A DNA stretch of 64,000 nucleotides, taken from a virus. How positions within the stretch are numbered: position 1 is the stretch's first letter; every line of letters begins with the position of its first letter. The stretch is taken from IMG/VR virus record IMGVR_UViG_3300017971_000190, positions 62,001-126,000 of that record. One strand, written 5' to 3'. Of the stretch, positions 1 to 64,000 are shown one piece after another. Under the pieces are notes generated by a model. It had not been told where the DNA came from. It saw only the letters and a program-made list of their open reading frames with translations, and made no database searches. The translations under genes were made by a program, and so were the position numbers.

Positions 1-1
1 T

Positions 2-166
2 CAGCTTTGCTTGGATGGGAAAGATGTTAAAAAAGCAGACTGGAAAGGTTTTCTAGTAGCCCGCTGTTGTACTGTAGACAAAGCATTTGCCTTCATGCCT
101 GATGCGTGGGCTAAGTATGTGGAGCCAATTCGAGTTTGGTTTAGAGCTTACGGTAATTGCAAGTAA
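2..166 (+). CDS. C-terminal end of an unrecognised protein, cut by the window edge
   Basis: The frame is open from base 2 to a TAA at 164-166, leaving 54 residues. The remaining part is rich in Trp, Phe and Cys and ends VWFRAYGNCK. No family is recognised. An 88-bp gap follows, with a TTTGTAAAA box at 209-217 and a pyrimidine-rich stretch, so this is probably the last gene of an upstream transcription unit. Confidence 0.6.
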   Translation, partial: QLCLDGKDVKKADWKGFLVARCCTVDKAFAFMPDAWAKYVEPIRVWFRAYGNCK

Positions 167-254
167 CAAACACAGTTTAATTACCCTTTCTTTTTTCTTT
201 AGCTCCCTTTTGTAAAACTAATTTGTTGGTCAATTAAAGTAGGAGAAGACCCAT

Positions 255-599
255 ATGGAACAGCCTACATGTGTTTATTTGGTTTACTGTGATAATTTGT
301 TTACAGGATTGACTGACTTACCGACACTAGAAAGAATATTTCTCAGTCAAGAAAAGGCGGAAGCTTACTTGGCTAAAAACCCTCGTCCTGGACAAATTGA
401 AAAGTGGTTTCTAGAAGATTTTTTCGAGAAAAACTCTGAAAATAAGAGGGTAAGTACAATAAATACAAAAGATACTTACGATCACGAAGTCCTTGCAAAA
501 GAAAATGAAGAAATTAAAGAGAGAACTAAACGCTTACGGGAAGCAGATCAAAAAAGGAAGAATCAGCGGATAAAACACCGTACCCCTAACTGGACGTGA
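255..599 (+). CDS. Hypothetical protein with charged C-terminal helix
   Basis: 114 residues. The ATG is preceded by a good ribosome site (AGGAG at 241-245). The N-terminal half (YLVYCDNLFTGLTDL) looks globular; residues 75-110 are Lys/Glu/Arg-rich and probably helical. It opens the long + strand operon and its stop overlaps the GTG start of the next gene (GTGA). Function unknown. Confidence 0.6.
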   Translation: MEQPTCVYLVYCDNLFTGLTDLPTLERIFLSQEKAEAYLAKNPRPGQIEKWFLEDFFEKNSENKRVSTINTKDTYDHEVLAKENEEIKERTKRLREADQKRKNQRIKHRTPNWT

Positions 600-1414
600 A
601 CAAAATGTTTAAAGAAACAGCTTACCACCGCTACCTTTGGTACGTACTGCGACATAAATGGTACGTGGCGTTAGAATGTTGGAAGGAAGGTTTGTACTGG
701 GCAGCTCTAGTGCACGACTGGAGCAAGTTTTTACCTGACGAATTTATCCCTTATGCTCGTCATTTTCATGGGCCACAAGCTAAAGAAAACTTGTCTGCTG
801 AAAAAGGTAAAAGCGGTTACAAGAAACCAGTGAAGACGAATGATTCTTCTTTCGATCAAGCGTGGCTTCGGCACACTAGACGTAACCCTCACCATCCCGA
901 ATACTGGGTTATGGGGAGAGTAGGAGAAGAAGCTACACCATTCCCTATGCCAGAAAAGTATGTACGTGAAATGGTCTGTGACTGGCGTGGGGCTGGGCGA
1001 GCACAAAATAATCCAGTACCTACTCACGAATGGTATCTATCTAATTTAGACCGACTACTTCTACATCCTCAAACTCAAGCTTTGATAGAAGATACTCTAG
1101 ATGTATTTAGAACGGTTATTGGGACCGCTGAAAATACTGCTAAAGGTGGAGAAACAGTTAGAGTTCTTACTGCTGCTAGTGGTTTTAACAGGGTAGAGGT
1201 TGATTTTCAAGTTGCTCCCAGTTTTACTGTAGAAAGTGGGGATTTAGTTTGTTTGCATAATAGTAATAAAGAGGTAAGACCTTTTATCCGTTATAAATAT
1301 GATAAACCGAAAATGATTACTAGATTAATGTCAAGCGCAATTCGAAAAGTTGGAATTTTTAATATCGATTACGCAGCACTGCTTATAGACCAAACCGAAA
1401 ATAAGGAAATTTAA
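596..1414 (+). CDS. DUF5662-family protein, HD-like metal site
   Basis: 272 residues from a GTG overlapping the previous stop; an in-frame ATG three codons on is the alternative start. Residues 1-165 match the pattern of the phage/bacterial DUF5662 family: HDWSKF at 40-45, RNPHHPEYW near 96-104 and EMVCDW at 125-130, His/Asp-rich elements that suggest a metal site like that of HD phosphohydrolases. The biochemical role of the family is not established. Residues 180-272 form an extra beta-rich C-terminal domain (VRVLTAASGFNRVEVDFQVA) that I do not recognise, so the protein is longer than a bare DUF5662 domain. It sits just before a dCTP deaminase-type gene, which fits a nucleotide-related role by inference only. 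Confidence 0.7.
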   Translation: MNKMFKETAYHRYLWYVLRHKWYVALECWKEGLYWAALVHDWSKFLPDEFIPYARHFHGPQAKENLSAEKGKSGYKKPVKTNDSSFDQAWLRHTRRNPHHPEYWVMGRVGEEATPFPMPEKYVREMVCDWRGAGRAQNNPVPTHEWYLSNLDRLLLHPQTQALIEDTLDVFRTVIGTAENTAKGGETVRVLTAASGFNRVEVDFQVAPSFTVESGDLVCLHNSNKEVRPFIRYKYDKPKMITRLMSSAIRKVGIFNIDYAALLIDQTENKEI

Positions 1415-2125
1415 ATGTCGTCACAGCGTTTCAGTCTTCTCAGCAAACCAGCAATTTTACACTACTTAGAAGCTGATGACATAATTATTGATCCTTTTGA
1501 TCCTGAAAATGTTGGAACAAACAGTTACGACGTTCGATTAGGTCGTCATATTTGGAGAGAACATCGGTTAGATGTTTCTCTTCCTTCTATTCACCAAAAA
1601 TATCTTTATAACCCTTATGATCAAGGACATGTAGAAACACTTTGGCACAAAGAGGAAGCTAGACCAGCCAAAGAAGTTTTAGAAATAAGCTTCATGCGTG
1701 GACATATTAAGGGTATTGATCCAGAGGATTTAATAGTTCTCATCAAACCAGGTGAGAGCATTTTAGCTCACACTCAAGAATTTATTGGTAGTCTTAGTCC
1801 CTTTATAACCACTAAAATGTTTGCTCGTAGCTCAACAGGTAGAAATTTCCTTCATGTATGTGCTGATGCTGGTGTTGGAGATGTAGGATTTGCAAATTTT
1901 TGGACCATGGAAATTTTTAATCGTAGTCGTTATCATACTATTCCTTTAGTGGTAGGTAGACGGTATGCTCAAATGACTTTCTTTGAAATTGAACCAATAG
2001 CTGATAAAGACATGTACTACAACAGAGGTAAATATCAAACTGCTTCTACTGTAGAAGAAATAAGAGCGAACTGGAAGCCTGAAGACATGCTTCCTAAAAT
2101 GTTTAAAGATAGGGAGATCAAGTAA
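1415..2125 (+). CDS. dcd: dCTP deaminase / dUTPase-superfamily enzyme
   Basis: 236 residues, starting at the base after the previous stop. Family motifs are in order: GTNSYDVRLG (34-43), ARSSTGR (137-143), AGVGDVGF (152-159), TMEIFN with the likely catalytic Glu166, GRRYAQMTFFE (181-191) and GKYQ (205-208). These match dCTP deaminases, which convert dCTP to dUTP (or to dUMP in bifunctional forms) and share a trimeric fold with dUTPases. The ARSS..R plus Glu pattern favours deaminase over pure dUTPase. It is somewhat longer than the usual roughly 190 residues because of a 40-residue insertion after position 45. The product would feed dUMP to the thymidylate-synthase-like enzyme at 61.3 kb. Family assignment is firm; the exact reaction is inferred. 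Confidence 0.88.
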   Translation: MSSQRFSLLSKPAILHYLEADDIIIDPFDPENVGTNSYDVRLGRHIWREHRLDVSLPSIHQKYLYNPYDQGHVETLWHKEEARPAKEVLEISFMRGHIKGIDPEDLIVLIKPGESILAHTQEFIGSLSPFITTKMFARSSTGRNFLHVCADAGVGDVGFANFWTMEIFNRSRYHTIPLVVGRRYAQMTFFEIEPIADKDMYYNRGKYQTASTVEEIRANWKPEDMLPKMFKDREIK

Positions 2126-2126
2126 A

Positions 2127-2372
2127 ATGACACCAGAAGAAAAAAATCGAATAGAAATAGGTTTGGATCTTGTTACTAAACGTTTAGCAGAGATTTTAGG
2201 ATTAGATGCTACTAATAAAGAAGTGTTAGAGGAACTATTTGTTAAAGTACAGTGTTATGGAGTAATGGATATAGCCGGTAAAGCAAAAATGGGTAGCACA
2301 CCTTCTGCAGAAGAATACTTAGAAAAATGTACCGAATCCATACTGAATATACAAAAGAATGTTGAAAAATAG
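2127..2372 (+). CDS. Small helical hypothetical protein
   Basis: 81 residues, one base after the dcd stop. Predominantly helical and acidic/basic mixed (EEKNRIEIGLDLVTKRL). No motif recognised. About 100 bp separate it from the next clear start. Confidence 0.55.
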   Translation: MTPEEKNRIEIGLDLVTKRLAEILGLDATNKEVLEELFVKVQCYGVMDIAGKAKMGSTPSAEEYLEKCTESILNIQKNVEK

Positions 2373-2475
2373 TCAATAGAAATACAAATCACATACAATG
2401 GGATTCGTAACAAAATGATCTTGAACAAAACAAAATGACTCAATTTACAACAGTCTCCAAGTTATTCGTAGTCAA

Positions 2476-3102
2476 ATGCAACAAGCACTTGACTCTGTTC
2501 CAGCTTCAGAGGCTAATAAGGATCACTTAAAAATACTAAAATCAACTATTGGCAGGTGGTCAAGTCTACTGGAAGGTGTTTGTCTAATGAGACAAAAAGA
2601 AATTAAGATAATTTCTCAATTGGATCCCAAAGTTGTTAGTCCGCCTTACAGTCCAGAAACTTTAGAACTGGCTAAGAAAGCTGCTGAACAAAAAGGTTGG
2701 TTAGAACGAGCTACCCCGGAAGAGAAGAAAGCTTGGGTAGAAAAACTGGCTAGAGATTTCGCTGCTGCTGGGGAAGCTGAATACAAAGTACTTAGAGAAG
2801 AAGGAATAACAAAAATGCCATCAGAAGAAAAAAGAAAAGAACAACTTCAAAAAGACATCGAGGATGGAAAAGTAGGTCATATGGAACATGACAGTGGTAA
2901 AAATTTACATTATTTAGCTGTTTGTACCTTCGTTTATATGTTGCTTGATAGTGATGCTAGAATGCAAGAAGTTTCCAGAGCTTTAGAATGTGCTCAAGGT
3001 GTAATTAAAGATAAAAATACAGAAATTACGACTGCCAATGTAGCTGCTGCAAAGCTGGCTAAAATATTAGTAGACGAGTTTCTTTGTGAGTCATTAGTTT
3101 GA
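2476..3102 (+). CDS. Hypothetical helical protein; true N-terminus probably further upstream
   Basis: 208 residues from the first in-frame ATG; helical, with EAAQ-rich segments and one hydrophobic stretch (YLAVCTFVYMLL, about 156-167). No family recognised. The frame is open upstream to 2425 and reads protein-like (DSIYNSLQVIRSQ), but has no standard start; an ATG at 2435-2437 lies one base out of frame. One missing G (ATGGAC read as ATGAC) would restore a protein beginning MDSIYNSLQ. That could be a sequence error or a real lesion. The stop overlaps the TTG start of the next gene. Confidence 0.55.
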   Translation: MQQALDSVPASEANKDHLKILKSTIGRWSSLLEGVCLMRQKEIKIISQLDPKVVSPPYSPETLELAKKAAEQKGWLERATPEEKKAWVEKLARDFAAAGEAEYKVLREEGITKMPSEEKRKEQLQKDIEDGKVGHMEHDSGKNLHYLAVCTFVYMLLDSDARMQEVSRALECAQGVIKDKNTEITTANVAAAKLAKILVDEFLCESLV

Positions 3103-3443
3103 TTTCTTCTACCACTACTAAAATTTGGCGACCGAAAACAGAAGGTGAAGTCTGTTGCTGTACCAATTTTCAATGGGGCAGTAATTGTCCCTCTTGTTTT
3201 GGTACTGGTTTTGCAGGTGGTTATGATTGTGTAGGAGTAGCAATACTTGAGGAAAGTTTCAGTTCTTATTACATTAGAGCGTTGTTCCAAATTAAAGTTG
3301 CAGATTTATTTGCTTACAATAATAGTGTTCATCAGGTGAGAACGGTACGACAGATGATGTTTTCAGACAGCTTTGAGATAAAGACAGAAAATCTTAATCT
3401 AATTTTCTACCAAATAGGCAAGTTAGTTGACTTGTTAAAATAA
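3099..3443 (+). CDS. Phage protein with CxxC-type zinc site and GTGFAGGYD loop
   Basis: 114 residues from a TTG overlapping the previous stop. Cys19-21 and CPSC (30-33) followed by FGTGFAGGYD make a compact, probably zinc-binding motif. The same arrangement (CRECYGTGILGGFD) occurs in the larger protein at 5237-5782, so the two are probably related. The loop resembles DnaJ-type cysteine repeats. The C-terminal half is beta-rich. Similar motifs occur in phage virion-assembly proteins, but no specific role can be assigned. Confidence 0.55.
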   Translation: MISSTTTKIWRPKTEGEVCCCTNFQWGSNCPSCFGTGFAGGYDCVGVAILEESFSSYYIRALFQIKVADLFAYNNSVHQVRTVRQMMFSDSFEIKTENLNLIFYQIGKLVDLLK

Positions 3444-3453
3444 GGAGACCACT

Positions 3454-3762
3454 GTGGACTCAATTAAAGACAAACCAAAACCAGGTCAAAAATGTAGGTA
3501 TTGTGCTGGAAAGGGAAAGTACAACAGTGAAGAGAAGTGCTACTGGTGTGAAGGTAGTGGTATAGAAAAAGTAATTTCAAATGATCTAAAACAGCACATT
3601 AAAAGGTTAAGAGTAGAGTACGATATTTTAACCACCTCAATTCATGAAATTTTTGACAAAAATGCAGAGGCTCTTAGTCTCACCCACCCTCGTTTGAGAG
3701 ACATGATCAAAGCTCGAAAACTGGTCCTGGAAACCATTATCCTTCTAAAGGAGAATCAGTAA
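3454..3762 (+). CDS. Small protein with DnaJ-type CxxCxGxG repeats
   Basis: 102 residues from a GTG with GGAG eight bases upstream. Two cysteine repeats, CRYCAGKG (14-21) and CYWCEGSG (29-36), match the zinc-binding repeat of the DnaJ central domain. They are followed by a 60-residue helical tail (LKQHIKRLRVEYDIL). No J domain is present, so it is not a co-chaperone in the ordinary sense; a zinc-stabilised RNA- or protein-binding module is likelier. Confidence 0.6.
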   Translation: MDSIKDKPKPGQKCRYCAGKGKYNSEEKCYWCEGSGIEKVISNDLKQHIKRLRVEYDILTTSIHEIFDKNAEALSLTHPRLRDMIKARKLVLETIILLKENQ

Positions 3763-4479
3763 ATGCAAATAGAAACAGATTCCGAACTACTTAGAGCGGT
3801 AGTAGAAGGAAACAAAAGTGCTCAGCAACTCTTTGTTGAAGAGCTGTTTGCTGAAATAAAAAGCAACTTTGAAACCATGTTTTTGCCTTTTAAATGTATG
3901 AAGGCAGAAACTAAACCAACTCAAGATTGTCGATTGGCTGGTAAGGTTGATTTAATTGTAGATCCAATTACACAGTTTTCAGTGGTGGAAGATCTACCAA
4001 GTCAAGTAGAAATGCTTTTTAACGAACTGCTTGGTTCACTTCTGACTGCTTTTGAACCGGCAGTAAAGGGTTTGCTCACGGTTTGGAAAATTCCAGATAA
4101 TTTTATACTTACACCAGAAATACTCAAAAGCACTTTAAGTAATTATTCTTTTACACCTACGCATCTTTGGTGTGGATCTACTATGGTTAATTTTTTTATG
4201 TCTAGTAAGAGTTGGTATAAATTCTATGAGCCTACTACCACGTTAGAACAAGCTTCAGAGGGTCGCTTAGGTTTGCTTCGCGACATTGTAGAAAATCCTT
4301 TAGAACTATATACTGATTTGTTTCGTTATGATACATTAAGAACTTTAGATCCTGACGAGCTGGTAATTGTTTCTTCCTTCCAGCCTAAAAAAGTGTGGGT
4401 AGAGTGGAGTGACATAAAAAGACAAAAGGATGGCAGTTTTACAATTACCGCAACTCAATATGTAGGAGAGGTAGCTTAA
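3763..4479 (+). CDS. Hypothetical protein
   Basis: 238 residues, directly abutting the previous stop. Mixed alpha/beta; the C-terminus is strand-rich (WVEWSDIKRQ, FTITATQYVGEVA). No catalytic motif, membrane segment or known family recognised. Confidence 0.55.
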   Translation: MQIETDSELLRAVVEGNKSAQQLFVEELFAEIKSNFETMFLPFKCMKAETKPTQDCRLAGKVDLIVDPITQFSVVEDLPSQVEMLFNELLGSLLTAFEPAVKGLLTVWKIPDNFILTPEILKSTLSNYSFTPTHLWCGSTMVNFFMSSKSWYKFYEPTTTLEQASEGRLGLLRDIVENPLELYTDLFRYDTLRTLDPDELVIVSSFQPKKVWVEWSDIKRQKDGSFTITATQYVGEVA

Positions 4480-4480
4480 A

Positions 4481-4729
4481 ATGGTTGAAGAAAAACAACA
4501 ACTAGTACCCATAAAATTGAAAGAAGAAAATTGCCCTCCGTTTTTGCTTGAGCTTTTAAAAATGGCTGAAGATAGTAGAGAAGAATATCCTGAAGAGGCA
4601 GGAAATGATCTCATTATTTTAGGAAGTGAAGCTATTGAAAAGCTTGGTAATTCCCTCTATGAAGTGGGTGTTGTTTTTCAGCTCAAGTTTAAAGGTAAAC
4701 CCTCGTTTAGAGTTGCTACCGTAGGCTAA
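4481..4729 (+). CDS. Small hypothetical protein
   Basis: 82 residues, starting one base after the previous stop; the stop region AAATTTTTAGC and a sigma-70-type promoter follow, so it closes this part of the operon. Acidic and unrecognised. Confidence 0.5.
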   Translation: MVEEKQQLVPIKLKEENCPPFLLELLKMAEDSREEYPEEAGNDLIILGSEAIEKLGNSLYEVGVVFQLKFKGKPSFRVATVG

Positions 4730-4740
4730 AAATTTTTAGC

Positions 4741-4769
4741 TTGACACTACTAGCACCCTGTGATAAGGT
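4741..4769 (+). promoter_or_regulatory. Sigma-70-type promoter
   Basis: TTGACA at 4741-4746, a 17-bp spacer, then TAAGGT at 4764-4769. It lies in a 66-bp gap and would drive the zinc-ribbon gene starting at 4796. The -35 is a perfect consensus; the -10 is weaker. The same layout recurs at 27629, 50607, 52480 and 54440. Confidence 0.6.
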
Positions 4770-4795
4770 GGGTTGTTACGCTAAGGATTAAGTGT

Positions 4796-4996
4796 GTGCC
4801 AGAAAATTTAAACTACAGTAAGTATGCTGGTTTTAAGATTCCTAATCACTGGCCACAGGTTTGTCCTTACTGTGGGTCTAAAAAATTGTGGCATGATTTT
4901 TCAATACCAGGTAGAGTTTTACAAAAGGCATTTTGCGTTGATTGTGAAAAAAGTTTTATTCCTCACCCCAGTATCAGATTTTGGAGACGATCATGA
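4796..4996 (+). CDS. Single zinc-ribbon protein
   Basis: 66 residues. I start it at the GTG at 4796, eight bases after AAGGA (4783-4787), rather than at the in-frame GTG at 4760, which lies inside the promoter. CPYC (23-26) and CVDC (47-50) form a standard four-cysteine zinc ribbon. Probably a small nucleic-acid- or protein-binding factor. The stop overlaps the next ATG. Confidence 0.6.
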   Translation: MPENLNYSKYAGFKIPNHWPQVCPYCGSKKLWHDFSIPGRVLQKAFCVDCEKSFIPHPSIRFWRRS

Positions 4997-5244
4997 AAAA
5001 GCGACTACTTAAAAAGAGAAGGAAACGTGACCAAGCTCTCATGGCTGTTATCTTTGCTGATGCTGCAGCAGAATACATTCTCACTGGTTTTCCAAGTCAC
5101 CGTCCGAGCTACACCCCCCTCACACCAAAATCTACAAAAAGAGCTGTAAGAAAAACCATTAAAAAGATTAAGTTTCCAAAGAAGTACAAGTGGTTTGGTA
5201 CCATAAGTGGTCCCCTGGAAGAAAGAAGGTGCAACCGTGAGTAA
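4993..5244 (+). CDS. Small, strongly basic protein
   Basis: 83 residues starting at the ATG inside ATGA, with GGAG upstream. Lys/Arg-rich at both ends (MKKRLLKKRRKR and KKIKFPKKYKW), so probably a nucleic-acid binder. No family recognised. Confidence 0.5.
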   Translation: MKKRLLKKRRKRDQALMAVIFADAAAEYILTGFPSHRPSYTPLTPKSTKRAVRKTIKKIKFPKKYKWFGTISGPLEERRCNRE

Positions 5245-5782
5245 GAAGAAAAATAATTTAATGGAACTCCCTAAGCAGGTACGCCAGAAGACAGTAGAGG
5301 AAGTTTTTATAGAAAAGGCCACAATCATTGTTTTTAAACCCCCTCTGACCGGTGCTGAGTGTGCTTGTCATGAAAAAATTATGGAACCAGCTGCCATTTG
5401 CCGAGAGTGTTACGGCACTGGTATTTTAGGAGGGTTTGATCTCCGAAAAGAAGTGATACCAATTGAAGAAGCTGCCTATGAAGAAATTGAGAAAGTAATT
5501 ACAGTTTTGGATACCACTAAAACAGACCACGCTTTTGCTTCTATGGATGATTGGGTTCTTCTCACTTTTGAGTGCCCTCTTCATTCGCATATTTATAGTG
5601 GATGTATTTTTGAGCTAAACAACAGATTTTGGAAAGTAACTAATGTAGAAGAAGAGTGTGAGGAAGACGCAGAAACAGGTGTTGGAAGACCTTATTGGGA
5701 AGTGCAGGCTCGCAAACTTCATGAATACGAACCAGCTTACATTTTTCTGGATGATAAACGTTGGAAAGGAGAAGAAAAGTGA
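5237..5782 (+). CDS. Phage protein with CxC...CxxC zinc site and GTGILGGFD loop
   Basis: 181 residues. The GTG at 5237 has AAGAAGG upstream and overlaps the previous stop; the upstream in-frame GTG at 5207 has no ribosome site. Cys42, Cys44, Cys55 and Cys58 form a probable zinc knuckle followed by YGTGILGGFD, the loop seen in the protein at 3099-3443. The rest is beta-rich (WVLLTFECPLHSHIYSG, YWEVQARKLHEY), suggesting a structural or assembly protein. Function not established. Confidence 0.6.
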   Translation: MSKKKNNLMELPKQVRQKTVEEVFIEKATIIVFKPPLTGAECACHEKIMEPAAICRECYGTGILGGFDLRKEVIPIEEAAYEEIEKVITVLDTTKTDHAFASMDDWVLLTFECPLHSHIYSGCIFELNNRFWKVTNVEEECEEDAETGVGRPYWEVQARKLHEYEPAYIFLDDKRWKGEEK

Positions 5783-6093
5783 CAACCATTAAAGTAGGAA
5801 AATACAATGTAGATGTGGCCAACTTTAATTGTAATAGTGAGTTAGAGTGTTTTCAACTTGGTTTTGATAAAGGAACATTTGTACAAGGTCGTGGCTATGT
5901 AAAATACCACAAGAAAGAAAAACCGGTGTGCCAGACTCGGCACATTCACGGTTGCCCTCGTGTTGGTGTTTGTCTCGATTGCAGAAGTGTAATTAGTCCC
6001 AGTACAGCTTTAGCTGGAATTTGTTCTTGGTGTAGAGGTACAAATATTCAGTTAGACGAAAAGGATGCTACTAGTAATGATACCATTAAATGA
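5779..6093 (+). CDS. Small zinc-ribbon protein
   Basis: 104 residues from a GTG overlapping the previous stop (GTGA). C-terminal CLDC...CSWC pairs form a zinc ribbon; an additional Cys-His pair lies at CQTRHIHGC. The N-terminal 45 residues are alpha/beta. Unrecognised family. Confidence 0.55.
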   Translation: MTTIKVGKYNVDVANFNCNSELECFQLGFDKGTFVQGRGYVKYHKKEKPVCQTRHIHGCPRVGVCLDCRSVISPSTALAGICSWCRGTNIQLDEKDATSNDTIK

Positions 6094-6445
6094 ATATGGT
6101 TATAAAAAAGGAATACTTTACGCTGACTGGGGCTGTCCTACTTGTCGTAAAGTTGTCTACCAAAATACTACTGAAGACGCTTTTAGTAAAGAGCGTATCT
6201 GTCACAGTTGTCAAAAAGCGAATAAAGAAGCCGAAAGACGATCTAAACATCTTTGGGAATTAGCCCAAACTGAACGTCCTCCCATTAGGTACAAAAACGG
6301 TATTTATGGAATTAGAGATGATCTATTTTCTTACTTGATTGGAATGTCTACTCCAGTTATAGATAGAAACTTACAAAGGCTTTACGCAAAGTCAGATCTT
6401 CAAATTCCTCAAAGGATTATCCCTACGCATCATAAAGAGTTTTAA
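6077..6445 (+). CDS. Small zinc-ribbon protein
   Basis: 122 residues from the ATG at 6077; an ATG at 6065 is possible but sits against the AAGGA site. CPTC and CHSC form an N-terminal zinc ribbon; the C-terminal half is helical and basic. Overlaps the previous gene by 17 bases. Function unknown. Confidence 0.5.
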   Translation: MIPLNEYGYKKGILYADWGCPTCRKVVYQNTTEDAFSKERICHSCQKANKEAERRSKHLWELAQTERPPIRYKNGIYGIRDDLFSYLIGMSTPVIDRNLQRLYAKSDLQIPQRIIPTHHKEF

Positions 6446-6447
6446 AA

Positions 6448-6804
6448 ATGAAACGGTTAACCAGAAAAATAGTTCATGAAGAATTGCTCCATTTTAACTT
6501 ATTTACTGTAACTCCGACTATTAGAGGATTTGATTTAGGCTATGGGCAAGACGGGTTTACAAGACTTCTAACAGGTGGTGGAATAGCTGGTAATGGTTAC
6601 AAGTGGTGGCTGTGCACTATTGGTGGAGTAACGCTTGCTGGCCCGCTTGTAACCAAAAAGCAGCTACAACGCTGTTTAAGGGAACACTTAGCTGGTTATT
6701 GTAATCGACCACAAGATCAATCTGGTTGGAGAACGTATGCCAGACTAAATAAAAATAAAAACGGAGAACATTACATTTGGGTGCAAAGCAGGATACCACA
6801 ATGA
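6448..6804 (+). CDS. Hypothetical protein
   Basis: 118 residues. Gly/Trp-rich centre (LLTGGGIAGNGYKWWLC) and a basic C-terminus ending in a short beta strand (HYIWVQSRIPQ). ATGA overlap with the RlaP-type gene. No family recognised. Confidence 0.5.
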   Translation: MKRLTRKIVHEELLHFNLFTVTPTIRGFDLGYGQDGFTRLLTGGGIAGNGYKWWLCTIGGVTLAGPLVTKKQLQRCLREHLAGYCNRPQDQSGWRTYARLNKNKNGEHYIWVQSRIPQ

Positions 6805-7715
6805 CAACTAGCAGAGTTTTAAAATTAGCCAGACAAAAGTTAATCACTCCCCCACCATTCGTAGCCGGATCTATTCAGTACGAAGTAATTATGGGAAGTG
6901 AAGCATATGGAGTCTCTTCTGGAGATAGCGATAGAGACGTATACGGTTTTTGTGTCCCACCAAAGTCTATAGTATTTCCTCACACAGTTGGAGATATTCT
7001 AGGATTTGGACGACAGAAAAAACGATTTGAACAATATCAGCAACATCATGTTTATGACAAAGATGCTTTAGGTGGTAAAGGCGTTGAATATGATTTTTCT
7101 ATTTATAATATTGTAAAATATTTTAGTCTTTGTATGGAAAACAATCCGAATATGATCGACTCTCTTTTCGTTCCACAACGTTGTATTCTTTATATTACTA
7201 AAATTGGTCAAATGGTTAGAGAGAAAAGACAGTTGTTTCTTCATAAAGGTGCTTGGTTCAAATTTAAAGGTTATAGTTACAGCCAAATCAAAAAGATGAA
7301 AATTAAGAATCCGGAACCAGGAAGTAAAAGATATGAGAATATTAAAAAATTTGGTTTCGATGTAAAATTTGCTTATCATGTGGTACGTCTTCTTAATGAA
7401 GTTGAGGAGATTTTAGTAGAACAACATCTTACATTGGATAGAAATAGAGAACAATTAAAAGCAATTCGACGTGGAGAGTGGACTTTAGAACAAGTTGAAG
7501 ATTATTTCAATAAAAAAGAAGCAGAGCTTGAAACTGCTTATACTGAAAGTAAATTACAACACAGTCCAAATGAAGAAGTTATTAAAAATTTACTTCTCTC
7601 TTGTTTAGAAGAGTACTATGGTAATTTAGAAAACTGTGTTGAAATTCCCAATGCTGAGAAAGAGGCATTAAGAGAGATTGATAGAACTCTTGAAAAAGTA
7701 AGACACTGCTTATAG
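6801..7715 (+). CDS. RlaP-type predicted nucleotidyltransferase
   Basis: 304 residues, starting at the ATG of an ATGA junction. The DNA-polymerase-beta-type signature GSEAYGVSSGDSDRDVYG at 32-49 supplies the GS pair and Asp44/Asp46 metal ligands. The rest matches the RlaP family (Pfam PF10127, COG3541): NNPNMIDSLF, then LFLHKGAWFKFKGYSYSQIKKM and a long helical C-terminus. RlaP proteins are predicted to act in RNA repair or modification and often accompany RNA ligases; an RNA ligase lies at 27.7 kb. The reaction itself is not established. Confidence 0.82.
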   Translation: MTTSRVLKLARQKLITPPPFVAGSIQYEVIMGSEAYGVSSGDSDRDVYGFCVPPKSIVFPHTVGDILGFGRQKKRFEQYQQHHVYDKDALGGKGVEYDFSIYNIVKYFSLCMENNPNMIDSLFVPQRCILYITKIGQMVREKRQLFLHKGAWFKFKGYSYSQIKKMKIKNPEPGSKRYENIKKFGFDVKFAYHVVRLLNEVEEILVEQHLTLDRNREQLKAIRRGEWTLEQVEDYFNKKEAELETAYTESKLQHSPNEEVIKNLLLSCLEEYYGNLENCVEIPNAEKEALREIDRTLEKVRHCL

Positions 7716-7732
7716 AAAACAGGTGGAAGAAA

Positions 7733-7966
7733 ATGACTCCTAAAGACAACAATTTTAATGGTATTACTGTGGAAGTGGGTGGTAAAGTAATTGGAAAAAT
7801 AAAAGAGTGGAAGCCACAAAAAGAAATACCTGAAAAACTGACCATACCAGGTATTGATTTTCTACCCCCAATTAGCAAATTTGACGAGTTTGTAAAAACT
7901 ATTCATCTTCGTGTTTCTAGAACTTGGTGTGATGTATTGAGAGCTATAGGAAGAGAAGATGAATAA
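7733..7966 (+). CDS. Small protein resembling the N-terminus of the tail-tube protein
   Basis: 77 residues, with GTGGAAG upstream. GITVEVGGKVIGKIKEW (11-27) closely parallels GITIEANGAVLGRIQSW in the tube-like protein at 42992-43546. The remainder is unrelated. It may be a domain shared with a virion protein; no function is known. Confidence 0.5.
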   Translation: MTPKDNNFNGITVEVGGKVIGKIKEWKPQKEIPEKLTIPGIDFLPPISKFDEFVKTIHLRVSRTWCDVLRAIGREDE

Positions 7967-8156
7967 TCCTCCTCACATGATTTTAGAAAATTGGGATGGT
8001 TTTGATTCCACTGCTGAAGTCTGGTTTGACCTAGCAAATGAAAAAGTAATTGTTAAGCAAAATTTTCCTGAGACACAGCTGCAAGGTTGCTTCTTTAAAG
8101 TGAGGTTTTCACTTTACCATCATTTGCCTTTGAAGGAATTTGAAGATGAAAAATGA
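7959..8156 (+). CDS. Small hypothetical protein
   Basis: 65 residues, overlapping both neighbours. Beta-rich (EVWFDLANEKVIVKQNF). No family recognised. Confidence 0.45.
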   Translation: MNNPPHMILENWDGFDSTAEVWFDLANEKVIVKQNFPETQLQGCFFKVRFSLYHHLPLKEFEDEK

Positions 8157-8721
8157 AGACACTAAGTGGTACATCCTTACACTTGTTTTAACTATACTCT
8201 TCATGGTTGCCGGTATATTAGCAGTAGGAATGCACGCTAGAAAAACGGCTTTTGAACGACAATTAAATTACCATAAACGTAGAGACGGGACTTGCAAACT
8301 GTACCAAGAATCCAAAGAGCTAAAACTTCAAAATGAACACTTAAGACTACAGGTTGCTAGTTACACTGCTGCTAGGTGGAATAGTGTAGAAGACTATACC
8401 TCTTCTGTTTGTGATTTTCCACGCAAATTTGATCATCATTTTGACGTTGCTTTTGGGGGCTGTGAACTCGCTAAAAAAGGAGACAAGTGGGATTTAGCTA
8501 CTCGTAGTATGAGTAATCAAATACTGTTGTGGTATTGTAGAATTAGAGAAAACAGTCTCACCAATACATTACCAAAGAAACAAAGACGTAAATGGGAAAG
8601 GGATGCTGGCTTGTGTGCTCTCCGTTGGGCCACAATATTGGATGACTCAAGAGTGACTACTTTAGATACTTCAGTTGAGGGTCTTAGAGCTATCATTACT
8701 TGGAAAGTAAAGAGGGGATAA
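8146..8721 (+). CDS. Single-pass membrane protein with periplasm- or cytosol-facing helical domain
   Basis: 191 residues from the ATG at 8146 (GAAGG ten bases upstream). Residues 9-30 (YILTLVLTILFMVAGILAVG) form one membrane segment, followed by a short coiled coil (YQESKELKLQNEHLRLQ). The soluble part has no known motif. The layout, N-in anchor plus coiled coil, resembles spanin- or holin-accessory-type proteins, but there is no lysis cassette nearby to support that. Confidence 0.55.
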   Translation: MKNEDTKWYILTLVLTILFMVAGILAVGMHARKTAFERQLNYHKRRDGTCKLYQESKELKLQNEHLRLQVASYTAARWNSVEDYTSSVCDFPRKFDHHFDVAFGGCELAKKGDKWDLATRSMSNQILLWYCRIRENSLTNTLPKKQRRKWERDAGLCALRWATILDDSRVTTLDTSVEGLRAIITWKVKRG

Positions 8722-9522
8722 ATGACACTTCACTGGGTTATACAAAACAATCTTCACGAAGAACAAGGTTACGACGTTCTTGTGGAAACGGTTAAGCGAT
8801 TTGAACTCCCTCACACTTTCGTCAAGGTAATTCCTTTTTCTCATGAATTAGTTTCAGAAGACCCTCTTCCAGATCCTCCTGGTTTAAAAATAGTAATGGG
8901 CTCTATCAGTCTTGGCAAGGCAGCTGAAAAACTGGGTTGGTTACCAGGAGCGTTTATCAATAGTAATTTTCATTTTCGAGAGTGGAGAAAACACTACGGT
9001 CAGCATCTTTTAAATGATGACGCTACCATTTGTAAGTTCAAAGATGTCAAGTGGGATGAAGATTGGGGATCTTTCTTTATTCGTCCTTGTTTAGATGACA
9101 AGAGCTTTTCTGGTCAAATCCTGAGTTGGAAAGATTACGACAGTTGGCGTCACAAAGTAGTAGATCTACAAGAACACGATACATCTTTTTACTGCTTGAC
9201 TCCGGAGACAGAAGTATGTTACGGTAAACCAAAAGAAATCTACCAGGAGTGTAGATTTTTCGTAGTAGATGGGAGAATTGTAACTGGCTCCCAGTACAAA
9301 ATAGGTAGACGAGTAATCTCTAATGAAGTAGTGCCTCCTAAGCTCCAGGAATTAGCTCAAACTATGGTGGATTTGTGGCAACCTCACCGGGCTTTTGCTC
9401 TTGACATTGCTGACACACCAAACGGATTTAAAGTCATAGAAATTGGTTGTCTCAATAGTTGTGGGTTCTATGCTGCCAATGTCCAGAAGCTAGTATTAGC
9501 TTTAAACGAAATGGAGTTTTAA
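8722..9522 (+). CDS. ATP-grasp enzyme, R2K clade (family 3)
   Basis: 266 residues, abutting the previous stop. Hallmarks of the R2K ATP-grasp family seen in phages: FFIRPCLDDKSFSG near 113-126, ECRFFVVDGRIVTGSQYK near 176-193, and the metal-binding segment ALDIADTPNGFKVIEIGC near 226-243 with the acidic and Asn ligands. ATP-grasp enzymes join a carboxylate to an amine or thiol through an acyl phosphate. R2K members have been proposed to modify peptides or proteins during phage-host conflict; the substrate is unknown. Confidence 0.8.
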   Translation: MTLHWVIQNNLHEEQGYDVLVETVKRFELPHTFVKVIPFSHELVSEDPLPDPPGLKIVMGSISLGKAAEKLGWLPGAFINSNFHFREWRKHYGQHLLNDDATICKFKDVKWDEDWGSFFIRPCLDDKSFSGQILSWKDYDSWRHKVVDLQEHDTSFYCLTPETEVCYGKPKEIYQECRFFVVDGRIVTGSQYKIGRRVISNEVVPPKLQELAQTMVDLWQPHRAFALDIADTPNGFKVIEIGCLNSCGFYAANVQKLVLALNEMEF

Positions 9523-9523
9523 C

Positions 9524-9895
9524 ATGGAACTTTTAATTGCTCATTTAGTAGGAGATTATCTATTACAGCCGGATTGGATGGCACAAGGAAAAAAGAAAAG
9601 CAGCCTCGTTTGTTTAGCTCACGTACTAACCTATATGCTTCCTTTTATTTTCCTTTTCCTTGGTAGTTTTAAACCCAGCTTACCTCATTATAAACTGAGT
9701 TGGACAGCCTTAGGTCTTATTGCTTGTCAACATTTTATTCAAGATAGAACCAATTTTGTTAAATACTTTATGCGTATTTCGGGGCAAGAAAAATTCGCAA
9801 AGCCTCCGATGGCACCGTGGTCTATAATTGTTGTGGACAATACTTTTCATCTTCTTTGGATTTGGTTTATAGTAGTCACCAGTAATGGATTTTAA
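9524..9895 (+). CDS. DUF3307 membrane protein
   Basis: 123 residues. Begins with the family pattern LLIAHLVGDYLLQPDWMAQGK, followed by three or four membrane segments (LVCLAHVLTYMLPFIFLFLG, LGLIACQHFI, IIVVDNTFHLLWIWFIVV). DUF3307 proteins occur in bacteria and large phages; their role is unknown. A His/Asp pattern within the membrane helices (AHLVGD, DNTFHLLW) could be a catalytic or metal site. Confidence 0.75.
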   Translation: MELLIAHLVGDYLLQPDWMAQGKKKSSLVCLAHVLTYMLPFIFLFLGSFKPSLPHYKLSWTALGLIACQHFIQDRTNFVKYFMRISGQEKFAKPPMAPWSIIVVDNTFHLLWIWFIVVTSNGF

Positions 9896-10247
9896 GATGA
9901 AAACATTTGAGGAAGAAATGAAAAAGATTCAACTTTGGGAAGGATATGACTGGAATACCCCATCTAAAGCTGTAGTAGCCTCGGATGGAAAAGGTTGTGG
10001 AGCTGTACTTTGGACTGTTGGCCCACACGTTGCATATGTTTTAAATGAAGTGGGACTTAACGAACTTGGTGACTTGGGTTTAGACAACTGTCCTAAAGGA
10101 ATTTGGATTTGGGAAGGAACATCTAAAGTATATCATAGTCCTGACGGAGAAGATGATTGGATGGAATTGTTAGGTGAGTTTAGAAAACCTACGTTTGAGG
10201 AAGGTGAACTAATTTTGGAAAATAAATGTCCAATGGTTAGATACTAA
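9885..10247 (+). CDS. Hypothetical protein
   Basis: 120 residues from the ATG at 9885; the ATG at 9897 is equally possible and neither has a clear ribosome site. Trp/Gly-rich (GIWIWEGTSKVYHSPDGEDD), acidic. The next gene's frame is open well upstream inside this gene's 3' end, so the two could be one protein broken by a +1 shift in the AAAATAAA run near 10219-10226. Confidence 0.5.
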   Translation: MDFKMKTFEEEMKKIQLWEGYDWNTPSKAVVASDGKGCGAVLWTVGPHVAYVLNEVGLNELGDLGLDNCPKGIWIWEGTSKVYHSPDGEDDWMELLGEFRKPTFEEGELILENKCPMVRY

Positions 10248-10353
10248 ACCACTGCACCCTTTTAACGAAAGTGCTTCTGGTCCAGATTGGGTTAGTTTCG
10301 GTTATGCCCATAGTCTCAGCAAAGAAATAAGTCAAGAAGAACTACATATTAAA

Positions 10354-10620
10354 ATGGAAGAGTGGGGTTGGTTGAGAAAAGAATTGTGCTGCGATAACCC
10401 TTCTTTTGACTTGTATGGTTGGCTTCCTGGAGATTGTGATACGTGTCGAATTTGCTCAAATTGTAATTTTGTAGAAGAGTATAGTTTCGGAACTTGGTTC
10501 ATTGCTCCAAAAGAAGTTGCCGACATTTTTCTAAATAGAGAATTTGAAATAGATTGGGGTGACGAATCTAATTTTGATGTAGAAAAAGGTAATATGGTAT
10601 TCAAAAATGCTCGGTATTAA
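10354..10620 (+). CDS. Cys-rich hypothetical protein, start uncertain
   Basis: 88 residues from the first ATG. CDTCRICSNC (about 27-36) is a tight cysteine cluster, probably a zinc site. The same frame is open back to 10213 and reads protein-like (PLHPFNESASGPDW, FGYAHSLSKEIS) without ATG, GTG or TTG. Either translation begins at a rare codon, or a single-base shift joins it to the gene upstream. The 106 bases between the two annotated genes are therefore probably coding. Confidence 0.5.
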   Translation: MEEWGWLRKELCCDNPSFDLYGWLPGDCDTCRICSNCNFVEEYSFGTWFIAPKEVADIFLNREFEIDWGDESNFDVEKGNMVFKNARY

Positions 10621-11005
10621 ACCATTCCATAAAGGCGAATCAATATTTATTTGTGCTTTCTGTGGAAAAAGCACTTCCTATTTTCACTGCCCAAACAAAA
10701 GCTGCTCAGCCTACGAAAAAGTAAAAGTGGTAAGACTAGCTGTGATCAAACCTTTTTTGGAGGATGGCAAACGTTTGCGTCTTATTGATGGTTACAAGCT
10801 TGCATCTTCCGCCACTTTTAGAGAAACAATTAAAAACATTTTAGCTAGTCCGTTGCTAAATGCCGCTTACGTAACTCACCTCTACTTTGAAATCCCAAAA
10901 GTTGAACCTTTTGTTTATGATGTAGTTGGGCAGTATTGTTTAACCAATTCTTCTTTTTCGTTGCAAACCGAAGAGAGATTAATTTTGAAAGAAGGATCCA
11001 AATGA
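10607..11005 (+). CDS. Zinc-ribbon hypothetical protein
   Basis: 132 residues. CAFC (16-19) and CPNKSC form an N-terminal four-Cys zinc site; the rest is alpha/beta. Overlaps the genes on both sides, so it is translationally coupled. Family unknown. Confidence 0.55.
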   Translation: MLGIKPFHKGESIFICAFCGKSTSYFHCPNKSCSAYEKVKVVRLAVIKPFLEDGKRLRLIDGYKLASSATFRETIKNILASPLLNAAYVTHLYFEIPKVEPFVYDVVGQYCLTNSSFSLQTEERLILKEGSK

Positions 11006-11433
11006 CTGAGCGACATAAAAGTATGAGTGAAGTCTTTAAAGCGGTTTATGGTCCTCGTCCACGTTCTTGGGATTACTTAAGTGAAGACCTTGATTTTATT
11101 CTTAGTGCTAAACGGAAAGCTCTCGGGATTCCAGACGAAATGTTAGACTCTCAGCTTCCTTACAATGGTCGTACAGACCCTCTTTTTGAAATAGTTAAAA
11201 GTTGTCTCCTACCAGTTGTTGGGGACTCTTTTGACAGTTTTAAAGAATTTGTAGAAGCAGCTAAACGCTTAATTTTTGCTATGAAAGATATGCACGACAA
11301 CGGTTGGTTCGATATTCATATTTTGGAAGAGGCAAATGACGCTTACCTAACCATTTCTGCCACAAGACAGAAACCAAATATGCAGTATTTTACTCGTAAT
11401 TGGCCTCCTCCTGAGGAAGGAAAAATAAAATGA
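11002..11433 (+). CDS. Hypothetical protein
   Basis: 143 residues. I use the ATG at 11002 (GAAGGA just upstream, ATGA overlap) rather than the in-frame ATG 22 codons earlier. Helical; RPRSWDYLSEDLDFIL and a Pro-rich C-terminus (NWPPPEEGK). No family recognised. Confidence 0.5.
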   Translation: MTERHKSMSEVFKAVYGPRPRSWDYLSEDLDFILSAKRKALGIPDEMLDSQLPYNGRTDPLFEIVKSCLLPVVGDSFDSFKEFVEAAKRLIFAMKDMHDNGWFDIHILEEANDAYLTISATRQKPNMQYFTRNWPPPEEGKIK

Positions 11434-11981
11434 ATTTTAAACAAATTGCTTTCACTTGTGGTTACGCTGAAACAGGTCAAGTTGGAACAACAATTTTTCA
11501 AAGACGCTCTAACGAAGAACCTTTAAATACTATCGAAGATGCTTTAAAAGATTTTGCCACAGATTTATTCTTTGTTTGGTGGGACAGTGAGGGTTCTTTT
11601 TACATAAATGAAAAAGAATGTGCTCGGTGTCACCAATCAATTAATAAAATAGATAGTAAACGTTTCCTTGCTTTTGAAGCTTGGGTACTAACTTTAGCTA
11701 CAGCCGACACTAACCACACAGATTGTGAAAATATATCTTGGACGCCTTGGTTAATTTGGTCTCAAATTGCCAAGATACCGTTGGAAGAAACAATTCAAAT
11801 TATAGAAAAAGCTGAAAGTATTTTACCTCTTTTCGTAGAGTTAGAACAGTACGAAGAAGGTTTAGGATCTGAAATTGTGAAAGCTTACAATACTTGGGTA
11901 AACAATAAATCTAAAGACTCACTGGAAGAAAGAAAAGAGGACGCTTTAAAGTTTCACATTAAGGTATTTAAAAATGAATGA
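11430..11981 (+). CDS. Hypothetical protein
   Basis: 183 residues, four-base overlap with the previous gene. One CARC pair at about 64-67, then a Trp-rich helical domain (WVLTLATAD, TPWLIWSQIA) and a charged C-terminus. Unrecognised. Confidence 0.5.
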   Translation: MNFKQIAFTCGYAETGQVGTTIFQRRSNEEPLNTIEDALKDFATDLFFVWWDSEGSFYINEKECARCHQSINKIDSKRFLAFEAWVLTLATADTNHTDCENISWTPWLIWSQIAKIPLEETIQIIEKAESILPLFVELEQYEEGLGSEIVKAYNTWVNNKSKDSLEERKEDALKFHIKVFKNE

Positions 11982-12150
11982 TGTAATTTGGGTAGTAGTT
12001 TTAGTCCTTACTTTCTCCTTGTGGGCAGGAACTTTAATTTATGTGTGGACACTTCCGCCACACGGAAGAAAAGCATTTTGGTTAGGATTTTGGAACATGT
12101 TTGGTTTCAAAAGTTTTTTAGACGATAACAAAGATGACAAATTACACTAA
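11974..12150 (+). CDS. 58-residue single-pass membrane protein
   Basis: The ATG at 11974 overlaps the previous stop by eight bases and runs to a TAA at 12148-12150. Residues 4-27 (VIWVVVLVLTFSLWAGTLIYVW) are a clear membrane segment, followed by an aromatic amphipathic stretch and an acidic tail (DDNKDDKLH). It fills a gap of 150 bases with otherwise no gene and overlaps the next start, as real genes here do. Confidence 0.55.
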   Translation: MNDVIWVVVLVLTFSLWAGTLIYVWTLPPHGRKAFWLGFWNMFGFKSFLDDNKDDKLH

Positions 12151-12409
12151 GCAACAAACTATTGAAGCTCTCCGCAATCCCCAGGTGGGCGATTATTTTT
12201 CAGAAATGATGAACTATCGTATGTGGGTGGTTAAAGTAACACCTAAAATAGTAGTTTATTTTGACGCCATTCCACCTTGTACCGTACCAGATGATTGTAC
12301 AATTATGGAAGTAGCTAGAGATTATTTTGTTGATCATTTCACAAAACCACATTGTTGGGTTCGTCTCATAAGTCATGATGAAAACGTAGCAGGTTGGTTA
12401 GAAAGGTAA
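12134..12409 (+). CDS. Conserved phage-type hypothetical protein
   Basis: 91 residues. The pattern NPQVGDYFSEMMNYRMWVV...CWVRLISHDENVAGWLE is like small proteins seen in other large phages. Beta-rich, no catalytic residues evident. Overlaps the small membrane-protein gene by 17 bases. Confidence 0.55.
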   Translation: MTNYTKQQTIEALRNPQVGDYFSEMMNYRMWVVKVTPKIVVYFDAIPPCTVPDDCTIMEVARDYFVDHFTKPHCWVRLISHDENVAGWLER

Positions 12410-12414
12410 ACAAA

Positions 12415-12732
12415 ATGGCAATTGAAGATTCAGCTGCTACTATGAGTAGATTAGCATTTTTTGCTGATGCCATCGCTGCTTGTCCGGAAGAAGCACAAGC
12501 TTTGAAAAATGTATTCTTGGAACCTACACCAAATGATGAAAATCCTCCTACATCAGAATTAAAATTAGCAATTACATTATTGGCTAATAAAATAACAAAA
12601 AATCTTTTAATAGAGAAGAATTCTCATCTTGCTATCGAAGCAACAATAGAAGAATTAGCTTTTGGTGATAGTGATGCTGGTAAAAGTGCAGCTAATGCTC
12701 TTAGATGGGCTTCTGGACATTATTATAAATGA
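12415..12732 (+). CDS. Small helical hypothetical protein
   Basis: 105 residues from the ATG at 12415 (GAAAGG upstream). Ala-rich helices throughout (MSRLAFFADAIAACPEEAQAL). No motif known. Confidence 0.5.
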   Translation: MAIEDSAATMSRLAFFADAIAACPEEAQALKNVFLEPTPNDENPPTSELKLAITLLANKITKNLLIEKNSHLAIEATIEELAFGDSDAGKSAANALRWASGHYYK

Positions 12733-13070
12733 AACAACTTCTTTGTAAAACTTGTGATAGTGGTCTCCTCCCTCATTGGGGTCCGTATGGAGACGAAAAA
12801 CTTTGGCAGTGTTTAAGCTGCGATAGTACCAAGGAAATTGAACCACAAGAAGAACAACTGTGGATAGAACTTTTTACTACAGGTTCTTTTTCTTGCCCTT
12901 TTTGTGGTGGAACTTTGGCGCAAAAACGAGTTCGATATCACCATGGTGTTTTAACTCTTCATTGCACCAGTAAAGGTTGCAAGTGGTGGACTTGGTTTTT
13001 CGGCAGTCAGTACAAAAAAGGAAAAACTCGTGACTCAATCCGTACTGGAAGCACTATTGAAGCAAAGTGA
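12729..13070 (+). CDS. Double zinc-ribbon protein
   Basis: 113 residues, ATGA overlap. Two four-Cys zinc ribbons: CKTC...CLSC (6-31) and CPFC...CTSKGC. Basic C-terminus (QYKKGKTRD). Probably binds nucleic acid; nothing more can be said. Confidence 0.55.
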   Translation: MKQLLCKTCDSGLLPHWGPYGDEKLWQCLSCDSTKEIEPQEEQLWIELFTTGSFSCPFCGGTLAQKRVRYHHGVLTLHCTSKGCKWWTWFFGSQYKKGKTRDSIRTGSTIEAK

Positions 13071-13335
13071 TTATTATTGTCCTCATTGTTTAGAAACTGG
13101 GCATCTTACTAAGTTGCTTCTGGATTCAGAAGTCAATTTAGTTTGTGTAGCAGGTGAGCACGGTATTGTAGAAAGAGAACTGGCATTTACATGGGAAGAC
13201 GTACAAAATATTGTCACTGTTTTAACAATTAGTAAAGCTGATACTGAAGATCTCAAGAAAATGGTAACAATGACTCAAGAGGCGAGATCTTTAGCCAGAA
13301 AAGTAAGACAACAAAGTCCTCTCATGGAGAGTTAA
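13030..13335 (+). CDS. Small zinc-binding protein
   Basis: 101 residues from a GTG inside the previous gene (41-base overlap). CPHC at 17-20 plus Cys39 and His44 may form one metal site. The C-terminal 50 residues form a long helix. Unknown function. Confidence 0.45.
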   Translation: MTQSVLEALLKQSDYYCPHCLETGHLTKLLLDSEVNLVCVAGEHGIVERELAFTWEDVQNIVTVLTISKADTEDLKKMVTMTQEARSLARKVRQQSPLMES

Positions 13336-13338
13336 ACT

Positions 13339-13866
13339 ATGAAAATTTACCTTATAGAAAATGGTTACTACAGTGATTACGGTATCGATGCTGTTTTTAC
13401 TTCTCTGGAAGCTGCTAAAAATTATTGTCAATATTATAACGATGATAAAGAAGATGGAATTGATTCTGACACTATTGAGTATCGGTTAGAGTACAGAATA
13501 AAAATAATGGAGACAGACTTAGAAACTCCTCAGGTTCCAAAAGACCTTAAAGGTTTTAGAGTTGTTATTAGTAAGGATGGAGAGACAGCTGTCACAGACA
13601 ATTGTTCCCTTGCAGAAGCGCAAAATAGAAAAAATAAACTAGAATTTTTTGACCCCCAAGAAACTACTAATTTTTGTGCACCTTTTTACCTTCACAGCCG
13701 AAGCCCTGAAGATCAACAACGGCTTACTCGTGTTCCTAGCATGAAATTGTGGGTGTTGGCCAGAGACGAAAAGCACGCAATTAAAATTGTAGCTGAAAAA
13801 CGAGCTGAGGTTTTAGCCTTGAACAAGTGGCCTACTAAGTTCGATCATTACGGTCGTGTTCTGTAA
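13339..13866 (+). CDS. Hypothetical protein with MKIYLIENG N-terminus
   Basis: 175 residues. MKIYLIENGYYSDYGIDAVF and LEAAKNYC resemble a common phage module in which a short beta hairpin precedes a helix that tracks sequence indices. The same pattern recurs at 83-110 (FRVVISKDGETAVTDN) and 140-160 (KLWVLARDEKHAIKIV), suggesting internal repeats. Role unknown. Confidence 0.5.
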   Translation: MKIYLIENGYYSDYGIDAVFTSLEAAKNYCQYYNDDKEDGIDSDTIEYRLEYRIKIMETDLETPQVPKDLKGFRVVISKDGETAVTDNCSLAEAQNRKNKLEFFDPQETTNFCAPFYLHSRSPEDQQRLTRVPSMKLWVLARDEKHAIKIVAEKRAEVLALNKWPTKFDHYGRVL

Positions 13867-13878
13867 AAAGGTAATAGA

Positions 13879-15216
13879 ATGCTCAAAATTAAAAATGACC
13901 CAAATTGTAAAATTTGTAAAGGGGTTATGACTGTTCAGGCTTGTATGATGGGTGGATTTTTAAATATGCAATCTACCAGTATTTGTCCTTGTTCTGTGGT
14001 AGAAACAGAAGATGGAAAAGAAATACCATATGCAGAATTTGCAAAAGGACTTCGTTGCCTAGATATAGAATTAACACCAGAAGGGCACGTCTCTTTAAAT
14101 AAAGACTGCTTTCCTAGAAAAACAATTACACAACGCTACTATGAAGAAACGGAAAAGCTGAATAAAGAACAAACAAAACCTTTAACTGAAGAATTATACC
14201 GTAAAGTAATTGAGGTTCCTAGTGAAGATGGTAGTTGGGTAGACACTTCTGAACCACTTTCTCCTGGGGATATTGTAACAGCTTGTCCTACTTGTGGAAA
14301 CGTAAGAAAAGCAAAATTAGAAGAAAATATTTGTTGTAGTCGTGATTTGTCTCGCTGTACTCGACCTATCGGTTTAGCAATTGAAGTAGACAACGAACAC
14401 AACTGGGCAAAAGTTAAACCATATTCTAATCTACTTGCTTGCGCAGTTTGTCAAGGAATGTTGGAAGTAACGGAAGAGGGATTTTCTCCAATTGTTTGTG
14501 AAAGGTGTAAAAATAAAATGGAAAAACCACTAGGCTACGTTGATGATGTAAACGAAGAAATATTAAAAATAGGCGCAAAAGAAAAACCATGGAAACCTTG
14601 TAGTACTCCCATTTGTATTGGTCAACCTGTTGTGGCTTGTCATCATTGTGGGTATTTCTTCCCTGTAACTGAAAGTCACGACAGTCATGATTTACTCCCA
14701 ATTTTTGAGTGGACTGAAAAATGTTTTAATTGTAACAAATATCTTTCTTCATCTGATCTTGGTTCTATCGCTTTTGCAATCTCCTATAGAAATAGAAAAG
14801 GCGAAAAAGAAATTCAGGTAACTTACGATCCGGAAAAGTATCCTAAAACCATTGGAGATCATGATTTTCATCTGACAGAAGCTCAATCTTACGTACAAAA
14901 ATGGGCTGTAAGAAATAATCGTTTAAGAAAGCTTAAAGAAGAGTTAGAAGATTTTGATAAAAATAACATTACCATTGCTGACCTAACTATAAACGGTTTG
15001 GAAAATTTAGTAGACTCTGATTGTCCTCAGGTGACAACTCTTTTTGCTGCTCTTAGAGGATTGTGGACCACCTCTTCACGGATTGGAACTCTTTACCTTA
15101 CCTGTGATGAAGACGAAACTTTAGTATTAAAATTTCCTCTTCGTTTGAAAGCAAATGCTAAAGAATTTGCAGATTTAAAATACCTAATTGAGAATATTAA
15201 GTTGAAAGGTAATTGA
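13879..15216 (+). CDS. Large multi-zinc-ribbon protein
   Basis: 445 residues, by far the longest of the zinc-ribbon proteins here. Cysteine pairs: CKIC (10-13) with CPC, CPTC...CC, CAVC...CERC, CHHC...CFNC, giving four or five ribbons in the first 300 residues. The last 140 residues are an alpha/beta domain without Cys pairs (ALRGLWTTSSRIGTLYLTC). Architecture suggests a scaffold binding nucleic acid or several partners. I do not recognise the family. Confidence 0.55.
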   Translation: MLKIKNDPNCKICKGVMTVQACMMGGFLNMQSTSICPCSVVETEDGKEIPYAEFAKGLRCLDIELTPEGHVSLNKDCFPRKTITQRYYEETEKLNKEQTKPLTEELYRKVIEVPSEDGSWVDTSEPLSPGDIVTACPTCGNVRKAKLEENICCSRDLSRCTRPIGLAIEVDNEHNWAKVKPYSNLLACAVCQGMLEVTEEGFSPIVCERCKNKMEKPLGYVDDVNEEILKIGAKEKPWKPCSTPICIGQPVVACHHCGYFFPVTESHDSHDLLPIFEWTEKCFNCNKYLSSSDLGSIAFAISYRNRKGEKEIQVTYDPEKYPKTIGDHDFHLTEAQSYVQKWAVRNNRLRKLKEELEDFDKNNITIADLTINGLENLVDSDCPQVTTLFAALRGLWTTSSRIGTLYLTCDEDETLVLKFPLRLKANAKEFADLKYLIENIKLKGN

Positions 15217-15218
15217 AA

Positions 15219-15602
15219 ATGGGTAAAATTGGATACGACAGATTTATTATGTATTGTTCAGACAAAGAGTTGATTGAAATATTAAATTATCTCGGAAAGA
15301 GATTTTTTATTATTACCGAATCAAAAGGTTTTTGGTCTGACAACCCAAAAGACAGGAATAGTGGTGAGTGTATTGCCCTCATGCATAGTGAATTAAGCGA
15401 AGCCTTAGAAGCCGTTAGAAACGATAATCCTCCGAGTAAAAAGATTCCAGAGTTTTCTAACTTAGAAGAGGAACTGGCAGACGTTATTTACAGAGTGTTG
15501 GAATATGCTCATGTTCATAGTTTAAATGTTGGAGGAGCACTCTTAGCAAAAGCCAGATTTAATGCCACTCGACCACACAAACATGGTAACAAGGTTTTTT
15601 AA
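15219..15602 (+). CDS. MazG-like nucleotide pyrophosphohydrolase
   Basis: 127 residues from the ATG at 15219. The all-alpha NTP-PPase signature is complete: GECIALMHSELSEALEAV (49-66) with the ExxE pair, EEELADVIYRV (83-93) with Glu84/Glu85 and Asp88, and the family's C-terminal RFNATRPHKHGNKVF. Such enzymes hydrolyse (d)NTPs to monophosphates plus pyrophosphate; in phages they shift dNTP pools or clear modified or excluded nucleotides. Fits with dcd upstream and the thymidylate-synthase-like gene downstream. Confidence 0.85.
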   Translation: MGKIGYDRFIMYCSDKELIEILNYLGKRFFIITESKGFWSDNPKDRNSGECIALMHSELSEALEAVRNDNPPSKKIPEFSNLEEELADVIYRVLEYAHVHSLNVGGALLAKARFNATRPHKHGNKVF

Positions 15603-15615
15603 GGGAACAAGAGAG

Positions 15616-15927
15616 ATGAAAATATCAGAACAGCAATTACTAATATTACTTGATATAACAAGACATGTTATTGATTGCAATGTTGTTAATCTAAATTTCG
15701 GATATTCAAAAGAGCACATCATAAAGTTCTATGAAAATATTATGAGTCAACAAAACGAAATAGTCGATACGCATCGTTTTCATTGTCGTAGTGAAGAATA
15801 CCTAAGACTCGCATTAGATTTGTACGAATCTTTAGAAGGCAGCGAGCCTAATTTTAAAGAAAGTGGTATTGGTAAACGTGCAACTGAGATATTGTATCCT
15901 AAACGAGAAGAAACAAAGGAGTCGTAA
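15616..15927 (+). CDS. Hypothetical helical protein
   Basis: 103 residues from the ATG at 15616 (AGAGAG upstream) rather than an in-frame ATG inside the MazG gene. Helical, charged, no recognised motif. Confidence 0.5.
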   Translation: MKISEQQLLILLDITRHVIDCNVVNLNFGYSKEHIIKFYENIMSQQNEIVDTHRFHCRSEEYLRLALDLYESLEGSEPNFKESGIGKRATEILYPKREETKES

Positions 15928-16251
15928 ATGACACCGCAAGAAATGTTTGAGAAAGAACTGCTTAAACTTAAACCAAACATGAAAATGTGTTACGAATACT
16001 GCTCTTTTCTAGTTAAAGAAAAAAGCGATCTACATCTTGGCCCCTTTGCCAAAGCTCTAGCTTGGGCTCATATTGGTGTAGCTTTGGAAAATCCAGGTAA
16101 AGCCATTCCAATTTTTACCTCAACTGCAAAGTTAGAAGAAGTGAAGAAGGGGATTAAAAGAGCAATTGCTCAAGAGCTTCAAAATATAGAAGGGAGAGTT
16201 GACATTGGAGACACAACGATAACATTTTGGCCTCCTTATCAAGAAGAATAA
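15928..16251 (+). CDS. Hypothetical helical protein
   Basis: 107 residues, abutting the previous stop, with GGAG upstream. Helical N-terminus (QEMFEKELLKLKPNMKMCYEY by pattern) and beta C-terminus (DIGDTTITFWPP). Unrecognised. Confidence 0.5.
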   Translation: MTPQEMFEKELLKLKPNMKMCYEYCSFLVKEKSDLHLGPFAKALAWAHIGVALENPGKAIPIFTSTAKLEEVKKGIKRAIAQELQNIEGRVDIGDTTITFWPPYQEE

Positions 16252-16256
16252 AATTT

Positions 16257-16718
16257 ATGTCAGTATTGAATACAACAGTAGAAACCACTTTTAATTTTAG
16301 CAGCCGGGAACATCCTGGCTGTCACATTTTCTGCTCCAAAGCTGATATTGATGATATTGATGTTTTTGTAGAAAAAGAAAAGATGAAGACAGTAGAGCAT
16401 GATCCTGTTGCTAAGTGGGAAGAAATTAGGTCTGTCCGAATTTTTGGTACCATTTTCAGTAAAGACCTTTTTAGGCAATTTAACTCCTTCACAGGAGAGA
16501 ATCAAACCCACCCAATCTCTATAGAAATATGGGCCTATAACGTTTTAGAAGATAAGGATTACATACTGAAAATAAATGATATTTGGATAATAAACACGGA
16601 AGATAACAAAAAGTTGGAGTTTTCAGCTGTTAATCTTATACCTTGGCGACCCAATATCAAAACCAATCCAACCTTAGTTGCTTTGGATAAAATCCATGCC
16701 ACCCCACTTGCAATTTAG
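16257..16718 (+). CDS. Beta-rich hypothetical protein
   Basis: 153 residues from the ATG at 16257 (GAAGAA upstream). Strand-rich with repeated hydrophobic-polar alternation (SIEIWAYNVLEDKDYILKI), compatible with a jelly-roll or immunoglobulin-like fold. No family recognised. Confidence 0.5.
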   Translation: MSVLNTTVETTFNFSSREHPGCHIFCSKADIDDIDVFVEKEKMKTVEHDPVAKWEEIRSVRIFGTIFSKDLFRQFNSFTGENQTHPISIEIWAYNVLEDKDYILKINDIWIINTEDNKKLEFSAVNLIPWRPNIKTNPTLVALDKIHATPLAI

Positions 16719-16968
16719 CTACAAATCAATTTATCTTAATCGTGCCTATTACGGTAGGTACGTTTTATTGATTACTCCGCATAAAACTGTTAACCTCTCC
16801 CCTTACTATGCAATTCCACTTTCAGAAGATTCTACTATTAATTACATCGAAGCATACCGTACCTCTAGTCCTTTGCAAGCATCTAAAGTCTGTAAAGCTT
16901 CCTCCTTTGCCTCGTGGATCAGAAAACAAAAACGAAAAGAACAAAAGGCTTTAGGTAAAATACAATGA
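16696..16968 (+). CDS. Protein with FSYK...CKASSFASW module (short paralogue)
   Basis: 90 residues from the ATG at 16696. It parallels the N-terminal 80 residues of the protein at 18030-18923: FSYK.I...R.Y.GR, then Y..PL....I.Y, then KVCKASSFASWIRK against KCCKASSFASWFRK. The conserved KASSFASW stretch next to basic residues looks like a functional tag or interaction site. Function unknown. Confidence 0.55.
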   Translation: MPPHLQFSYKSIYLNRAYYGRYVLLITPHKTVNLSPYYAIPLSEDSTINYIEAYRTSSPLQASKVCKASSFASWIRKQKRKEQKALGKIQ

Positions 16969-17273
16969 CAACTTCTAACAAAACGGCTCAACTTTTAGAA
17001 GCCCTTGCTGATATTGTAGAAGTGGGAGAAGCAATACTTACCTACGATAATAACTCTTTTGCTTTAACGCCATTTGAAGTTAAGAAATTAAAAGATACTG
17101 CTCAAAAGGTGGTAGATCCAGGTAACAACGATTTAGTATTAGACGGGCTGCTGCAATTAAAATTACTTACTATTTGGAAGAAAAGGTTACCTGAGAAATT
17201 AGTTGCTTTTGTAGAACACAAAGCTTTACATTTTAAACAAATAATACAAGATACCGGAGGGTCCATCCAATGA
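16965..17273 (+). CDS. Hypothetical helical protein
   Basis: 102 residues, ATGA overlap. Two helical halves joined by a Pro/Gly/Asn turn (VVDPGNNDLVLDG). No family recognised. Confidence 0.5.
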   Translation: MTTSNKTAQLLEALADIVEVGEAILTYDNNSFALTPFEVKKLKDTAQKVVDPGNNDLVLDGLLQLKLLTIWKKRLPEKLVAFVEHKALHFKQIIQDTGGSIQ

Positions 17274-17644
17274 TTAAAGAACACATTTTAGAGTGCCCTC
17301 GTTGTAAAGCTCAATTTAAAGTGCAGCAACAAATTCAGCCAACTCAAGATATAGTTTGCGCATGGTCTGACTCTATTATGTATGATGAGCGTCCTTTAGC
17401 AGCAGCTATAACTCCAGATGGAGATTTACTAGTTAAAGGAAAAGATGTTAACAAAGGATCTACACATCTATTTTCTGTTCCACTTGGAAAAGAGGTGCCC
17501 ACAGAATTTGGTCCTCAAAAGTTTGAATTGCAAGAGATATACCCCGGAGTCGTGAAACTCTCTCCATCTGTAGCTGACCAGCAATTTCACGGATTTGTTA
17601 CCATTGTAGGTGTGCCAAAAAATTGGAAGGAGTTGTTAAAATGA
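17270..17644 (+). CDS. Hypothetical protein with N-terminal CxxC
   Basis: 124 residues, ATGA overlap. CPRC at 9-12 and Cys30 may hold zinc; the rest is beta-rich (LAAAITPDGDLLVKGKDV). Unrecognised. Confidence 0.5.
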   Translation: MIKEHILECPRCKAQFKVQQQIQPTQDIVCAWSDSIMYDERPLAAAITPDGDLLVKGKDVNKGSTHLFSVPLGKEVPTEFGPQKFELQEIYPGVVKLSPSVADQQFHGFVTIVGVPKNWKELLK

Positions 17645-18018
17645 CAATTGATCAAGACTGTCTCGATTTCAACCCTATTGTTTGGTACGATGAAGGCGAA
17701 ATAGTAGGAAACAGAGTAATATTCTCCATTAGACAACAGACTCCCGATCTTTATAATTGGTTGGTAATTGTAGATACAACTCTTGACGAGACAGTAACAC
17801 AAGCTGGAACATCCCCTTCTTTTGAAGCAGCTAAAGATATTGTTACACAATCTATTTACTCTATTTTACACGGAGCTTTTTCTAGTAAACAAAGGGTAGA
17901 TAATTTAGGTTGGTATACTGATATAAATGATAAAGTTCGTTGTATAAATTGTAATACACTTTATGAATTCAATGGAGATTTATGGAAACAAAGTTGCTCT
18001 TGTAAAGAGAATAAGTAA
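17641..18018 (+). CDS. Hypothetical protein with C-terminal zinc site
   Basis: 125 residues from the ATG at 17641 (GGAG and ATGA overlap). C-terminal CINC...CSC (about 104-122) is a likely zinc ribbon. The N-terminus is an alpha/beta domain of unknown function. Confidence 0.5.
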   Translation: MTIDQDCLDFNPIVWYDEGEIVGNRVIFSIRQQTPDLYNWLVIVDTTLDETVTQAGTSPSFEAAKDIVTQSIYSILHGAFSSKQRVDNLGWYTDINDKVRCINCNTLYEFNGDLWKQSCSCKENK

Positions 18019-18029
18019 AAGGTGTGTTT

Positions 18030-18923
18030 ATGAAATTCAGTTATAAAGATATTATAAGTGGTCGCATTTATGGGGGCCGTAAAGTAATTGATATATACCC
18101 TCGTAAAAGGTCTGATCGTTCTCCTTTTATCTATGTACCACTTAATTCAAAATCTATGATTTATTACAAACATGTAAACTCTGAAGAAGTTGCATCTGAA
18201 TTAGAAGTTGATTTTCTAGACGAAGAAGAAAAATGTTGTAAAGCTTCGTCATTTGCTTCATGGTTTAGGAAATCAAATAAGCTAAACCTTAAAGATGGTG
18301 AAGTTTATCTAATAGGTGATCCTCACCCTCTCTCACCTAAAAATTTATTAAATTCTTCTTCCACCCCTCCTAAAGGTAAAGGATGGTTAATTAAGAATTA
18401 CGAAAGTAAGACCATGCTAGACTCATCAGTAGGGGCTATTAGAATTCTGAAAAAAGCTGCGCAAGAAGGATTAGGAAAACTTGCCTTTCATTATCATCTT
18501 AAATGGCCATGGGGAGGAGAGCCTTGTAGACACAAGGATTCTTCAGACGGAACTAGAGATCGTTGTCTTTCTTGTTTAGGAAGTGATTACGAAGGAGGTT
18601 GGATTGTACAAGGACGAATTTCTATTCTTGTTTTAGAAATTCAAAAAGGAACTGTCCCTTATAATGGTCTGCGAGGTTGTATCCATTTTAATCGTCATGT
18701 TGCACCAAACGACGTTCTGTACGACCTTAAGAAAAACATAGCTTGGCGCCTTAGCCGTGTGGGTAGTAACGGAGATGCTTCACGCATACCATTTACTTGG
18801 GTAATTTATGCTAGAGAACTTCTACCTGGAGATCTGAAGGAAGATAATCAATTTAGTAAAAGAATAGAAAAATATGAAGAGAAAATCAAAATCAACCTAA
18901 AACAAACAGGAGAACAAAAATGA
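18030..18923 (+). CDS. Protein with FSYK...CKASSFASW module plus larger C-terminal domain
   Basis: 297 residues from the ATG at 18030 (AAAGG upstream). Residues 1-78 are paralogous to the protein at 16696-16968. The C-terminal domain (150-297) has a Cys/His cluster, CRHKDSSDGTRDRCLSC, and strands such as WIVQGRISILVLEIQ. The KASSFASW segment links the two parts. Duplication followed by fusion or loss is likely. Function unknown. Confidence 0.55.
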   Translation: MKFSYKDIISGRIYGGRKVIDIYPRKRSDRSPFIYVPLNSKSMIYYKHVNSEEVASELEVDFLDEEEKCCKASSFASWFRKSNKLNLKDGEVYLIGDPHPLSPKNLLNSSSTPPKGKGWLIKNYESKTMLDSSVGAIRILKKAAQEGLGKLAFHYHLKWPWGGEPCRHKDSSDGTRDRCLSCLGSDYEGGWIVQGRISILVLEIQKGTVPYNGLRGCIHFNRHVAPNDVLYDLKKNIAWRLSRVGSNGDASRIPFTWVIYARELLPGDLKEDNQFSKRIEKYEEKIKINLKQTGEQK

Positions 18924-19189
18924 GTGAAAGTAGTATTGTAGAAGTAACTTTAGGACCGCAACACGAAAATCACAGTCATTGTGCCTGTGGAGCTGTTGCT
19001 AATGGTTACTATAAAGAAACTGGCGAGTGGACTTGTGAACGTTGTGGGGCTCTTAGAGAACACAATAGACTGTCTACCTGGTTTTTAGAAAACATTAGTC
19101 ACGAAGTTAGGGAAGGAGGATTGGTAGACAATGTAATAAGGTTGCTCTCTGAAAGAATGGAGATGCGAGAAATTGCCAAGAACAGCTGA
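18920..19189 (+). CDS. Small zinc-ribbon protein
   Basis: 89 residues, ATGA overlap. CAC...CERC (21-42) with nearby His residues forms a zinc ribbon; the C-terminus is helical. Unknown role. Confidence 0.5.
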   Translation: MSESSIVEVTLGPQHENHSHCACGAVANGYYKETGEWTCERCGALREHNRLSTWFLENISHEVREGGLVDNVIRLLSERMEMREIAKNS

Positions 19190-19778
19190 ATATCGACTCA
19201 GAGACTTCCACCAACAAAATATTGAGAAGTTTCTCAAAGAATTAACAGAGGTGGCTCAGTCCACTCTAGCTGCCTATGGCAATGCTACCGTTTATTTTGA
19301 GCCAGACCCCATAAACGGTATGATGCTTGTGGTGGTAGCAGATGCTAGTGGAGATAGCGAACCCCAAATACTAGAAGAAAAGTACGCTAAAGCAGTAGAT
19401 GCTCAGTTGGAAGCTGACAGTTTAGCATACTTAGAATCGGTTTACCCAACTAAAAATTGGGTGCGAGAAGTTCCCCAATGTACTTGTTGTTCAGGAGTAG
19501 CTGCAGTTGACCAAGACGGTATTGTACATCATAAAGGACACAGACAAAAACCGTATGGAATGTCGTGCAGTTTTAACGGGACTAAAACAAAGTGGTTAGA
19601 TTATGTTGCAAGTATTACCGTTTGCCCGGTATGTAACAAAACACCTGTAGTAACCGGTTCTAATAATATAGTTCACGATACTGTTTATTGTGACGTTTTT
19701 TCTGGAAAACATCAACCAAGAACTTGGTTGCGTTTAATAGAGGAATACTGGGAACGTAAAGAAAAAGAAAATGAATAA
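19173..19778 (+). CDS. Zinc-ribbon hypothetical protein
   Basis: 201 residues from a TTG with GGAG upstream. C-terminal Cys pairs CTCC and CPVC plus Cys/His residues make a probable zinc site; the N-terminal 95 residues are alpha/beta. Unrecognised. Confidence 0.5.
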   Translation: MPRTAEYRLRDFHQQNIEKFLKELTEVAQSTLAAYGNATVYFEPDPINGMMLVVVADASGDSEPQILEEKYAKAVDAQLEADSLAYLESVYPTKNWVREVPQCTCCSGVAAVDQDGIVHHKGHRQKPYGMSCSFNGTKTKWLDYVASITVCPVCNKTPVVTGSNNIVHDTVYCDVFSGKHQPRTWLRLIEEYWERKEKENE

Positions 19779-20004
19779 TTGGACTCAAGAAAAAGATAGC
19801 AGTACCGTAGAAACATGGAAATGTAATACTACTGGGTGGAGTATCTACAAAGCCAGTTATGCTCCTTGGTGGTTTTTAATTCCGCCTAATTGGAAGAAGA
19901 ATGAAGTGCAGTTTGGTCCCTACAAAACTAAACTCCAGGCAATGAACTGGAGAGATAAAATTGCTACCGTAGTTGACAAAATTCACAAAGAGAAAAATTC
20001 ATGA
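19771..20004 (+). CDS. Small Trp-rich protein
   Basis: 77 residues, eight-base overlap with the previous gene. Seven Trp and several Lys residues (SYAPWWFLIPPNWKK). It may be an interaction domain; no family recognised. Confidence 0.45.
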   Translation: MNNWTQEKDSSTVETWKCNTTGWSIYKASYAPWWFLIPPNWKKNEVQFGPYKTKLQAMNWRDKIATVVDKIHKEKNS

Positions 20005-20294
20005 GAAGTAAATTTAAAGTCAAAGTCATTTATACAGTCAAAGACGGTAGTAAGGTACTTCCTCGTTTTAAATTGAATCTTAGTTTACCATTTCCACCAT
20101 CAAATGATATAATCATAAGTAGAGCTAGTTCGGTTATTATTCCACTTGGGCCATTCGAAAAAATTATTTACGATTACGAAACAGGAATTTTTATTTGTCA
20201 TCTTACGTGGACTCCTATTAAAGAACTCAACGGAGAAGAGTGGAGACAACTGTTTTGGAATTTAGAGTCAGAAGGGTGGGAGCAGATTGATTGA
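20001..20294 (+). CDS. Beta-rich hypothetical protein
   Basis: 97 residues, ATGA overlap. Strand-rich N-terminus (FKVKVIYTVKDGSKV), acidic/aromatic C-terminus. Unrecognised. Confidence 0.45.
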   Translation: MRSKFKVKVIYTVKDGSKVLPRFKLNLSLPFPPSNDIIISRASSVIIPLGPFEKIIYDYETGIFICHLTWTPIKELNGEEWRQLFWNLESEGWEQID

Positions 20295-20754
20295 ATACAT
20301 AGCGCAGACAAAAGAAAATGGTTACAGTTGTTGTCACCTCATTGCTTTGCTTAATGCTCACCGATTTTGGAATTTACCAATAATCGATCCGAGTGATTCA
20401 GAGTGGGAAGACTGGGTTGATATTTACCGTTGTCGTCATGGCGCGGTTATTCCCGTTGAATGCATGTACGCTGATCTCCAAATTTGTTGGAAGACATTGT
20501 CTCTAGAAAAACCTTGTACTGTCGGTCAACTACCAATTATGGTAAGTCATTTTGATCGTCTAGCAGGTTTTCACAGCTCTCTTATTGTAGACATTGATAA
20601 AGACAACTGGACAATTGTAAATAAGAGCGGAGGGAGAGGACCATTGATTCAGATCGTAAACAGAAACGAATTGGATATTTATAAAAGAGATACTATAAAA
20701 CCTGGGGGATTAGCTTCACTTTTTTACAGAGCAGGAGAGTACAAAAATGTCTGA
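20287..20754 (+). CDS. Putative papain-like (C39-type) cysteine peptidase fold
   Basis: 155 residues from a TTG overlapping the previous stop. ENGYSCCHLIALLNAHRFW (10-28) resembles the catalytic-Cys helix of C39-like peptidases, and AGFHSSLIVDI...WTIVNKSG (about 93-116) supplies a His followed by an Asn in the expected order. Similar proteins cleave Gly-Gly leader peptides or act as toxins and maturation peptidases. The assignment rests on motif order only. Confidence 0.4.
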   Translation: MIEYIAQTKENGYSCCHLIALLNAHRFWNLPIIDPSDSEWEDWVDIYRCRHGAVIPVECMYADLQICWKTLSLEKPCTVGQLPIMVSHFDRLAGFHSSLIVDIDKDNWTIVNKSGGRGPLIQIVNRNELDIYKRDTIKPGGLASLFYRAGEYKNV

Positions 20755-21226
20755 ACAATTTGACCCTAAAGGTGGGTACCGGTATCGTGAGGGACCAAAG
20801 AATCCTTCACCACCGTGGGATCGAGATGATGGACTTAAATTAACCTCTGAAGAGCAAAAAGAAGCTGAAAAATTATACAACCAAGTTTGTGAAGCCATTA
20901 AAGAAGGCTTCGTCCGTACTCCAGAAAAAGTAAAAGCAGCCCGAGAAGCCATGCTCTCTCACATGGACGAAGTAGAACAACACCGATTAGAAGCAGTTAA
21001 AGAAAGTGGGCACACGCTTGGTAAAACCAAATTGTTGGTAGAGTATAATTTTGATACAGAACTAGGTGTTTGGGAATTTAGAACTTTAAGACTACAAGAA
21101 GAATTGAAGTTCAACGATAAAGTAAAATTTGTGCAGCTGGAGGAAAAGTCCAAGCTGCCTGGTCCCCATCCACCCGATTGTGGGTGTTTTAATTGCGACC
21201 TAAAAAGAGCGAAAGACAAAAAGTAA
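20747..21226 (+). CDS. Hypothetical protein with C-terminal CxCxxC
   Basis: 159 residues. Charged, helical, with a basic CGCFNCDLKRAKDKK C-terminus that may hold a metal. No family recognised. The stop touches the next ATG. Confidence 0.5.
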   Translation: MSEQFDPKGGYRYREGPKNPSPPWDRDDGLKLTSEEQKEAEKLYNQVCEAIKEGFVRTPEKVKAAREAMLSHMDEVEQHRLEAVKESGHTLGKTKLLVEYNFDTELGVWEFRTLRLQEELKFNDKVKFVQLEEKSKLPGPHPPDCGCFNCDLKRAKDKK

Positions 21227-21421
21227 ATGCCTACGACTACAACAAAGCCTCGAAAAATTGCTTTACCTTCTTACTGCTGTCCTCACGGGTGTCAAACTAG
21301 TGGTGGCGACAAAGATTGTGATCACGACTATCCCCCAGAGTCAAAAGTAGAGCACACCACTTACGTAACCTGGCGTTGTAGCAAATGTGGAATGCGTGTG
21401 TCTTTTGAGGTATATCAATAA
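21227..21421 (+). CDS. Small Cys/His-rich protein
   Basis: 64 residues, abutting the previous stop. CCPHGC, then CDHDY and CSKC: six Cys and three His in 45 residues, probably one or two zinc sites. Unknown role. Confidence 0.5.
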   Translation: MPTTTTKPRKIALPSYCCPHGCQTSGGDKDCDHDYPPESKVEHTTYVTWRCSKCGMRVSFEVYQ

Positions 21422-21435
21422 AGCAGTACTTTTAT

Positions 21436-21666
21436 ATGGAACGGTGTGAAGTAAAAAGCATTTATTGTGACGGTTGTGGTATGTTTGGAGATGGAGCTAG
21501 GGTGGGAGATTTATTTGTAGCACATCCAAGAACAATACTTGCTAAACGAGGATGGAAAACTGTTAATGAAAACGGGTTAATTAAAGATTATTGTTACGAA
21601 TGTTCTAAATCAAGAGGTTTGTTAAAACCTTCAGAGTATTTTTGGTGGGAAAAGAAGACAGTTTGA
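21436..21666 (+). CDS. Small zinc-ribbon protein
   Basis: 76 residues. CDGC (11-14) and CYEC (52-55) form a long-loop zinc ribbon. Weak ribosome site. Its stop overlaps the next start. Confidence 0.5.
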   Translation: MERCEVKSIYCDGCGMFGDGARVGDLFVAHPRTILAKRGWKTVNENGLIKDYCYECSKSRGLLKPSEYFWWEKKTV

Positions 21667-22064
21667 AACATTTTAGCTGGCTAAGTTTTAAAAGGTACTG
21701 GAAAAGTGGAATATGGGAACTTTTTCGTAATCCCACTAGTAAATTCCAATGGGAACGCTTTACTCAGTACACCATAGATATGGTTTTTCAAGGCTTCACT
21801 AGTGCTGATACATGGAGTGTAGATTGTTATATTGTTGAGTTTGCCATTCCTCGTTTGGAAATGTTTAGAGAGTATATGCCGTGTGGACATCCTGGAAATT
21901 TAAATAGTGACGAGTGGATAAAAATTGTAGACAAAATTATCAAAGGTTTGAAACTATACTACAAAGACCATTGCGACGGTAAAATACTAACGGAACAAGA
22001 AAAACAAGAGGTTGAAGAAGGTATGCAACTTTTCTTTAACTATTTTAGTAACCTGTGGAACTGA
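21663..22064 (+). CDS. Conserved phage-type hypothetical protein
   Basis: 133 residues from the TTG overlapping the previous stop (TTGA). The pattern FTQYTIDMVFQGFTSADTWSVD.YIVEFAIPRL...DEWIKIVDKIIKGL.LY by spacing is common among hypothetical proteins of large phages: helical, with conserved DTWSxD and P-L elements. Its role is not known. Confidence 0.55.
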   Translation: MKHFSWLSFKRYWKSGIWELFRNPTSKFQWERFTQYTIDMVFQGFTSADTWSVDCYIVEFAIPRLEMFREYMPCGHPGNLNSDEWIKIVDKIIKGLKLYYKDHCDGKILTEQEKQEVEEGMQLFFNYFSNLWN

Positions 22065-22066
22065 AA

Positions 22067-22684
22067 ATGTCAAATAGAAAAATTGAATATTGTAAAATTC
22101 ATGGTGAAGTAGATCTAGTTCAATTAACTCAAGCTACATATTGTTGCCCTCATTGTTTAGCTGGTAGAGCTACTGTTTCTGGTAAAGAAAGACATACCGT
22201 TACTGTTGGGCAAACTCTACCAAAACCAAAACTATCTGTTTTTCTAGCTGGTCCCATTGAAAGACGAAAAGATGATCAAAAACCAACCTTACCTCAGTGG
22301 AGAAAAGAAGCTGTCAAATGGTTAGAACTTTACACAAAAGATCTCAATCACTTTTTAGTTCTTTCTCCAGAATGGGGTGAAAGGCCAGAAAATTGGTCTT
22401 ATGAAAAGCAAGTTGATTGGGAAATAGAAGCGCTTCAATTATCTACCTGTATACTGTGCTGGATACCCAGACAACTACCACTTCTCCCAGCCTTTACCAC
22501 TAACATAGAAGTTGGAGAATGGCTTCACAGTCCTAAATTAATTGTGGGAGCGCCTCCTGATACTCCTCATACTCGATATATACAATACAGACGTAAGAAG
22601 CTTGGACTCTCGTGGTGTACTTCGTTAGAGTCTTGTGCCATAGAAGCAACAAGGTTTTTAAGAAAGGTAGAAGAAAATGAGTAA
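22067..22684 (+). CDS. Nucleoside 2-deoxyribosyltransferase-like protein with zinc knuckle
   Basis: 205 residues from the ATG at 22067. The N-terminal 30 residues carry CKIHGE and CCPHC, a probable zinc knuckle. The main domain matches the deoxyribosyltransferase-like family (PF15891): FLAGPIER (59-66), LSPEWGE (99-105), QVDWEIEAL (115-123), a Cys-rich strand, and TNIEVGEW (145-152), whose Glu residues correspond to the usual nucleophile position. These enzymes swap bases on 2'-deoxynucleosides or hydrolyse them. It fits the dNTP-remodelling theme. Confidence 0.72.
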   Translation: MSNRKIEYCKIHGEVDLVQLTQATYCCPHCLAGRATVSGKERHTVTVGQTLPKPKLSVFLAGPIERRKDDQKPTLPQWRKEAVKWLELYTKDLNHFLVLSPEWGERPENWSYEKQVDWEIEALQLSTCILCWIPRQLPLLPAFTTNIEVGEWLHSPKLIVGAPPDTPHTRYIQYRRKKLGLSWCTSLESCAIEATRFLRKVEENE

Positions 22685-23255
22685 GGTTTGGTTTACAGCT
22701 GATACCCATTTTAGTCAACAACGAACTTTGGAACTGAGTAGAAGACCATTTTACAGTACTTCTAGTATGGATAAAATTATTGTAAACAATTGGAATACGG
22801 TGGTAGATGACGATGATGTTGTTTTCCATTTGGGAGATTTTGGAAATCCCGTTATAATCTCTGACCTAGCTGGAGCTGAGATTTATCTTTTACCGGGTAA
22901 TTATGACACACCAGAAATTCAGGAAGAACTTGTTAAACGTGATTTGAGAGTCACCATTTTAGACTTTCAGCCTTGGTCTTTGGAAGTACCTCTTTACTTA
23001 GATGAAGAATTCGATCCAGACGATGAATTGCCAGGAAAAATTTATCTTGTTCATGAGCCAGAAAAAGCTACCAATGAAAAACTGTTTTACCTTTATGGCC
23101 ATATTCATCAGCTTCAAATGGTGAAGAGAAATGGTCTTAATGTTGGAACAGACTGTCATCAATTTAGACCTATTGATTGGGAAGCAATTGTATTTTACTA
23201 CCTTGCAATTGTGAACTACTACGATGAAAATGTATTTATGGAAAAATTAGGATGA
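22677..23255 (+). CDS. Calcineurin-like metallophosphoesterase
   Basis: 192 residues, eight-base overlap with the previous gene. Motifs in order: ADTHF (8-12), GDFGN (53-57), GNYD (74-77, Tyr replacing the usual His), HEP (126-128), GHIH (141-144), and NVGTDCHQFRPI (155-166). This is the COG4186-type pattern of phosphoesterases. The GNYD variation removes the usual histidine at that position, so activity may be altered. The substrate is unknown; nucleotide or phosphorylated RNA ends are possible. Confidence 0.8.
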   Translation: MSKVWFTADTHFSQQRTLELSRRPFYSTSSMDKIIVNNWNTVVDDDDVVFHLGDFGNPVIISDLAGAEIYLLPGNYDTPEIQEELVKRDLRVTILDFQPWSLEVPLYLDEEFDPDDELPGKIYLVHEPEKATNEKLFYLYGHIHQLQMVKRNGLNVGTDCHQFRPIDWEAIVFYYLAIVNYYDENVFMEKLG

Positions 23256-23638
23256 CTGGTCAAAAAAGACAAGGTTGGAATCTTTATGTAAGGGAATCTA
23301 TGGTGGTCATGGATCCGCTTCAACTAAGACCTGACACAGAAAATCCTGGTAAGGCAAAATTGTACCCACCTGGTACATACAAAATCCAACCTCGCCCCGT
23401 TCCACCGGAAAATTGGACTCCCCTTCCTGAAGGGTACGTTTATATTCCTGATCAATTGTTGTACTGTCCCAATTGCGGAGCTGATATCAAATTTTTAAAA
23501 ATGACAGAACCCTATGAGTCACCCCACCCATTTTATTACCCCACGCAACTAAAATTCGATTGTGGCCTTTGTGGTACCAAGAAAATGGCATATACTATTT
23601 TAGACTTTAACAGTGCAATTCCTGACAAAGTGAGGTGA
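23252..23638 (+). CDS. Zinc-ribbon hypothetical protein
   Basis: 128 residues, ATGA overlap. C-terminal CPNC...CGLC ribbon with a 35-residue loop; Pro-rich middle (PPGTYKIQPRPVPPENW). Unrecognised. Confidence 0.5.
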   Translation: MTGQKRQGWNLYVRESMVVMDPLQLRPDTENPGKAKLYPPGTYKIQPRPVPPENWTPLPEGYVYIPDQLLYCPNCGADIKFLKMTEPYESPHPFYYPTQLKFDCGLCGTKKMAYTILDFNSAIPDKVR

Positions 23639-23642
23639 TAAA

Positions 23643-23861
23643 TTGTCTAAGTACTATGTTGCTTTTAAATGTTGGAACTGTGGAATGGAACAACAAATTA
23701 GTTGGCCCGAAAGTTTCTTCTATGATGGAGCTAGTCAATCCTACGAATGCAACTGTTGTGATGCTGTGGCAAATTGCACCATAGTAATTCCAGAGCCTTG
23801 TCCTGATCTTCCGCAAGTGCGAGTAACTTTTACCACCCACGTTAAAACGATAAAGTCATGA
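23643..23861 (+). CDS. Small zinc-ribbon protein
   Basis: 72 residues from a TTG with GAGGTGA upstream. CWNC...CNCC forms the ribbon. Overlaps the next start by four bases. Confidence 0.5.
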   Translation: MSKYYVAFKCWNCGMEQQISWPESFFYDGASQSYECNCCDAVANCTIVIPEPCPDLPQVRVTFTTHVKTIKS

Positions 23862-24052
23862 TTTGTGGTCGCTGTAAGACAATTCTTAGTGAAGAAGAAG
23901 AAAAAGAAAGTAATGAGCTTGATTGGGGAAAGGTTGCTTTTTGTCCGGTTTGTCGAGAAATCCTGGATAAAGAGAATAGAGAAGAAAGGCAACGTTTAAA
24001 TAGTTTAAAAGGTAGGCTCACTTGGAAGGATTACGGAGACGATGATGTTTAA
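23858..24052 (+). CDS. Small zinc-ribbon protein
   Basis: 64 residues, ATGA overlap. CGRC (3-6) and CPVC (29-32) enclose an acidic loop; helical basic/acidic C-terminus. Unknown role. Confidence 0.5.
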   Translation: MICGRCKTILSEEEEKESNELDWGKVAFCPVCREILDKENREERQRLNSLKGRLTWKDYGDDDV

Positions 24053-24191
24053 AAGGCAATTGATTAACGTAACAGCAGCTGCTACCTTCGTGTTTTGCTC
24101 TTCTATGGAAGCGTTAACTACAGTTGGTATTTACAAGAAAAGACTGTGGCGTCTACAGAAACGCATAACTAAAATAGTAGAAAGGGATTAA
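24045..24191 (+). CDS. 48-residue basic protein with hydrophobic segment
   Basis: ATG at 24045 (GGAG at 24035-24038; a second ATG directly before it), stop at 24189-24191. Residues 6-20 (LINVTAAATFVFCSS) are moderately hydrophobic, followed by a basic helix (YKKRLWRLQKRITKIV). It fills the gap between two coupled genes with the overlap style typical here. Possibly membrane-associated. Confidence 0.4.
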   Translation: MFKRQLINVTAAATFVFCSSMEALTTVGIYKKRLWRLQKRITKIVERD

Positions 24192-24192
24192 G

Positions 24193-24465
24193 ATGAAACC
24201 AGAAGAAATAGCTGAAAAACTCACTCAAATAGAAAACTGGGTACGTGATTCCAATATTGTAAATACAAATAATCTTTTAGAGGAAACACTTCACATAGCT
24301 CAGGATCTCCTTGTAGAAAATATGAGATTTAGAACAAATATAAAGATGGCTTTGGGTATACTTGAGAGGTGGGGTGGTTACCAAGACAGAATTATAAAAG
24401 CAACTGAAATTCTCAAAAATCTGGAAATCGAAAATAAAGGAAACGACCATGGATCAAAAAAATAA
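24193..24465 (+). CDS. Small helical hypothetical protein
   Basis: 90 residues with GAAAGG upstream. Helical throughout, leucine-rich heptads (ETLHIAQDLLVENM). No family recognised. Confidence 0.5.
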   Translation: MKPEEIAEKLTQIENWVRDSNIVNTNNLLEETLHIAQDLLVENMRFRTNIKMALGILERWGGYQDRIIKATEILKNLEIENKGNDHGSKK

Positions 24466-25087
24466 CGAAGCTCTTTTCTCCATGATTACAGAAAGACCAG
24501 ATCCAAATCTTTCTTGGAAAGAAGCCGTCTGTCCTGCTTGCAGTAGTAAAGAGCTGACAAATCATTATGGAGAATCTACTTGTCTTGGGTGGTTTCCACG
24601 AGTACCTGAAGATGATACAGCTGATTGTTCAGGCAATCCAAATTTAACCAGTAATCACTACACTTGCAATGCTTGTGGGTTTGAATTTGTCTACCGTGTT
24701 AAACATGGAAATATTTGGGTTAAGGAATTAATTCATCAACTTGAGCCACAAAAAATACTGAAAGGTTTGCCCAACGTTCATAGTGGACAGTACAGTGTTT
24801 ACACTTGTGCTCACTGTGGAGAATTGGCAGTAAAAGTGGAAGATAACGAAAGGAAGTACAAACACATTGTAGCTCCTCCAAACCTGGAAAATCCACCATT
24901 TAAAATTGTGTGTACAATTTGTAAAAAGATTATAGAAAGCAAGTACGATTGTTACCAACATCTGTACAGTTACAAAAATGCTTTTCACGGTGTTAAGGGA
25001 CCAATCACATTGAGTGTTAAACCAGGTATAACTATTGCTAATAGTAGGGCCATTCAAAAAGGTTTACCAAAAGAGGGAGATACGTAG
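24449..25087 (+). CDS. Multi-zinc-ribbon protein
   Basis: 212 residues. CPAC, CNAC, CAHC and CTIC pairs make two or three ribbons (about 28-78 and 115-165). A similar architecture to the 445-residue protein at 13879. Likely nucleic-acid- or protein-binding; family unknown. Confidence 0.5.
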   Translation: MDQKNNEALFSMITERPDPNLSWKEAVCPACSSKELTNHYGESTCLGWFPRVPEDDTADCSGNPNLTSNHYTCNACGFEFVYRVKHGNIWVKELIHQLEPQKILKGLPNVHSGQYSVYTCAHCGELAVKVEDNERKYKHIVAPPNLENPPFKIVCTICKKIIESKYDCYQHLYSYKNAFHGVKGPITLSVKPGITIANSRAIQKGLPKEGDT

Positions 25088-25088
25088 A

Positions 25089-25334
25089 ATGCCATATGCA
25101 AGAGAAGTTTATGAAATAGTAGAAATTAGAAATGATAATGGTGATGATGATTTATTAGTTTGTATTGGGTATAATGTATCCAGTTGTCCCAGTTATGTAG
25201 AATACGACTCTAAAATTTATAAATGTCAAAAAGTTTGTCCTTACGGATCTACTGACCATCCTGGAGAGGAAAAATATGGAACTACTGATTATGCTATTTA
25301 TAGTATTTTCGATCTAAGAGGCGTTACAGGATAA
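25089..25334 (+). CDS. Small beta-rich protein
   Basis: 81 residues from the ATG at 25089 (GAGGGAGATACG upstream) rather than an in-frame ATG inside the previous gene. Four Cys residues without tight pairing. Unrecognised. Confidence 0.5.
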   Translation: MPYAREVYEIVEIRNDNGDDDLLVCIGYNVSSCPSYVEYDSKIYKCQKVCPYGSTDHPGEEKYGTTDYAIYSIFDLRGVTG

Positions 25335-25355
25335 AACCAAAAGGAGAGATTTAAA

Positions 25356-25697
25356 ATGGACACAAAACAAACCACAATTCTTGAATCATTAGAAATATTA
25401 CTTAGTAAACAAGTGGAGTGGTACAAAGATACAACGTTACAATTAGTAGAATTAGAAAAAGGAATTGACTTTTATAGAGATACATTAAATTTAAAAGGAG
25501 AACGTGTGGGAGACGAAATAAATAAAGAAGTTTCGAAGTCCCCTCAAACAGTAGCAGATCATACAGAATTTCTTTTAGATAATTTCAGAATTATTAGTAC
25601 AGCTGTTTTTCAAAAATTAGTACTATTAAACGAAGATTTAAGTAGTGCTAACAAGAGACTTGTTGGAATACCCATAAAAGAGGAAACAGCACCATGA
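25356..25697 (+). CDS. Helical hypothetical protein
   Basis: 113 residues with a strong AAAGGAGAG site. Mostly helix with heptad-like spacing (LESLEILLSKQVEWYKD). No family recognised. Confidence 0.5.
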   Translation: MDTKQTTILESLEILLSKQVEWYKDTTLQLVELEKGIDFYRDTLNLKGERVGDEINKEVSKSPQTVADHTEFLLDNFRIISTAVFQKLVLLNEDLSSANKRLVGIPIKEETAP

Positions 25698-26236
25698 AAG
25701 AGATTACTTGTTGTAAGCTAGGAAAAGAAAATATTCATTTTAAAACCGCTAAAGAGGCAGATGCTGACGAAGACGGATTTTTCCTTTATTTAAAAAGTCA
25801 GTACCCAGATGGCTACTATGAACCTATTTTATTCTGTCCTTTTTGTGGACAGTGTGTTCCTCACGAAAGAATGCGCTGCAATACAGATCCTAAGCGCCGT
25901 GAGGTGGAAGTAGGAATTCATTTCGATTTTTCTAAAATGACTGAGACTCAGCAACAGCTAATTTGGAGTGCAACTACAGCTCTTAAATCTGCTGGAATTG
26001 GATTTGACACTGGTTGTGGGGGTGGTTTCGATTGGGAATGGGATTGGTCTTTAAGTGGGCCTGTGAAGGTATTGTTTAGAGAATTTGTTCAAAATAACCC
26101 AAAAAATCGTTATTATTGGGAAAAGAAAAAGCGAGAAGAAGGAAATGTTTCTGATCCAGTAGATAATGTAAATAGGTTTAAAAAAATGAAAAAATTAGCA
26201 GAAGACGTTTTAGAAGAGGATGAGGAGACAAATTGA
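25694..26236 (+). CDS. Conserved phage-type protein with DWEWDWSLSGP motif
   Basis: 180 residues, ATGA overlap. The centre (IGFDTGCGGGFDWEWDWSL, about 101-119, then SGPV) is a pattern found in hypothetical proteins of many phages; CPFC at 48-51 may bind zinc. Charged C-terminal helix. Function not established. Confidence 0.55.
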   Translation: MKEITCCKLGKENIHFKTAKEADADEDGFFLYLKSQYPDGYYEPILFCPFCGQCVPHERMRCNTDPKRREVEVGIHFDFSKMTETQQQLIWSATTALKSAGIGFDTGCGGGFDWEWDWSLSGPVKVLFREFVQNNPKNRYYWEKKKREEGNVSDPVDNVNRFKKMKKLAEDVLEEDEETN

Positions 26237-26455
26237 AACGACGTATGTACATTAGTCAAGATAGTGGGGGAATTTACCTTTTCTCCAGCACCACCAAACC
26301 AACTAGACCAAGAACCAGAGCTTTGGATGGACGAACTAGAAGGTTTATTAACTATTGATGATGACGAATTGGTAAATTGTTATATAGAAAATATTAATGA
26401 AGAGAATATGCTTTTTAAACAAATTATTGATGAAGCAGAAAAGGAGTCAAAATGA
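26233..26455 (+). pseudogene. Gene interrupted by a +1 shift near 26279-26285
   Basis: A TTG at 26233, coupled to the previous stop (TTGA) and behind a strong GAGGAG site, starts MKRRMYISQDSGGIYLF. That frame soon stops at 26358, while the frame one base on continues as SPAPPNQLDQEPELW and then 55 acidic residues to 26455. A one-base skip around CCTTTTCTCC joins the halves into a roughly 73-residue protein with a familiar phage N-terminus. Without a shift the downstream part would need the GTG at 26264, which has no ribosome site. A real lesion, programmed +1 frameshift or assembly indel are all possible. Confidence 0.5.
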
Positions 26456-26781
26456 GTTGGTATATTTACAACGCCATTGGAGCTAGAGTAGAAACAAATA
26501 AAATTAAAGAAGCATTAGCTAAAACTTACTCAACGTCTAGTCCAAAAGAAGCTTGCCGAACCAACAATTTGGTATTGGTTGACGCCAACACTGGTTACAG
26601 CTACGTTTGTTCCCATGTTCACAGTTTTGAAATTAATGGCGATAAACTTCTTAATTACGGTCCTCTTGTGCACTACCAAGATAAAAATTGGGACAAAGAT
26701 AAAGTGCGTCGATTTTTAGAACAGTTTCGTCTTTGGGAAGATGGATCATTTGGAATTTGGACCTTTGCTGTTAAGGAGTAG
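26452..26781 (+). CDS. Hypothetical protein
   Basis: 109 residues, ATGA overlap, AAGGAG upstream. Alpha/beta with aromatic C-terminus (LWEDGSFGIWTFAVKE). Unrecognised. Confidence 0.5.
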   Translation: MSWYIYNAIGARVETNKIKEALAKTYSTSSPKEACRTNNLVLVDANTGYSYVCSHVHSFEINGDKLLNYGPLVHYQDKNWDKDKVRRFLEQFRLWEDGSFGIWTFAVKE

Positions 26782-26790
26782 TATTACAGT

Positions 26791-27135
26791 ATGAGAATAA
26801 GTACAGATATTGACATTCCAGATCCTCCTCAAAATTATTTTACACTCCCTATACCTTGTCCAGATTGTGGTTATCCGGTTTTAATTGGACAACTCATTCC
26901 AACAGGTTTACCTAATGAAAATGGTTTAGTAGATTACGAAAATAGCCGGTGTCACATTTTCTGTGGAAGACCAGATAATTTTTGTTTATCTTGGTCAGCT
27001 TCTTCAGATAATTATACGTGGAAATATGATAAAGATATAAGCGCAATTAGAAATGCAATAATGGGTCCTATAAAAGCTAAAAAAGCTAAAAGAAAACGAC
27101 GAGTAAAATCCCTTCTTAAAGGGAGGTTTAAATAG
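26791..27135 (+). CDS. Zinc-ribbon protein with basic tail
   Basis: 114 residues. CPDC (23-26) and Cys51/Cys55 with His53 make a probable zinc site; the last 25 residues are very basic (KAKKAKRKRRVKSLLKG), a nucleic-acid-binding tail. Last gene before the AGAC-rich repeat region. Confidence 0.5.
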   Translation: MRISTDIDIPDPPQNYFTLPIPCPDCGYPVLIGQLIPTGLPNENGLVDYENSRCHIFCGRPDNFCLSWSASSDNYTWKYDKDISAIRNAIMGPIKAKKAKRKRRVKSLLKGRFK

Positions 27136-27136
27136 C

Positions 27137-27612
27137 CACCAGACAGACAAGTAGGCAGACAAACAGACAGATAAGGAGACAAGCATCATGTTCGCAAAAT
27201 TTGTGAATTACACAGAGGGTAACGGAGTCCTAAGCCCTAAAGGATTCAGACCAACCGTTCCAAAAGTGAACAGCGTTTACGAAGCTTCGGAAGTAATTTA
27301 CGGTAAGAAGTGTTTTCGTAATTTTGAAGAATACATGAAGTGGATGGAAGATAGCGGAGATAGTCCAGCAGAAACAATTGGGTTTCCTTTGGTTAAAGAT
27401 GATCTTTTTGAAGTTGTAGCTACCCGTATTTACAATGAGAAAAATGGAGAAACAACAGTTCGAGTAGTGCACGCCATAGGCTGTGAATTTTACCTGCTTA
27501 ATGATGAAGGTAAAACTATAGATCGCGTGTGGTGTGCCAACGGTGAAGAACAGAAAAAGATGTTAAAAGAACATATTAACGAATAGTTAACTTAATTTTT
27601 GTCTGTCTGGTG
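27137..27612. repeat. 14-bp inverted repeat framing one gene
   Basis: CACCAGACAGACAA at 27137-27150 and its exact reverse complement TTGTCTGTCTGGTG at 27599-27612 flank the gene at 27188-27586. The left arm continues into imperfect AGACA repeats up to 27181. No target-site duplication is obvious. It could mark a mobile cassette, or base-pair in mRNA around the whole gene. Confidence 0.65.
27188..27586 (+). CDS. Protein with FYLLNDEGKTID module, framed by inverted repeats
   Basis: 132 residues with AAGGAG upstream. The C-terminal part (VVHAIGCEFYLLNDEGKTID, about 92-112) aligns with residues 88-108 of the terminase-like protein at 28431 (TILCNRIFLLNDKGKTVD) and with the Tat protein at 57843 (ACRRVIFLDKGEPID). 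The upstream 50 residues also align loosely with the first. It appears to be a free-standing copy of a module otherwise fused to other proteins. Function unknown. Confidence 0.6.
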   Translation: MFAKFVNYTEGNGVLSPKGFRPTVPKVNSVYEASEVIYGKKCFRNFEEYMKWMEDSGDSPAETIGFPLVKDDLFEVVATRIYNEKNGETTVRVVHAIGCEFYLLNDEGKTIDRVWCANGEEQKKMLKEHINE

Positions 27613-27628
27613 TTTCTGTAAATTCCCC

Positions 27629-27657
27629 TTGACAATTAGGTCGTATTCAGCTACAAA
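27629..27657 (+). promoter_or_regulatory. Sigma-70-type promoter for the RNA ligase gene
   Basis: TTGACA at 27629-27634, 17-bp spacer, TACAAA at 27652-27657, about 20 bp before the RNA-ligase ATG with GAGGTAAG between. Same type as the promoter at 4741. Confidence 0.6.
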
Positions 27658-27678
27658 ATACTAGTAGAGGTAAGAATC

Positions 27679-28326
27679 ATGTCACAAACCAAAACAAAAT
27701 ACCCCAGGACGTTACACCTTCCTTGGTCCCCGGGAAGAAGTAGGGATGATTTGGTTCTCACTTCCACCTCTCATTTTGAGGGGCAACAAGTTGTAATTAC
27801 TGAAAAAAGAGATGGTGAGAATACCACCATTTATCCTTTCACCGTACACGCTCGTTCTCTAGACTCCGCTTATCATCCTTCCCAAAGTTGGGTACGACAA
27901 CTTCAAGCTCAAATTGGTCACGAAATTCCAGCTGGCTGGAGAATCTGTGGGGAGAACCTTTATGCCGAGCACAGTATTCCCTACCACGTCACCAATTATT
28001 TTGAAGTGTTCTCTATTTGGGATGAAACTAACACGGCTCTAAGCTGGAATGCTACTCAGGAATGGGCAGATCTCTTAAATCTTCTGACAGTTCCTGTTTT
28101 GTTCCAAGGGGAATGGCCCGGAAAAGAGTTTCTAGATGAGCTGTGGCAACATTATTGTCAGAAAATGGATCCTGCCTTGGTTGAAGGATACGTTGTACGG
28201 TTAGCAGGACGTTTTTCTTACGATTCTTTCTCGGCTTCGGTGGCCAAATTTGTTCGTCCCGATCACGTACAAACTGACGAGCACTGGAAAAAGAATTGGA
28301 AGCCTAACCAACTCGTCCAGTCTTGA
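27679..28326 (+). CDS. RNA ligase (RNA_ligase superfamily, Rnl2/DRB0094-like)
   Basis: 215 residues. The nucleotidyl-lysine motif I is EKRDGENTTIY with Lys43; motif III-like GENLYAEHS (91-99), FEVFSIWDE, then EGYVVRL and AKFVRPDH supply motifs IV and V. This is the compact nucleotidyltransferase core that adenylates itself and joins 3'-OH and 5'-phosphate RNA ends. It lacks the extra C-terminal domain of T4 Rnl1. It has its own promoter and is slightly richer in G+C than the genes before it. With the RlaP-type protein at 6.8 kb it could repair tRNAs cut by host anticodon nucleases. Confidence 0.85.
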   Translation: MSQTKTKYPRTLHLPWSPGRSRDDLVLTSTSHFEGQQVVITEKRDGENTTIYPFTVHARSLDSAYHPSQSWVRQLQAQIGHEIPAGWRICGENLYAEHSIPYHVTNYFEVFSIWDETNTALSWNATQEWADLLNLLTVPVLFQGEWPGKEFLDELWQHYCQKMDPALVEGYVVRLAGRFSYDSFSASVAKFVRPDHVQTDEHWKKNWKPNQLVQS

Positions 28327-28354
28327 CCCCTCCTTTGTAAAACCTTCCTAGACC

Positions 28355-28373
28355 GCGAGTTGATTTAACTCGC
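28355..28373 (+). promoter_or_regulatory. Leader hairpin before the terminase-like gene
   Basis: GCGAGTT at 28355-28361 and AACTCGC at 28367-28373 form a 7-bp stem with a 5-base loop. No T tract follows, so it is not a standard terminator. It sits in a 104-bp leader that also holds a TTTGTAAAA box at 28334-28342. Confidence 0.45.
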
Positions 28374-28430
28374 CCAGACCGAAGTTCGTAGAGCGATCGA
28401 AAGACCGAAAAACAAAAGGAGAAGTGTCTC

Positions 28431-30002
28431 ATGATTTTGAAAATCATCCCCATCCGTCCCGCTGGAAGACCACATCTGAAAAATATTAATCGTTACGTAG
28501 AAGGTTCTGAATTTTCAATAGAGCTTCATACGTTTAATGACGAAAAGACGTATGAGGCTTGGCTTGTAGAAAGAACCTCCATAGAAAGTATTGAGCACAG
28601 TACACTAAATATTCACGATTATAAAGGATTGGACAGCTGGCAAGTATTTGTCGTAGATGTTGAGAATTTCTTAGATGGAGACTTTGTTGTTTCTACTCAA
28701 ACCATTCTTTGCAATCGTATATTTCTGCTTAACGACAAGGGAAAGACAGTAGACACATTTAACACAACAAATCCATTAGTATTTCCTAGAAAGCGAGAAA
28801 ATGAAACTAAATTCATAGATGGACATGGAGGTACTGTTGAAATAGAAGATGGAAAAATTAAACATACTACACCATTAAAAAATGTTTTTGAATTAAAAAA
28901 TGTTTTTGATGGACTGAAAGAAAGTGTGGGGCAAGAATTTAGAAAAAGGCAAGAATTCGTAGCAAATTTAACTGAAGAACAAGAAAAAGAACTTGGAGCG
29001 CATTTTTATGGTGGTAACATTGGAGGGAAGGTAGAGGTTATAGAAGGGGTAACAGTCAAACCTTTAACTGTCGATAAACCAACTCCTTGTCCCTCCATTC
29101 TTCATTGGTGTACAGAACTGAAATATCTGGGCGGTAAAAATGTTTGGCCAGAGAATTTAAAAACTTTACTAGCTGCTTTTCAGGAACAGTGCCCCTCTTG
29201 TGGAGCTGCCCTTCGTTACGGTCGTTGTGTTCTTTGTGATAAATCCAAACAAGAATTATTTTCTCACCCGATCAATGAGGTAGTAGGAATTAGAGGGCAA
29301 CGCACTGGTAGCAGCTTTCTATCGGCCATAGCTGCTACCTACCAGTTACAAAAAATACTCTCTTTAGATATGAGTTTAAGTACCTACTATGATATGCCTC
29401 CTACGGAATTTGAAATGGTACTAGTAGATCCAGGAAAACATATTTGGAATCACTTTTGGGAATTAATACACAATTCACCTTGGTTTGAGCAATACTGGAG
29501 TTTCTTAAAAAATGCAGTTAATTGGGGTTTCAGTAGACCTAGCAATGATAAAGCTATTTTTACTGCCAACGAAAAGACGAATTTAATTGTACGAAGAGGA
29601 GGAGTGGAAGAGAACTACAAAGGAAAAACCAGAATTTTTGCTGCCATAGATGATCCAGATTGGGTAGATTGTTATGGTAATAAAGATAAACGGGTTCCTA
29701 TAGTAGATATTTATACAAGCCTTAAGAGTAGCCTTTCAACGGTGAAAAAGAAAGCTAACGATCAAAATTATAAATTGCAACCCTTGTTGTGGTTAATGGG
29801 TCCTCCTAACGGAGAAGGTGTAACTAAAAGTCTTCTTAGAAAAATAAAACAAGCTAAAAAGAAAAAAGTCAACCAACTAATTCTACATCAACCAACTTGG
29901 GAAATTAATCCAGAAACCAGCGAGGAAGAACTACGGAAAGAAGCCAGAAATGATGCAGAATTTCGTCGTGACTTTGGTGCTGAATTTGTAAAAGTGAAAT
30001 AA
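28431..30002 (+). CDS. Terminase-large-subunit-like ATPase without nuclease domain
   Basis: 523 residues with AAAGGAG upstream. Residues 1-115 are the LLNDKGKTVD module also found at 27188 and 57843. CPSC...CVLC (254-269) is a zinc ribbon. GIRGQRTGSS (286-295) stands at the Walker A position but has Ser in place of the usual Lys. FEMVLVDPGKHIWNHFW (327-343) and FAAIDDPDW (403-411) resemble the terminase ATPase strands, with DD for the Walker B DE. PTWEINPETSEEEL...FGAEF (488-519) is the segment that normally links ATPase and nuclease domains in large terminases. The protein ends there, and no RNase-H-like nuclease frame follows. It may be a split, regulatory or degenerate terminase. Confidence 0.68.
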   Translation: MILKIIPIRPAGRPHLKNINRYVEGSEFSIELHTFNDEKTYEAWLVERTSIESIEHSTLNIHDYKGLDSWQVFVVDVENFLDGDFVVSTQTILCNRIFLLNDKGKTVDTFNTTNPLVFPRKRENETKFIDGHGGTVEIEDGKIKHTTPLKNVFELKNVFDGLKESVGQEFRKRQEFVANLTEEQEKELGAHFYGGNIGGKVEVIEGVTVKPLTVDKPTPCPSILHWCTELKYLGGKNVWPENLKTLLAAFQEQCPSCGAALRYGRCVLCDKSKQELFSHPINEVVGIRGQRTGSSFLSAIAATYQLQKILSLDMSLSTYYDMPPTEFEMVLVDPGKHIWNHFWELIHNSPWFEQYWSFLKNAVNWGFSRPSNDKAIFTANEKTNLIVRRGGVEENYKGKTRIFAAIDDPDWVDCYGNKDKRVPIVDIYTSLKSSLSTVKKKANDQNYKLQPLLWLMGPPNGEGVTKSLLRKIKQAKKKKVNQLILHQPTWEINPETSEEELRKEARNDAEFRRDFGAEFVKVK

Positions 30003-30015
30003 AGGAGAGTAAATA

Positions 30016-30471
30016 ATGCTACTCCAAGAAAAAATCTGGCAAAACCGTTTTGATTTTCGTGGCATTTACGCTTGTGAATTTTGTGGCTCTACACAAGAAG
30101 AAGGTAGTTGTTATGATGACGACTACTTTCACAATACAGTTACGCCCACAAAAATACGCTGCCAAGCTTGTGGTTTAACCACAGCTGAAGGAAAAGACAA
30201 AGAAACAAACTTCCAAAAAGTAGAATTGGTACTGAGTGACGAAACACTCTCACTTTGTAAAGAATTAGAAGAGCATTACAAATTTGGAGAACGGCTTGGT
30301 AGTAGATCTAAGCTGTTCGAAGAAGCTCTAAAATTGTATCATTTCTACTACCATGAGGTTCAAACTATGGGAAAGAACCTCTACACCGGTTTCACTTTTG
30401 GTACAGCTGAAGAAATCAGAGTTGCAGATGGAAAAGTAGAGTTGGTAAAGGAGGAAAAAAGTCATGAGTAG
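30016..30471 (+). CDS. Zinc ribbon joined to a ribbon-helix-helix-like domain
   Basis: 151 residues with AAAGGAG upstream. The zinc ribbon CEFCGS...CQACGL (20-52) has the YDDDYFHN.V.P insertion common in phage ribbons. LVLSDETLSLCKEL...GSRSKLFEEALKLYHFYY (72-110) looks like a ribbon-helix-helix DNA-binding fold. A small DNA-binding regulator is plausible. Confidence 0.5.
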   Translation: MLLQEKIWQNRFDFRGIYACEFCGSTQEEGSCYDDDYFHNTVTPTKIRCQACGLTTAEGKDKETNFQKVELVLSDETLSLCKELEEHYKFGERLGSRSKLFEEALKLYHFYYHEVQTMGKNLYTGFTFGTAEEIRVADGKVELVKEEKSHE

Positions 30472-30778
30472 TAAAAAACTCAAGTACATGAGTGTTAAAG
30501 AATTTCGTGAAAATGGTCTTCTTTTTGAGGTTAATCGTCTAGTACTTCACCCCTTAGGATTGGCTCTTTCTGTTGACGTGAAAGGAGATGGAACAGAAAG
30601 CTTTGCAGAAATTTGGGATAATCGAGAAGACCCAGAAGGAATTTGCTTTGCACCAGAAACATTCTTAAATGGAAAGAAGAAATTTCATCAGTACATGAAA
30701 GACAAAGGGGATGATGCTTTACGGACGAGAGATAGAAAATTAGGTTACACCATTCAAATCGAATCTGGAGAGGAGTAG
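30464..30778 (+). CDS. Conserved phage-type protein (FREnGLLFEVNR...HPLGLAL pattern)
   Basis: 104 residues, eight-base overlap. EFRENGLLFEVNRLVLHPLG, then LALSVDV and EIWDNREDPEGICF, match a small protein family widespread in actinophages and other phages; its role is not known. Confidence 0.6.
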   Translation: MSSKKLKYMSVKEFRENGLLFEVNRLVLHPLGLALSVDVKGDGTESFAEIWDNREDPEGICFAPETFLNGKKKFHQYMKDKGDDALRTRDRKLGYTIQIESGEE

Positions 30779-30784
30779 TTAGTT

Positions 30785-31075
30785 ATGCGAGAAGTAATGA
30801 TTTACGAACCAGGGGAAGAAGTTCGTTATATTGGAAAATCACTTAAAATTGTACTTCCGGTAGATGGTGCTTGGGTAGCAGGAAGACCCGAAAGTTCTCC
30901 GTTTTGCCGAGCTTTGGTAGAGTTTAAATTCACACTAGAAGCAAATACAACAGGAAAAGTAGTACCACCTCCTTTAGGAGGTGAAGAGAACATTTCGTTC
31001 TGTTACGTCAGATTTGATGGTCATTTGTACAATACTATTATTCCTATTAATTATGAAGATTTAGAAATTGTGTAA
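30785..31075 (+). CDS. Small beta-barrel-like hypothetical protein
   Basis: 96 residues. Starts with GEEVRYIGKS and ends with YVRFDGHLYNTIIPINYEDL, which reads like an SH3-type beta barrel. No function assigned. Confidence 0.5.
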   Translation: MREVMIYEPGEEVRYIGKSLKIVLPVDGAWVAGRPESSPFCRALVEFKFTLEANTTGKVVPPPLGGEENISFCYVRFDGHLYNTIIPINYEDLEIV

Positions 31076-31077
31076 AA

Positions 31078-31797
31078 ATGACTACTGAAATTCACTGTAG
31101 CTTCTGTAGTAGTATCATACTTGGACCAGGTACTGAGTTTTGTCATAATTGTATTAACCTTAAAAAGGAATTCCTCAGAGTAGAAGAAAAAGAAAGGTAC
31201 AAATTATTTTACGATTATATTGATGCTGCCCAACTTAGAGAATTGAGAACTGTACTTCAAAAAGAAATTGGAGATCCCACTCAGTACAGTTACGCTTCTT
31301 GGCTTATCTATTTCAATCCTGATCGTACTGCTGTTACGGTAGAACTGTGGTACAAAAAAGACTTTCATTGTTTTGCACTTACCACGGAGGAGTTAAAAAA
31401 GTTCCTCAGAAAACGTCCTCCTTGGCGAAAGTACTTTGGACCCTATCAGTTAGACAAGGCAGACAAAGAGACTTTTAAAGCCAGTGTTGTGGAAATGTTA
31501 GCAACACTTAGCCCAATTATTATTCCTTCTGGAACTCTTCTTACTACCTGTCCAGTTTGTGAAAAAGAAGGTAAGAAACCAAAAACTTTCATAACTGATG
31601 GTCCTACCTACGCAAAGCCTATGGAACCACCACCCTTTACTGATAAAGAGGGTGTTAGACACTGGCACCTGGTTGGTTTCTCTACAATTTACTATCAGTG
31701 TTCTAACGATCATCGTTGGTATGTAAATCACTACCTACCTTGTATAGCTCCAGGTTGCATTTATGGTAAAGAATCCAAAATAGAGATTTTAAAATGA
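31078..31797 (+). CDS. Zinc-ribbon hypothetical protein
   Basis: 239 residues. N-terminal CSFC...CHNC ribbon (7-23) and a second C-terminal Cys group (CPVC, CSNDH, CIAPGC). The middle is alpha/beta. Unrecognised. Confidence 0.5.
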   Translation: MTTEIHCSFCSSIILGPGTEFCHNCINLKKEFLRVEEKERYKLFYDYIDAAQLRELRTVLQKEIGDPTQYSYASWLIYFNPDRTAVTVELWYKKDFHCFALTTEELKKFLRKRPPWRKYFGPYQLDKADKETFKASVVEMLATLSPIIIPSGTLLTTCPVCEKEGKKPKTFITDGPTYAKPMEPPPFTDKEGVRHWHLVGFSTIYYQCSNDHRWYVNHYLPCIAPGCIYGKESKIEILK

Positions 31798-32171
31798 AAC
31801 CAAAATTAATAGATGAACTTCTAAAAAGAGCTGACAAGTGGATCACTCAGGCTTTAGGAGATCCAGAAAATTACATTCCACCTTGGGATTTAACAAACGA
31901 TAAACCAGTTGACATTTGGATAACAGCAGCTTCTTACTTACTCATAAAGTTGCTAGAACTTAAAGCTGTCAGTGAAGGTGAACAGACAACAGCTCTTTAC
32001 GACTCTACTGCTGTGGGTGTACTTTGTCGAGCTAGGCACCAAGGTAAACCTGTAGAACTTATTTTGAGATCTCAATTGGGGTTGAATAAAGAAGAATCTC
32101 TAGTTATTTATCTCGTTCCTATAACTAGTGATGGTGAACGGGATTGGGAACAACCACCAGCTTATGCCTAA
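31794..32171 (+). CDS. Hypothetical protein
   Basis: 125 residues, ATGA overlap. Helical N-terminus, beta C-terminus (VELILRSQLGLNKEESLVIYLV). Unrecognised. Confidence 0.5.
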   Translation: MKPKLIDELLKRADKWITQALGDPENYIPPWDLTNDKPVDIWITAASYLLIKLLELKAVSEGEQTTALYDSTAVGVLCRARHQGKPVELILRSQLGLNKEESLVIYLVPITSDGERDWEQPPAYA

Positions 32172-32532
32172 GAAACAACCAACGGTAGCCAGTCTTAAAA
32201 AGTTACTGGGCAACCAAGCCTACACCATAACCGAAGAACGGCTTATTCAAGACAAAATTGAGCAAGTCCTAACAGACAGTAAAATAAAACACCTTCGTGA
32301 AGCTCAACTAACTGAAAGTGATCGCATAGATTTTCTAGTAGATACCATTGGTATTGAGGTTAAACTTAAAACCCCTATTACTCAGGTTACCAGGCAGCTC
32401 CACCGTTACGCTCAAAGTGGTCTCATTTCAGAGTTGCTTTTAGTAACCACTTCTCCCCAACTTCAAAGCGTAGTTCGAGAATTCAACAACAAACCAATTC
32501 ACGTTCTTCTTCTAATTACCGCTCTCATTTGA
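32164..32532 (+). CDS. PD-(D/E)XK-type nuclease-fold protein
   Basis: 122 residues from the ATG at 32164. LREAQLTESDRIDFLVDTIG (45-63) then IEVKLK (64-69) gives Asp56 and the Glu65-x-Lys67 pair of the PD-(D/E)XK core; ITQVTRQLHRYAQSG and ELLLVTTS complete the fold's alpha-beta order. Small phage proteins of this type resemble restriction-endonuclease or Holliday-junction-resolvase folds. It lies immediately upstream of a helicase, so a recombination or repair role is plausible. Confidence 0.62.
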   Translation: MPKKQPTVASLKKLLGNQAYTITEERLIQDKIEQVLTDSKIKHLREAQLTESDRIDFLVDTIGIEVKLKTPITQVTRQLHRYAQSGLISELLLVTTSPQLQSVVREFNNKPIHVLLLITALI

Positions 32533-32543
32533 AGAGGTTTAAA

Positions 32544-32843
32544 ATGATTTTCACATTCGGAAGAACTTCTAGCTACGATCGCGATTTTAATACTGAATCC
32601 AACCCTAAAAAACTTGGACCACAAAGTGATGGTTATCCTGGTGGTTCGGTGTGGAAAACTAGAGAAGAAGCCCAAGCTTTTGTAGATAGTTTACCAAACA
32701 AATATTGTCCTACTTTGAATGCTAAAGATTTTTCAGTTTATGGAGTGCTGGCTGATTGGGATACTGATGTGTATAAAAGCGATTCTGAAGCATCTTGGGC
32801 AAATTTAAAAATAGATGCTCCCTTAGTTAAACTAATCCCTTAA
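32544..32843 (+). CDS. Small hypothetical protein
   Basis: 99 residues from the ATG at 32544 (GAAGAGG upstream). FTFGRTSSYDRDF and a Trp-rich centre; contains an EEAQAFVDSL helix of the kind seen in small phage accessory proteins. Unknown function. Confidence 0.5.
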   Translation: MIFTFGRTSSYDRDFNTESNPKKLGPQSDGYPGGSVWKTREEAQAFVDSLPNKYCPTLNAKDFSVYGVLADWDTDVYKSDSEASWANLKIDAPLVKLIP

Positions 32844-32856
32844 TAATTAATACTCT

Positions 32857-35800
32857 GTGTCTTCCCTTCCCAAAACTTACGGTCGTTTTTGGCTTAAAGA
32901 TTCTACTTGGCATGTGGCTTGTGAACCACATGTCATGATTAGATTAAAGCGTACTTTTGACAAAGTACGAAAAGACCAGTACGATGTAATTACTCTAGCA
33001 GACTCTCCAGAAACCTGCCGTGAACTTCTTTGGTTCACCCTTCGTTTTCCTCTCACTGCTATTGATGAACCCACCCAATTTTACCTGGAAGAGCAAGCTG
33101 AAAAACATGAAAGGGAGGAGAAGGAAGTACACCTGCTACTGAGCGGTGAGGTGGAACCCAAAAACTTTAAACTTCGTTTGCCTCTTCGCCCATACCAACG
33201 TATTGCCACCGATTTAGCTCTTAAAACAGGAGGATTATTAATTGCTGACGATCTCGGAACTGGAAAGACTGCTTGTATTATTGGTATGTTTACAGATCAA
33301 CGTACCAGACCAGCTTTAGTTGCTACTCTTGCACATCTCACTTATCAGTGGCAAGCTGAAATAAATCGCTTCGCTCCTGAACTTACCACTCACATAATTA
33401 AGCAGGGAAAGTTTTACCAATTTTCTAAAGACAACATTTTTCCAGATGTTCTTATAACTAGTTATTACAAGTTGCATAGTTGGGCTGAGCATTTAGCTGG
33501 AAAAATTCGTTGTGTAGCCTTTGATGAAATACAAGAACTAAGACATGGAGAAATGAGTTTAAAAGGTTCAGCATCTTTTCATATTTCTGATCAAGCATCT
33601 TTCAGAGTCGGCGCTAGCGCTACTCCATTTTATAATTACGGCGCTGAAATGTTTAATATTATGAAAGCCCTTCGTCCTGGAGTACTAGGGACTTTCTCAG
33701 AATTTGCTAGGGAGTGGCTCAGCTGGGATGGTAAAAAACTAAAAGATCCCAAAGCATTTGGAACCTATCTTCGCGATCATGGTTATATGATTCGTAGAAC
33801 CAGAGAAGATATTAGGAGAACTATTCCCACCCTTACTAAAGTTCCACATTGGATTGATTTTGATTTTGAAGCTCTCGACGCTTTAAAATCATCGGCAGAT
33901 GAATTGGCTCTTTCTATTGTTCGATATGATCCAACTATTGATGAAGAGACACAAAAAGACAAATTCGCTAGAGAAAATGAATTCAAGCAACTTTTACGAC
34001 AAGCAACTGGAATTGGAAAAGCTCCCTATGTTGCAGAATTTGTCCGCATGCTTGTGGAAACTGGTGAACAAGTAGTTGTATTTTTGTGGCACCGCGAATG
34101 TTATTCGATACTAAAAGATCGTCTTAGTGATTATAAACCATCTATGTATACAGGTTCGGAAAGTCCACAACGAAAAAGAAAACAGTTTAATCGTTTCGTG
34201 AGAAAAGAAACTCCAATATTGTTAATTTCTCTCCGCTCAGGCGCTGGACTAGACGGTCTTCAATATCATTGCCGCACTGTCGTTTTTGGAGAATTAGATT
34301 GGTCCCCCGGAGTTATGGAGCAATGCTTAACAATGGAAACAGAAATTTTAACTAAAAAAGGATTTTGCAAAGAAAATGAAGTAGAAGTTGGAGATGAAGT
34401 AGCCGCTTTTGATATAAAAGATAGTAGTATTAAATGGAAGCCAGTTCTGCATAAAGTTTGTAGAAAGTTAGGTAAAAAAGAAAAACTTTTTTACACAGAG
34501 ACGAAAAAAATGGCTTTTAAAGTTACTGGAGATCATAGACTTATTGTGCGGCGTAGTAGACGCACAATTTCAGGAGAAAATAGGTCTGATTGGAAATTTA
34601 AATTAGCAAAGGACGTAGCTGGTAAAAATAGACGATTTGTTCCTACGTGTGGTTTGGAAAAAACTATAGGTGTTGATCTCACAAGTTATGAATTAAGGTT
34701 TTTAGGGTGGTATATTTCTGACGGAAGTTTTAATGGTAATCAAGTAACCATTTACCAAGCTGCTCATCAACCTTGGAATGATGATATTGTAGAAGTTTTA
34801 AATGGTTGTGAATTTACTTGGTATAGATATGAAAGGATTAATACCAACGGTAATTTGTTATATATGTATTGTGTACCAAAAGGGAACGTACAACGTTGGA
34901 CTAAAAATGAAATAAGTACATTCATAAAAATGAAGAAAAAAGGAGTTTCTTATAAAGAAATAGAGGAAAAAATTAATAGACCTAGAAGTAGTCTTTATAA
35001 AAGGTGGGCAAAATTTAAATCGGGTTACAAATATGAATTGATTCCTCCCAAAAATCGAACTACTAAGGGTTGGGAATATTTAGAAAAATATTTAGACAAA
35101 AATTTAAGTCCACTTCTAGAAAACGTTACTCGTGAACAACTAATAAATATTATTCACGGACTTTATATGGGGGATGGTACTAAAAATGAAAGTCGTGAAA
35201 ATGTGGTAATGATTGGCGGTACTAACAAAATTCTTTTCGATCGTCTGCAATCATTATGTGTAAGACGTGGGATGTCTGCTACTATATCTACACACAAAAA
35301 ACCAAAAGATCCGAATAGAAAAATCTCACATACTATTTATATATCTAAATTTGAAGATGCTTACATACCCGGTCCTAATAAACCTAATGTATTGTCAGAA
35401 GTGGAACCAACAAAAAATGAGAAAGTTTGGTGTGTTACAAATGAATTAGGAACATTGGTTACCAGGTATAATGGTAAAGTTGCTGTAGTTGGAAATTGTA
35501 TAGGTCGGGTACATAGAGACGGACAACTAGATGACGTAACAGCTTACTTTTTGTTAGCCAATGGGGGAAGTGATCCTTACGTTTCAGAACTGTTAGGAAT
35601 TAAAAGAGCCCAAATAGAAGGCGTCAAAGATCCAGAAGGTGCCGTTCTTCCCAATTACGATTTAGATAACGTTTCTGTAAAAGAACTAGCGCTTAACTAC
35701 ATGAACCAACGACAAGAAGGAAAGGCGGTAGAAGTCATGCCAACAAACAGAAAAAATTTAGAAACTTATCCTTTGGAAAGTGAAGAGAGTAACATTAAAG

Positions 35801-36042
35801 CCTACTTAACGGACGAAATTAAAATTGAGTTGTCTGAAGGTTTAGCCAATTTTACAAAGGAGAATGATCTGCTAGATCTTATTGACAAAGAACTACTAAC
35901 AGGTTTCTTAAATTCCCTTGGTTTAAAACCCTCTAAAAAGCTGCATAAAAAATTGGTTAAAAATTTGTGCCTGTCTCTTTTAGAAGCTGCTTGTAGAGCG
36001 ACTATCAATGATCGAAAAGTAATTAAAACACATGACTTGTAG
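32857..36042 (+). CDS. SNF2/SF2-type DNA helicase interrupted by an intein
   Basis: 1061 residues from a GTG. Extein: RPYQRIATDLAL and DDLGTGKTA (motif I, 131-139), FDEIQELRHG (motif II, from 222), GASATP (motif III, 252-257), LLISLRSGAGLDGL (motif V), then the motif VI sequence EQ|CIGRVHRDGQ split by the intein. After splicing the protein is about 670 residues. SMARCAL1-like or phage SNF2 helicases move along or anneal duplex DNA. It follows a PD-(D/E)XK protein. Fold and motifs are clear; the cellular role is inferred. Confidence 0.88.
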   Translation: MSSLPKTYGRFWLKDSTWHVACEPHVMIRLKRTFDKVRKDQYDVITLADSPETCRELLWFTLRFPLTAIDEPTQFYLEEQAEKHEREEKEVHLLLSGEVEPKNFKLRLPLRPYQRIATDLALKTGGLLIADDLGTGKTACIIGMFTDQRTRPALVATLAHLTYQWQAEINRFAPELTTHIIKQGKFYQFSKDNIFPDVLITSYYKLHSWAEHLAGKIRCVAFDEIQELRHGEMSLKGSASFHISDQASFRVGASATPFYNYGAEMFNIMKALRPGVLGTFSEFAREWLSWDGKKLKDPKAFGTYLRDHGYMIRRTREDIRRTIPTLTKVPHWIDFDFEALDALKSSADELALSIVRYDPTIDEETQKDKFARENEFKQLLRQATGIGKAPYVAEFVRMLVETGEQVVVFLWHRECYSILKDRLSDYKPSMYTGSESPQRKRKQFNRFVRKETPILLISLRSGAGLDGLQYHCRTVVFGELDWSPGVMEQCLTMETEILTKKGFCKENEVEVGDEVAAFDIKDSSIKWKPVLHKVCRKLGKKEKLFYTETKKMAFKVTGDHRLIVRRSRRTISGENRSDWKFKLAKDVAGKNRRFVPTCGLEKTIGVDLTSYELRFLGWYISDGSFNGNQVTIYQAAHQPWNDDIVEVLNGCEFTWYRYERINTNGNLLYMYCVPKGNVQRWTKNEISTFIKMKKKGVSYKEIEEKINRPRSSLYKRWAKFKSGYKYELIPPKNRTTKGWEYLEKYLDKNLSPLLENVTREQLINIIHGLYMGDGTKNESRENVVMIGGTNKILFDRLQSLCVRRGMSATISTHKKPKDPNRKISHTIYISKFEDAYIPGPNKPNVLSEVEPTKNEKVWCVTNELGTLVTRYNGKVAVVGNCIGRVHRDGQLDDVTAYFLLANGGSDPYVSELLGIKRAQIEGVKDPEGAVLPNYDLDNVSVKELALNYMNQRQEGKAVEVMPTNRKNLETYPLESEESNIKAYLTDEIKIELSEGLANFTKENDLLDLIDKELLTGFLNSLGLKPSKKLHKKLVKNLCLSLLEAACRATINDRKVIKTHDL
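34324..35496 (+). mobile_element. Intein with LAGLIDADG homing endonuclease in helicase motif VI
   Basis: 391 residues in frame inside the helicase. Cys1 begins CLTMETEILT (block A), TGDH (68-71) is block B, FLGWYISDGS (126-135) and IIHGLYMGDGT (276-286) are the two LAGLIDADG helices, KNEISTFIKMKKKGVSYKEI and RPRSSLYKRW (194-228) form a helix-turn-helix-like insert, and VWCVTNELGTLVTRYNGKV then AVVGN (368-391) is blocks F and G followed by Cys+1. The penultimate residue is Gly rather than the usual His. The motif VI site QxxGRxxRxGQ is a highly conserved target, typical of intein insertion. Confidence 0.9.
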
Positions 36043-36274
36043 TGATTGTAGTTAAAAATCCTTCCGCCAACTGGCAATAAAAGACTTCCTTTCCAAGTTA
36101 CATTTTAGTGTAGTGGTAAACCTGGTAGACTTTAAGCTACCAGAGCAGTATAAAAGCATCGTTGTTCTAGTGAGCGGTTCTAGGTTCATTTCCCCCGTCC
36201 GATTACCCTTCCCAGACGACGGTGCTTTCTTTTCTCTTTAACGGTTAAAATCAAAAATTCAGGAGAACAAATCT
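36043..36274 (+). other. Non-coding leader of the virion module, with a strong hairpin
   Basis: 232 bp without a plausible gene. CTGGTAG at 36122-36128 and CTACCAG at 36137-36143 form a perfect 7-bp stem with an 8-base loop; it is preceded by AGTGTAGTGGTAAAC, which looks like a tRNA D arm, but no acceptor stem or proper T arm is present. A pyrimidine-rich stretch (36224-36240) precedes the lipoprotein's AGGAGA site. It probably carries the promoter and leader of the late genes, but I cannot identify a promoter. Confidence 0.4.
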
Positions 36275-36532
36275 ATGAGAAAAGCCGTACCCGCCTTCAT
36301 AGTTATTTTTTCGTTGTTTTTTCTAGCTTGTAATCCTTGTGAACCAGGCGCTCAACGTTGTAACGGAACCATTGTTGAAATTTGTCGCCCTGATAAAAAA
36401 TGGCACAAAGTTCAAAATTGCTCAAAATTGCATAGAACCAAAATGGTCCACAGGTGTAAATGTATTAAACCGGATGGGAAAATCAAATGTTATTGTTGTC
36501 CCATCTCTTCTGCTAAAAAGGAGGTTAATTAA
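36275..36532 (+). CDS. Cysteine-rich lipoprotein
   Basis: 85 residues with AGGAGA upstream. Residues 1-18 are a signal peptide (MRKAVPAFIVIFSLFFLA) ending in a lipobox LFFLAC, with Cys19 for lipidation. The mature part has Cys spacing CNPCEPGAQRCNG...VEICRPDKKWHKVQNC, like repeats in surface lipoproteins of Myxococcota and related bacteria, followed by a basic Cys-rich tail. Phage lipoproteins often block superinfection at the host envelope; this role is inferred. The ATG of the metallopeptidase gene follows three bases later. Confidence 0.65.
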   Translation: MRKAVPAFIVIFSLFFLACNPCEPGAQRCNGTIVEICRPDKKWHKVQNCSKLHRTKMVHRCKCIKPDGKIKCYCCPISSAKKEVN

Positions 36533-36534
36533 CC

Positions 36535-37134
36535 ATGGGAATCGAACAAGTTACTCCAGAGTTAGTCAAAGAATTTTGGAAAGATGCTCTCAAAAAGTTT
36601 GATGCTAAAAGTGTCGATAAAGATGATTCCACTTTTATGAAAAGTATTGCCTCTTTTTTAGACGCAATTAAAATACTGGATAAAGAAGATTTTATGGATC
36701 GATTTACCACTACTATTTTCAAAACCATTTATAGACCTTTTAAAATTGGAGATACCTCTAATTATAGTTTGTGGGGGCAAATAACTGTACTGGTCCACGA
36801 ATTAACACACGTACTTCAATTTGAAGCGAACGAAATTGAATTTACGGTTGGTTACATAACAAATGAAAGCAGTAGAGCTGCTTATGAAGCAGATGCCTAC
36901 AGTGCAGATATGGAAATGCACTATTGGATGTATGGCGAAATTTACAACATTAAAGATCGTGCTGCTAACTTAAAATACTATGGGCTAGAACAAGATGAAA
37001 TTGATTTTGCTGCTTCTGTTATGGAAAGTAACAGTCTAACAATTTTAAATAGTGACGCAGCTGTTAATGATGTAGCTGCATGGACTATGGATTGGTTAGA
37101 AGCCAAGGGTGTTACACCAGAAGTGGTGCACTAA
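36535..37134 (+). CDS. Zinc metallopeptidase-like protein (HELTH)
   Basis: 199 residues with a strong AAGGAGG site. HELTH at 88-92 inside LVHELTHVLQFE is the zincin signature; Glu118 in AAYEADAYSAD is a candidate third ligand downstream. Helical elsewhere, no signal peptide. Encoded between a lipoprotein and virion genes, so it may mature virion proteins or be carried in the particle. Substrate unknown. Confidence 0.65.
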   Translation: MGIEQVTPELVKEFWKDALKKFDAKSVDKDDSTFMKSIASFLDAIKILDKEDFMDRFTTTIFKTIYRPFKIGDTSNYSLWGQITVLVHELTHVLQFEANEIEFTVGYITNESSRAAYEADAYSADMEMHYWMYGEIYNIKDRAANLKYYGLEQDEIDFAASVMESNSLTILNSDAAVNDVAAWTMDWLEAKGVTPEVVH

Positions 37135-37137
37135 GTC

Positions 37138-38145
37138 ATGGGTTGGGGACCGACCACTCCCATAATTGACGGAAAGAATTTTATCAAGACAGACGATCTT
37201 GATAGAAGTTATATTGACGCCTTAAAAGCTGGTAACGATACTCGTTACCTTAGTCTTACCAAATATACTGTTCAGAAATATTTAGAAGCTTGCCTCCGAT
37301 CCGATGGACAATTTCGTCCATTTTTCGACAAATTTGCTGTTTTTACTGGGGGATTTGTAGTTAACGAAAACTTCAACGGTTTAAACGACAACCAGAGGCA
37401 TTTGCAAATTGCTCGCTACATGAGCCAAATTAAATCAATGCCTCCTCAAATTTTTATTCAAGATGAGGGCTATACCCACACTTCTTCTGGCTTAGGCGGT
37501 TTAAGTGCTGGTTGGAACGAACGAACTCCTGATGGAGCACAAATTGTTCGAGTTACAGGAATTGCTGAAATTCCTCTTGCTATTACCTACAGTGTTGTTC
37601 AAGATGAAACTGCTGTAGATGATATGATTGGATTTTTTGAAGCTGCTTTTGGAGATTACCAAAAATTTCTTTGTGGTTGGGTTTTGCGTCCTGCCAGTCC
37701 TATTGACGGAGCTTATTGGGAAGTTCGAATTCCTTTAAGCGGTTGGAGTGTAGGAGCAAAAAGCAATTCTCCTGTAATTGGTTCTTCTGGTGAAGATGTC
37801 ATTTGGTCTGTGACTGTTTCCATTACTTTTGATTTCGAAAATAGTAGCTACATAACTTATAGAGCTGCTCCCATTGCAGATTTGTACAACGCAGAATTTA
37901 CCGTTGCAGTACCATCTTCCATTCCTATAAACAGTGTCATCCCTATCGAGATGGGGCACATGCCCTACCCGGTTGATGTTTATAGTTCTGACATTCGTGT
38001 AGCTTTGATAGATCAAGAAGGTAGTAAGTATTTTATCAGACCAAAACGTCCTGGTGTTTTTAACTTAATTATAAGTAAAAGAGGCGGAACTGACAGAACT
38101 AAACAAGTGTACACAGAGAAAGAGATCAGAGTAACACTTCGCTAA
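37138..38145 (+). CDS. Probable virion structural protein
   Basis: 335 residues, strongly beta-rich with Gly/Ser turns (AYWEVRIPLSGWSVGAKSN, VIWSVTVSITFDFENSS) and a final Ig-like segment (GVFNLIISKRGG). Located directly before the sheath gene, so a tail, neck or baseplate component is likely. No family recognised. Confidence 0.55.
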   Translation: MGWGPTTPIIDGKNFIKTDDLDRSYIDALKAGNDTRYLSLTKYTVQKYLEACLRSDGQFRPFFDKFAVFTGGFVVNENFNGLNDNQRHLQIARYMSQIKSMPPQIFIQDEGYTHTSSGLGGLSAGWNERTPDGAQIVRVTGIAEIPLAITYSVVQDETAVDDMIGFFEAAFGDYQKFLCGWVLRPASPIDGAYWEVRIPLSGWSVGAKSNSPVIGSSGEDVIWSVTVSITFDFENSSYITYRAAPIADLYNAEFTVAVPSSIPINSVIPIEMGHMPYPVDVYSSDIRVALIDQEGSKYFIRPKRPGVFNLIISKRGGTDRTKQVYTEKEIRVTLR

Positions 38146-38175
38146 GAAACCTAGTTACTCTCTAAGGAAGAAGAA

Positions 38176-38199
38176 AGAAGGGGTAGTTATACCTTTTCT
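38176..38199 (+). terminator. Possible weak terminator or processing hairpin
   Basis: AGAAGGGGTA (38176-38185) pairs with TACCTTTTCT (38190-38199) in a 10-bp stem including two G-T pairs and a GTTA loop, followed by a mixed T-rich stretch rather than a clean T run. Lies between two virion genes in a 114-bp gap. Confidence 0.35.
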
Positions 38200-38259
38200 G
38201 TGTCTTTTCATCATCATTAGTGTCAGCATTGTAAGTAGCAGCATTAGAGGAGAAGCCTC

Positions 38260-41200
38260 ATGGCAAATGGCAACGTTGGAGATCTACGTTTAACTCAGAG
38301 TCAATATCTGAGACCTGGTGCGTACATTGGTTACATTTTTCAGGCTCGTCCTGTAAGTTCTAGCGGATTACCTCGTCTACCTGGTTATGTTGGACGCGGA
38401 AGTAGATTAGCACAGACTTTAAATTTCCAAATAATCAGAAGTTACATAAGAGAAAAGCAGTTATCTTTTTCGTTAGTGGCTCCTCATGTTGCTCCTCTCA
38501 CAAGCCCTGCCAGTCCTGATAAAACAATTGCGTCTCTTTACACTCAGGCTGGGTTAACTTTAAGAACAAATGTATGGCAATTTTCGGAAAGTGAACCTGG
38601 AAGTGGTGTCTACGACCAGATCGAAATTGCTATTACTGATTTTGATGTTAACGCTACCTATTATCTGGATTATCAAAGTACAGATCGCACCGTAGACGAC
38701 GAAATTGCAATTGACGAAATTCGTCAAATGTTAGAAGTTGGTGAAGCTGAAGGTTCTGACGAATACATAGAAAATGTTGACTACCGAATTGTTACCGAAA
38801 TTTTAGGTGATGTTAGTGGTGGAAATGCAGATGCTTTAATTCGGGATGAAAACAATTCAGATGGTGATGGTCAAACTGGGGTTATTACGGCTACCCTCCA
38901 AGGTGGTAGTACTGGTTCCATCACTCCCAATCCTGCGAGTAAGTATACATTTGAATATAGTATGAGTTATAATTTGCAGTGCATTGCTAGTGGGGGTATA
39001 GCTCCAGCTCGTTTTGCCACTTTCCAAATTTCAATTGATCCTCTTAGTGGTGGTAATGATCAAGTAGCTCCAGTTCCTAAACACCCCAGCTCTAATGAAG
39101 TCTTTCAGTTTACAATTAATGAATTGGTAAATGATACCAATTATCGTATTGACGCCAATTACCCCTTTACAGATGAAATCGCTTTAAATTTCTCATGGGG
39201 TGGGGCCAATTTCGTAGGTAATGTTGTTCCTGCAAATGCTGACCTTTTTGACTGGGATGCTCTTGGCCCACAATTAATTGAAATTAGTAGTGCTCATGAC
39301 AATACCAACCAATTTTCTGAAGTAACCGAACCCGCCGAAAATGGAAATATTGGTGGTGGTGCCAATACTACTAGTGGAGATATTACTCTTAATACCAATA
39401 CAAATTATGACAACTCTTTTGACCGCCATTATTATATGGAGGTAATTAGTGTTGGTGTAGGCCCTCGTACAGCTACGATTGCTTGGCGTGGTTGGGACGA
39501 AATGCCTTACACCTATGGCACTCTTAATTTAGATGAAAGTAACCCATCTTCTCTTACCAATATTTCTTTGGAAGAAGATATTTATCTTGACTTTGATTTT
39601 GGAGTTGAACATCTTTTAGCAGACGTTGGTGACTTACTGGTTTCACCAGACGCAACTGATTTAACTAGTGCTGTTACCCTTGCCACAGAAATTGGTGTAA
39701 ATTGGAATCGACACGACAATGATACTTTGGTAGCAGCTCATAATATTGGAAGTACAGGTAATCATCAAATTACCGCTGCTGTTCCTGTTGATGAGGCTAC
39801 CCTTAAACTTTTCTGCCAGGACGCTGAAACAGTTTACAGTGACCATATTGGGGATTCTGCAATGCACCCCAGTATTGACACAGTGTGGTTACTTGATAGC
39901 AGTATTACTTTAGACAGTTTAGTTAACTACATTGCTTTCCTAAACGACTTCAAAGTCAAAAATAATAGACACGTAATTGGGGTTAATTTTGTGGCTGGTG
40001 ACACTTGGCTTATGACAGCCAATGCTGCCATGCAATATTATACTGCTAAAGATAATCGCGAATATACTTTAACAACTACAACAGTAACTCCTGGTACCAG
40101 TGTTGAGTTCCAGTGGCGTGGTGATACCTATGAAAGCAGTTGGGGCAATAAAACTCCTACTGTTACCGATCCCTACATGGAGTTTACGGACAACATTACG
40201 TTAGCTCTCCGAAATTTTGACCCGTCAGGAACTTTAACTAATTACGATAGTGGTGATATTTTCACATTTACCACAGTTAACGACAATGAAATTGATTGGA
40301 CTCTTCGCCAAAGAGTTACGCAGAGTTTTGCTTCTGGAGATATTTATTTTGATAGTTTAGGTCGTAGAACCGGAACACCGGGTGCCTACTACGTTATTTT
40401 AGACGATACTCCTGAAACTATTAATAGAGTGGAAGACGCTGTTACAGGTAACGCTCTCAGTTATAGTATTGTCACAGATACTGGGGGAAATAATCTTCCC
40501 TACATCATGTTTATTACTAACCCCAACACGACAGTTGAGGTGACGTATGAACATAGAGGAAGTGAACCAGATCCAGGGTTAGTTTATTTTGTAAGTGTAA
40601 ACCGTCTTCGTTCTGATGATGAGTATAACACTCCTACTTTGTATCTTACTCGTGATTTACTGAATGAAGGGCTGCGTCCAAGCGAGACTACAAACCATAT
40701 TTGGATTATGGGTAATATTGCGTTTGATACCGGATTTTTCGGTTGCTACATTACTCAGGTGAAGAGTGCTAGCGAAGACGAAATTTATACAATTGCTGAT
40801 TACAGACGTGCAATTGATGCTACTGAAACCGTAGATGATATGACTGATTTGGTTGTACTGAGTCAGTACGAAGCTCTTGGTTATGCTAAATCCAGTGTTG
40901 AAAAAATGAGTAATCCTTTCATTGGGCGAGAAAGGTTACTTTGGCAGGGGGCAATGGCTAATACTCCAATTGGAGATTCCAAAACTCCTGACACACTTAT
41001 TTATTTATCTACACGAACTCTGCAGCCCAGTAGTGGAACAATTACCTCTCCAAGTCGTGGACGTTGTATTTTGACTGGAAACACTTGGGCAAAAAGAACT
41101 GTTACGTTAGATGACGGTACGTCTACTCAATTAGATTTAGACGGTTCGTTTATTGCAGGCTATGGAGCTGCTAGAACAGCAGCTTTCGCAGCTCCTTATG

Positions 41201-41742
41201 ATTCTCTTCTTAGAAAAGACTGTGCTAGTTTTGATGATATGGAGACCTTTAATAGTAAAGAATCTATTCTTGTTGGGAATGCTTCTATTCTTTATCTGGA
41301 TTCAGTTGGATCTGGTCTCTTCCGTTACAACGAAAGTGTGACGGTAGATCAAGGTGCTCCCGACGTTCACGAAATTTCTGCGATGACGCAGAAAGATTAT
41401 GTAACACGAAGAATTCGTTCCAAGCTGGACCTGAATTTAGTTGGTATTGTTCCTCCCAGCCCTGCTGCTGGTGTCATTCAGATTCAGAGTTATTTGGTTG
41501 GAGAGCTGGCTAATATTGTTAGTGAAGGATTTGTTGCTCCTTATGGTAGCGAAGAAAATCCACCTACAATTAGACCTATTAGTGCAGATGAAGATACACA
41601 GGTATTTGTAGACGAAAGAGACCGACGACGGTATCACCTTAAATATTGGTACAATATCATTTATCCAATTAAATGGATTCTGGGATTGTACAGTGTAGAT
41701 TCTAGATTCTGGGATAATAGGAGTCTGGCGTCTGCTCAGTAA
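38260..41742 (+). CDS. Tail sheath protein (very long form)
   Basis: 1160 residues with GAGGAGAAG upstream. The C-terminal 250 residues carry the sheath signature: SYEALG-like helices, then NASILYLDSVGSGLFRYNES and HEISAMTQKDYVTRRIRSK, LDLNLVGIVPP. The N-terminal RPGAYIGYIF is typical of sheath N-termini. Sheath proteins are commonly 400-700 residues, so the central 250-750 region is an insertion of beta-rich domains rich in Asn, Asp, Thr and Gly (SGDITLNTNTNYDNS), probably decorating the outside of the tail. Assembles around the tube and contracts on infection. Confidence 0.82.
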   Translation: MANGNVGDLRLTQSQYLRPGAYIGYIFQARPVSSSGLPRLPGYVGRGSRLAQTLNFQIIRSYIREKQLSFSLVAPHVAPLTSPASPDKTIASLYTQAGLTLRTNVWQFSESEPGSGVYDQIEIAITDFDVNATYYLDYQSTDRTVDDEIAIDEIRQMLEVGEAEGSDEYIENVDYRIVTEILGDVSGGNADALIRDENNSDGDGQTGVITATLQGGSTGSITPNPASKYTFEYSMSYNLQCIASGGIAPARFATFQISIDPLSGGNDQVAPVPKHPSSNEVFQFTINELVNDTNYRIDANYPFTDEIALNFSWGGANFVGNVVPANADLFDWDALGPQLIEISSAHDNTNQFSEVTEPAENGNIGGGANTTSGDITLNTNTNYDNSFDRHYYMEVISVGVGPRTATIAWRGWDEMPYTYGTLNLDESNPSSLTNISLEEDIYLDFDFGVEHLLADVGDLLVSPDATDLTSAVTLATEIGVNWNRHDNDTLVAAHNIGSTGNHQITAAVPVDEATLKLFCQDAETVYSDHIGDSAMHPSIDTVWLLDSSITLDSLVNYIAFLNDFKVKNNRHVIGVNFVAGDTWLMTANAAMQYYTAKDNREYTLTTTTVTPGTSVEFQWRGDTYESSWGNKTPTVTDPYMEFTDNITLALRNFDPSGTLTNYDSGDIFTFTTVNDNEIDWTLRQRVTQSFASGDIYFDSLGRRTGTPGAYYVILDDTPETINRVEDAVTGNALSYSIVTDTGGNNLPYIMFITNPNTTVEVTYEHRGSEPDPGLVYFVSVNRLRSDDEYNTPTLYLTRDLLNEGLRPSETTNHIWIMGNIAFDTGFFGCYITQVKSASEDEIYTIADYRRAIDATETVDDMTDLVVLSQYEALGYAKSSVEKMSNPFIGRERLLWQGAMANTPIGDSKTPDTLIYLSTRTLQPSSGTITSPSRGRCILTGNTWAKRTVTLDDGTSTQLDLDGSFIAGYGAARTAAFAAPYDSLLRKDCASFDDMETFNSKESILVGNASILYLDSVGSGLFRYNESVTVDQGAPDVHEISAMTQKDYVTRRIRSKLDLNLVGIVPPSPAAGVIQIQSYLVGELANIVSEGFVAPYGSEENPPTIRPISADEDTQVFVDERDRRRYHLKYWYNIIYPIKWILGLYSVDSRFWDNRSLASAQ

Positions 41743-41754
41743 GGATAAAAGACA

Positions 41755-42090
41755 ATGATTAATTTCCCACAAACTAAAATCACCAGAGCTATCGAAGCTG
41801 AAGTAACTAAAAAATTAAAAGACTACATTCCTAAAAATGAGGAAGTAGGAATTAAAAAAGTAACTGAATATGTTAAGTCTGCTCGGGATAATAGGTGTAA
41901 AGATTTACCGGAGCAATTTAAAGAAGTCACAGTAGCTAGTCATGGTGAGGATGAACATTGGCTTGGTTTTAGTTACTATTATCAGCGAAGTGAAGATGAA
42001 GTAGGTGTAGGTTTGTTCCAACTAGACAAACGCTTTTGGGAGAAAAATTCTAAAGAAGAGACAACGTCTTCTAAACCAGAAGAAAACTAG
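41755..42090 (+). CDS. Small virion-module protein
   Basis: 111 residues, 12 bases after the sheath gene. Helical N-terminus, beta middle (HWLGFSYYYQRSEDEVGVGLF). Position between sheath and tube suggests a tail-completion or connector protein; not recognised by sequence. Confidence 0.5.
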   Translation: MINFPQTKITRAIEAEVTKKLKDYIPKNEEVGIKKVTEYVKSARDNRCKDLPEQFKEVTVASHGEDEHWLGFSYYYQRSEDEVGVGLFQLDKRFWEKNSKEETTSSKPEEN

Positions 42091-42515
42091 TGTTGGTAGA
42101 TTGCAAAGCAGAATTTCATGGAGATCAGGACGCTATTCAAGCTCTTGGCTTCGTGACTACAGATGATCAACAGACGAGTCTACATACATATTTAAAAGAG
42201 GCCCATTTTCATCTTATTCATATGGATCACATAATTGATAGTATTGAAGTTCGAGAAGAGCATTTTCTTCCTCCAGATACGAGTGAAGAAACAAACATAG
42301 GTGAGTTTAGAGCTTTCTTTCATCATTATCCAACCAGACGAGGATTACAAATTAGATTTTCTGTAATGTTACAAGACGGAAAATCAGCAGAAGCACAAAG
42401 AGAAGTTGGAGCTTTCAGAGACAAAAGAGTTGATAACTCCAATCCTCTTTTAGCAGGACGTGAGGCTTTAATTTGGCCTCTTTTACCCAAAATTGACTAC
42501 CACAGGAACCAGTAA
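42090..42515 (+). CDS. Small virion-module protein
   Basis: 141 residues from a GTG sharing one base with the previous stop. Alpha/beta with a hydrophobic-polar strand (RRGLQIRFSVMLQDG). Likely neck or tail terminator by position only. Confidence 0.5.
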   Translation: MLVDCKAEFHGDQDAIQALGFVTTDDQQTSLHTYLKEAHFHLIHMDHIIDSIEVREEHFLPPDTSEETNIGEFRAFFHHYPTRRGLQIRFSVMLQDGKSAEAQREVGAFRDKRVDNSNPLLAGREALIWPLLPKIDYHRNQ

Positions 42516-42520
42516 GTATC

Positions 42521-42964
42521 ATGATTAAAGTTGTAAAATTTTATAAACCGCTTCAGTTAGATCCCGGTGAATTTAAAAGTTACACTGTTGAAGATGAAAT
42601 GGGAACAGCTAAATTTGTATTTCTTCCAGAATTAAGAGTTTATAACCCACAAGGTGGTTTCGATTGCCATTTGGTTGTTAAGCATATTTTTGAGCTTGGT
42701 TTTGGAGACGACCCTCTTTGGCAAGGTACTGAAGAATTTATTGTTGTAGATGAAATAATTCCTCCCAACGCTTTTAGAGCTTACAATTTCACTCCACAAT
42801 TGGATAAGGCTACTAAAATAGTTACACGACATGTTGTTACAATTACCAACGAAGATCCTGTTAATCAGCGTATCATTAAATCTCTAATTTTCGGTCTGAC
42901 AGAAACCCAGGTTAATTTGGGTGACGATTCTGGTGTTATCACCACTCAGCAAACGAACGTTTAG
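42521..42964 (+). CDS. Beta-rich virion-module protein
   Basis: 147 residues. Strands throughout (KYKPLQLDPGEFKSYTV-like opening, EEFIVVDEIIPPNAFRAYNF). Looks like a small virion beta sandwich; no family recognised. Confidence 0.5.
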   Translation: MIKVVKFYKPLQLDPGEFKSYTVEDEMGTAKFVFLPELRVYNPQGGFDCHLVVKHIFELGFGDDPLWQGTEEFIVVDEIIPPNAFRAYNFTPQLDKATKIVTRHVVTITNEDPVNQRIIKSLIFGLTETQVNLGDDSGVITTQQTNV

Positions 42965-42991
42965 CTCCCTAGCTGCGAGGAGAAATAGAAC

Positions 42992-43546
42992 ATGGCAGGT
43001 CCAAGTCTTGATTATAGTGCTTTTGCATCTAATCCCTACGGTGTTTTAGTTAAACCGATTGACCACACTAATCCGGATGCTCCCACCAGTAAGACGTACC
43101 ATGGTATTACTATTGAAGCCAATGGTGCTGTTTTAGGTCGTATTCAGAGCTGGAATGTTAGTGGGGCATACACTCGTGAGGGTGAGCATGTTTATGAACT
43201 AAATAACCGTACTTGGGGACGACCTGTTGACTATGTTCCTGGCAGAGCTACTGGTTATAATATTGCTGCTACCATGGCAGAAATCTGGAATAAAGAAGTC
43301 GAAGTCCAATTGGGAATGGTTCGCAGTGGTAACCAGTGGGTAGATTTAATTGACCAGAATTTCCCCTTTACGTGCCGGGAATTCTGGTTCCGTGGTGCAG
43401 CTATTTATCGTGTTTGGACCTACAGAGGTTGTTGGTTTACCAATCGTAATGAAGAGAATTTCACGTCGGAAGGAAATGCTCGGGTAATCAGTAGTTTTGA
43501 ATTTAATTACGTAGCTCGACAACTTACCAGCGGTGTGGCAGCGTAG
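42992..43546 (+). CDS. Tail tube protein (gp19-like)
   Basis: 184 residues with GCGAGGAG upstream. YHGITIEANGAVLGRIQSW, then NVSGAYTREGEHVYELNNRT and FEFNYVARQLTSG have the pattern of gp19-type tail tube subunits, and the size fits. Polymerises into the inner tube that the sheath surrounds. Its GITIEANG segment is shared with the 77-residue protein at 7733. Family assignment by pattern and gene order. Confidence 0.65.
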   Translation: MAGPSLDYSAFASNPYGVLVKPIDHTNPDAPTSKTYHGITIEANGAVLGRIQSWNVSGAYTREGEHVYELNNRTWGRPVDYVPGRATGYNIAATMAEIWNKEVEVQLGMVRSGNQWVDLIDQNFPFTCREFWFRGAAIYRVWTYRGCWFTNRNEENFTSEGNARVISSFEFNYVARQLTSGVAA

Positions 43547-43669
43547 CCATAAAATCTTATTTTTCTTGTTCTTTCGCTGATAGATCGTTCTTCCTGTTTG
43601 TTAATACATACTAGATGGGTAGCAACGTGAACCGAAGCAGGACGCATCAGCGAGAGGCAGGAAACGAAG

Positions 43670-44968
43670 ATGGCAGGCAAATTCCGATTTCAATCCGGCA
43701 ACAAATTCTCCCATACCCACTACGCAGATCCCGATAAGTTCAATTCTAAAAAAACGCCGGGGAAACAAAAACTAAACGCCAATCGTGCGTTGATCAATAA
43801 AAGTGTACGCTTTATCAAGAAGGCTATTGAAAAATTGGAAAAATTGGAGAAAAAATTTGAAGCTACTCTTGCATCTCCCTATGTCGCAAAAACCCAATTT
43901 AAAAAACTGCATGAAGTTAAAAATGATTTGATGATGGCTAAAGCCACACTTCAAGATGTAAGTGTGAGGCCAGTAAAAAAGACTACGGCTAAATTGGAAA
44001 ATTTAAGCATGCAGCTCAAAGAGCTGATTCCACGAATTAAAAAATCTCCCCTCTTTGCCAATGAATTGGTAATTTCCTCTAGTAAAAAAGTTAAAAAAGA
44101 AGCTGCTTTACCCCTTATCAAGACTACTATCAAAAAATTGAAAAAGAGTGTCGTTTCACTAGAAAAAAGAATTGACTCAATAACCAAACAAATGGATAAC
44201 ATTAAAAGATCTCCTAAAAAAGAAACAGATGACTTAGTTGCTTCAGTAGAAGAAGATGAAAAGGATAAATCGAAACAACTCACTCCCCAGTTCGTTGACG
44301 ACTTTTTTAAAACGGCTGCAGAAAGAGGGTGGACAGTCAACACAGACGTCAAAGAAATTTTCAACAAGCCTCAACCGACTAAAGTAGTGAGAAATTTGGA
44401 TGAAGGGATGGAAGTAATCAAAAATGTTTCCCTTCCTAAGTCCAACCTTTTAACTGAAGAAACCCCAATTGGTCTACTAGAATTTCCTATCATACTAGTG
44501 CAAAAAAGACGTTTTTCTGAACGGTTGATTAAAGAAATTCTGAAACTTAATTTAGGATATGAAATTCATATTGTACTGGGCGGTTACTTAGTAATTACAG
44601 GCGCTCTGCTTATGGGAATCCACCGCTCTATGATTAGGGTCTATAACAATGCTTCTCTTAAAGATCCATCAACATATTGGAATCGAGAAGTCTCTTTATT
44701 TAAGAAAACAAAAGTAGAAAAAACTAAAAAAGACCAGCTCAAAATTAAAATAGATACATCTAAATTTGCAAAACTTGTTCCTTTTTTGCAAGAGGAAAAT
44801 CCTCGTTACGAAGAAATACTTAATAAAGCTAGACCCACCAATCCAGCCACCCTTTTTGGCACTCATTATTATTGTCCTCTCTTTCCTCAAGGAACAGAGT
44901 CTATTAATATTATCAGCATTGATAATTGGTCCCCTTTGTTCCAGAAATCAGAAACCACAAAAGCCTAA
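43670..44968 (+). CDS. Coiled-coil virion-module protein
   Basis: 432 residues. Residues 35-200 are Lys/Glu/Leu-rich coiled coil (FIKKAIEKLEKLEKKFEATL); 205-430 form an alpha/beta domain with a hydrophobic hairpin (IHIVLGGYLVITGALLMGI) that may be membrane-active. Lies between tube and chaperone genes. No family recognised. The 123-bp gap before it shows no clear promoter. Confidence 0.5.
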   Translation: MAGKFRFQSGNKFSHTHYADPDKFNSKKTPGKQKLNANRALINKSVRFIKKAIEKLEKLEKKFEATLASPYVAKTQFKKLHEVKNDLMMAKATLQDVSVRPVKKTTAKLENLSMQLKELIPRIKKSPLFANELVISSSKKVKKEAALPLIKTTIKKLKKSVVSLEKRIDSITKQMDNIKRSPKKETDDLVASVEEDEKDKSKQLTPQFVDDFFKTAAERGWTVNTDVKEIFNKPQPTKVVRNLDEGMEVIKNVSLPKSNLLTEETPIGLLEFPIILVQKRRFSERLIKEILKLNLGYEIHIVLGGYLVITGALLMGIHRSMIRVYNNASLKDPSTYWNREVSLFKKTKVEKTKKDQLKIKIDTSKFAKLVPFLQEENPRYEEILNKARPTNPATLFGTHYYCPLFPQGTESINIISIDNWSPLFQKSETTKA

Positions 44969-44982
44969 GGAAATTAAATATC

Positions 44983-46320
44983 ATGGGAACTCAAAAAACA
45001 GGTAAAGGCGGAACTACTCAACCTCCTAAGCAGGTAGGACCGAAAAATAAATGGGAAAATACTACTAAAGATGAAGATATTATTGATGCTAGACAAGCAG
45101 CTACCAGTCCTCCTGAAGAAGATTTAGGTTTGCGAGCTGATGAGGCTTTTGAACCAGACCCACATGGTTTTGAACCTTCTTCTCAAAGAGTAGAAGAAAA
45201 TGCAGGTCGCAGTATGATTCCTCTGAAAGGAGAGGATTTATCTACTCTTCATAAAATGCATGCTCCTGGAGAATCTATGGTTCCAGATCCTCATAAAGAA
45301 ATGAGTGATCGTCATTTAGATCCTAATTCTTCAGCTTTTAATGATGAGAAATTTGATGATGAAGAGGTTTTAGCTAAATCAGTTCCTCGTCATATTCAAG
45401 CAGATCAAGTTGCAGATGATTTACTGGGAGATTTTTCTCCAAGTGCAGATCTAGAAGAGGCTTACCAACAGCAACGTCGTCCATCGTCTAAACCACACAA
45501 TCAAATTGAAAAAGAGGTCCCTCAAGATCCTGCTATGGCAGCCAACGCTGGGAATATGGAAGAAGCTGCTCGTATTTTAGAAGCACTAATTAGAAAAGCA
45601 AACAAAGCCAGAGGAGAAGGTGATTTAAAAACTGCTGCTGAGTTAACTACTATTGCTCAGAAAATAGTAGCAAGTTCACAATTAAAGAGACAACAGACCA
45701 AAAAAGAACGTCATCCGGCTCTGAAGAAACTACTCAACAATTTAGGATTGGAAAAGATTCAACATACAGATATTGAGTGGTTAGGATCTAAATGGCGTTT
45801 CGCTGCTAGACCAGCTCCTCTTGACTACTGGTTAGGAGCTAATACCGGACCTGAAGGATTAGAGCTAAATGCTGCTATTGTAGCAGCTGGATTAGTTGGC
45901 TTAGACGATGAAGAAGGGGTTATGCACCCAATTTGGGAAGTTCATAATATTTCTCTTTCCGCACATTATGAATTTGAGGTTCCAGGGCCAGATGAAAATT
46001 TACCACCTGTTACGGAAGATGTTGACATTCCTGTTTATCACAAAATGTGTGAGAGTTGTTCTGTAGAAATACCTGTTGAAAGTGAGGCGTGTGAAGTTTG
46101 TGGAGCAGCTGTAGATCTTTACGATTTACCTGTAGATTTGCGTATTCGTTGTGCTGAAGCCTCTTTTAAACTATTAACCGAGAAGCTTTGTTTAGATGCT
46201 CTTGATTTAAGTGATTTAGTGACTAAATATAGAGAAGCAATGCCAGACCGAAAATTTGATAAGGAGGAAGTGTTCCCTTTCGTGAAACTCTTGCCGAAGC
46301 GGAGCGAGATGGGGATGTAG
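44983..46320 (+). CDS. Tail-assembly chaperone, zero-frame product
   Basis: 445 residues from the ATG at 44983. The N-terminal 170 residues are Pro/Asp/Glu-rich and probably disordered; residues 190-240 are a helix pair; CESC...CEVC (about 367-384) is a zinc ribbon. The position just before the tape-measure gene and the overlapping -1 frame match the G/GT chaperone pairs of tailed phages. It is far longer than usual. Most ribosomes would stop at the TAG at 46318. Confidence 0.6.
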   Translation: MGTQKTGKGGTTQPPKQVGPKNKWENTTKDEDIIDARQAATSPPEEDLGLRADEAFEPDPHGFEPSSQRVEENAGRSMIPLKGEDLSTLHKMHAPGESMVPDPHKEMSDRHLDPNSSAFNDEKFDDEEVLAKSVPRHIQADQVADDLLGDFSPSADLEEAYQQQRRPSSKPHNQIEKEVPQDPAMAANAGNMEEAARILEALIRKANKARGEGDLKTAAELTTIAQKIVASSQLKRQQTKKERHPALKKLLNNLGLEKIQHTDIEWLGSKWRFAARPAPLDYWLGANTGPEGLELNAAIVAAGLVGLDDEEGVMHPIWEVHNISLSAHYEFEVPGPDENLPPVTEDVDIPVYHKMCESCSVEIPVESEACEVCGAAVDLYDLPVDLRIRCAEASFKLLTEKLCLDALDLSDLVTKYREAMPDRKFDKEEVFPFVKLLPKRSEMGM

Positions 46321-46754
46321 AAGCTTTTGGCAGGGTTTTAGTTCACACGGGTATACTTCCAACAGAGGAGAAAGCTAAAAAACTGTGGCATAATAAAAGC
46401 GCTCTCTACATGATGGATTATTGGATTTCCAAAAAAGAGCAACAATCGAAACAAATGTTAGGAGAGGTACTTGGAGTATATTGGGATGAAGACAGCTTAG
46501 AAGCTATTTTAAGAGAGCCTGATTTACGCGATTATAAAAATAGAAGTAAACAAAAGAATTTCTTCTGGCCAATGCTATTGGCGTTGAAACCAGAATTCCT
46601 TGATATACTTAGAAAATCTACAGGTCGTAAATTTGGTATTAATTCTCCAGAATGGGCTAGAGATGAGGAAAACTTTGTTGACATGTTCGATTGGAAAACG
46701 GAAGACTTCGTACAATTTGTTGGGGCAGCTGTAATGCCTCGTGTGAAAAAATAA
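46263..46754 (+). CDS. -1 frame extension of the tail-assembly chaperone (fusion product)
   Basis: This frame is open from 46263 and reads through as RETLAEAERDGDVEAFGR...LYMMDYWISKKEQQSKQ without a standard start before 46410. A -1 slip at CCCTTTC would add 157 residues to the first 433 of the upstream gene, giving a roughly 590-residue product, join(44983..46281,46281..46754). The segment is helical and Trp-rich, as in T domains that recruit the tape-measure protein. Independent initiation at the ATG at 46410 is the alternative, but there is no ribosome site before it. Confidence 0.7.
   Translation, partial: GGSVPFRETLAEAERDGDVEAFGRVLVHTGILPTEEKAKKLWHNKSALYMMDYWISKKEQQSKQMLGEVLGVYWDEDSLEAILREPDLRDYKNRSKQKNFFWPMLLALKPEFLDILRKSTGRKFGINSPEWARDEENFVDMFDWKTEDFVQFVGAAVMPRVKK
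46275..46281 (+). promoter_or_regulatory. -1 ribosomal frameshift site CCCTTTC
   Basis: The heptamer C-CCT-TTC is exactly in phase with the zero frame (CCT at 46276, TTC at 46279), the canonical X XXY YYZ form. It lies within the overlap 46263-46320 where both frames are open. About ten bases downstream, TGCCGAAGC (46292-46300) can pair with GCTTTTGGCA (46333-46342, one bulge), a possible stimulatory stem-loop. Confidence 0.75.
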
Positions 46755-46772
46755 AATGTGTGAGTAGTTTCC

Positions 46773-49535
46773 ATGGCAGACGACGACACCACTAAAAAGA
46801 CAACTGAGGGTACAGAAGACCTAGCGAAGGCTACGCAAAAGCAAGCCGATGCTATGAAGCAGATGACGCAGAGTACTCGTCCTGCTACCAAAGCTCTCAA
46901 CAGTTGGAATTTAGAAACTGATGCTGCTATTGGTAATCAAGAAAGATTAGCCGATGTAATTCGACAAGAAACAGATGAGATTAAAAAGCAAGTTAAGGAG
47001 ATGGGATCCCTTAACATGCAAGTTAAGGACATTAGTGGCTCTATTCAAGGTTTCATGGGAAATCTTAAGCGCCACATGTCGGTTAGCCATCAGTATAATC
47101 GTCTTCTTAAACAAATGCGAGAAGGCCAAAAAGATTATACTGCTAGTTTACAATTGTCTACCAGTGAGTTGGGGAAAGCTAGTGCTCAAAGTCAGAAACA
47201 TATTGACGCTCTTAATGATGCCTACATTGAAGCACGTATGAGAGCTGCCGAATATGGTTTAGAAGCTCAAGAAGTAGAAGCTCATACAAGAGAACTGCAT
47301 GGAGCTTTCGGAGCGCAACTACAAGCAATGGGGAATGTAGGAGTAGAGCTAAAAAAATTACAGAAAAGTACTTTCGCTTTTTCTCGTTTTATGGGGATTG
47401 ATTATAGTGAAAGTGTTCGTCATATTGACGACCGTCTTATGCACAGCACTAAAACGTTGGAGGAAGTTAGACAGGAAACACTCCTGGTCGCTAAGTCTGC
47501 TGATACTTATGCTAACAATCTTAAAAAACTGGGAAAAAGAGCACTTCAAACAGGAAATATTACTAAACAAGGATTTTTGAAAATTATTCAAGAAATTGGA
47601 TCAGAATTTAAAAGTGGTAAATTCGCAGCTGAAGGTTTTGCAAAAAGTACTGCACTGTTTTTAGAAGTGGGTAAAAAACATGGTATGACTCCTGAAGAAG
47701 CTAAGCAAATGGCTACCGGTTTTGGTAAGGTAATTAGTCAAATGGGTAGCGCTCAAAGTATTTTTGGAATTAAAACAGCACAAGTATTCGGAAATATGTT
47801 AACTAATATAGGACAAATCCAAGATGAAAATTTGAGAAAGAGACTGGGTTACTACGCAAAAAGACAAGAAGAACAAGGTGCACTTAATATTTTAGATCTT
47901 CGTGGTATAGCTGCTGCTGTGAAAGGTAGTAGTGAAGGTATTAATATGTTGTTGGGCAGTTTAGAAAAGCTGAACTTACCAGAAAATGCACTGAGAGCTA
48001 TTGTGGGAGAGATGGTTGGACCTGAACAACAACACTTAGCCGATCTCCTGGTTGAACAGATTAGATCAGGAGAACTTCGAAAAGGATTTGAAAAAGAATC
48101 GCTTGCCCATTCTAAAAAGGGAGGGGAGGAAGCTGAACTACAAACTGCTATTTGGGAAAAAGATTTGTATACTATGGTCAAAGAAGGCGCTACTGCCACC
48201 GATCAGCGTTATAAAGCTATTAGAGCTATTGAGGAATTCAAAGGAAAAATGCTGGCTTGGTTAGATAAGTATTGGATATTTATAGTTGCTGCACAATCTG
48301 CACAAACCATATCTTCTTTATTTGGTAGAGGGGGTATGTTAAGCGGATTACTTGGAAGAGGAGGAGCTGGAGCTGCTAGTACAGCTGCAACAGGGGCTGC
48401 TGGAGCTGGACGTATGGCATTAGCTGGGAAAGCTTTAGGTGTTGCTGGAGCCGCTTATACAGGTTGGAATGTAGGTAAATGGTTAAATACAAAAGTTGGG
48501 GAAGATATTGCAAGTGGTCAGTTTAGCCATCATATGGGGGAGCAAGCTCAAGGAAATTTAACCGCACTAATGGGGAAAGATAGAACTCTTGCCAATTTCC
48601 TCAGTATGAAGCTAATGGAAGGAGGAGGAGGATCCGCAGAGGGATTTACTGTAAATAAAGAAGGTTGGGAAGATTTAAAAGAAAACACAGTACGTATTAG
48701 AGGAGCTGTCACTGAGGCACATAAACAAACTTACAAACAAAGACAAAAACAAATTAATGATGCAAAGAGGGATTGGAAAAAGCTTGATAAAAACCAAAGA
48801 AAACAAATAGAAAAAGCAGAAGAGCAGAATAAACAACTGAAACGTTTTATTGAAAAAGGTAGTATGAGTGATGCTGAGAAGAAAGCATATGATAAAGAAC
48901 AAACAAAGTTACTTTCAAAAGATTTTATAGAAAATGCTAATAAATTAAAAAAAGAAGAAACGGGAAAAGATTTTACTAAAGAAGGATTTCAGAATTATAT
49001 AGAAGATTTTGTTGGTATGACTGGACGTGTAACAGGTCCAGCTAATATACAGGTAGCTGTTGACGCTCTTATGAAAAGTAAAGAAGGTATGCGTATAGTT
49101 AAGAAAGCAAAGAAAGGAAAGGCTGTTGAAAGCGAGGCAGATGTTCGTAAAATTCTTGCACAAGCTATTCTTAAAAGGCGTGCTGGAGGTCTTTGGACAC
49201 CAACTAGTAAACAAACCAAAACAGAAAAAATGGAAGAAGCTCAAAATATTTACGGTAAAATCCAAAAAGGAAAAATTGTAGATCCCTATACACTTCGAGC
49301 TGCTGCTGAGTGGCAAGAAAAAATAAGACAACAATCTTCTGAAAAAGCGTTGAAACTGGATATTGGCACTGTAGATACAGGTGCGGCTAAAGAAGTTGTT
49401 GCAAAGGTAGGGGCCGATAACAGTATCGAAGCTACTTTCCCAGCCACTAGACTTAAAATACGAGGAAAAGACAGTGTAAAAGTAAATAATAACCATGAAG
49501 CCTTAAATAGGGCAAAGAAACCACCCGTACCGTAA
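46773..49535 (+). CDS. Tail tape-measure protein
   Basis: 920 residues from an ATG 18 bases after the chaperone stop. Long helical N-terminal two-thirds with coiled coils (ADVIRQETDEIKKQVKEM), a hydrophobic Gly/Ala-rich segment (about 503-570: WIFIVAAQSAQT, then GLLGRGGAGAAST), and a highly charged Lys/Glu-rich C-terminus. Position and composition fit a tape-measure protein that sets tail length and enters the host envelope. No muramidase or peptidase motif seen. Length would imply a tail of intermediate length. Confidence 0.8.
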   Translation: MADDDTTKKTTEGTEDLAKATQKQADAMKQMTQSTRPATKALNSWNLETDAAIGNQERLADVIRQETDEIKKQVKEMGSLNMQVKDISGSIQGFMGNLKRHMSVSHQYNRLLKQMREGQKDYTASLQLSTSELGKASAQSQKHIDALNDAYIEARMRAAEYGLEAQEVEAHTRELHGAFGAQLQAMGNVGVELKKLQKSTFAFSRFMGIDYSESVRHIDDRLMHSTKTLEEVRQETLLVAKSADTYANNLKKLGKRALQTGNITKQGFLKIIQEIGSEFKSGKFAAEGFAKSTALFLEVGKKHGMTPEEAKQMATGFGKVISQMGSAQSIFGIKTAQVFGNMLTNIGQIQDENLRKRLGYYAKRQEEQGALNILDLRGIAAAVKGSSEGINMLLGSLEKLNLPENALRAIVGEMVGPEQQHLADLLVEQIRSGELRKGFEKESLAHSKKGGEEAELQTAIWEKDLYTMVKEGATATDQRYKAIRAIEEFKGKMLAWLDKYWIFIVAAQSAQTISSLFGRGGMLSGLLGRGGAGAASTAATGAAGAGRMALAGKALGVAGAAYTGWNVGKWLNTKVGEDIASGQFSHHMGEQAQGNLTALMGKDRTLANFLSMKLMEGGGGSAEGFTVNKEGWEDLKENTVRIRGAVTEAHKQTYKQRQKQINDAKRDWKKLDKNQRKQIEKAEEQNKQLKRFIEKGSMSDAEKKAYDKEQTKLLSKDFIENANKLKKEETGKDFTKEGFQNYIEDFVGMTGRVTGPANIQVAVDALMKSKEGMRIVKKAKKGKAVESEADVRKILAQAILKRRAGGLWTPTSKQTKTEKMEEAQNIYGKIQKGKIVDPYTLRAAAEWQEKIRQQSSEKALKLDIGTVDTGAAKEVVAKVGADNSIEATFPATRLKIRGKDSVKVNNNHEALNRAKKPPVP

Positions 49536-49556
49536 GGTTAAGAAAGGAAGCACCCC

Positions 49557-49799
49557 ATGCGAGGAAGTAAAAGACTAGCTCAAGCTATGGCCAGAGGAAA
49601 AGTAGTAGTACGAAACATCACGGCTGGAGAGGTTAACCTTCAGCTGCTTTCAGATGATAATCAACAAATTACTATCATTATCGGTCCCTATGCAGATGAA
49701 GAGATTGCTCCCAAATACGTGAGCATTAAAGGTCTTACACGATCTCGTAATTTAGAAAAGAACCTAGGACAGAAGTCTCGTAAGCTTCAAGTTTTATAA
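49557..49799 (+). CDS. Small tail-module protein
   Basis: 80 residues with AAGGAAG upstream. Basic N-terminus, then strands (VVVRNITAGEVNLQLL, QQITIIIGPYADEEI). Probably a minor tail protein. Confidence 0.5.
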   Translation: MRGSKRLAQAMARGKVVVRNITAGEVNLQLLSDDNQQITIIIGPYADEEIAPKYVSIKGLTRSRNLEKNLGQKSRKLQVL

Positions 49800-49801
49800 A
49801 A

Positions 49802-50053
49802 ATGTCTGATAATTACACAGGTATTTATGTAGGTGGGTGTGCTAGAACGTTTTTATTCTCAGAAGAAAAAGGTCAGTTAGGATTGTTTTGTAGTCCAGAT
49901 TGCACAGGGGCAATTCGTAAATCAAATGGAGAAGAAACTGGTTATCGTATTGACTTTGTTGGAAGAGTCTATTTTCAAAGGGAATTAACTGATTTTCATT
50001 TTTGTAATGGACGTCTTTATGGCCCATCAAAAGCATTACCAGGAATAATATAA
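49802..50053 (+). CDS. Small hypothetical protein
   Basis: 83 residues, two bases after the previous stop. Beta-rich, with four Cys residues. Last + strand gene of the virion module. Confidence 0.5.
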   Translation: MSDNYTGIYVGGCARTFLFSEEKGQLGLFCSPDCTGAIRKSNGEETGYRIDFVGRVYFQRELTDFHFCNGRLYGPSKALPGII

Positions 50054-50071
50054 AAATACTAAAATTTAGTT

Positions 50072-50473
50072 TTACTCTTTAATCCATTCCCATCCACCTT
50101 TTTTGACTTTGTTGTTATTTTTCATTACACTCAACCATCTGTTAACCATTCTGGTTGTAACGTAAGGATGCCCATTACATTGAATTAATTTAGCCAATTA
50201 CATTGAATTTAAAGGGTGTTCGGAATTACTTAAGATAGCTTCTGCTGTTTTGGTCCACTTTTTGCCGTCATCAAAAAGATCTCGTAATTCCTTTGTAGTT
50301 AGATTTTCACTTTTCATATGTTTAAAACGAATAACCTTTATTCTATTATCGATAGTAGTTAGCTTTTGAGTTAGTTCAGCCACCCCAATTCTTCTTTCTT
50401 CTTCCAATGCCTTCCTTTTATTAAGTAAAAAATCAAGTCTGCTAAGTAGTTCTTCAGCACTTTTCCGTTTCAT
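50072..50473 (-). pseudogene. Minus-strand gene split by an in-frame TAA in a short duplication
   Basis: The ATG (CAT at 50471-50473) has GGGGAAG upstream and starts MKRKSAEELLSRLDFLL. After 91 residues a TAA (TTA at 50198-50200) interrupts, but the same frame continues LAKLIQCNGHPYVTTRMVNR, then WLSVMKNNNKVKKGGW, to a TAA at 50072-50074. The break lies at a direct repeat of ATTCAATGTAAT 23 bases apart, so a small duplication probably created the stop. The intact protein would be a 134-codon coiled-coil plus HTH-like protein. The C-terminal piece also has a TTG that could restart. Confidence 0.55.
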
Positions 50474-50500
50474 AATATCTTCCCCTTCTAATATTATAGC

Positions 50501-50529
50501 ATAATATACGATATTAAACCTCATGCCAA
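50501..50529 (-). promoter_or_regulatory. Promoter for the minus-strand gene
   Basis: On the minus strand TTGGCA (50529-50524), 17-bp spacer, TATTAT (50506-50501), about 30 bp before the ATG. It opens divergently to the small RNA gene on the + strand. Confidence 0.55.
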
Positions 50530-50606
50530 GTGTTTAAATAAGTCTGAAGTTTAAGGGGGATAACATGTTGTAATTATTTAAGTTTTACATTTTTGGAGTA
50601 AAGTAC

Positions 50607-50635
50607 TTGACAAATGCGCTGTCGGCAGGTAGACT
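50607..50635 (+). promoter_or_regulatory. Promoter of a small RNA, inside an inverted repeat
   Basis: TTGACA at 50607-50612, 17-bp spacer, TAGACT at 50630-50635. The spacer and -10 form the left arm of the 14-bp (19-bp with a bulge) inverted repeat ending at 50677, so a repressor could cover the promoter, or read-through RNA would hide it in a hairpin. Confidence 0.65.
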
Positions 50636-50677
50636 TCTTATTGTCTTACGGTAGTTTGTCTACCTGCCGACGAGCGC
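50616..50677. repeat. 19-bp inverted repeat across the small RNA promoter
   Basis: GTCGGCAGGTAGAC (50621-50634) and GTCTACCTGCCGAC (50658-50671) are exact complements; GCGCT (50616-50620) and AGCGC (50673-50677) extend the pairing beyond one bulged base. The central 23 bases are not symmetric. Confidence 0.7.
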
Positions 50678-50740
50678 TACAACAGGGTGCTCACCACGGG
50701 CCATCGAGGATGCCGGTAACACTCTCGATGGCCCTTTTTA
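50642..50740 (+). ncRNA. Small RNA of about 100 nt
   Basis: A promoter with perfect -35 and a start expected near 50642 is followed about 100 bases later by a strong intrinsic terminator, with no gene between. The first part of the RNA carries the right arm of the inverted repeat, single-stranded if the RNA starts at 50642, so it could base-pair with transcripts or DNA carrying the left arm. No known RNA family recognised. Confidence 0.6.
50698..50739 (+). terminator. Rho-independent terminator
   Basis: GGGCCATCGAG (50698-50708) pairs perfectly with CTCGATGGCCC (50724-50734) and is followed by five T (50735-50739): an 11-bp stem and 15-base loop. The strongest terminator in the window. Confidence 0.85.
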
Positions 50741-50768
50741 TATCTCCACTTTGTAAAACCTCACTATC

Positions 50769-51338
50769 ATGCCACAACACATTTGTTTTATTCACCAAAG
50801 TAACGGCCCCATTGACGTTGTCTTTCTCCACGAGCACCACAGAACCCCCAGAGCTTTTGGAGGTACCGACGATGAAGACAACCTAATTTGGTTGTGTGTA
50901 CCTTGTCACGATTTACTACACCGTACTGCTGTCATGTCCATGCATGGTAAGCGTGGTTTAGTAGATGATGTCATTGATCAGTATCTTCCGGGGGATTTAA
51001 ACGCCCAACAAAAATTTAAAACTCTGCTTCATGAGGTAATTCAAGCTAAGACCGCCTTCATGGAAAAAGCAGAAGACCCTGAAGACACTGTACTCATGAA
51101 TCTTAAAATACCCAAACAAGTTCATAGTGTACTTAAAACATGCTCCATGGATCATCAACATCCTAATGGAAGAAATATGGGGTTGTACGCCTTCACTACT
51201 AAAATACTCACACAATTTGCTTTGAATCAGCTTTTTGGAGAATCCTCAGCTCCTCCCCCTCCCGGCTCTGGTGTTCAGGCACCTCCGTCTACTTTGAAAA
51301 AAGAAGCTGTTATGGCTGACTTGGTTAAATTTAAATAA
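50769..51338 (+). CDS. HNH endonuclease
   Basis: 189 residues, starting 30 bases after the terminator. HEHHRTPRAFGGTDDEDN (21-38) and LIWLCVPCHDLLHR (39-52) form a classical HNH site: His23/His24, Asn38 and His47/His51, with one Cys pair. A helical domain and Pro/Gly-rich linker follow. Free-standing HNH proteins in phages act as homing endonucleases or assist packaging. A TTTGTAAAA box at 50750-50758 lies just before the gene. Confidence 0.78.
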   Translation: MPQHICFIHQSNGPIDVVFLHEHHRTPRAFGGTDDEDNLIWLCVPCHDLLHRTAVMSMHGKRGLVDDVIDQYLPGDLNAQQKFKTLLHEVIQAKTAFMEKAEDPEDTVLMNLKIPKQVHSVLKTCSMDHQHPNGRNMGLYAFTTKILTQFALNQLFGESSAPPPPGSGVQAPPSTLKKEAVMADLVKFK

Positions 51339-51438
51339 CTTAGTCTTTTCACGGCATTACACAAAAACTTGACAACAAATTATTTAGTGCTTGCTTTTTT
51401 GGCAACCTGGTGCTAAGTTTGTAAATGTATAGGTAGAA

Positions 51439-51471
51439 GACCGCCTTCTTTATTGTGACTTTTTGGCGGTC
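51439..51471 (+). promoter_or_regulatory. Leader inverted repeat before the RHH-like gene
   Basis: GACCGCC (51439-51445) and GGCGGTC (51465-51471) are exact complements separated by 19 bases, 28 bases before the gene. Upstream are TTGACA (51369-51374), lacking a good -10, and TTGGCA-N17-TAAATG (51399-51427). Could be an operator or an mRNA hairpin. Confidence 0.4.
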
Positions 51472-51498
51472 AAAAGGAAACTTTAGTGAGGTAGCATT

Positions 51499-51858
51499 AT
51501 GGCATCGTTAGATTATAGATCGGTCAGCATTCGAATAGGAGTACCTTGTCTAACCCGTATAGATCAATACTGCCAAAATCCAGCTAACAGAGTCGAAAAT
51601 CGTTCCGAATTTATGGGGTTTTGTGCAGCTCGTCAGGCTAGTCGTATTCTAGCTGGTAAAGTTCCTTCTTATGTAGATCTTAGAACAGCGTCTACAACAG
51701 AAGACGAGACTACTACCATAACTATTAGTTTGATTGAGAGACGAGCAGACTTAATTGAACAAGCATGCCGACGTACCAGACATGTTTTTAGTCTCTTTAT
51801 TATTTGGGCAACTATGGCAGAGTTGGATAAAATAGAAGAGACAGAAGCGGTAGCTTAG
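51499..51858 (+). CDS. Probable tandem ribbon-helix-helix regulator
   Basis: 119 residues with GAGGTAG upstream. Two similar halves: VSIRIGVPCLTRIDQY...NRSEFMGFCAARQAS and ITISLIERRADLIEQAC...VFSLFIIWATMAEL. Each reads as a short strand plus two helices, the ribbon-helix-helix layout, so the protein may bind operators as a pseudo-dimer unit. The inverted repeat in its leader is a candidate site. No partner toxin is evident; assignment is by pattern only. Confidence 0.45.
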   Translation: MASLDYRSVSIRIGVPCLTRIDQYCQNPANRVENRSEFMGFCAARQASRILAGKVPSYVDLRTASTTEDETTTITISLIERRADLIEQACRRTRHVFSLFIIWATMAELDKIEETEAVA

Positions 51859-52034
51859 ACGTGAAAAATCTCACATAGATTGGAAATTTCTAATCGTCTC
51901 CAATCTGCTTCTGTTTCAGCAGCTTCTTCGTACCCGTTTTTTAACCCTTCAATTTCTCCCACGTCAGGGAAGCAATCAAGCTCTTTTGGCAGTTCCTCCA
52001 GTTTGTGGAGCACAGTCTCGTCATCGTAAAACAT
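51855..52034 (-). CDS. Small acidic minus-strand protein
   Basis: 59 residues. The ATG at 52034 has AAAGGGA upstream and avoids overlap with the gene behind it; an earlier in-frame start would overlap. Acidic, helical (ETVLHKLEELPKEL). Converges on the RHH-like gene with a four-base overlap of ends. Unrecognised. Confidence 0.5.
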   Translation of the reverse strand: MFYDDETVLHKLEELPKELDCFPDVGEIEGLKNGYEEAAETEADWRRLEISNLCEIFHV

Positions 52035-52048
52035 GGTTTTTGTCCCTT

Positions 52049-52276
52049 TTAGAGTTGTAGTATCCATTGGTCAATTATGACTACATTACCATTATGTATA
52101 ACTAATTTGTAATCCCCACCTAAAAGATCTGGGTTTTCATGCTTAAACTTAGCAATTAAGTATTCCGCTGTCATCTGTGATAAAGAACCCAGTTCTAATG
52201 TACCCTCCTTTACTCCAAATACAGAGCTGGTAGCCGTCCAGGTCAACGTAACCGGTGTTTTTCTAGTGTTGTGCAA
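52049..52276 (-). CDS. Small minus-strand hypothetical protein
   Basis: 75 residues (MHNTRKTPVTLTW...NGNVVIIDQWILQL). Beta-rich. First of a two-gene minus-strand unit facing away from the ParB-like gene across a 277-bp divergent gap. A TTGACA (52350-52345, minus strand) may be its -35, but I see no good -10. Confidence 0.5.
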   Translation of the reverse strand: MHNTRKTPVTLTWTATSSVFGVKEGTLELGSLSQMTAEYLIAKFKHENPDLLGGDYKLVIHNGNVVIIDQWILQL

Positions 52277-52553
52277 AATCGAGTTCCTTCCAAAATACAG
52301 GTTCTAGCACCTAGTAATACGAGCCTGGCACACTTTTGAGATCGTGTCAAGTTTTCTTCTCTTTTTAATCGCACTGTAATTTTATTTTACAAATACAAAA
52401 ATAATTTTTAGTTGAAGGCAGTAATTTCAAATAGTTGGACTTATTCCTAAAAATAGGACAGTCTACTTTTCTTTTTTGGTTGACAAACCGTTGTTTTACT
52501 GTTACAAGATAATAGAGAGTTGAAAACAAAGTTTCTACAACGGAGAAATTAAA
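52277..52553. other. Divergent control region before the ParB-like gene
   Basis: 277 bp with no gene. Contains a -35-like TTGACA on the minus strand, an A+T-rich tract (52375-52440), the short inverted repeat TCCTA-AAAA-TAGGA (52445-52458), and the + strand promoter at 52480. The A+T-rich tract beside a partition-type gene makes this a candidate replication-origin or operator region, by inference. Confidence 0.4.
52480..52508 (+). promoter_or_regulatory. Promoter of the ParB-like gene
   Basis: TTGACA at 52480-52485, 17-bp spacer, TACAAG at 52503-52508, about 45 bp before the ATG, with ACGGAGAAA as ribosome site. The TCCTA/TAGGA repeat lies 22 bp upstream of the -35. Confidence 0.6.
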
Positions 52554-53591
52554 ATGACCGAAACCAACGAAATTCCTACCGACAACAAGAAGATCAAGCA
52601 CAGCCACTACAGCCTGTACCCTGAGGCTTTTCGTCCGATGATGGTACCCATTCAGGAGGAGGAGGATGCCACCGTTCGGATGAATATCCGAAACGAGTTC
52701 AGTGAAGATGAGGAGGACTGGGAGGATTTCAAGAATTCCATCAAAGAGTTTGGGATTCTTCAGCCTCTCTGTGTGGCTCCCAACCCCGACAAAACCAACG
52801 GTGTCAAGTATCTGATCATTTTCGGTGAGCGGCGTTGGCGCGCAGCTCGGGAGCTGACCGAAGAGGGGCATCCTGTTCGTGTTCCTTACGTCATCGATAC
52901 CCCTGCCAAGGACGCCGATGAGGAGGAGACGAAGCTGCGTCAGTTCAAGCTCATGGCGTTGGAGAATATCCAGCGTAAGGACTTGACTCACATGGAAAAG
53001 GCTCGTCTCATTTCCACTCTCGAAGACAATGGAATGTCCGTCGAGAAAATCTCGGACATGCTCAACAAGAGTCTGCCGTGGGTCTACAACTACCGCACGC
53101 TCGCGAAAGACGCCAACGAAGAGGTGCAGCAGAAGCTGGCGGAAGGTCGGATCACACAGCAAGCAGCGCTGGACATCGTAAGAAATCATGATCGCGAGTC
53201 TCAGGCAGCCGCGCTGAAGACCGTTCTTTCTCAGGCCAAGTCTCGGGCTGCTACGACGCGAGCTGCCCAGGGCATCAGCGGAAAGAAGATGAACAGCACG
53301 CCTCCGAAGAAATACGTCCAGGCTGTGGTGGACACCCTGCGTGAGGCGGAAGACCTGGAAGGCGTCATGAGTCTGGACGACGCACAGATCCTGCTCGTCA
53401 CCGTGATGCAGTGGGTGCAGGGGAAGAAGGCCGACGTGACGCTGAAGAAGCAGCTCAACGCAGCTTTCGACGGTCAGCTCAACACCCGTGACATGTTCGA
53501 CAACCGGCCGCGTGTGAAGAAGGAGAAGGTGTCAAGCAAGCTAGAGGAGAGCGACAAGCAGACGGAGGAGAACACTTCCGACAGCGAGTAA
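52554..53591 (+). CDS. ParB/Spo0J-like DNA-binding protein
   Basis: 345 residues. FGILQPL (66-72), GERRWRAAR (91-99) and ENIQRKDLTHMEKA (137-150) are ParB boxes I-III; the GERRxR motif is the CTP-binding clamp signature. NGMSVEKISDMLNKSLPWVY (159-178) is the helix-turn-helix, followed by a helical dimerisation region and an acidic tail. ParB proteins load on palindromic parS sites and drive plasmid or phage partition, or regulate transcription. No ParA lies in the window. The 3' half is clearly richer in G+C (GCAGCGCTGGACATCG style) than the surrounding genes, suggesting separate origin or expression optimisation. Confidence 0.85.
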   Translation: MTETNEIPTDNKKIKHSHYSLYPEAFRPMMVPIQEEEDATVRMNIRNEFSEDEEDWEDFKNSIKEFGILQPLCVAPNPDKTNGVKYLIIFGERRWRAARELTEEGHPVRVPYVIDTPAKDADEEETKLRQFKLMALENIQRKDLTHMEKARLISTLEDNGMSVEKISDMLNKSLPWVYNYRTLAKDANEEVQQKLAEGRITQQAALDIVRNHDRESQAAALKTVLSQAKSRAATTRAAQGISGKKMNSTPPKKYVQAVVDTLREAEDLEGVMSLDDAQILLVTVMQWVQGKKADVTLKKQLNAAFDGQLNTRDMFDNRPRVKKEKVSSKLEESDKQTEENTSDSE

Positions 53592-53603
53592 TTAATTTCA
53601 CTC

Positions 53604-53812
53604 TACCCGTTGCGTGCTAGGGACGTAGGTTCAAACCAACAACGGGTAACGAGACCAATTAGCAATTGGTCTAGTGAGGACGAGACCTCATGATGAGAAG
53701 CCGAGTAGCTCTCGGTAAAAAACGGGAGTAGTTACGACCTAACGTACCGTGCCGTGAGACACGTGGAAATAAGCTGGAGATTAACAATCGAAGAAAGCGG
53801 ATTTCCAATCTC
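53604..53812 (+). ncRNA. Chain of six hairpins after parB: structured RNA or protein-binding array
   Basis: 209 bp without a gene. Stems: TACCCGTTG/CAACGGGTA (53604-53612, 53640-53648); AGACCAATT/AATTGGTCT (53652-53660, 53664-53672, 3-base loop); TGAGG/CCTCA (53675-53690); CCGAG/CTCGG (53701-53715); CGTG/CACG (53753-53763); GAGATT/AATCTC (53777-53782, 53807-53812) with an inner AATC/GATT. The first stem encloses GTAGGTTCAAACC, which resembles a tRNA T arm. Such dense pairing suggests a structured RNA, a leader for the zinc-ribbon genes, or parS-like palindromes. No known RNA class matches. Confidence 0.55.
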
Positions 53813-53839
53813 ACATTTTTAATTTGGAGAAAAAGTCAA

Positions 53840-54064
53840 ATGCCAAAAAAAGCAACTTATTATTGTATTCGTTGTCTTCTGAAGGGAAGAGAAACTTTTT
53901 GGTCACCAGAAGACGACTTCCCTGATCAGTGTCCTCATTGTAAAATGCATACTTGGAGAACAGACTACGCAGGAGTTATTGAGTACATCAAAAACATGAG
54001 AACAGAGGCAGATGCAATTGAAGAGACGTTCAACAAAATCACAGGAAAAGGTAGAAGAACCTAA
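53840..54064 (+). CDS. Small zinc-ribbon protein
   Basis: 74 residues with TTGGAGAAA upstream. CIRC (9-12) and CPHC (31-34) form the ribbon; helical C-terminus. First gene after the hairpin array. Confidence 0.55.
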   Translation: MPKKATYYCIRCLLKGRETFWSPEDDFPDQCPHCKMHTWRTDYAGVIEYIKNMRTEADAIEETFNKITGKGRRT

Positions 54065-54197
54065 TCAATCAGGACTGTATTGTCCAAAGCACGGATTTAT
54101 TCCAGAAGGGAAAATTACAACTGTAAAAACTTGTGGAATCTGCATGGAAGAACGTAGTTGTTCAGCAAACGACGCAACAATTTTGCAACGCAGATAA
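54012..54197 (+). CDS. Small zinc-binding protein
   Basis: 61 residues from an ATG 50 bases inside the previous gene (AGAGG upstream). CPKHG and CGIC (24-44) give a ribbon-like site. The large overlap makes the exact start uncertain; the frame is certainly open through 54197. Confidence 0.45.
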   Translation: MQLKRRSTKSQEKVEEPNQSGLYCPKHGFIPEGKITTVKTCGICMEERSCSANDATILQRR

Positions 54198-54212
54198 AAA
54201 GGAGAAACTATC

Positions 54213-54404
54213 ATGTACAAGTGCGACAAGTGTGGAAACAGTACCGGAGCTGGCCAGGAGCTGATTTGAAGGGTAGTGCAAACCCGCTACAAGGAGTACC
54301 CGGAGCGCAAGGACAAGCGAGGGAACATCATCGATGAGGGTGGTGATGGGCGAGAAATCGTCAAGGAGCTGAAGCTCTGCCCCTCATGTGCTACCGACGC
54401 TTAG
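54213..54404 (+). pseudogene. G+C-rich zinc-ribbon gene with an in-frame TGA at codon 19
   Basis: The ATG has AAGGAG upstream. MYKCDKCGNSTGAGQELI is followed by TGA (54267-54269) and then, in the same frame, RVVQTRYKEYPERKD, RGNIIDEGGDGREIVKEL and CPSC to a TAG at 54402-54404. The whole 63-residue sequence matches a zinc-ribbon family common in phages, with the Cys pairs on either side of the stop, so the reading frame is clearly one gene. Codon use is G+C-rich like the ParB gene. TGA ends many other genes here, so it is not generally recoded; this copy is dead, read through, or miscalled by one base. Confidence 0.65.
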
Positions 54405-54439
54405 ACCTTCTTTTCTCTCCTTCCACTTTGTAAAAACTG

Positions 54440-54468
54440 TTGACACTGCTCCACATTAGTGGTAGCAT
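54440..54468 (+). promoter_or_regulatory. Sigma-70-type promoter
   Basis: TTGACA at 54440-54445, 17-bp spacer containing CCAC-ATTA-GTGG (54451-54462), TAGCAT at 54463-54468, about 50 bp before the 372-residue gene. The spacer palindrome could be an operator. A TTTGTAAAA box lies just upstream (54427-54435). Confidence 0.65.
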
Positions 54469-54517
54469 GTGGTAATAGTGAATCCAAATTCCAATCACCA
54501 AACCAAAGGAAAACTTT

Positions 54518-55636
54518 ATGGACAAGGCAACTTATGAGAAAATGCTGGCTAGAATTTCTGACCGTACTCAGGATGTAAGAGCTACAGCAGGAGAGCTACT
54601 TAATTGTTGGGGTTTCGATTTGGAAGCCCGCCGTCCTGGGGTGGCTTACGTTACCGAAGCTGGTACTCAAGTCACCAATCTCGACATGGCTTGCATTCTC
54701 TCCAAGTTGGTGGAGTGGGGAAGTGTTATTGACCTTAGCACCTACAAGGCTCTTGGTCCTGCTACCAAGCGAGAAGGGGAAATCGTTACCAGCAAAGACC
54801 ACAGACACGGAAAAATTCTTAGTCTCATTGCCCATAGTGAGGTTTTTAACTTTTCTATCCGAATTATGGATATGAATGTGATGACAGCTAAGGATACAGG
54901 AAATTACCGTAATTTCCTCCTCATGCATGATCGCCAGTGGCATGAGGGTTTCCGAAGCCTCACCTTCATTCCTACCGAGATGGAAAAAGAGCTGCTGGCA
55001 AAGATTCCCAGCAACGGTAACACTACCGTTTTCGAGCATTTCATCAGTCCCAATCGTTGGCCTAGCCTTTACGGTCGCTACTACATTCTGGCCAAGGCTC
55101 TTATTCCTCGTCTAAAGGACGAAATTAAATTCCTGAAGAGTGAAATCAACCGACTAATTAAAGCTCTTTCCATTTCTACCGAACCGTGGCCCAAGACAAC
55201 TAGAGGTGCGAGTGCTCCGAAAAAGGTTTGGAAATTTGAAGCTGAGGTAGCCAATGTGAAGGAGCTTCATGGAGACTATACTACTTTCCCAACTACCCAA
55301 GATGGATATGATGAAGCAAAAAACCTAAACAGCCGGCTCAATGGGTTTAAAGAGCAGCTCTCTTTCCAGATTTGCGCTACTGAGTTCTCTTTCTTTGAAA
55401 AAGTGCTCGCTAAGTGCAACATGAGCGATGATGACTTCATCGCGTGGATTGGAGATGGTAGCAATAGCAACTTCATTCCCAAGGCTGCTTGGGTAAATGA
55501 TAAAGAGTGGATGAGCTGGAGGAAAAGCAATAGAAGTAAGCCTTGGATGAGCATGAACATCGATCCTGATAACGGTCTAGCTCTTCGCTGGAAGCCGGGT
55601 AAGAAGACCATTCAGGTAGCTCCTGACCAGGCTTAA
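54518..55636 (+). CDS. Hypothetical protein with its own promoter
   Basis: 372 residues with AAAGGA upstream. Mostly helical, with a coiled stretch (LKDEIKFLKSEINRLIKAL, about 201-219) and a Trp-rich C-terminus. G+C content is above that of the surrounding accessory genes. No signal, membrane segment or family recognised. An individual promoter and better codon use suggest high expression. Confidence 0.6.
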   Translation: MDKATYEKMLARISDRTQDVRATAGELLNCWGFDLEARRPGVAYVTEAGTQVTNLDMACILSKLVEWGSVIDLSTYKALGPATKREGEIVTSKDHRHGKILSLIAHSEVFNFSIRIMDMNVMTAKDTGNYRNFLLMHDRQWHEGFRSLTFIPTEMEKELLAKIPSNGNTTVFEHFISPNRWPSLYGRYYILAKALIPRLKDEIKFLKSEINRLIKALSISTEPWPKTTRGASAPKKVWKFEAEVANVKELHGDYTTFPTTQDGYDEAKNLNSRLNGFKEQLSFQICATEFSFFEKVLAKCNMSDDDFIAWIGDGSNSNFIPKAAWVNDKEWMSWRKSNRSKPWMSMNIDPDNGLALRWKPGKKTIQVAPDQA

Positions 55637-55647
55637 AAAGGAAATTG

Positions 55648-55770
55648 ATGTTTAATTTTATAATTAACTTTGGATTGGCTTGGTTAACAGGCTACATAGT
55701 AGTAAATTCAGGTTTACGACTATACCAATATATTAAAATTGGTAAAGTGATAAACAATCTAGAAAGATAG
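55648..55770 (+). CDS. 40-residue membrane protein
   Basis: ATG at 55648 behind AAAAAGGAA, TAG at 55768-55770. Residues 3-20 (FIINFGLAWLTGYIVVNS) form a membrane segment followed by an amphipathic basic helix. It fills a 140-bp gap between two genes. Size and layout fit small phage membrane modulators. Confidence 0.5.
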   Translation: MFNFIINFGLAWLTGYIVVNSGLRLYQYIKIGKVINNLER

Positions 55771-55776
55771 AACAAC

Positions 55777-56211
55777 GTGGCTCCAAAAATAAATCGAAAA
55801 ACCTGCAACCTAGTTGGGTTTTGGAAAACTAAAAGTGCCCCTAAAAAGAGGTGTGCTAAAAAGTGGACCAGTGGCAAACAAAAACGAGCTGTGCTAGCTT
55901 TTATTAAAGCCGGAACAGTGGTGAACACTAGCAAAGGGTGGGCCAATTGCCGTCTTTGTGGAGCCAAACTAGGTTGCAGCGATTTACTTTTACCAACTGG
56001 CAATTTTCTATGTCCAGCTGGGTTTGAACACTACATCGAAAAACACGGGATTAAACCGCCGAAAAAATTTATTGATGCAGCTGTTACCTGGTACACTGAG
56101 ACTGAGTGGGTCACAGAACGACCCTACCTCAGACTCATTATAGATTTACGCTCTGGAGAGGTAGTCTCCAAACGATTTTTAAAAACAACTACTGTAGAGA
56201 AAAAATCATGA
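55777..56211 (+). CDS. Conserved phage-type zinc-finger protein
   Basis: 144 residues from a GTG. Basic N-terminus; CRLCGAKLGCSDLLLPTGNF (58-77) then CPAGFEHYIEKHGIKPP is a Cys/His zinc site found in many phage hypothetical proteins. ATGA overlap with the next gene. Confidence 0.55.
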   Translation: MAPKINRKTCNLVGFWKTKSAPKKRCAKKWTSGKQKRAVLAFIKAGTVVNTSKGWANCRLCGAKLGCSDLLLPTGNFLCPAGFEHYIEKHGIKPPKKFIDAAVTWYTETEWVTERPYLRLIIDLRSGEVVSKRFLKTTTVEKKS

Positions 56212-56446
56212 ACCACCCGTTTTTCAGCGACAATTTTTTCTTAATTCCGTACTCAATTGCCCCCGTTGTGGGGGAGATTACATTCACCACCATGGAGATG
56301 GTTTTGTTTTTAGTGGAAGCGAAATTAAAATTCCATTTTGGTGTGAATTTTGTGATGATGGGAATAATCTTCCTAAATCTCCTTCCATGTACTTGGTTAT
56401 CAGACAACACGAAGGTAATACGTGGATAGAATGGATTGTGAAATGA
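56208..56446 (+). pseudogene. Zinc-ribbon gene with a one-base deletion near 56253-56258
   Basis: The ATG at 56208 (ATGA junction) begins MNHPFFSDNFFLIPYS. From about 56255 the frame one base back carries an obvious zinc ribbon, NCPRCGGDYIHHHGDGFVF, CEFCDDG and QHEGNTWIEWIVK, ending at a TGA that overlaps the next ATG (56443-56446). The second frame has no start codon of its own. Adding one A to TCAATTG joins them as ...PYSNCPRCGG. Probably one functional gene with a sequence error, or a recent frameshift. Confidence 0.6.
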
Positions 56447-57075
56447 CTAAAGCAGAAGAGTTAATTTATTCTTTTCCTCTTGGAGAGTTTGCTAAAGAAA
56501 TGAGGGGCAAGATAAAGGATTTTGTTCCTCACCTGGGAGATATAGTCTATTTTCGATTGAACAGTTATTTCGTTTGTGAGGCTACCATTACTGAGGTAAC
56601 ATTTATTCTGCATGACGGTACAAAGGAAAAGTCTAGCGCCTGGTTCTATCTTTTCAAAGAAATAGGAGATGCAGATTCTCATTACTGGTTCCCAGTTTCA
56701 ACAGGAGAGAAAGATGAACTTGGTTGGGGTAAAACCAGGGATGCCGACTTAACAGAACTTCAACGCTATAAAGATAATGGATATAAGATTGTAAATATTC
56801 TAGTAGATGTAGATTTGCCTGTAGGACACAGTTTTGATACCCAGTTTTCTTCTAAATACAGGTATGAAGATGCATACAAATACTTAAATGACGCATTAAA
56901 AGTGTTAAAACCATTCAAACATGCTAAGAAAAGACATAAATCCTCAGCTCTTCACAGGTACGTAAGAAACAATAAAAGATTCATTGCATCAACCCACAAG
57001 AAACAGGTTGAGCAAATGGATTGGCCAACTTACAGAATGTTCAAGGAAAGAAAGGTTTTTTGCAGAAAAAGATAA
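56443..57075 (+). CDS. Hypothetical protein with basic C-terminus
   Basis: 210 residues from the ATG at 56443 (ATGA with the frameshifted gene). Alpha/beta N-terminus (LGDIVYFRLNSYFV), C-terminal 60 residues Lys/Arg-rich (KHAKKRHKSSALHRYVR), so nucleic-acid binding is likely. Unrecognised. Confidence 0.5.
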   Translation: MTKAEELIYSFPLGEFAKEMRGKIKDFVPHLGDIVYFRLNSYFVCEATITEVTFILHDGTKEKSSAWFYLFKEIGDADSHYWFPVSTGEKDELGWGKTRDADLTELQRYKDNGYKIVNILVDVDLPVGHSFDTQFSSKYRYEDAYKYLNDALKVLKPFKHAKKRHKSSALHRYVRNNKRFIASTHKKQVEQMDWPTYRMFKERKVFCRKR

Positions 57076-57080
57076 TAATC

Positions 57081-57806
57081 ATGAAGCCTCTGCAAGAAAT
57101 AATAGAAAAATGGTGGCCAAAAGCAATTACCACTACACAGTACGCTACACCTCTACTTAATTTACTACCTCCAGCTAGCTCTGTACTAGACGAGAGGTTT
57201 GTAATAGATAGTTTGTATACCCCACCAGCTCCTATACTTGTCCAGTGTCCCAATTGTGGTTATTGGTTAGATTGGATCTCTAGCCAGTATGATTGCAACT
57301 GGTGTTGTCGTACATGGGACTACGATGGTATTAAAAATCTGGTGAAAAATGGAGGTACTTTCTTCCAAACCAAAACTGAAAACGGAACTACTGTACACCT
57401 TCATGCTTGTTTCGATGTAGCAGTTGGTCTGGAAGCTCACCAGGTTGATAATCTCCTTTGTGATCTCATAGACATTTTCTGGTGTTACCATTTCTTGACA
57501 CAAGATGGTAAAAAAGTTCTAAGTAAACGAGACTACGCTTTTTGTGTTTTTGTTTATCTAGCAATGGAAGAGTATCTTAGAAAACCTCACCAACATTTAA
57601 TCAACCGACTCCGTAAAATTAAAACTCAATTAAGAACTCTTCTTCCACTGGTCATGTACACTAGTACAGATAAACTATTTACAGACCTACAAAAAAGTAA
57701 AAATTGGTCCCACTTTAAACCTAGAAAGAAACTGGACCACAATTGGTGGACTTCTAAACCCTACAGACCTTTAGGTAACATAAAGCAAATGCAGCCTGTG
57801 GTTTAA
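57081..57806 (+). CDS. Zinc-ribbon hypothetical protein
   Basis: 241 residues from the ATG at 57081. CPNC...CNWCC (about 55-75) is a zinc ribbon; the C-terminal 170 residues are helical. No family recognised. Confidence 0.5.
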   Translation: MKPLQEIIEKWWPKAITTTQYATPLLNLLPPASSVLDERFVIDSLYTPPAPILVQCPNCGYWLDWISSQYDCNWCCRTWDYDGIKNLVKNGGTFFQTKTENGTTVHLHACFDVAVGLEAHQVDNLLCDLIDIFWCYHFLTQDGKKVLSKRDYAFCVFVYLAMEEYLRKPHQHLINRLRKIKTQLRTLLPLVMYTSTDKLFTDLQKSKNWSHFKPRKKLDHNWWTSKPYRPLGNIKQMQPVV

Positions 57807-57842
57807 AGAAAAACAAAGTTAATTTATTTCAAGGAGGCAAAG

Positions 57843-58538
57843 ATGACAACTTCCAGACGCACGTTTTTCAAGGTAGCTGGAGCTGCACTGGTAGGCTCTC
57901 AACTCAGTAGATATGGCAAAGCAATTTCCAAACCAAAAGGACAGTTGGTGAGCCCTGGTACTTATATTGAAGCTAAACCATATGATGGTGATGGTGTTTA
58001 TCTACCTAACCAAAGAACTTGGGGTAGTAAAAATGTTACTACAATTGCTTGTCGTCGCGTAATTTTTTTGGACAAGGGAGAACCAATTGACTGCCTTCCT
58101 AAAGTAGGAACGGTTGTTTCTTCTCCAGACGGCAAGTATCTTTTTACTGTACCTGAACAAGCAGATGTACTACCCATTATTCCTCACACTACTGGTCCTT
58201 GGGATGAAAAAACCTTCGGAGCTGTTCCAGGAATTACTTACAAGGGTGTTAGTATGGTAGTAGAAGCAATTGTGCCTGGTACTGAATACAGTTCCTGTTC
58301 GATTAGAACCGTAACCACTCCCAGTGCTGCCAAACATTTCTCTGTTTGTGAGGATTGGCGAGCCCCTTATAGAGGTGGCATTTGGTCTAAAAGTTATGAA
58401 TCTGGATGTACAGGTGGGTTGGCTTTTGATGCCCTTTATCCTGAATATACTCATGAGTATTTCAGAGCATCTAAAGAAATTCTCAATTCTAAATTAGTTT
58501 ACGATAACGATAAAGGCATTGTCATTTTGCAAAAGTAG
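57843..58538 (+). CDS. Tat-exported protein with FLDKGEPID module
   Basis: 231 residues with AAGGAGG upstream. SRRTFFK (4-10) followed by VAGAALVGSQL is a textbook twin-arginine signal. The mature part is beta-rich; TIACRRVIFLDKGEPIDC (about 66-83) aligns with the LLND.GKT.D module in the proteins at 27188 and 28431. Export through Tat means the protein folds in the cytoplasm before crossing the membrane. Possible roles: surface exclusion or envelope modification. Tat signals are rare in phage proteins. Confidence 0.65.
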   Translation: MTTSRRTFFKVAGAALVGSQLSRYGKAISKPKGQLVSPGTYIEAKPYDGDGVYLPNQRTWGSKNVTTIACRRVIFLDKGEPIDCLPKVGTVVSSPDGKYLFTVPEQADVLPIIPHTTGPWDEKTFGAVPGITYKGVSMVVEAIVPGTEYSSCSIRTVTTPSAAKHFSVCEDWRAPYRGGIWSKSYESGCTGGLAFDALYPEYTHEYFRASKEILNSKLVYDNDKGIVILQK

Positions 58539-58549
58539 TAGGTTTAAAA

Positions 58550-58834
58550 ATGAAACGAAAAGCCGTTTTTAAATACAGGTATCGTCATGGTGTTTACCGC
58601 ACTTGGCCTATTTTTATTTGGAGAGAGTGTGACAGTTGTGGCAAAGAATTTCGGCGAGAGTGGGGTTGGCACTTTTTAACTGGCCCCTGGGTAAATGGAG
58701 TTGGGCATCGTCACTACCTTTGCCGTACTTGTGCAGCTACCGTAGAAGAGGCTCACAACTATGCTGGAAGTGGTCCTAGTGCGAGTAGAAGAAAACCCCC
58801 AGCTCCACCAAAACCAATTAAAAAGAAGAGCTAA
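58550..58834 (+). CDS. Zinc-ribbon protein with EWGW motif
   Basis: 94 residues. CDSC...CRTC with REWGWHFL between; paralogous to the protein at 63143-63385 (CFNC...FEWGWRWL...CKTC). Basic Pro-rich C-terminus. Function unknown. Confidence 0.55.
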   Translation: MKRKAVFKYRYRHGVYRTWPIFIWRECDSCGKEFRREWGWHFLTGPWVNGVGHRHYLCRTCAATVEEAHNYAGSGPSASRRKPPAPPKPIKKKS

Positions 58835-58835
58835 T

Positions 58836-59039
58836 TTGGACTTTTTTCATATCTACTCTCCTCTTATGGTAAAAGGTGGGTACATTTGTTCTACTTGTTC
58901 TAAGATTATGAAAGAAGAGGAGTGGGTCGTGGAATCTATGGGACAATGTAAGAACTGTTGGGAAACTAATCCCGAACCGGTCCCAACTAATTTTGACTTA
59001 GAAGTTATGAAAGAAATAAAAAACGAAGAAGAGTTGTAA
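58836..59039 (+). CDS. Small zinc-ribbon protein
   Basis: 67 residues from the TTG at 58836 (GAAGAG upstream) rather than an ATG inside the previous gene. CSTC (18-21 by pattern) and CKNC form the ribbon. Confidence 0.5.
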   Translation: MDFFHIYSPLMVKGGYICSTCSKIMKEEEWVVESMGQCKNCWETNPEPVPTNFDLEVMKEIKNEEEL

Positions 59040-59041
59040 AA

Positions 59042-59242
59042 ATGCCAAATATAGAAGTCAATATTGAAATTTACTGTAGCTGTGGAGAGGGTCTTTGTGG
59101 TCAAACCAGAGGAGAGTTTGATTCTAAAGGCAATCCTTCCTTTGTAGTCTCTCCTTGTCTAAAGTGTTTTACACGGGCTCAAGATGATGGGTACGAAGAA
59201 GGTTACGAACAAGGAATAGAAAAAGCAAGAAATGCAGACTAA
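59042..59242 (+). CDS. Small zinc-ribbon protein
   Basis: 66 residues. CSCGEGLCG and CLKC, then an acidic helix (GYEEGYEQGIEKA). Unknown role. Confidence 0.5.
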   Translation: MPNIEVNIEIYCSCGEGLCGQTRGEFDSKGNPSFVVSPCLKCFTRAQDDGYEEGYEQGIEKARNAD

Positions 59243-59480
59243 AGAAAAAATATTTCCTGTTAGAGATTTCTGGACACCTCTTTGTCCTATTTGTCAGTTA
59301 CCTTTAAAAGAAGAGGCTGCTTTAGACCCCTTCTATGGAGAAATTCTACTTTTTAAATTTAGTTGCACTTCGGCTTCTTGTGCATACTTCACCTTTTTGA
59401 GCATAGATACTGCGTTCAATAAAGACAACCTTCTAAATCTCTTAGAAGAAAAAGAAACACCCGAATTACCCAAAAGGTGA
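59232..59480 (+). CDS. Small zinc-ribbon protein
   Basis: 82 residues, 11-base overlap. CPIC and CTSASC form a ribbon with a 27-residue loop. Unknown role. Confidence 0.5.
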   Translation: MQTKEKIFPVRDFWTPLCPICQLPLKEEAALDPFYGEILLFKFSCTSASCAYFTFLSIDTAFNKDNLLNLLEEKETPELPKR

Positions 59481-59507
59481 TTTTTTGTTTAAATTAGGAT
59501 TAAGATC

Positions 59508-59786
59508 GTGTGCGTTCTCCTACCACCTAGACCAAGGTGCTCCATTTGTGGATCACCAATGCTTACCGACCTAACCTCTTTCTGTTCTCTCTGTGAAAAA
59601 GCAATGGAAAGTTCAGGCTTTTTCTCAGAAGATTATCAAAAAACAAACAAAACTTTTTTCAATTTTACAGAAACAAAAAAGACGCTTCAACACCACAAAC
59701 GTCACAATCAGTATTGGAAAGCCAGAAGAATTTACCTGCGAACCATAATCCTTCTTCGCACTTTCGATAACCTTAAAGAGGAGTAA
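59508..59786 (+). CDS. Small zinc-ribbon protein
   Basis: 92 residues from a GTG (AGGATTAAG upstream). CSICGSP...CSLCEKA (11-29), then a helical basic domain (LQHHKRHNQYWKARRIYL). Possibly nucleic-acid binding. Confidence 0.5.
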   Translation: MCVLLPPRPRCSICGSPMLTDLTSFCSLCEKAMESSGFFSEDYQKTNKTFFNFTETKKTLQHHKRHNQYWKARRIYLRTIILLRTFDNLKEE

Positions 59787-59792
59787 ACTATT

Positions 59793-60056
59793 ATGGAAGT
59801 TTTCACAGATTTTAAAGATGGACAAATAGCAGAAACAGCAAAAGCATTTCTTTTAAACATGAAGTTGTTAAAAGAATTTGATGCTTTTACCACAGAACAA
59901 AAAGGATTTATTATGCATCTTTTAGGAGTTAAAAATCCTAGTAGTGACGTAGAAAGAGAAAAATACGTTACTTGGTTCAATACTACCAGAAAATCCATAC
60001 TCAAAGCTATCGTGCTTTCATCTGACGCTTTCAGCAAAACCATAGCCAGTGAGTAG
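59793..60056 (+). CDS. Small helical hypothetical protein
   Basis: 87 residues with AGAGGAG upstream. All-helical pattern. Unrecognised. Confidence 0.5.
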   Translation: MEVFTDFKDGQIAETAKAFLLNMKLLKEFDAFTTEQKGFIMHLLGVKNPSSDVEREKYVTWFNTTRKSILKAIVLSSDAFSKTIASE

Positions 60057-60064
60057 ATTCCCCC

Positions 60065-60622
60065 ATGCAGACCTCAGAAAACACCACTCCTTCTCGTACT
60101 CTGGTTCTTAACCAGGGTTACGAACCTGTTAAAGTTGTTAGCTGGAAAAGGGCCATGAAGCTTTTCTTTCTAGGAAAGGCTGAAGTGGTAGAACCTTATC
60201 GCGAAGCTCCCCCTCTTCACAGTCAATATTTGACGTTGGAAATTCCAGCTGTAATTAGGTTCACTCAAAAAACACGTTACTTTTACGGTAATTTAAAACT
60301 GAGTCGAAAATTAATTTTTCGCCGCGATAATTTCTGCTGTCAGTATTGTGGAAAGAAATTCCACCACACAAAACTGACAGTAGACCATGTAGTTCCTCGT
60401 AGTAAGGGTGGTAAAAGAACTTGGACTAATTTGACTACTGCTTGTTTTTCCTGCAATCAGAAAAAAGGTAACAGGACCCTTAAAGAATGTGGTCTCACTT
60501 TGTTAAGTAAACCTCAAAAGCCAACACACGTGGCCCAGATTTTATTTAACCGCACCACTCCTGAACAATGGTTGCCTTTTATTGAATGGTACCAGAAAAA
60601 GAACAAAACAGCAAAAAATTAA
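60065..60622 (+). CDS. HNH endonuclease (CxxC type)
   Basis: 185 residues. Residues 10-75 are the beta-rich domain that precedes the nuclease in this family (VLNQGYEPVKVVSWKRA). CQYC (92-95), TVDHVVPRSKGG (105-116), Asn122 and CFSCNQKKGNRT (127-138) give a complete HNH site with zinc-binding Cys pairs. Proteins of this kind occur in bacteria and phages, as McrA-type or homing nucleases. Its location inside a coupled operon argues for a stable resident gene. Confidence 0.82.
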   Translation: MQTSENTTPSRTLVLNQGYEPVKVVSWKRAMKLFFLGKAEVVEPYREAPPLHSQYLTLEIPAVIRFTQKTRYFYGNLKLSRKLIFRRDNFCCQYCGKKFHHTKLTVDHVVPRSKGGKRTWTNLTTACFSCNQKKGNRTLKECGLTLLSKPQKPTHVAQILFNRTTPEQWLPFIEWYQKKNKTAKN

Positions 60623-60633
60623 AGAGTTGCATC

Positions 60634-60981
60634 ATGATAATTCCACTCAAAGATAAACACATAAAGAAAAACTATGAAAATCTCTGTGAAGACCAAATTA
60701 TTCTCAGTGCAGCTCGCTCTATACCAGAAAATATGAAAGCAGAATTGTTAAACAATAAAGAACAATTTCTTAGAGGTGTACTAGCTGGTCTCATTAAAAG
60801 CATGTCTTTGTTGGAGAAAATTGCTAACCTTTTGACGCAAGGAAAAACTTTAGAAGCTTTACAACTCAAAGCTGGATTGGGAGCAATCATGTTATTGGTT
60901 TGTCAAAAACTGGTTGGCGAAAAAGAACTGCCGGAATTGAAACGTATAGAAGTACCAGAAAAGAAAATAATTGTGCCGTGA
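60634..60981 (+). CDS. Helical hypothetical protein
   Basis: 115 residues from the ATG at 60634 (AAGAG upstream). Helical, one hydrophobic stretch (GLGAIMLLVCQKLV). Unrecognised. Confidence 0.5.
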   Translation: MIIPLKDKHIKKNYENLCEDQIILSAARSIPENMKAELLNNKEQFLRGVLAGLIKSMSLLEKIANLLTQGKTLEALQLKAGLGAIMLLVCQKLVGEKELPELKRIEVPEKKIIVP

Positions 60982-60990
60982 GGTGATGTT

Positions 60991-61257
60991 GTGGATTGTT
61001 CTATTTGCGGTAGTAAACTGAAAGCTGGTTGGACTCCTTGTGAAGCTACCCCAATTCCTGATAGTTTTAAAACAACTGCGGAATTTAAATTTTGGAGTGG
61101 ACAAGTAAAACCACTTATACCAATTTTTCTTTGTCCTCACGGTTGCTACACCACTATCCCCATTACTACTAAGAAAGAACTGCAACAGTGGGTTGAAGAC
61201 GTAGTTTTAGAAAATAGAGAAGAAACCCCAAAAAAATTTGAAAGGAACGTATTATGA
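60991..61257 (+). CDS. Small zinc-binding protein
   Basis: 88 residues from a GTG with GAGGTGATG upstream. CSIC (3-6) and CPHGC make a zinc site. ATGA overlap with the thymidylate-synthase-like gene. Confidence 0.5.
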   Translation: MDCSICGSKLKAGWTPCEATPIPDSFKTTAEFKFWSGQVKPLIPIFLCPHGCYTTIPITTKKELQQWVEDVVLENREETPKKFERNVL

Positions 61258-62066
61258 ACATATCTCATTTTCATTGCACCACTCTATCTGATTCGTGGTA
61301 CCAACTTGTGTTTAACCTTATGCGGAATGACGACGTACCAAAAAATGTGTATCAAATACAAAAAGGTTCATATGTAGGGCAAAAGCGATTAGAATATGAA
61401 TTTGTAATTGTTCAAATTGATCACCCCGGAGAGATGCCTCTTATTCCAGAAATTCCGCCACACCTTAATATTCCACCTCCTGTGGAAAGTATGGATTATG
61501 TTGAAGAGTATTTTGCTAATTATCTTATGAACCCAGAGTTAGAACGTAATGAGACCTACCGTTACAGCTCGTGGTTAGAGCCTGGTGTCCGTCGCGTTAT
61601 TGAACAACTTAAAGGTGTACCAGGTAATAATCAAGCAGCTATTAGTATTGGAGGGTGGTCTCCATCAGCAAACTTTCACTATAATTCAAAAGAAACTTCA
61701 GAAGGAATTGGTCGGTTTACCGATACCGATAACTTCATTGATCCTGGTACCGGACAAAGGGATCCCGCTTGTCTAAGAGTCTGTGATTTCAGACTTGACC
61801 AAAATAATACTCTTCATATGTTTGTATATTTTCGCAGTTGGGATCTTGGATCTGGGTATAGCGCAAACCTAGCTGGTCTCCAAATGTTGAAATCTTATGT
61901 GGCTCAGGAAATAGGAGCCAAGGATGGTAAAATAATTGCAGCTTCTAAGGGTTTGCACATTTACGATCACTACATACAAGTTGCAGCAGTTCGTTTAGGG
62001 ATGGAAAATGTAGATAGTATGGATAATTTTCTCGATTATATCGAAAGTGAGAAAATAGATAAATAG
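61254..62066 (+). CDS. Thymidylate-synthase-family enzyme
   Basis: 270 residues, ATGA overlap. The C-terminal core has DPACLRVCDF with catalytic-type Cys173, YFRSWDLGS (phosphate-binding Arg194-Ser195, Asp197), GYSANLAGL with Asn205, and GLHIYDHY with His235/Tyr237. These are ThyA-family landmarks. The N-terminal third diverges from bacterial ThyA and resembles archaeal-type or phage pyrimidine hydroxymethylases. It may make dTMP from dUMP, or a 5-hydroxymethyl pyrimidine for modified DNA. Asn205, where dCMP hydroxymethylases usually carry Asp, favours a dUMP substrate. Confidence 0.75.
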   Translation: MNISHFHCTTLSDSWYQLVFNLMRNDDVPKNVYQIQKGSYVGQKRLEYEFVIVQIDHPGEMPLIPEIPPHLNIPPPVESMDYVEEYFANYLMNPELERNETYRYSSWLEPGVRRVIEQLKGVPGNNQAAISIGGWSPSANFHYNSKETSEGIGRFTDTDNFIDPGTGQRDPACLRVCDFRLDQNNTLHMFVYFRSWDLGSGYSANLAGLQMLKSYVAQEIGAKDGKIIAASKGLHIYDHYIQVAAVRLGMENVDSMDNFLDYIESEKIDK

Positions 62067-62069
62067 ACA

Positions 62070-62249
62070 ATGCCTGTGCCACAACCAAAAACAAAATGGA
62101 GACCTCTTCACCTTTTTACTCGTAATATGACATGTTGGTACTATAGAAAACTTAACTCAGAAATATTTGACCCTATGTTTCAATTGTGGCAGAGATATCA
62201 AAATAAAGTTGAAAAACTGATGATTTTAGGACAGTTAAATTTAAAATGA
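62070..62249 (+). CDS. 59-residue basic hypothetical protein
   Basis: ATG at 62070, TGA at 62247-62249 overlapping the next ATG (ATGA). MPVPQPKTKWRPLHLFTRN, then Trp/Tyr-rich helices. Fills the gap exactly with coupled ends, so it is very probably real. Confidence 0.55.
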   Translation: MPVPQPKTKWRPLHLFTRNMTCWYYRKLNSEIFDPMFQLWQRYQNKVEKLMILGQLNLK

Positions 62250-62824
62250 CGTGTATTATAGGTCTTAAAAAAGACCAGCATATTTATATAGGAGGAGATA
62301 GCTGTGGATCTGATCAGTTTAGTTACAGAGATTGTTATTTAGACCGTAAAGTTTGGAAAATAGGAGATCAATTTATTTTTGGTGGATCTGGAAGTTACCG
62401 CGCTATCCAAATATTAAAAACATATCTTCCTTATGACAAATCATTCTTAAGCAAAAGTAAAAACTGGAAAAAATTACCAAGTACATTTATGATTAGACAT
62501 TTTATTCCGACTATCAAGAAATTGTTTGAACAACATGATTTTTCGCAAAAGAAAGATGAAAAATCTGAACAGAGTGCTAATCTTTGTATAGGTTTCAAAA
62601 ACGGTTTGTTTTTATTTGGGGATGAATATGATATTTTAGAAATAAAGTCTTTTTGTACCATTGGAAGTGGCTATCAGTTATCTCAAGGTGCTATGTCCGT
62701 TTTAATTGAAGACAAAAATTTAACACCCCAACAAATGATTAAAAAAGCGCTAACAGTAACAGCCAGGCACATGGGTTCGGTTACTCCTCCATTTCATATT
62801 GTGAATATGAAGAATGTAAAATAA
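62246..62824 (+). CDS. Proteasome-beta/HslV-like Ntn hydrolase
   Basis: 192 residues, ATGA overlap. MTCIIGL with Thr as residue 1 after Met removal, GGDSCGSD placing Asp at mature position 17, and DRKVWKIG giving Lys34 (usually Lys33) reproduce the proteasome active-site spacing. GGSGSYRAIQIL, then NGLFLFGDEYDILEI and IGSGYQLSQGAMSVL follow the HslV/beta-subunit strand order. Related proteins in phages have been annotated as proteasome-like, without known substrates. No ATPase unfoldase partner is visible. Confidence 0.75.
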   Translation: MTCIIGLKKDQHIYIGGDSCGSDQFSYRDCYLDRKVWKIGDQFIFGGSGSYRAIQILKTYLPYDKSFLSKSKNWKKLPSTFMIRHFIPTIKKLFEQHDFSQKKDEKSEQSANLCIGFKNGLFLFGDEYDILEIKSFCTIGSGYQLSQGAMSVLIEDKNLTPQQMIKKALTVTARHMGSVTPPFHIVNMKNVK

Positions 62825-62825
62825 T

Positions 62826-63146
62826 ATGTCCACTAATCAAGAAAACAAAAACGGTTGTCAAATTTACAAATCCAAGACTTGTCCAGCCTGCGATAAAACA
62901 AAACAAGCCATCGAACATTTAATCCAAAATTTGAGTAGTTCGAGTACAACTAGACAACCTGTTGATCCTTCTAAGCTTTGGAATATCATAACCGTACACT
63001 GTACAACAAAAGAAAGAATGGCTATTTGGGACCACATTGCAACCATTGCTCTTCAGGACGCTTTTAGAGCACTTTATGGACCTAAAGAATGGAAAGGTTT
63101 TGTAGCTAGAGCTAAACAGTTTCGATCTAAACAGGAGTTACCTTGA
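62826..63146 (+). CDS. Small CxxC protein
   Basis: 106 residues. KTCPACDKTKQAIEHL (17-32) has a thioredoxin-like CxxC before a helix, but no following thioredoxin strands are recognised; the rest is helical. Could bind zinc or be redox-active. Confidence 0.45.
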   Translation: MSTNQENKNGCQIYKSKTCPACDKTKQAIEHLIQNLSSSSTTRQPVDPSKLWNIITVHCTTKERMAIWDHIATIALQDAFRALYGPKEWKGFVARAKQFRSKQELP

Positions 63147-63385
63147 GACGACCTCCAAAACAAAAACCTCTCCATTATTGGTGTAGTCTTTTTCCTCATT
63201 ATCCCATTTTTAAGGCTAAAAAGTGTTTTAATTGTAAACAGTATTTTCAGTTCGAGTGGGGGTGGCGGTGGTTAAGAGATTTGCAGCTAGTAGCTACTGA
63301 AGTTGGTTATCTTTGTAAAACTTGTGCTTCTACTCGTCAAGAAGCGCTAGATGTACTTAAGTGGCAAAAGACAGAAGAGTGTTAA
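63143..63385 (+). CDS. Zinc-ribbon protein with EWGW motif (paralogue)
   Basis: 80 residues from a TTG overlapping the previous stop. CFNC (28-31), FEWGWRWL, CKTC (58-61): the same layout as the protein at 58550-58834, with 25 or so shared positions. Tandem-type duplication within the operon. Confidence 0.55.
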   Translation: MRRPPKQKPLHYWCSLFPHYPIFKAKKCFNCKQYFQFEWGWRWLRDLQLVATEVGYLCKTCASTRQEALDVLKWQKTEEC

Positions 63386-63386
63386 A

Positions 63387-63854
63387 ATGGTTCAAAGAGT
63401 TCACATAAATTTCTCTCTGTTCCCCTCCTACTCAGAGCTGCAAGGATCTCCCATAGAAGTAATTAAATTAGAATACGCCTTGTCTAAGAAAAGGTTAGAA
63501 GTCTACAGTTCTTTTATGCCCACCTTTAAAAGAACTAAATTACTTTTAGACACCATGGCAATTACTTTTCCACTTTTAGCTGTTGGAGCCATTTCTGTTT
63601 CTCTTCCTTATCTGGCAGCTTCACTTATGTTTGTATTTATTCCAATTTCATTTATACAACGACACGCAAGTGAAAGAGCAGCTGTTTGTTCCGTTGGTGT
63701 CAAAAGAGCTACTCATCAATGGCAACAATGGGGAAGAGTTTACAAAGGAGAGGATTTAGAAAACTTAAAAGCTAGACATTTAAGAAAAGAAGACAAAGCT
63801 ATTTATGCTGATTTTCTTCCTTACATAAAATACGATTTGAAAGACAGAGATTAA
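63387..63854 (+). CDS. Two-segment membrane protein
   Basis: 155 residues from the ATG at 63387. Two adjacent hydrophobic segments (LDTMAITFPLLAVGAISVSL and YLAASLMFVFIPISFI, about 56-95) form a hairpin; both ends are probably cytoplasmic and basic. No family recognised. Confidence 0.5.
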   Translation: MVQRVHINFSLFPSYSELQGSPIEVIKLEYALSKKRLEVYSSFMPTFKRTKLLLDTMAITFPLLAVGAISVSLPYLAASLMFVFIPISFIQRHASERAAVCSVGVKRATHQWQQWGRVYKGEDLENLKARHLRKEDKAIYADFLPYIKYDLKDRD

Positions 63855-63856
63855 AA

Positions 63857-63982
63857 TTGAAATCGATCCTTCTGGTAGCTCTCACACTTATCTTGCTTGC
63901 CGCTGCTGTAACAGTTGTAAGTCTCATTATAATGCAACCAGTACCAGAAGCCAAAGACGGAGACGAAATAGATGAACTCTAA
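63857..63982 (+). CDS. 41-residue membrane or exported protein
   Basis: TTG at 63857, TAA at 63980-63982. MKSILLVALTLILLAAAVTV then VSLIIMQPV is a single membrane segment or uncleaved signal anchor, followed by an acidic tail (EAKDGDEIDEL). Two bases after the previous stop. Confidence 0.5.
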   Translation: MKSILLVALTLILLAAAVTVVSLIIMQPVPEAKDGDEIDEL

Positions 63983-64000
63983 AATAGAGCCGTATAGTTT
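63973..64000 (+). CDS. Possible start of the next gene, cut by the window edge
   Basis: An ATG at 63973, ten bases after GGAG, is open to the window end (MNSKIEPYS). It overlaps the previous gene in the usual coupled style, but nine codons cannot prove it. Confidence 0.3.

Follow-up and report, generated by a model that had tools for sequence, protein, structure and literature searches.

The window analysed here, a stretch of 64,000 bases corresponding to bases 62001-126000 of a virus record of 221,679 bases, carries at 34324-35496 (+ strand) a LAGLIDADG intein of 391 amino acids that divides motif VI of a phage helicase. We consider it very probable that this is an active, mobile class 1 intein, belonging to a phage family that homes into motif VI of SF2 helicases. 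Taken singly the intein is ordinary, and its 'non-canonical' end, a penultimate Gly followed by the terminal Asn (GN), is the rule in its family. The most likely reading is an ordinary class 1 homing intein that would be competent in splicing and is novel mainly in the position of a helix-turn-helix (HTH) insert. The support found at the sequence level comprises the boundaries, the intact catalytic residues, the empty alleles, the relatives at the same site, the constant Gly and the predicted HTH fold.

The host gene is a single open frame (32857-36042, 1061 aa) that includes the intein and both exteins, and its product is a phage SNF2-type SF2 helicase (phrog_62 DNA helicase, E 3.2e-74; SNF2-rel_dom, E 3.4e-16). 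The N-extein (32857-34323, +) covers motif I through the first residues of motif VI, ending in WSPGVMEQ, and is 40-50% identical to the best phage helicases. The C-extein (35497-36042, +) starts with the +1 Cys and contains the remainder of motif VI (CIGRVHRDGQ) and the C-terminus of the helicase. Defence-system models match the helicase in the SNF2 core only. The GC content of the intein is 32%, as opposed to 40% in the N-extein and 37% in the C-extein. Directly upstream of the helicase, at 32128-32532, there is a small protein of unknown function (phrog_5928, E 2.2e-29), and the place immediately before the helicase is taken in several relatives by a small gene of Cas4-like or endonuclease type. 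A small Cys-rich frame with a signal- or lipoprotein-like N-terminus follows shortly after it (36275-36532) and has no matches to defence models. A remote terminase large subunit at 28431-30002 (phrog_17415, E 6.5e-16; no Pfam matches) supports a tailed phage.

The boundaries of the intein can be placed to the codon: 34324-34326 encodes Cys1, 35494-35496 Asn391 and 35497-35499 the +1 Cys, i.e. the insertion lies between the Gln and the Cys of motif VI. When the exteins are joined they read WSPGVMEQCIGRVHRDGQ and align without gaps to intein-free homologues. The sequence-only reading had placed a LAGLIDADG intein at this very position and had proposed a search for intein-free alleles in relatives, and both points are borne out. 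Motif VI is unbroken in 86 of 87 related phage helicases (7/7 deposited phage helicases and 79/80 from viral contigs), and in the sole exception, L075, a homologous intein sits at the identical codon to that of the window. Searches with the intein itself added five further phages (L102, L104, L105, L107 and L109), and the inteins at this codon (L075/L103 and these five) are 38-53% identical to that of the window. The +1 Cys is already present in 54 of 78 distinct intein-free sites, so the intein exploits a residue that is commonly supplied by the host motif. Searched against the whole record, the model TIGR01445 (intein_Nterm) exceeds its cut-off of 24.5 bits (25.1 bits, with neighbours) and gives no second intein N-terminal match, while the Pfam Hint models score under their cut-offs. 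An AlphaFold2 model of the intein built on a 66-sequence alignment has a pLDDT of 94.3 and a pTM of 0.88, and its best Foldseek matches in the PDB are inteins with HINT and LAGLIDADG domains (PI-SceI, TliVMA, PhoVMA, PI-PfuI).

The splicing blocks were compared in 66 aligned family members. Block A (CLTMETEILTKKGF, residues 1-14, 34324-34365, +) provides the nucleophile Cys1, found in 66/66, and T6, E7, L9 and G13 are also invariant in the family. Block B (VTGDH, 34513-34554, +) contains T68-x-x-H71, in which His71 (B:10) occurs in 66/66 and Thr68 in 64/66, with Ser in the other two. Block F (EKVWCVTNELGTLVTRY, 35419-35469, +; in the window intein read as KVWCVTNELGTLVTR) contains no His, has Cys370 at position F:4 and shares Trp369, Cys370 and Arg381 with all 66 members. 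In block G (GKVAVVGN, 35473-35496, +; in context NGKVAVVGN before Cys) the penultimate Gly390, encoded by gga, is found in 66/66 and the terminal Asn391 in 64/66, with Gln in two; Gly384 is also invariant. Cys1, the Thr and His of block B, and Asn391 followed by Cys+1 are the residues of a class 1 intein, although the penultimate His that is usual (not obligatory) in this class is absent and Gly390 stands in its place. No His that could replace it is found in block F or G of the window intein. A Cys at F:4 is a common variant, the second commonest residue at this position in inteins (PMC4031507). Assignment to class 3 is ruled out by the presence of the Cys1 nucleophile and the absence of the WCT triplet: the respective positions are occupied by Leu73 (B:12) and Val389 (G:5), and only Cys370 at F:4 fits.

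The intein is probably an ordinary and active class 1 homing intein. Judging by its class 1 residues, the Gln-Cys1 bond would undergo an N-S acyl shift started by Cys1, the N-extein would pass to Cys+1, Asn391 would cyclise, and joining of the exteins would restore Q-C-I-G-R. The suggestion of the sequence-only reading that splicing controls the helicase would hold only in the trivial sense that motif VI is split in the precursor; no sign of regulation was found.

The family to which this intein belongs came into view only with alignments; a single sequence as query, be it the intein or the N-extein, matched nothing in viral contigs. Aligning the window intein with that of L075 led to nine viral loci, and a wider alignment to 170 related stretches from which 79 distinct loci were retained. 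Full-length inteins, representing 73 distinct sequences, were read at 79 loci, one on a Planctomycetota MAG contig and 78 on viral contigs. All 79 begin with Cys1, and the +1 residue is Cys in 71, Ser in 7 and Thr in 1. A plasmid search gave two weak matches only, and a scan of genome contigs the Planctomycetota contig and one weak match. In the former (L111, 3,326 bases) the intein occupies 1772-2842, and the contig may be a phage or prophage fragment.

The penultimate Gly is present in 79/79 loci (77 GN, 2 GQ), a count obtained with two scan patterns in blocks A and F that exclude the penultimate residue and with confirmation by similarity to the window intein, so that distant inteins ending in HN could be under-sampled. 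The two GQ cases (L172 and L174) lie just upstream of motif V; there the terminal Asn has become Gln and the Gly is kept. The Gly spans three adjacent positions in motif VI as well as other sites in SF2 helicases, and 13 of 14 other named phage and plasmid inteins that we inspected also end in GN. The literature points in the same direction: class 1 mycobacteriophage inteins frequently have no penultimate His (PMC5050341), and inteins without it are able to splice (PMC7664689). In the RDF intein of phage Bethlehem, the nearest experiment, the native Gly316 protein was fully spliced at time zero while about 50% splicing of the G316H mutant required over 5 h (PMC5050341). The homologous BPBiebs31 intein has 317 residues, a block F with VWCLRV, and TGN as its end. 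The sequence-only reading had correctly noted the non-canonical Gly before the terminal Asn and had added that such a variation slows or conditions splicing in other inteins; as a statement on the window intein this second part is unsupported and runs against the Bethlehem result and the constancy of the Gly, which is probably the native, co-adapted state of the family. The replacement of the penultimate His by Gly tends to be described as an exception; in this widespread phage family it is constant across 79 loci. An intein-like insert in the tape measure gene of Gordonia phage Mcklovin (L093) has VWC in block F and, as its candidate end, TSN before Ser rather than GN.

One could still imagine a conditional intein, in which the penultimate Gly, together with Cys1, Cys370 and Cys+1 that might form disulfides, makes splicing slow or redox-dependent and thereby times the activity of the helicase. 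Three of its cysteines are indeed in or close to the active site, two of them (Cys1 and the F:4 Cys) invariant; a role as sensor of oxidative stress has been suggested for a class 3 DnaB intein (PMC6195587), and the RDF intein showed disulfide conformers when mutated to G316H (PMC5050341). Nevertheless, we think this improbable. Complete splicing is seen in the native form of the tested phage intein, whose block F is similar and which shares the penultimate Gly, the F:4 Cys is a common residue, and the Gly is constant whatever the type of helicase or the site, i.e. it is not tuned to the helicase of the window.

The endonuclease part also appears intact. The first LAGLIDADG motif (block C, YELRFLGWYISDG, 34684-34725, +) includes FLGWYISDG with Asp133, conserved in 61/66, and forms a helix at residues 121-133 of the model. 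The second (block E, EQLINIIHGLYMGDG, 35131-35178, +) includes IIHGLYMGDG with Asp284, conserved in 56/66, forms a helix at residues 270-284 and is recognised by PF14528 (LAGLIDADG_3, E 1.8e-7). The endonuclease fold matches PI-SceI and I-DmoI. In both the splicing and the endonuclease parts dN is far below dS, a comparison made on close relatives within the family, since the nearest relative of the window intein is too distant, and one in which synonymous sites are saturated. These data bear on the idea that the intein is decaying, i.e. that the missing penultimate and block F His mark a loss of function that leaves the helicase split and inactive. Blocks F and G have no His and general Hint models score low, as such decay would have it, but the remaining catalytic residues and both LAGLIDADG Asp residues are present, 391 codons are read without a stop, all relatives have the identical Gly, and close relatives are under strong purifying selection. 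Degeneration is rejected in view of the Gly in 79/79 loci, the low dN relative to dS in the relatives and the conserved blocks of the 66-member alignment, and we regard a decaying intein as extremely unlikely.

An intein with an active endonuclease would cleave helicase alleles that lack it, at their motif VI codons, and would be copied in during repair. The distribution of the intein is sporadic against intein-free kin, and inteins are often closer to each other than their host helicases are (48% vs 33% identity for window and L106, 57% vs 44% for L102 and L105), a pattern that fits horizontal spread within the family. The pair of window and L107 is reversed, with exteins more alike than inteins (62% vs 53%), and recent homing is thus unsupported for this pair. 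Rough pattern sorting places 70 of the 79 loci in motif VI, seven by motif V and two elsewhere. The motif VI insertions occupy three neighbouring positions within four codons, i.e. before Q-x-x-G-R, after the Q and after Q-x; those of L106, L113 and their kin are two codons upstream of the window site, in related helicases. Across the loci L102-L182 and L111 the motif VI sites occur in both SNF2-like and ResIII-like helicases, and other sites flank motif V. L107 is the partner of the window intein on the intein tree (98/97), and both fall inside a nine-member set (100/99) that also contains the neighbouring-site inteins L106, L113 and L114. About 12-13 changes of site label are required on this tree, meaning that neighbouring sites have been exchanged repeatedly.

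As the sequence-only reading had proposed, there is an HTH-like segment between the two LAGLIDADG helices: profiles and the model place it at residues 194-232 (34903-35019, +), with helices at 194-205, 210-217 and 221-232 (AlphaFold2 on 66 sequences, model pLDDT 94). A profile of six such segments matches 2lvs (1.5e-10), a Myb-like domain (0.004) and GcrA (0.011) in the PDB, with designed proteins also among the matches; all six segments match phrog_323, a family of phage transcription regulators, and the Pfam match of the window to HTH_28 is weak (E 0.089). The isolated segment gives a poor predicted fold (pLDDT 65) and only weak fold matches in the PDB, none of them significant. Among 185 sequences searched, the HTH was found only in six inteins of one clade and in one free-standing frame of 67 aa in L166; it is absent from L106, L113, L109 and the remaining family members. 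Its presence is explained by one change on the intein tree, from which columns filled in less than 30% of the rows, those of the HTH insert among them, had been removed.

It is plausible that the HTH extends DNA recognition, as an accessory DNA-contacting module restricted to one clade. The segment could instead be a structural linker with no role in DNA binding, as its weak conservation (19-34% identity to the window among the six members) and its absence from L109, an intein at the same site, and from every other family member may indicate. This is possible, although we lean against it, because a three-helix HTH is predicted with high confidence in the context of the intein, its profiles match DNA-binding HTH domains, and it is retained in six divergent phages. 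We further speculate, tentatively and with more doubt than we attach to the linker, that these phage inteins are specialised for SF2 helicases, that they cyclise Asn without the usual His, perhaps via the F:4 Cys, which like Cys1, the block F Arg and the penultimate Gly is invariant among them, and that the endonuclease of one clade gained an HTH between its LAGLIDADG halves which alters the sites it targets around motif VI. What deserves further attention is the HTH insertion and the way in which related inteins cluster on motif VI. With this family two questions become directly testable: how Asn cyclises without the penultimate His, and whether the HTH insert shifts the choice of homing site.

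It is useful to compare this intein to the closest known systems. The Bethlehem gp51 RDF intein (PMC5050341) is also class 1, with Cys1 and a penultimate Gly, but its host is a metallophosphoesterase-type RDF, its +1 residue is Ser, and its splicing has been tested, whereas the window intein is known from sequence. HTH-like accessory domains are already known in the TliVMA and PI-TkoII inteins (PMC8966425), and in TliVMA (PDB 7qss, 7qsu), the second-ranked PDB fold match, the accessory domain widens recognition to a second site and lowers specificity (PMC8966425). TliVMA likewise combines HINT, a LAGLIDADG endonuclease and an HTH-like domain, but it resides in an archaeal VMA protein and its accessory domain links the endonuclease to the C-terminal HINT part; the position between the LAGLIDADG helices is the less ordinary feature of the window intein. 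The SNF2-family helicase host is shared with the Deinococcus radiodurans Snf2 intein (PMC4031507, PMC5222942), which is however class 3; in the window intein, by contrast, position 1 is Cys and the Trp and Thr of class 3 are absent. Among named phages, the nearest relative in both sequence and fold (TMq 0.76) is the intein of Salinibacter phages M8CC-19 and M31CC-1, which also ends in GN and resides in an SF2 helicase, but is inserted near motif V (GN before TEGYND), has no HTH and contains another insert.

Follow-up and report, generated by a model that had tools for sequence, protein, structure and literature searches.

Judged from its own sequence and those of its relatives, a large phage whose tail is predicted to be contractile, as it carries a sheath gene, very probably makes two forms of its tail assembly chaperone through programmed -1 frameshifting, in the manner of lambda G/GT, at a site just before the tape-measure gene. 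Two results carry this reading. A slippery heptamer is conserved in phase in the overlap of two reading frames, and the product of the -1 frame is conserved from the heptamer onward with no nearer start codon. Together they make -1 frameshifting by far the best reading, and they support the G/GT-type frameshift that an earlier note on this DNA had proposed at this place.

The window, by which we mean the whole 64,000-nt stretch of DNA that was analysed (positions 62001-126000 of a 221,679-bp IMG/VR virus record), contains a zero-frame gene for a G-type chaperone and, in the -1 frame relative to it, a second open reading frame (ORF) for the T-type region (Table 1). Both frames are open over 55 nt, from 46263 to 46317 (58 nt counting the stop codon), and CCCTTTC is the sole in-phase heptamer of the form XXXYYYZ in this overlap. 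The earlier note had given the range 46263-46754 and a 58-base stretch with both frames open and had placed CCCTTTC in zero-frame phase within that stretch, and the ORF check bore out both statements. The junction peptide it had foreseen, VFPF followed by RETLAEA, agrees with the predicted translation, in which the fusion junction, of the EEVFPFRETLAEAER type, reads ...EEVFPF-RETLAEAE.... A start codon scan of the -1 frame of the window found no ATG, GTG or TTG upstream of position 46410, which lies 135 nt, or 45 codons, past the heptamer.

Table 1. Coordinates of the features discussed, in window positions unless a locus or contig is named.
Feature	Position	Strand	Remark
Tail tube protein, 184 aa	42992..43546	+	Homologues in Rctr197k, L023, L024, L026-L033
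Zero-frame ORF, putative G-type tail assembly chaperone, 445 aa	44983..46320	+	ATG 44983, stop TAG 46318-46320
N-terminal extension of G, ~243 aa, mostly disordered	44983..45711	+	Low pLDDT over most of its length
Short conserved motif GRsMiPlkgEDLstlHkMhApgesM in the extension	45178..45282	+	Residues ~66-100
Predicted helical hairpin, residues 183-230, before the chaperone core	45529..45672	+	AlphaFold
Putative zinc ribbon CxxC...CxxCG, insertion within the chaperone core	46039..46113	+	Sub-threshold Pfam matches
AAGGAGG, Shine-Dalgarno-like, candidate stimulator	46261..46267	+	7 nt before the heptamer
-1 frame (T-type) region	46263..46754	+	Opens after TAA 46260-46262
Slippery heptamer CCCTTTC	46275-46281	+	C CCT TTC in frame 0, CCC TTT C in frame -1
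T part as it would be expressed, 159 aa	46275-46751	+	C-terminal portion of the predicted 590-aa G-T fusion
Possible downstream stem-loop, weak	46286..46337	+	MFE -14.1 kcal/mol
Tape-measure protein, 920 aa	46773..49535	+	Homologues at the same place in L026, L027, L028
Shared stem in relatives	L030 12339-12391; L032 12553-12605; L033 12336-12388		
T region of L024 (L034)	Contig IMGVR_UViG_3300029267_004162, ~77.5-79.0 kb	-	

Relatives were gathered through similarity of their tail-tube or sheath genes; the heptamer played no part in the selection, so the sample is unbiased toward the frameshift site. From GenBank, the sheath search brought a single relative, Virus Rctr197k (29% identity), whose tube is homologous too. 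The tube alignment yielded the loci L023, L024 and L025 and, after L023 and L024 had been added to it, L026-L033. Searches of IMG/VR viral contigs with the T product, the sheath, the large terminase and the major capsid protein gave no close relatives, phage records held no match for the window's tape measure or T product, and the tube search of genome contigs gave no match. In the terminase-related jumbo phages (PaBG, Motura, RHph_N46, BcepSaruman and others), a homologous sheath or T domain was undetectable, and they were left out of the comparison; the tail region of PaBG was inspected for comparison and set aside as not comparable. Ten distinct loci were retained, namely the window, L026, L027, L028 (to which L029 is identical), L030, L032, L033, L023, Rctr197k (L011) and L025. 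L031, whose contig stops short of the G/T region, was left out of the heptamer count.

The window and its relatives keep their genes in the order sheath - tube - G - T - tape measure. The window's tube protein, which has a weak match with virion-structural PHROGs, shares 34% identity with the tube-like protein of Rctr197k and 46-66% with the tube genes of L023, L024 and L026-L033. Its tape measure matches the proteins at the same position in L026, L027 and L028 (E 5e-66 to 2e-36), and in L025 the protein at that position gave a match (E 2.3e-4) with the PHROG 'tail length tape measure protein'. The G/T pair lies between these two genes in the window, with one extra gene (43670-44968) between tube and G, which encodes a lysine-rich, coiled-coil-like protein of 432 aa; ORFs of ~200-400 aa stand at the tube-G position in L023, L026-L028, L030 and L032, and none in Rctr197k or L025. 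An HNH-like gene (50769-51338; Pfam HNH, E 4e-7) follows the tape measure, as do HNH-like genes recognised by eye in L026 (16675-17247), L027 (~16875), L028 (16689-17309), L023 (19501-19959) and L033 (15779-16276). Just ahead of the tail-structure genes, 36535-37134 may encode a metallopeptidase (weak DUF6782 match). Elsewhere in the window, an SNF2-type helicase gene (32857-36042) carries an in-frame Hint/LAGLIDADG intein-like insertion (Pfam SNF2, LAGLIDADG_3 and Hint) that runs from MEQ/CLTMETEIL to VVGN/CIGRVHRDGQ in helicase motif VI, with boundaries set by eye. A 192-aa protein (62246-62824) has a weak, just sub-threshold match to a proteasome-type hydrolase (Pfam Proteasome, E 2.6e-4), and the N-terminus of a 231-aa protein without a Pfam match (57843-58538), MTTSRRTFFKVAGAALVGS, resembles a twin-arginine export signal.

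In 10/10 distinct phages with a G/T ORF pair, the window and nine distinct relatives, the overlap holds an in-phase CCCTTT with A, C or G as the seventh base, so that the search for a conserved heptamer suggested by the earlier note had a positive outcome. The heptamer is CCCTTTC in the window, CCCTTTA in L026, L027, L028 (and the identical L029), L023, L025 and Rctr197k, and CCCTTTG in L030, L032 and L033. The proteins of these relatives are 13-37% identical to those of the window, and the six bases CCCTTT are invariant in all ten loci. Nine of the ten overlaps hold no in-phase XXXYYYZ other than CCCTTTN; that of L027 has AAAAAAC as well. Overlap length varies from 13 to 163 nt across the loci, and the heptamer lies inside the overlap even in L023, L030 and L032, where the overlap spans just 13-22 nt. 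With in-phase CCCTTTN at a background frequency of 2.3e-4 per codon across the loci, ~0.004 heptamers are expected in the window's overlap (0.001-0.013 per overlap across the loci). The naive joint probability of ten in-phase heptamers, ~1e-24, ignores kinship and is too strong a figure because the loci have common ancestry.

The product of the -1 frame is conserved as well. T of the window shares 34-37% identity with T of L026, L027 and L028 (E 1e-30 to 1e-35), and the region is also conserved in L030, L032, L033 and L023; searches with the window's T gave no direct match to any named chaperone family. The aligned -1-frame proteins begin with a shared PF, encoded by CCC TTT, and their homology runs from the heptamer onward. 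The window's T aligns with L028 and L027 starting at residue 2, and with L026 starting at residue 4.

These alignments bear on the idea that T is a separate protein, translated by coupling to the termination of G from a start of its own (the ATG at 46410 or an unusual one further upstream), and that the heptamer is coincidental. We consider this very improbable. Initiation at 46410, the first start codon available in the window's -1 frame, would drop ~45 conserved residues, which favours fusion over separate initiation. The AAGGAGG ahead of the heptamer could in principle act in initiation, but no T-frame start codon follows it at a usable spacing, and a coincidental heptamer would have been kept in phase in ten distinct phages. 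An argument for an own start comes from L024. Its T domain (hhalign P 1.2e-7) lies in a 323-aa ORF on a 262-kb contig, the GTG start of this ORF overlaps the preceding stop (GTGA), and no CCCTTT occurs within the 3.3-kb stretch. As L024 has a T homologue without CCCTTT, the slip is not universal. The similarity of the ORF upstream of T to G was undetectable, and the T-containing ORF, considered as a possible G+T fusion, was confirmed for its T part and had an N-terminal part without detectable G homology. The earlier note had named, as evidence against its reading, relatives whose second frame has a standard start codon and which lack a conserved slippery site. L024 is one such case, whereas the nine distinct relatives support the reading. 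Frameshifting seems to have been lost or replaced in L024, which, apparently lacking the slip, offers a natural comparison.

A change of frame by another route, whether at a different slip site, in a different direction or through transcriptional slippage, has a parallel in phage 9g, where a -2 shift takes place at CCCUUUUUUU in the tail chaperone genes (PMC4276943). For the present family it is even less probable than an own start: T is in the -1 frame in every locus, the overlap of the window holds no long homopolymer runs on which a polymerase could slip, and CCCTTTN, the sole in-phase XXXYYYZ in 9/10 overlaps, stands where the conserved T region begins. An assembly error or a decayed gene, in which a one-base deletion broke a single long gene, might come to mind for a metagenomic virus record, where indels occur, and is refuted to the point of being negligible by ten distinct contigs, including that of Rctr197k in GenBank, with the same -1 arrangement and heptamer.

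For programmed -1 frameshifting, we infer the following course in cells from the ORFs, the heptamer and their conservation, which were computed here. Most ribosomes would translate the 445-aa G through to the stop at 46318. A minority would pause at C CCT TTC, where tRNA-Pro would occupy the P site and tRNA-Phe the A site; both tRNAs would slip one base back and re-pair (CCU to CCC and UUC to UUU), and the slipped ribosomes would produce the 590-aa G-T fusion. On the lambda model, G would coat the tape-measure protein, encoded directly downstream, and the fusion's T part would recruit tail-tube subunits, so that the slip rate would set the G:GT ratio that assembly needs. The AAGGAGG located 7 nt ahead of the heptamer probably helps the slip in the window.

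The duplex of this AAGGAGG with the anti-Shine-Dalgarno sequence has a free energy of -12.2 kcal/mol, and 0.2% of nearby positions are as good. L027 has AAGGAGG at the same spacing as the window (0.9% of nearby positions as good) and L032 has a strong Shine-Dalgarno-like site (1.5%), the remaining loci being weaker. The stem-loop that the earlier note had noticed about ten bases on can be drawn, but it is at chance level: compared with 200 shuffles its z is -0.05, 87/200 fold equally well, and the window's clade (L026-L028) has no shared stem downstream of the heptamer. We infer that AAGGAGG is likelier than the stem-loop to be the stimulator in the window. L030, L032 and L033 have a common 10-bp stem 6-7 nt past CCCTTTG, with one compensatory change from A-U to U-A and z values against shuffles of -3.6, -2.6 and -2.1, respectively; this stem is a better stimulator candidate than the window's stem-loop. 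A strong stem was also found in L025 (z -4.6). Different members seem to use different stimulators.

The assignment of the zero-frame protein as a chaperone draws on its position and on its relatives. G of the window shares 30-32% identity with the zero-frame proteins at the same position in L026, L027 and L028 (E 1e-47 to 6e-55). The G core of this clade aligns by profile with that of L025, Rctr197k and Eggerthella phage LE2-3, a moderate link (hhalign prob 85%, P 6e-6) to a set in which LE2-3 is the member annotated as 'tail assembly chaperone'. Pfam and PHROG searches gave no chaperone match for the window's G, no direct match to a named chaperone family was found, and the structure models, which were of low confidence, gave no useful fold match for a chaperone.

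The window's chaperone is roughly three times as large as is usual, and the relatives' lengths uphold the earlier remark that a zero-frame chaperone of 445 aa is unusually long. Zero-frame lengths are 445, 449, 413 and 421 aa in the clade of the window, L026, L027 and L028, and 300 aa in L030, 288 in L032, 304 in L033, 230 in L023, 185 in Rctr197k and 160 in L025. With 413-449 aa across the clade, the window's G is ordinary for its clade and unusual among tail chaperones. Homologous N-terminal extensions are present in L026-L028 and are shorter or absent in the other relatives; the stretch of this phage's genome that was examined holds no paralogue of the extension. Its conserved motif aligns as GR..xP(l/v)..xDL..xH.m.AG...M in L026, L027 and L028 and has a local pLDDT of ~80, and the hairpin that precedes the core is predicted by AlphaFold as helices 183-211 and 215-230 (pLDDT ~70-85).

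The putative zinc ribbon, which reads CESC...CEVCG in the window, scores below the cut-offs for DZR and Zn_Ribbon_1, the latter with a sub-threshold match in 4/9 members, and its region is modelled as a small zinc finger in the predicted structure. Four cysteines (CxxC or CxC, then CxxCG) occur only in the window, L026, L027 and L028. The region is missing in L030, L032, L033 and L023, and more distant relatives are without the ribbon; its place in a gap of the alignment points to an insertion into the chaperone core.

The earlier note had suggested that chaperone function may be merged with something else. The extra length does correspond to additions, the extension and the ribbon, found throughout the clade, but Pfam and PHROG scans recognised no second domain in G, enzymatic or otherwise, beyond the sub-threshold ribbon. 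Our best guess is that extension and ribbon are clade-specific additions that provide extra binding surface for the tape measure, tube or sheath. More tentatively, and with the odds rather against it, they might bind a further partner (the sheath, the baseplate or several tape-measure sites), making the protein a two-part assembly factor in this clade; one frameshifted gene would then couple tube assembly to another assembly step. A partial literature search turned up no description of a long or zinc-binding tail chaperone.

In lambda, the slippery heptamer is GGGAAAG and G is ~140 aa long. The window resembles lambda gpG/gpGT in having overlapping ORFs with T in the -1 frame, an in-phase heptamer of the form X XXY YYZ shortly before the first ORF ends, no proper start for T, and the pair directly upstream of the tape-measure gene (gpH in lambda). 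Unlike lambda, it has a predicted contractile tail, the heptamer CCCTTTC, and a 445-aa G with a disordered extension and a putative zinc ribbon. The -1 G/GT frameshift of lambda, which gives a G:GT ratio near 30:1, is widely conserved in long-tailed phages, and its mechanism has been reviewed (PMC5009743). Rctr197k (KX853510.1) shares with the window the homologous sheath and tube, the gene order and an in-phase heptamer, CCCTTTA, in the overlap, whereas its G has neither zinc ribbon nor long extension; its annotation enters the two frames as separate hypothetical proteins. In LE2-3 (LE23_86/87), a G-like protein aligns with G of L025 (tblastn E 0.09, 30%), and its gene is followed by a -1-frame ORF and then by a long tape-measure-like gene. 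This 112-kb phage differs from the window in its in-phase heptamer, AAAAAAA, and in its G, which has 134 aa and no extension. P2-like phages also have a -1 frameshift between tail genes just ahead of the tape measure, E/E+E' (PMC3931495), which slips on a T6G/T7G run, whereas the window's family uses CCCTTTN. The mechanism is standard; the architecture of the chaperone and the group of phages depart from what is known.

The predicted frameshift extends the G/GT recoding rule to large, predicted contractile-tailed phages that have been little studied and are known almost only from metagenomes, with CCCTTTN as the slippery sequence retained across highly divergent proteins. A tail chaperone can apparently triple in length and gain a zinc ribbon, yet retain its recoding site, and the binding partner of the added part becomes a directly testable question.
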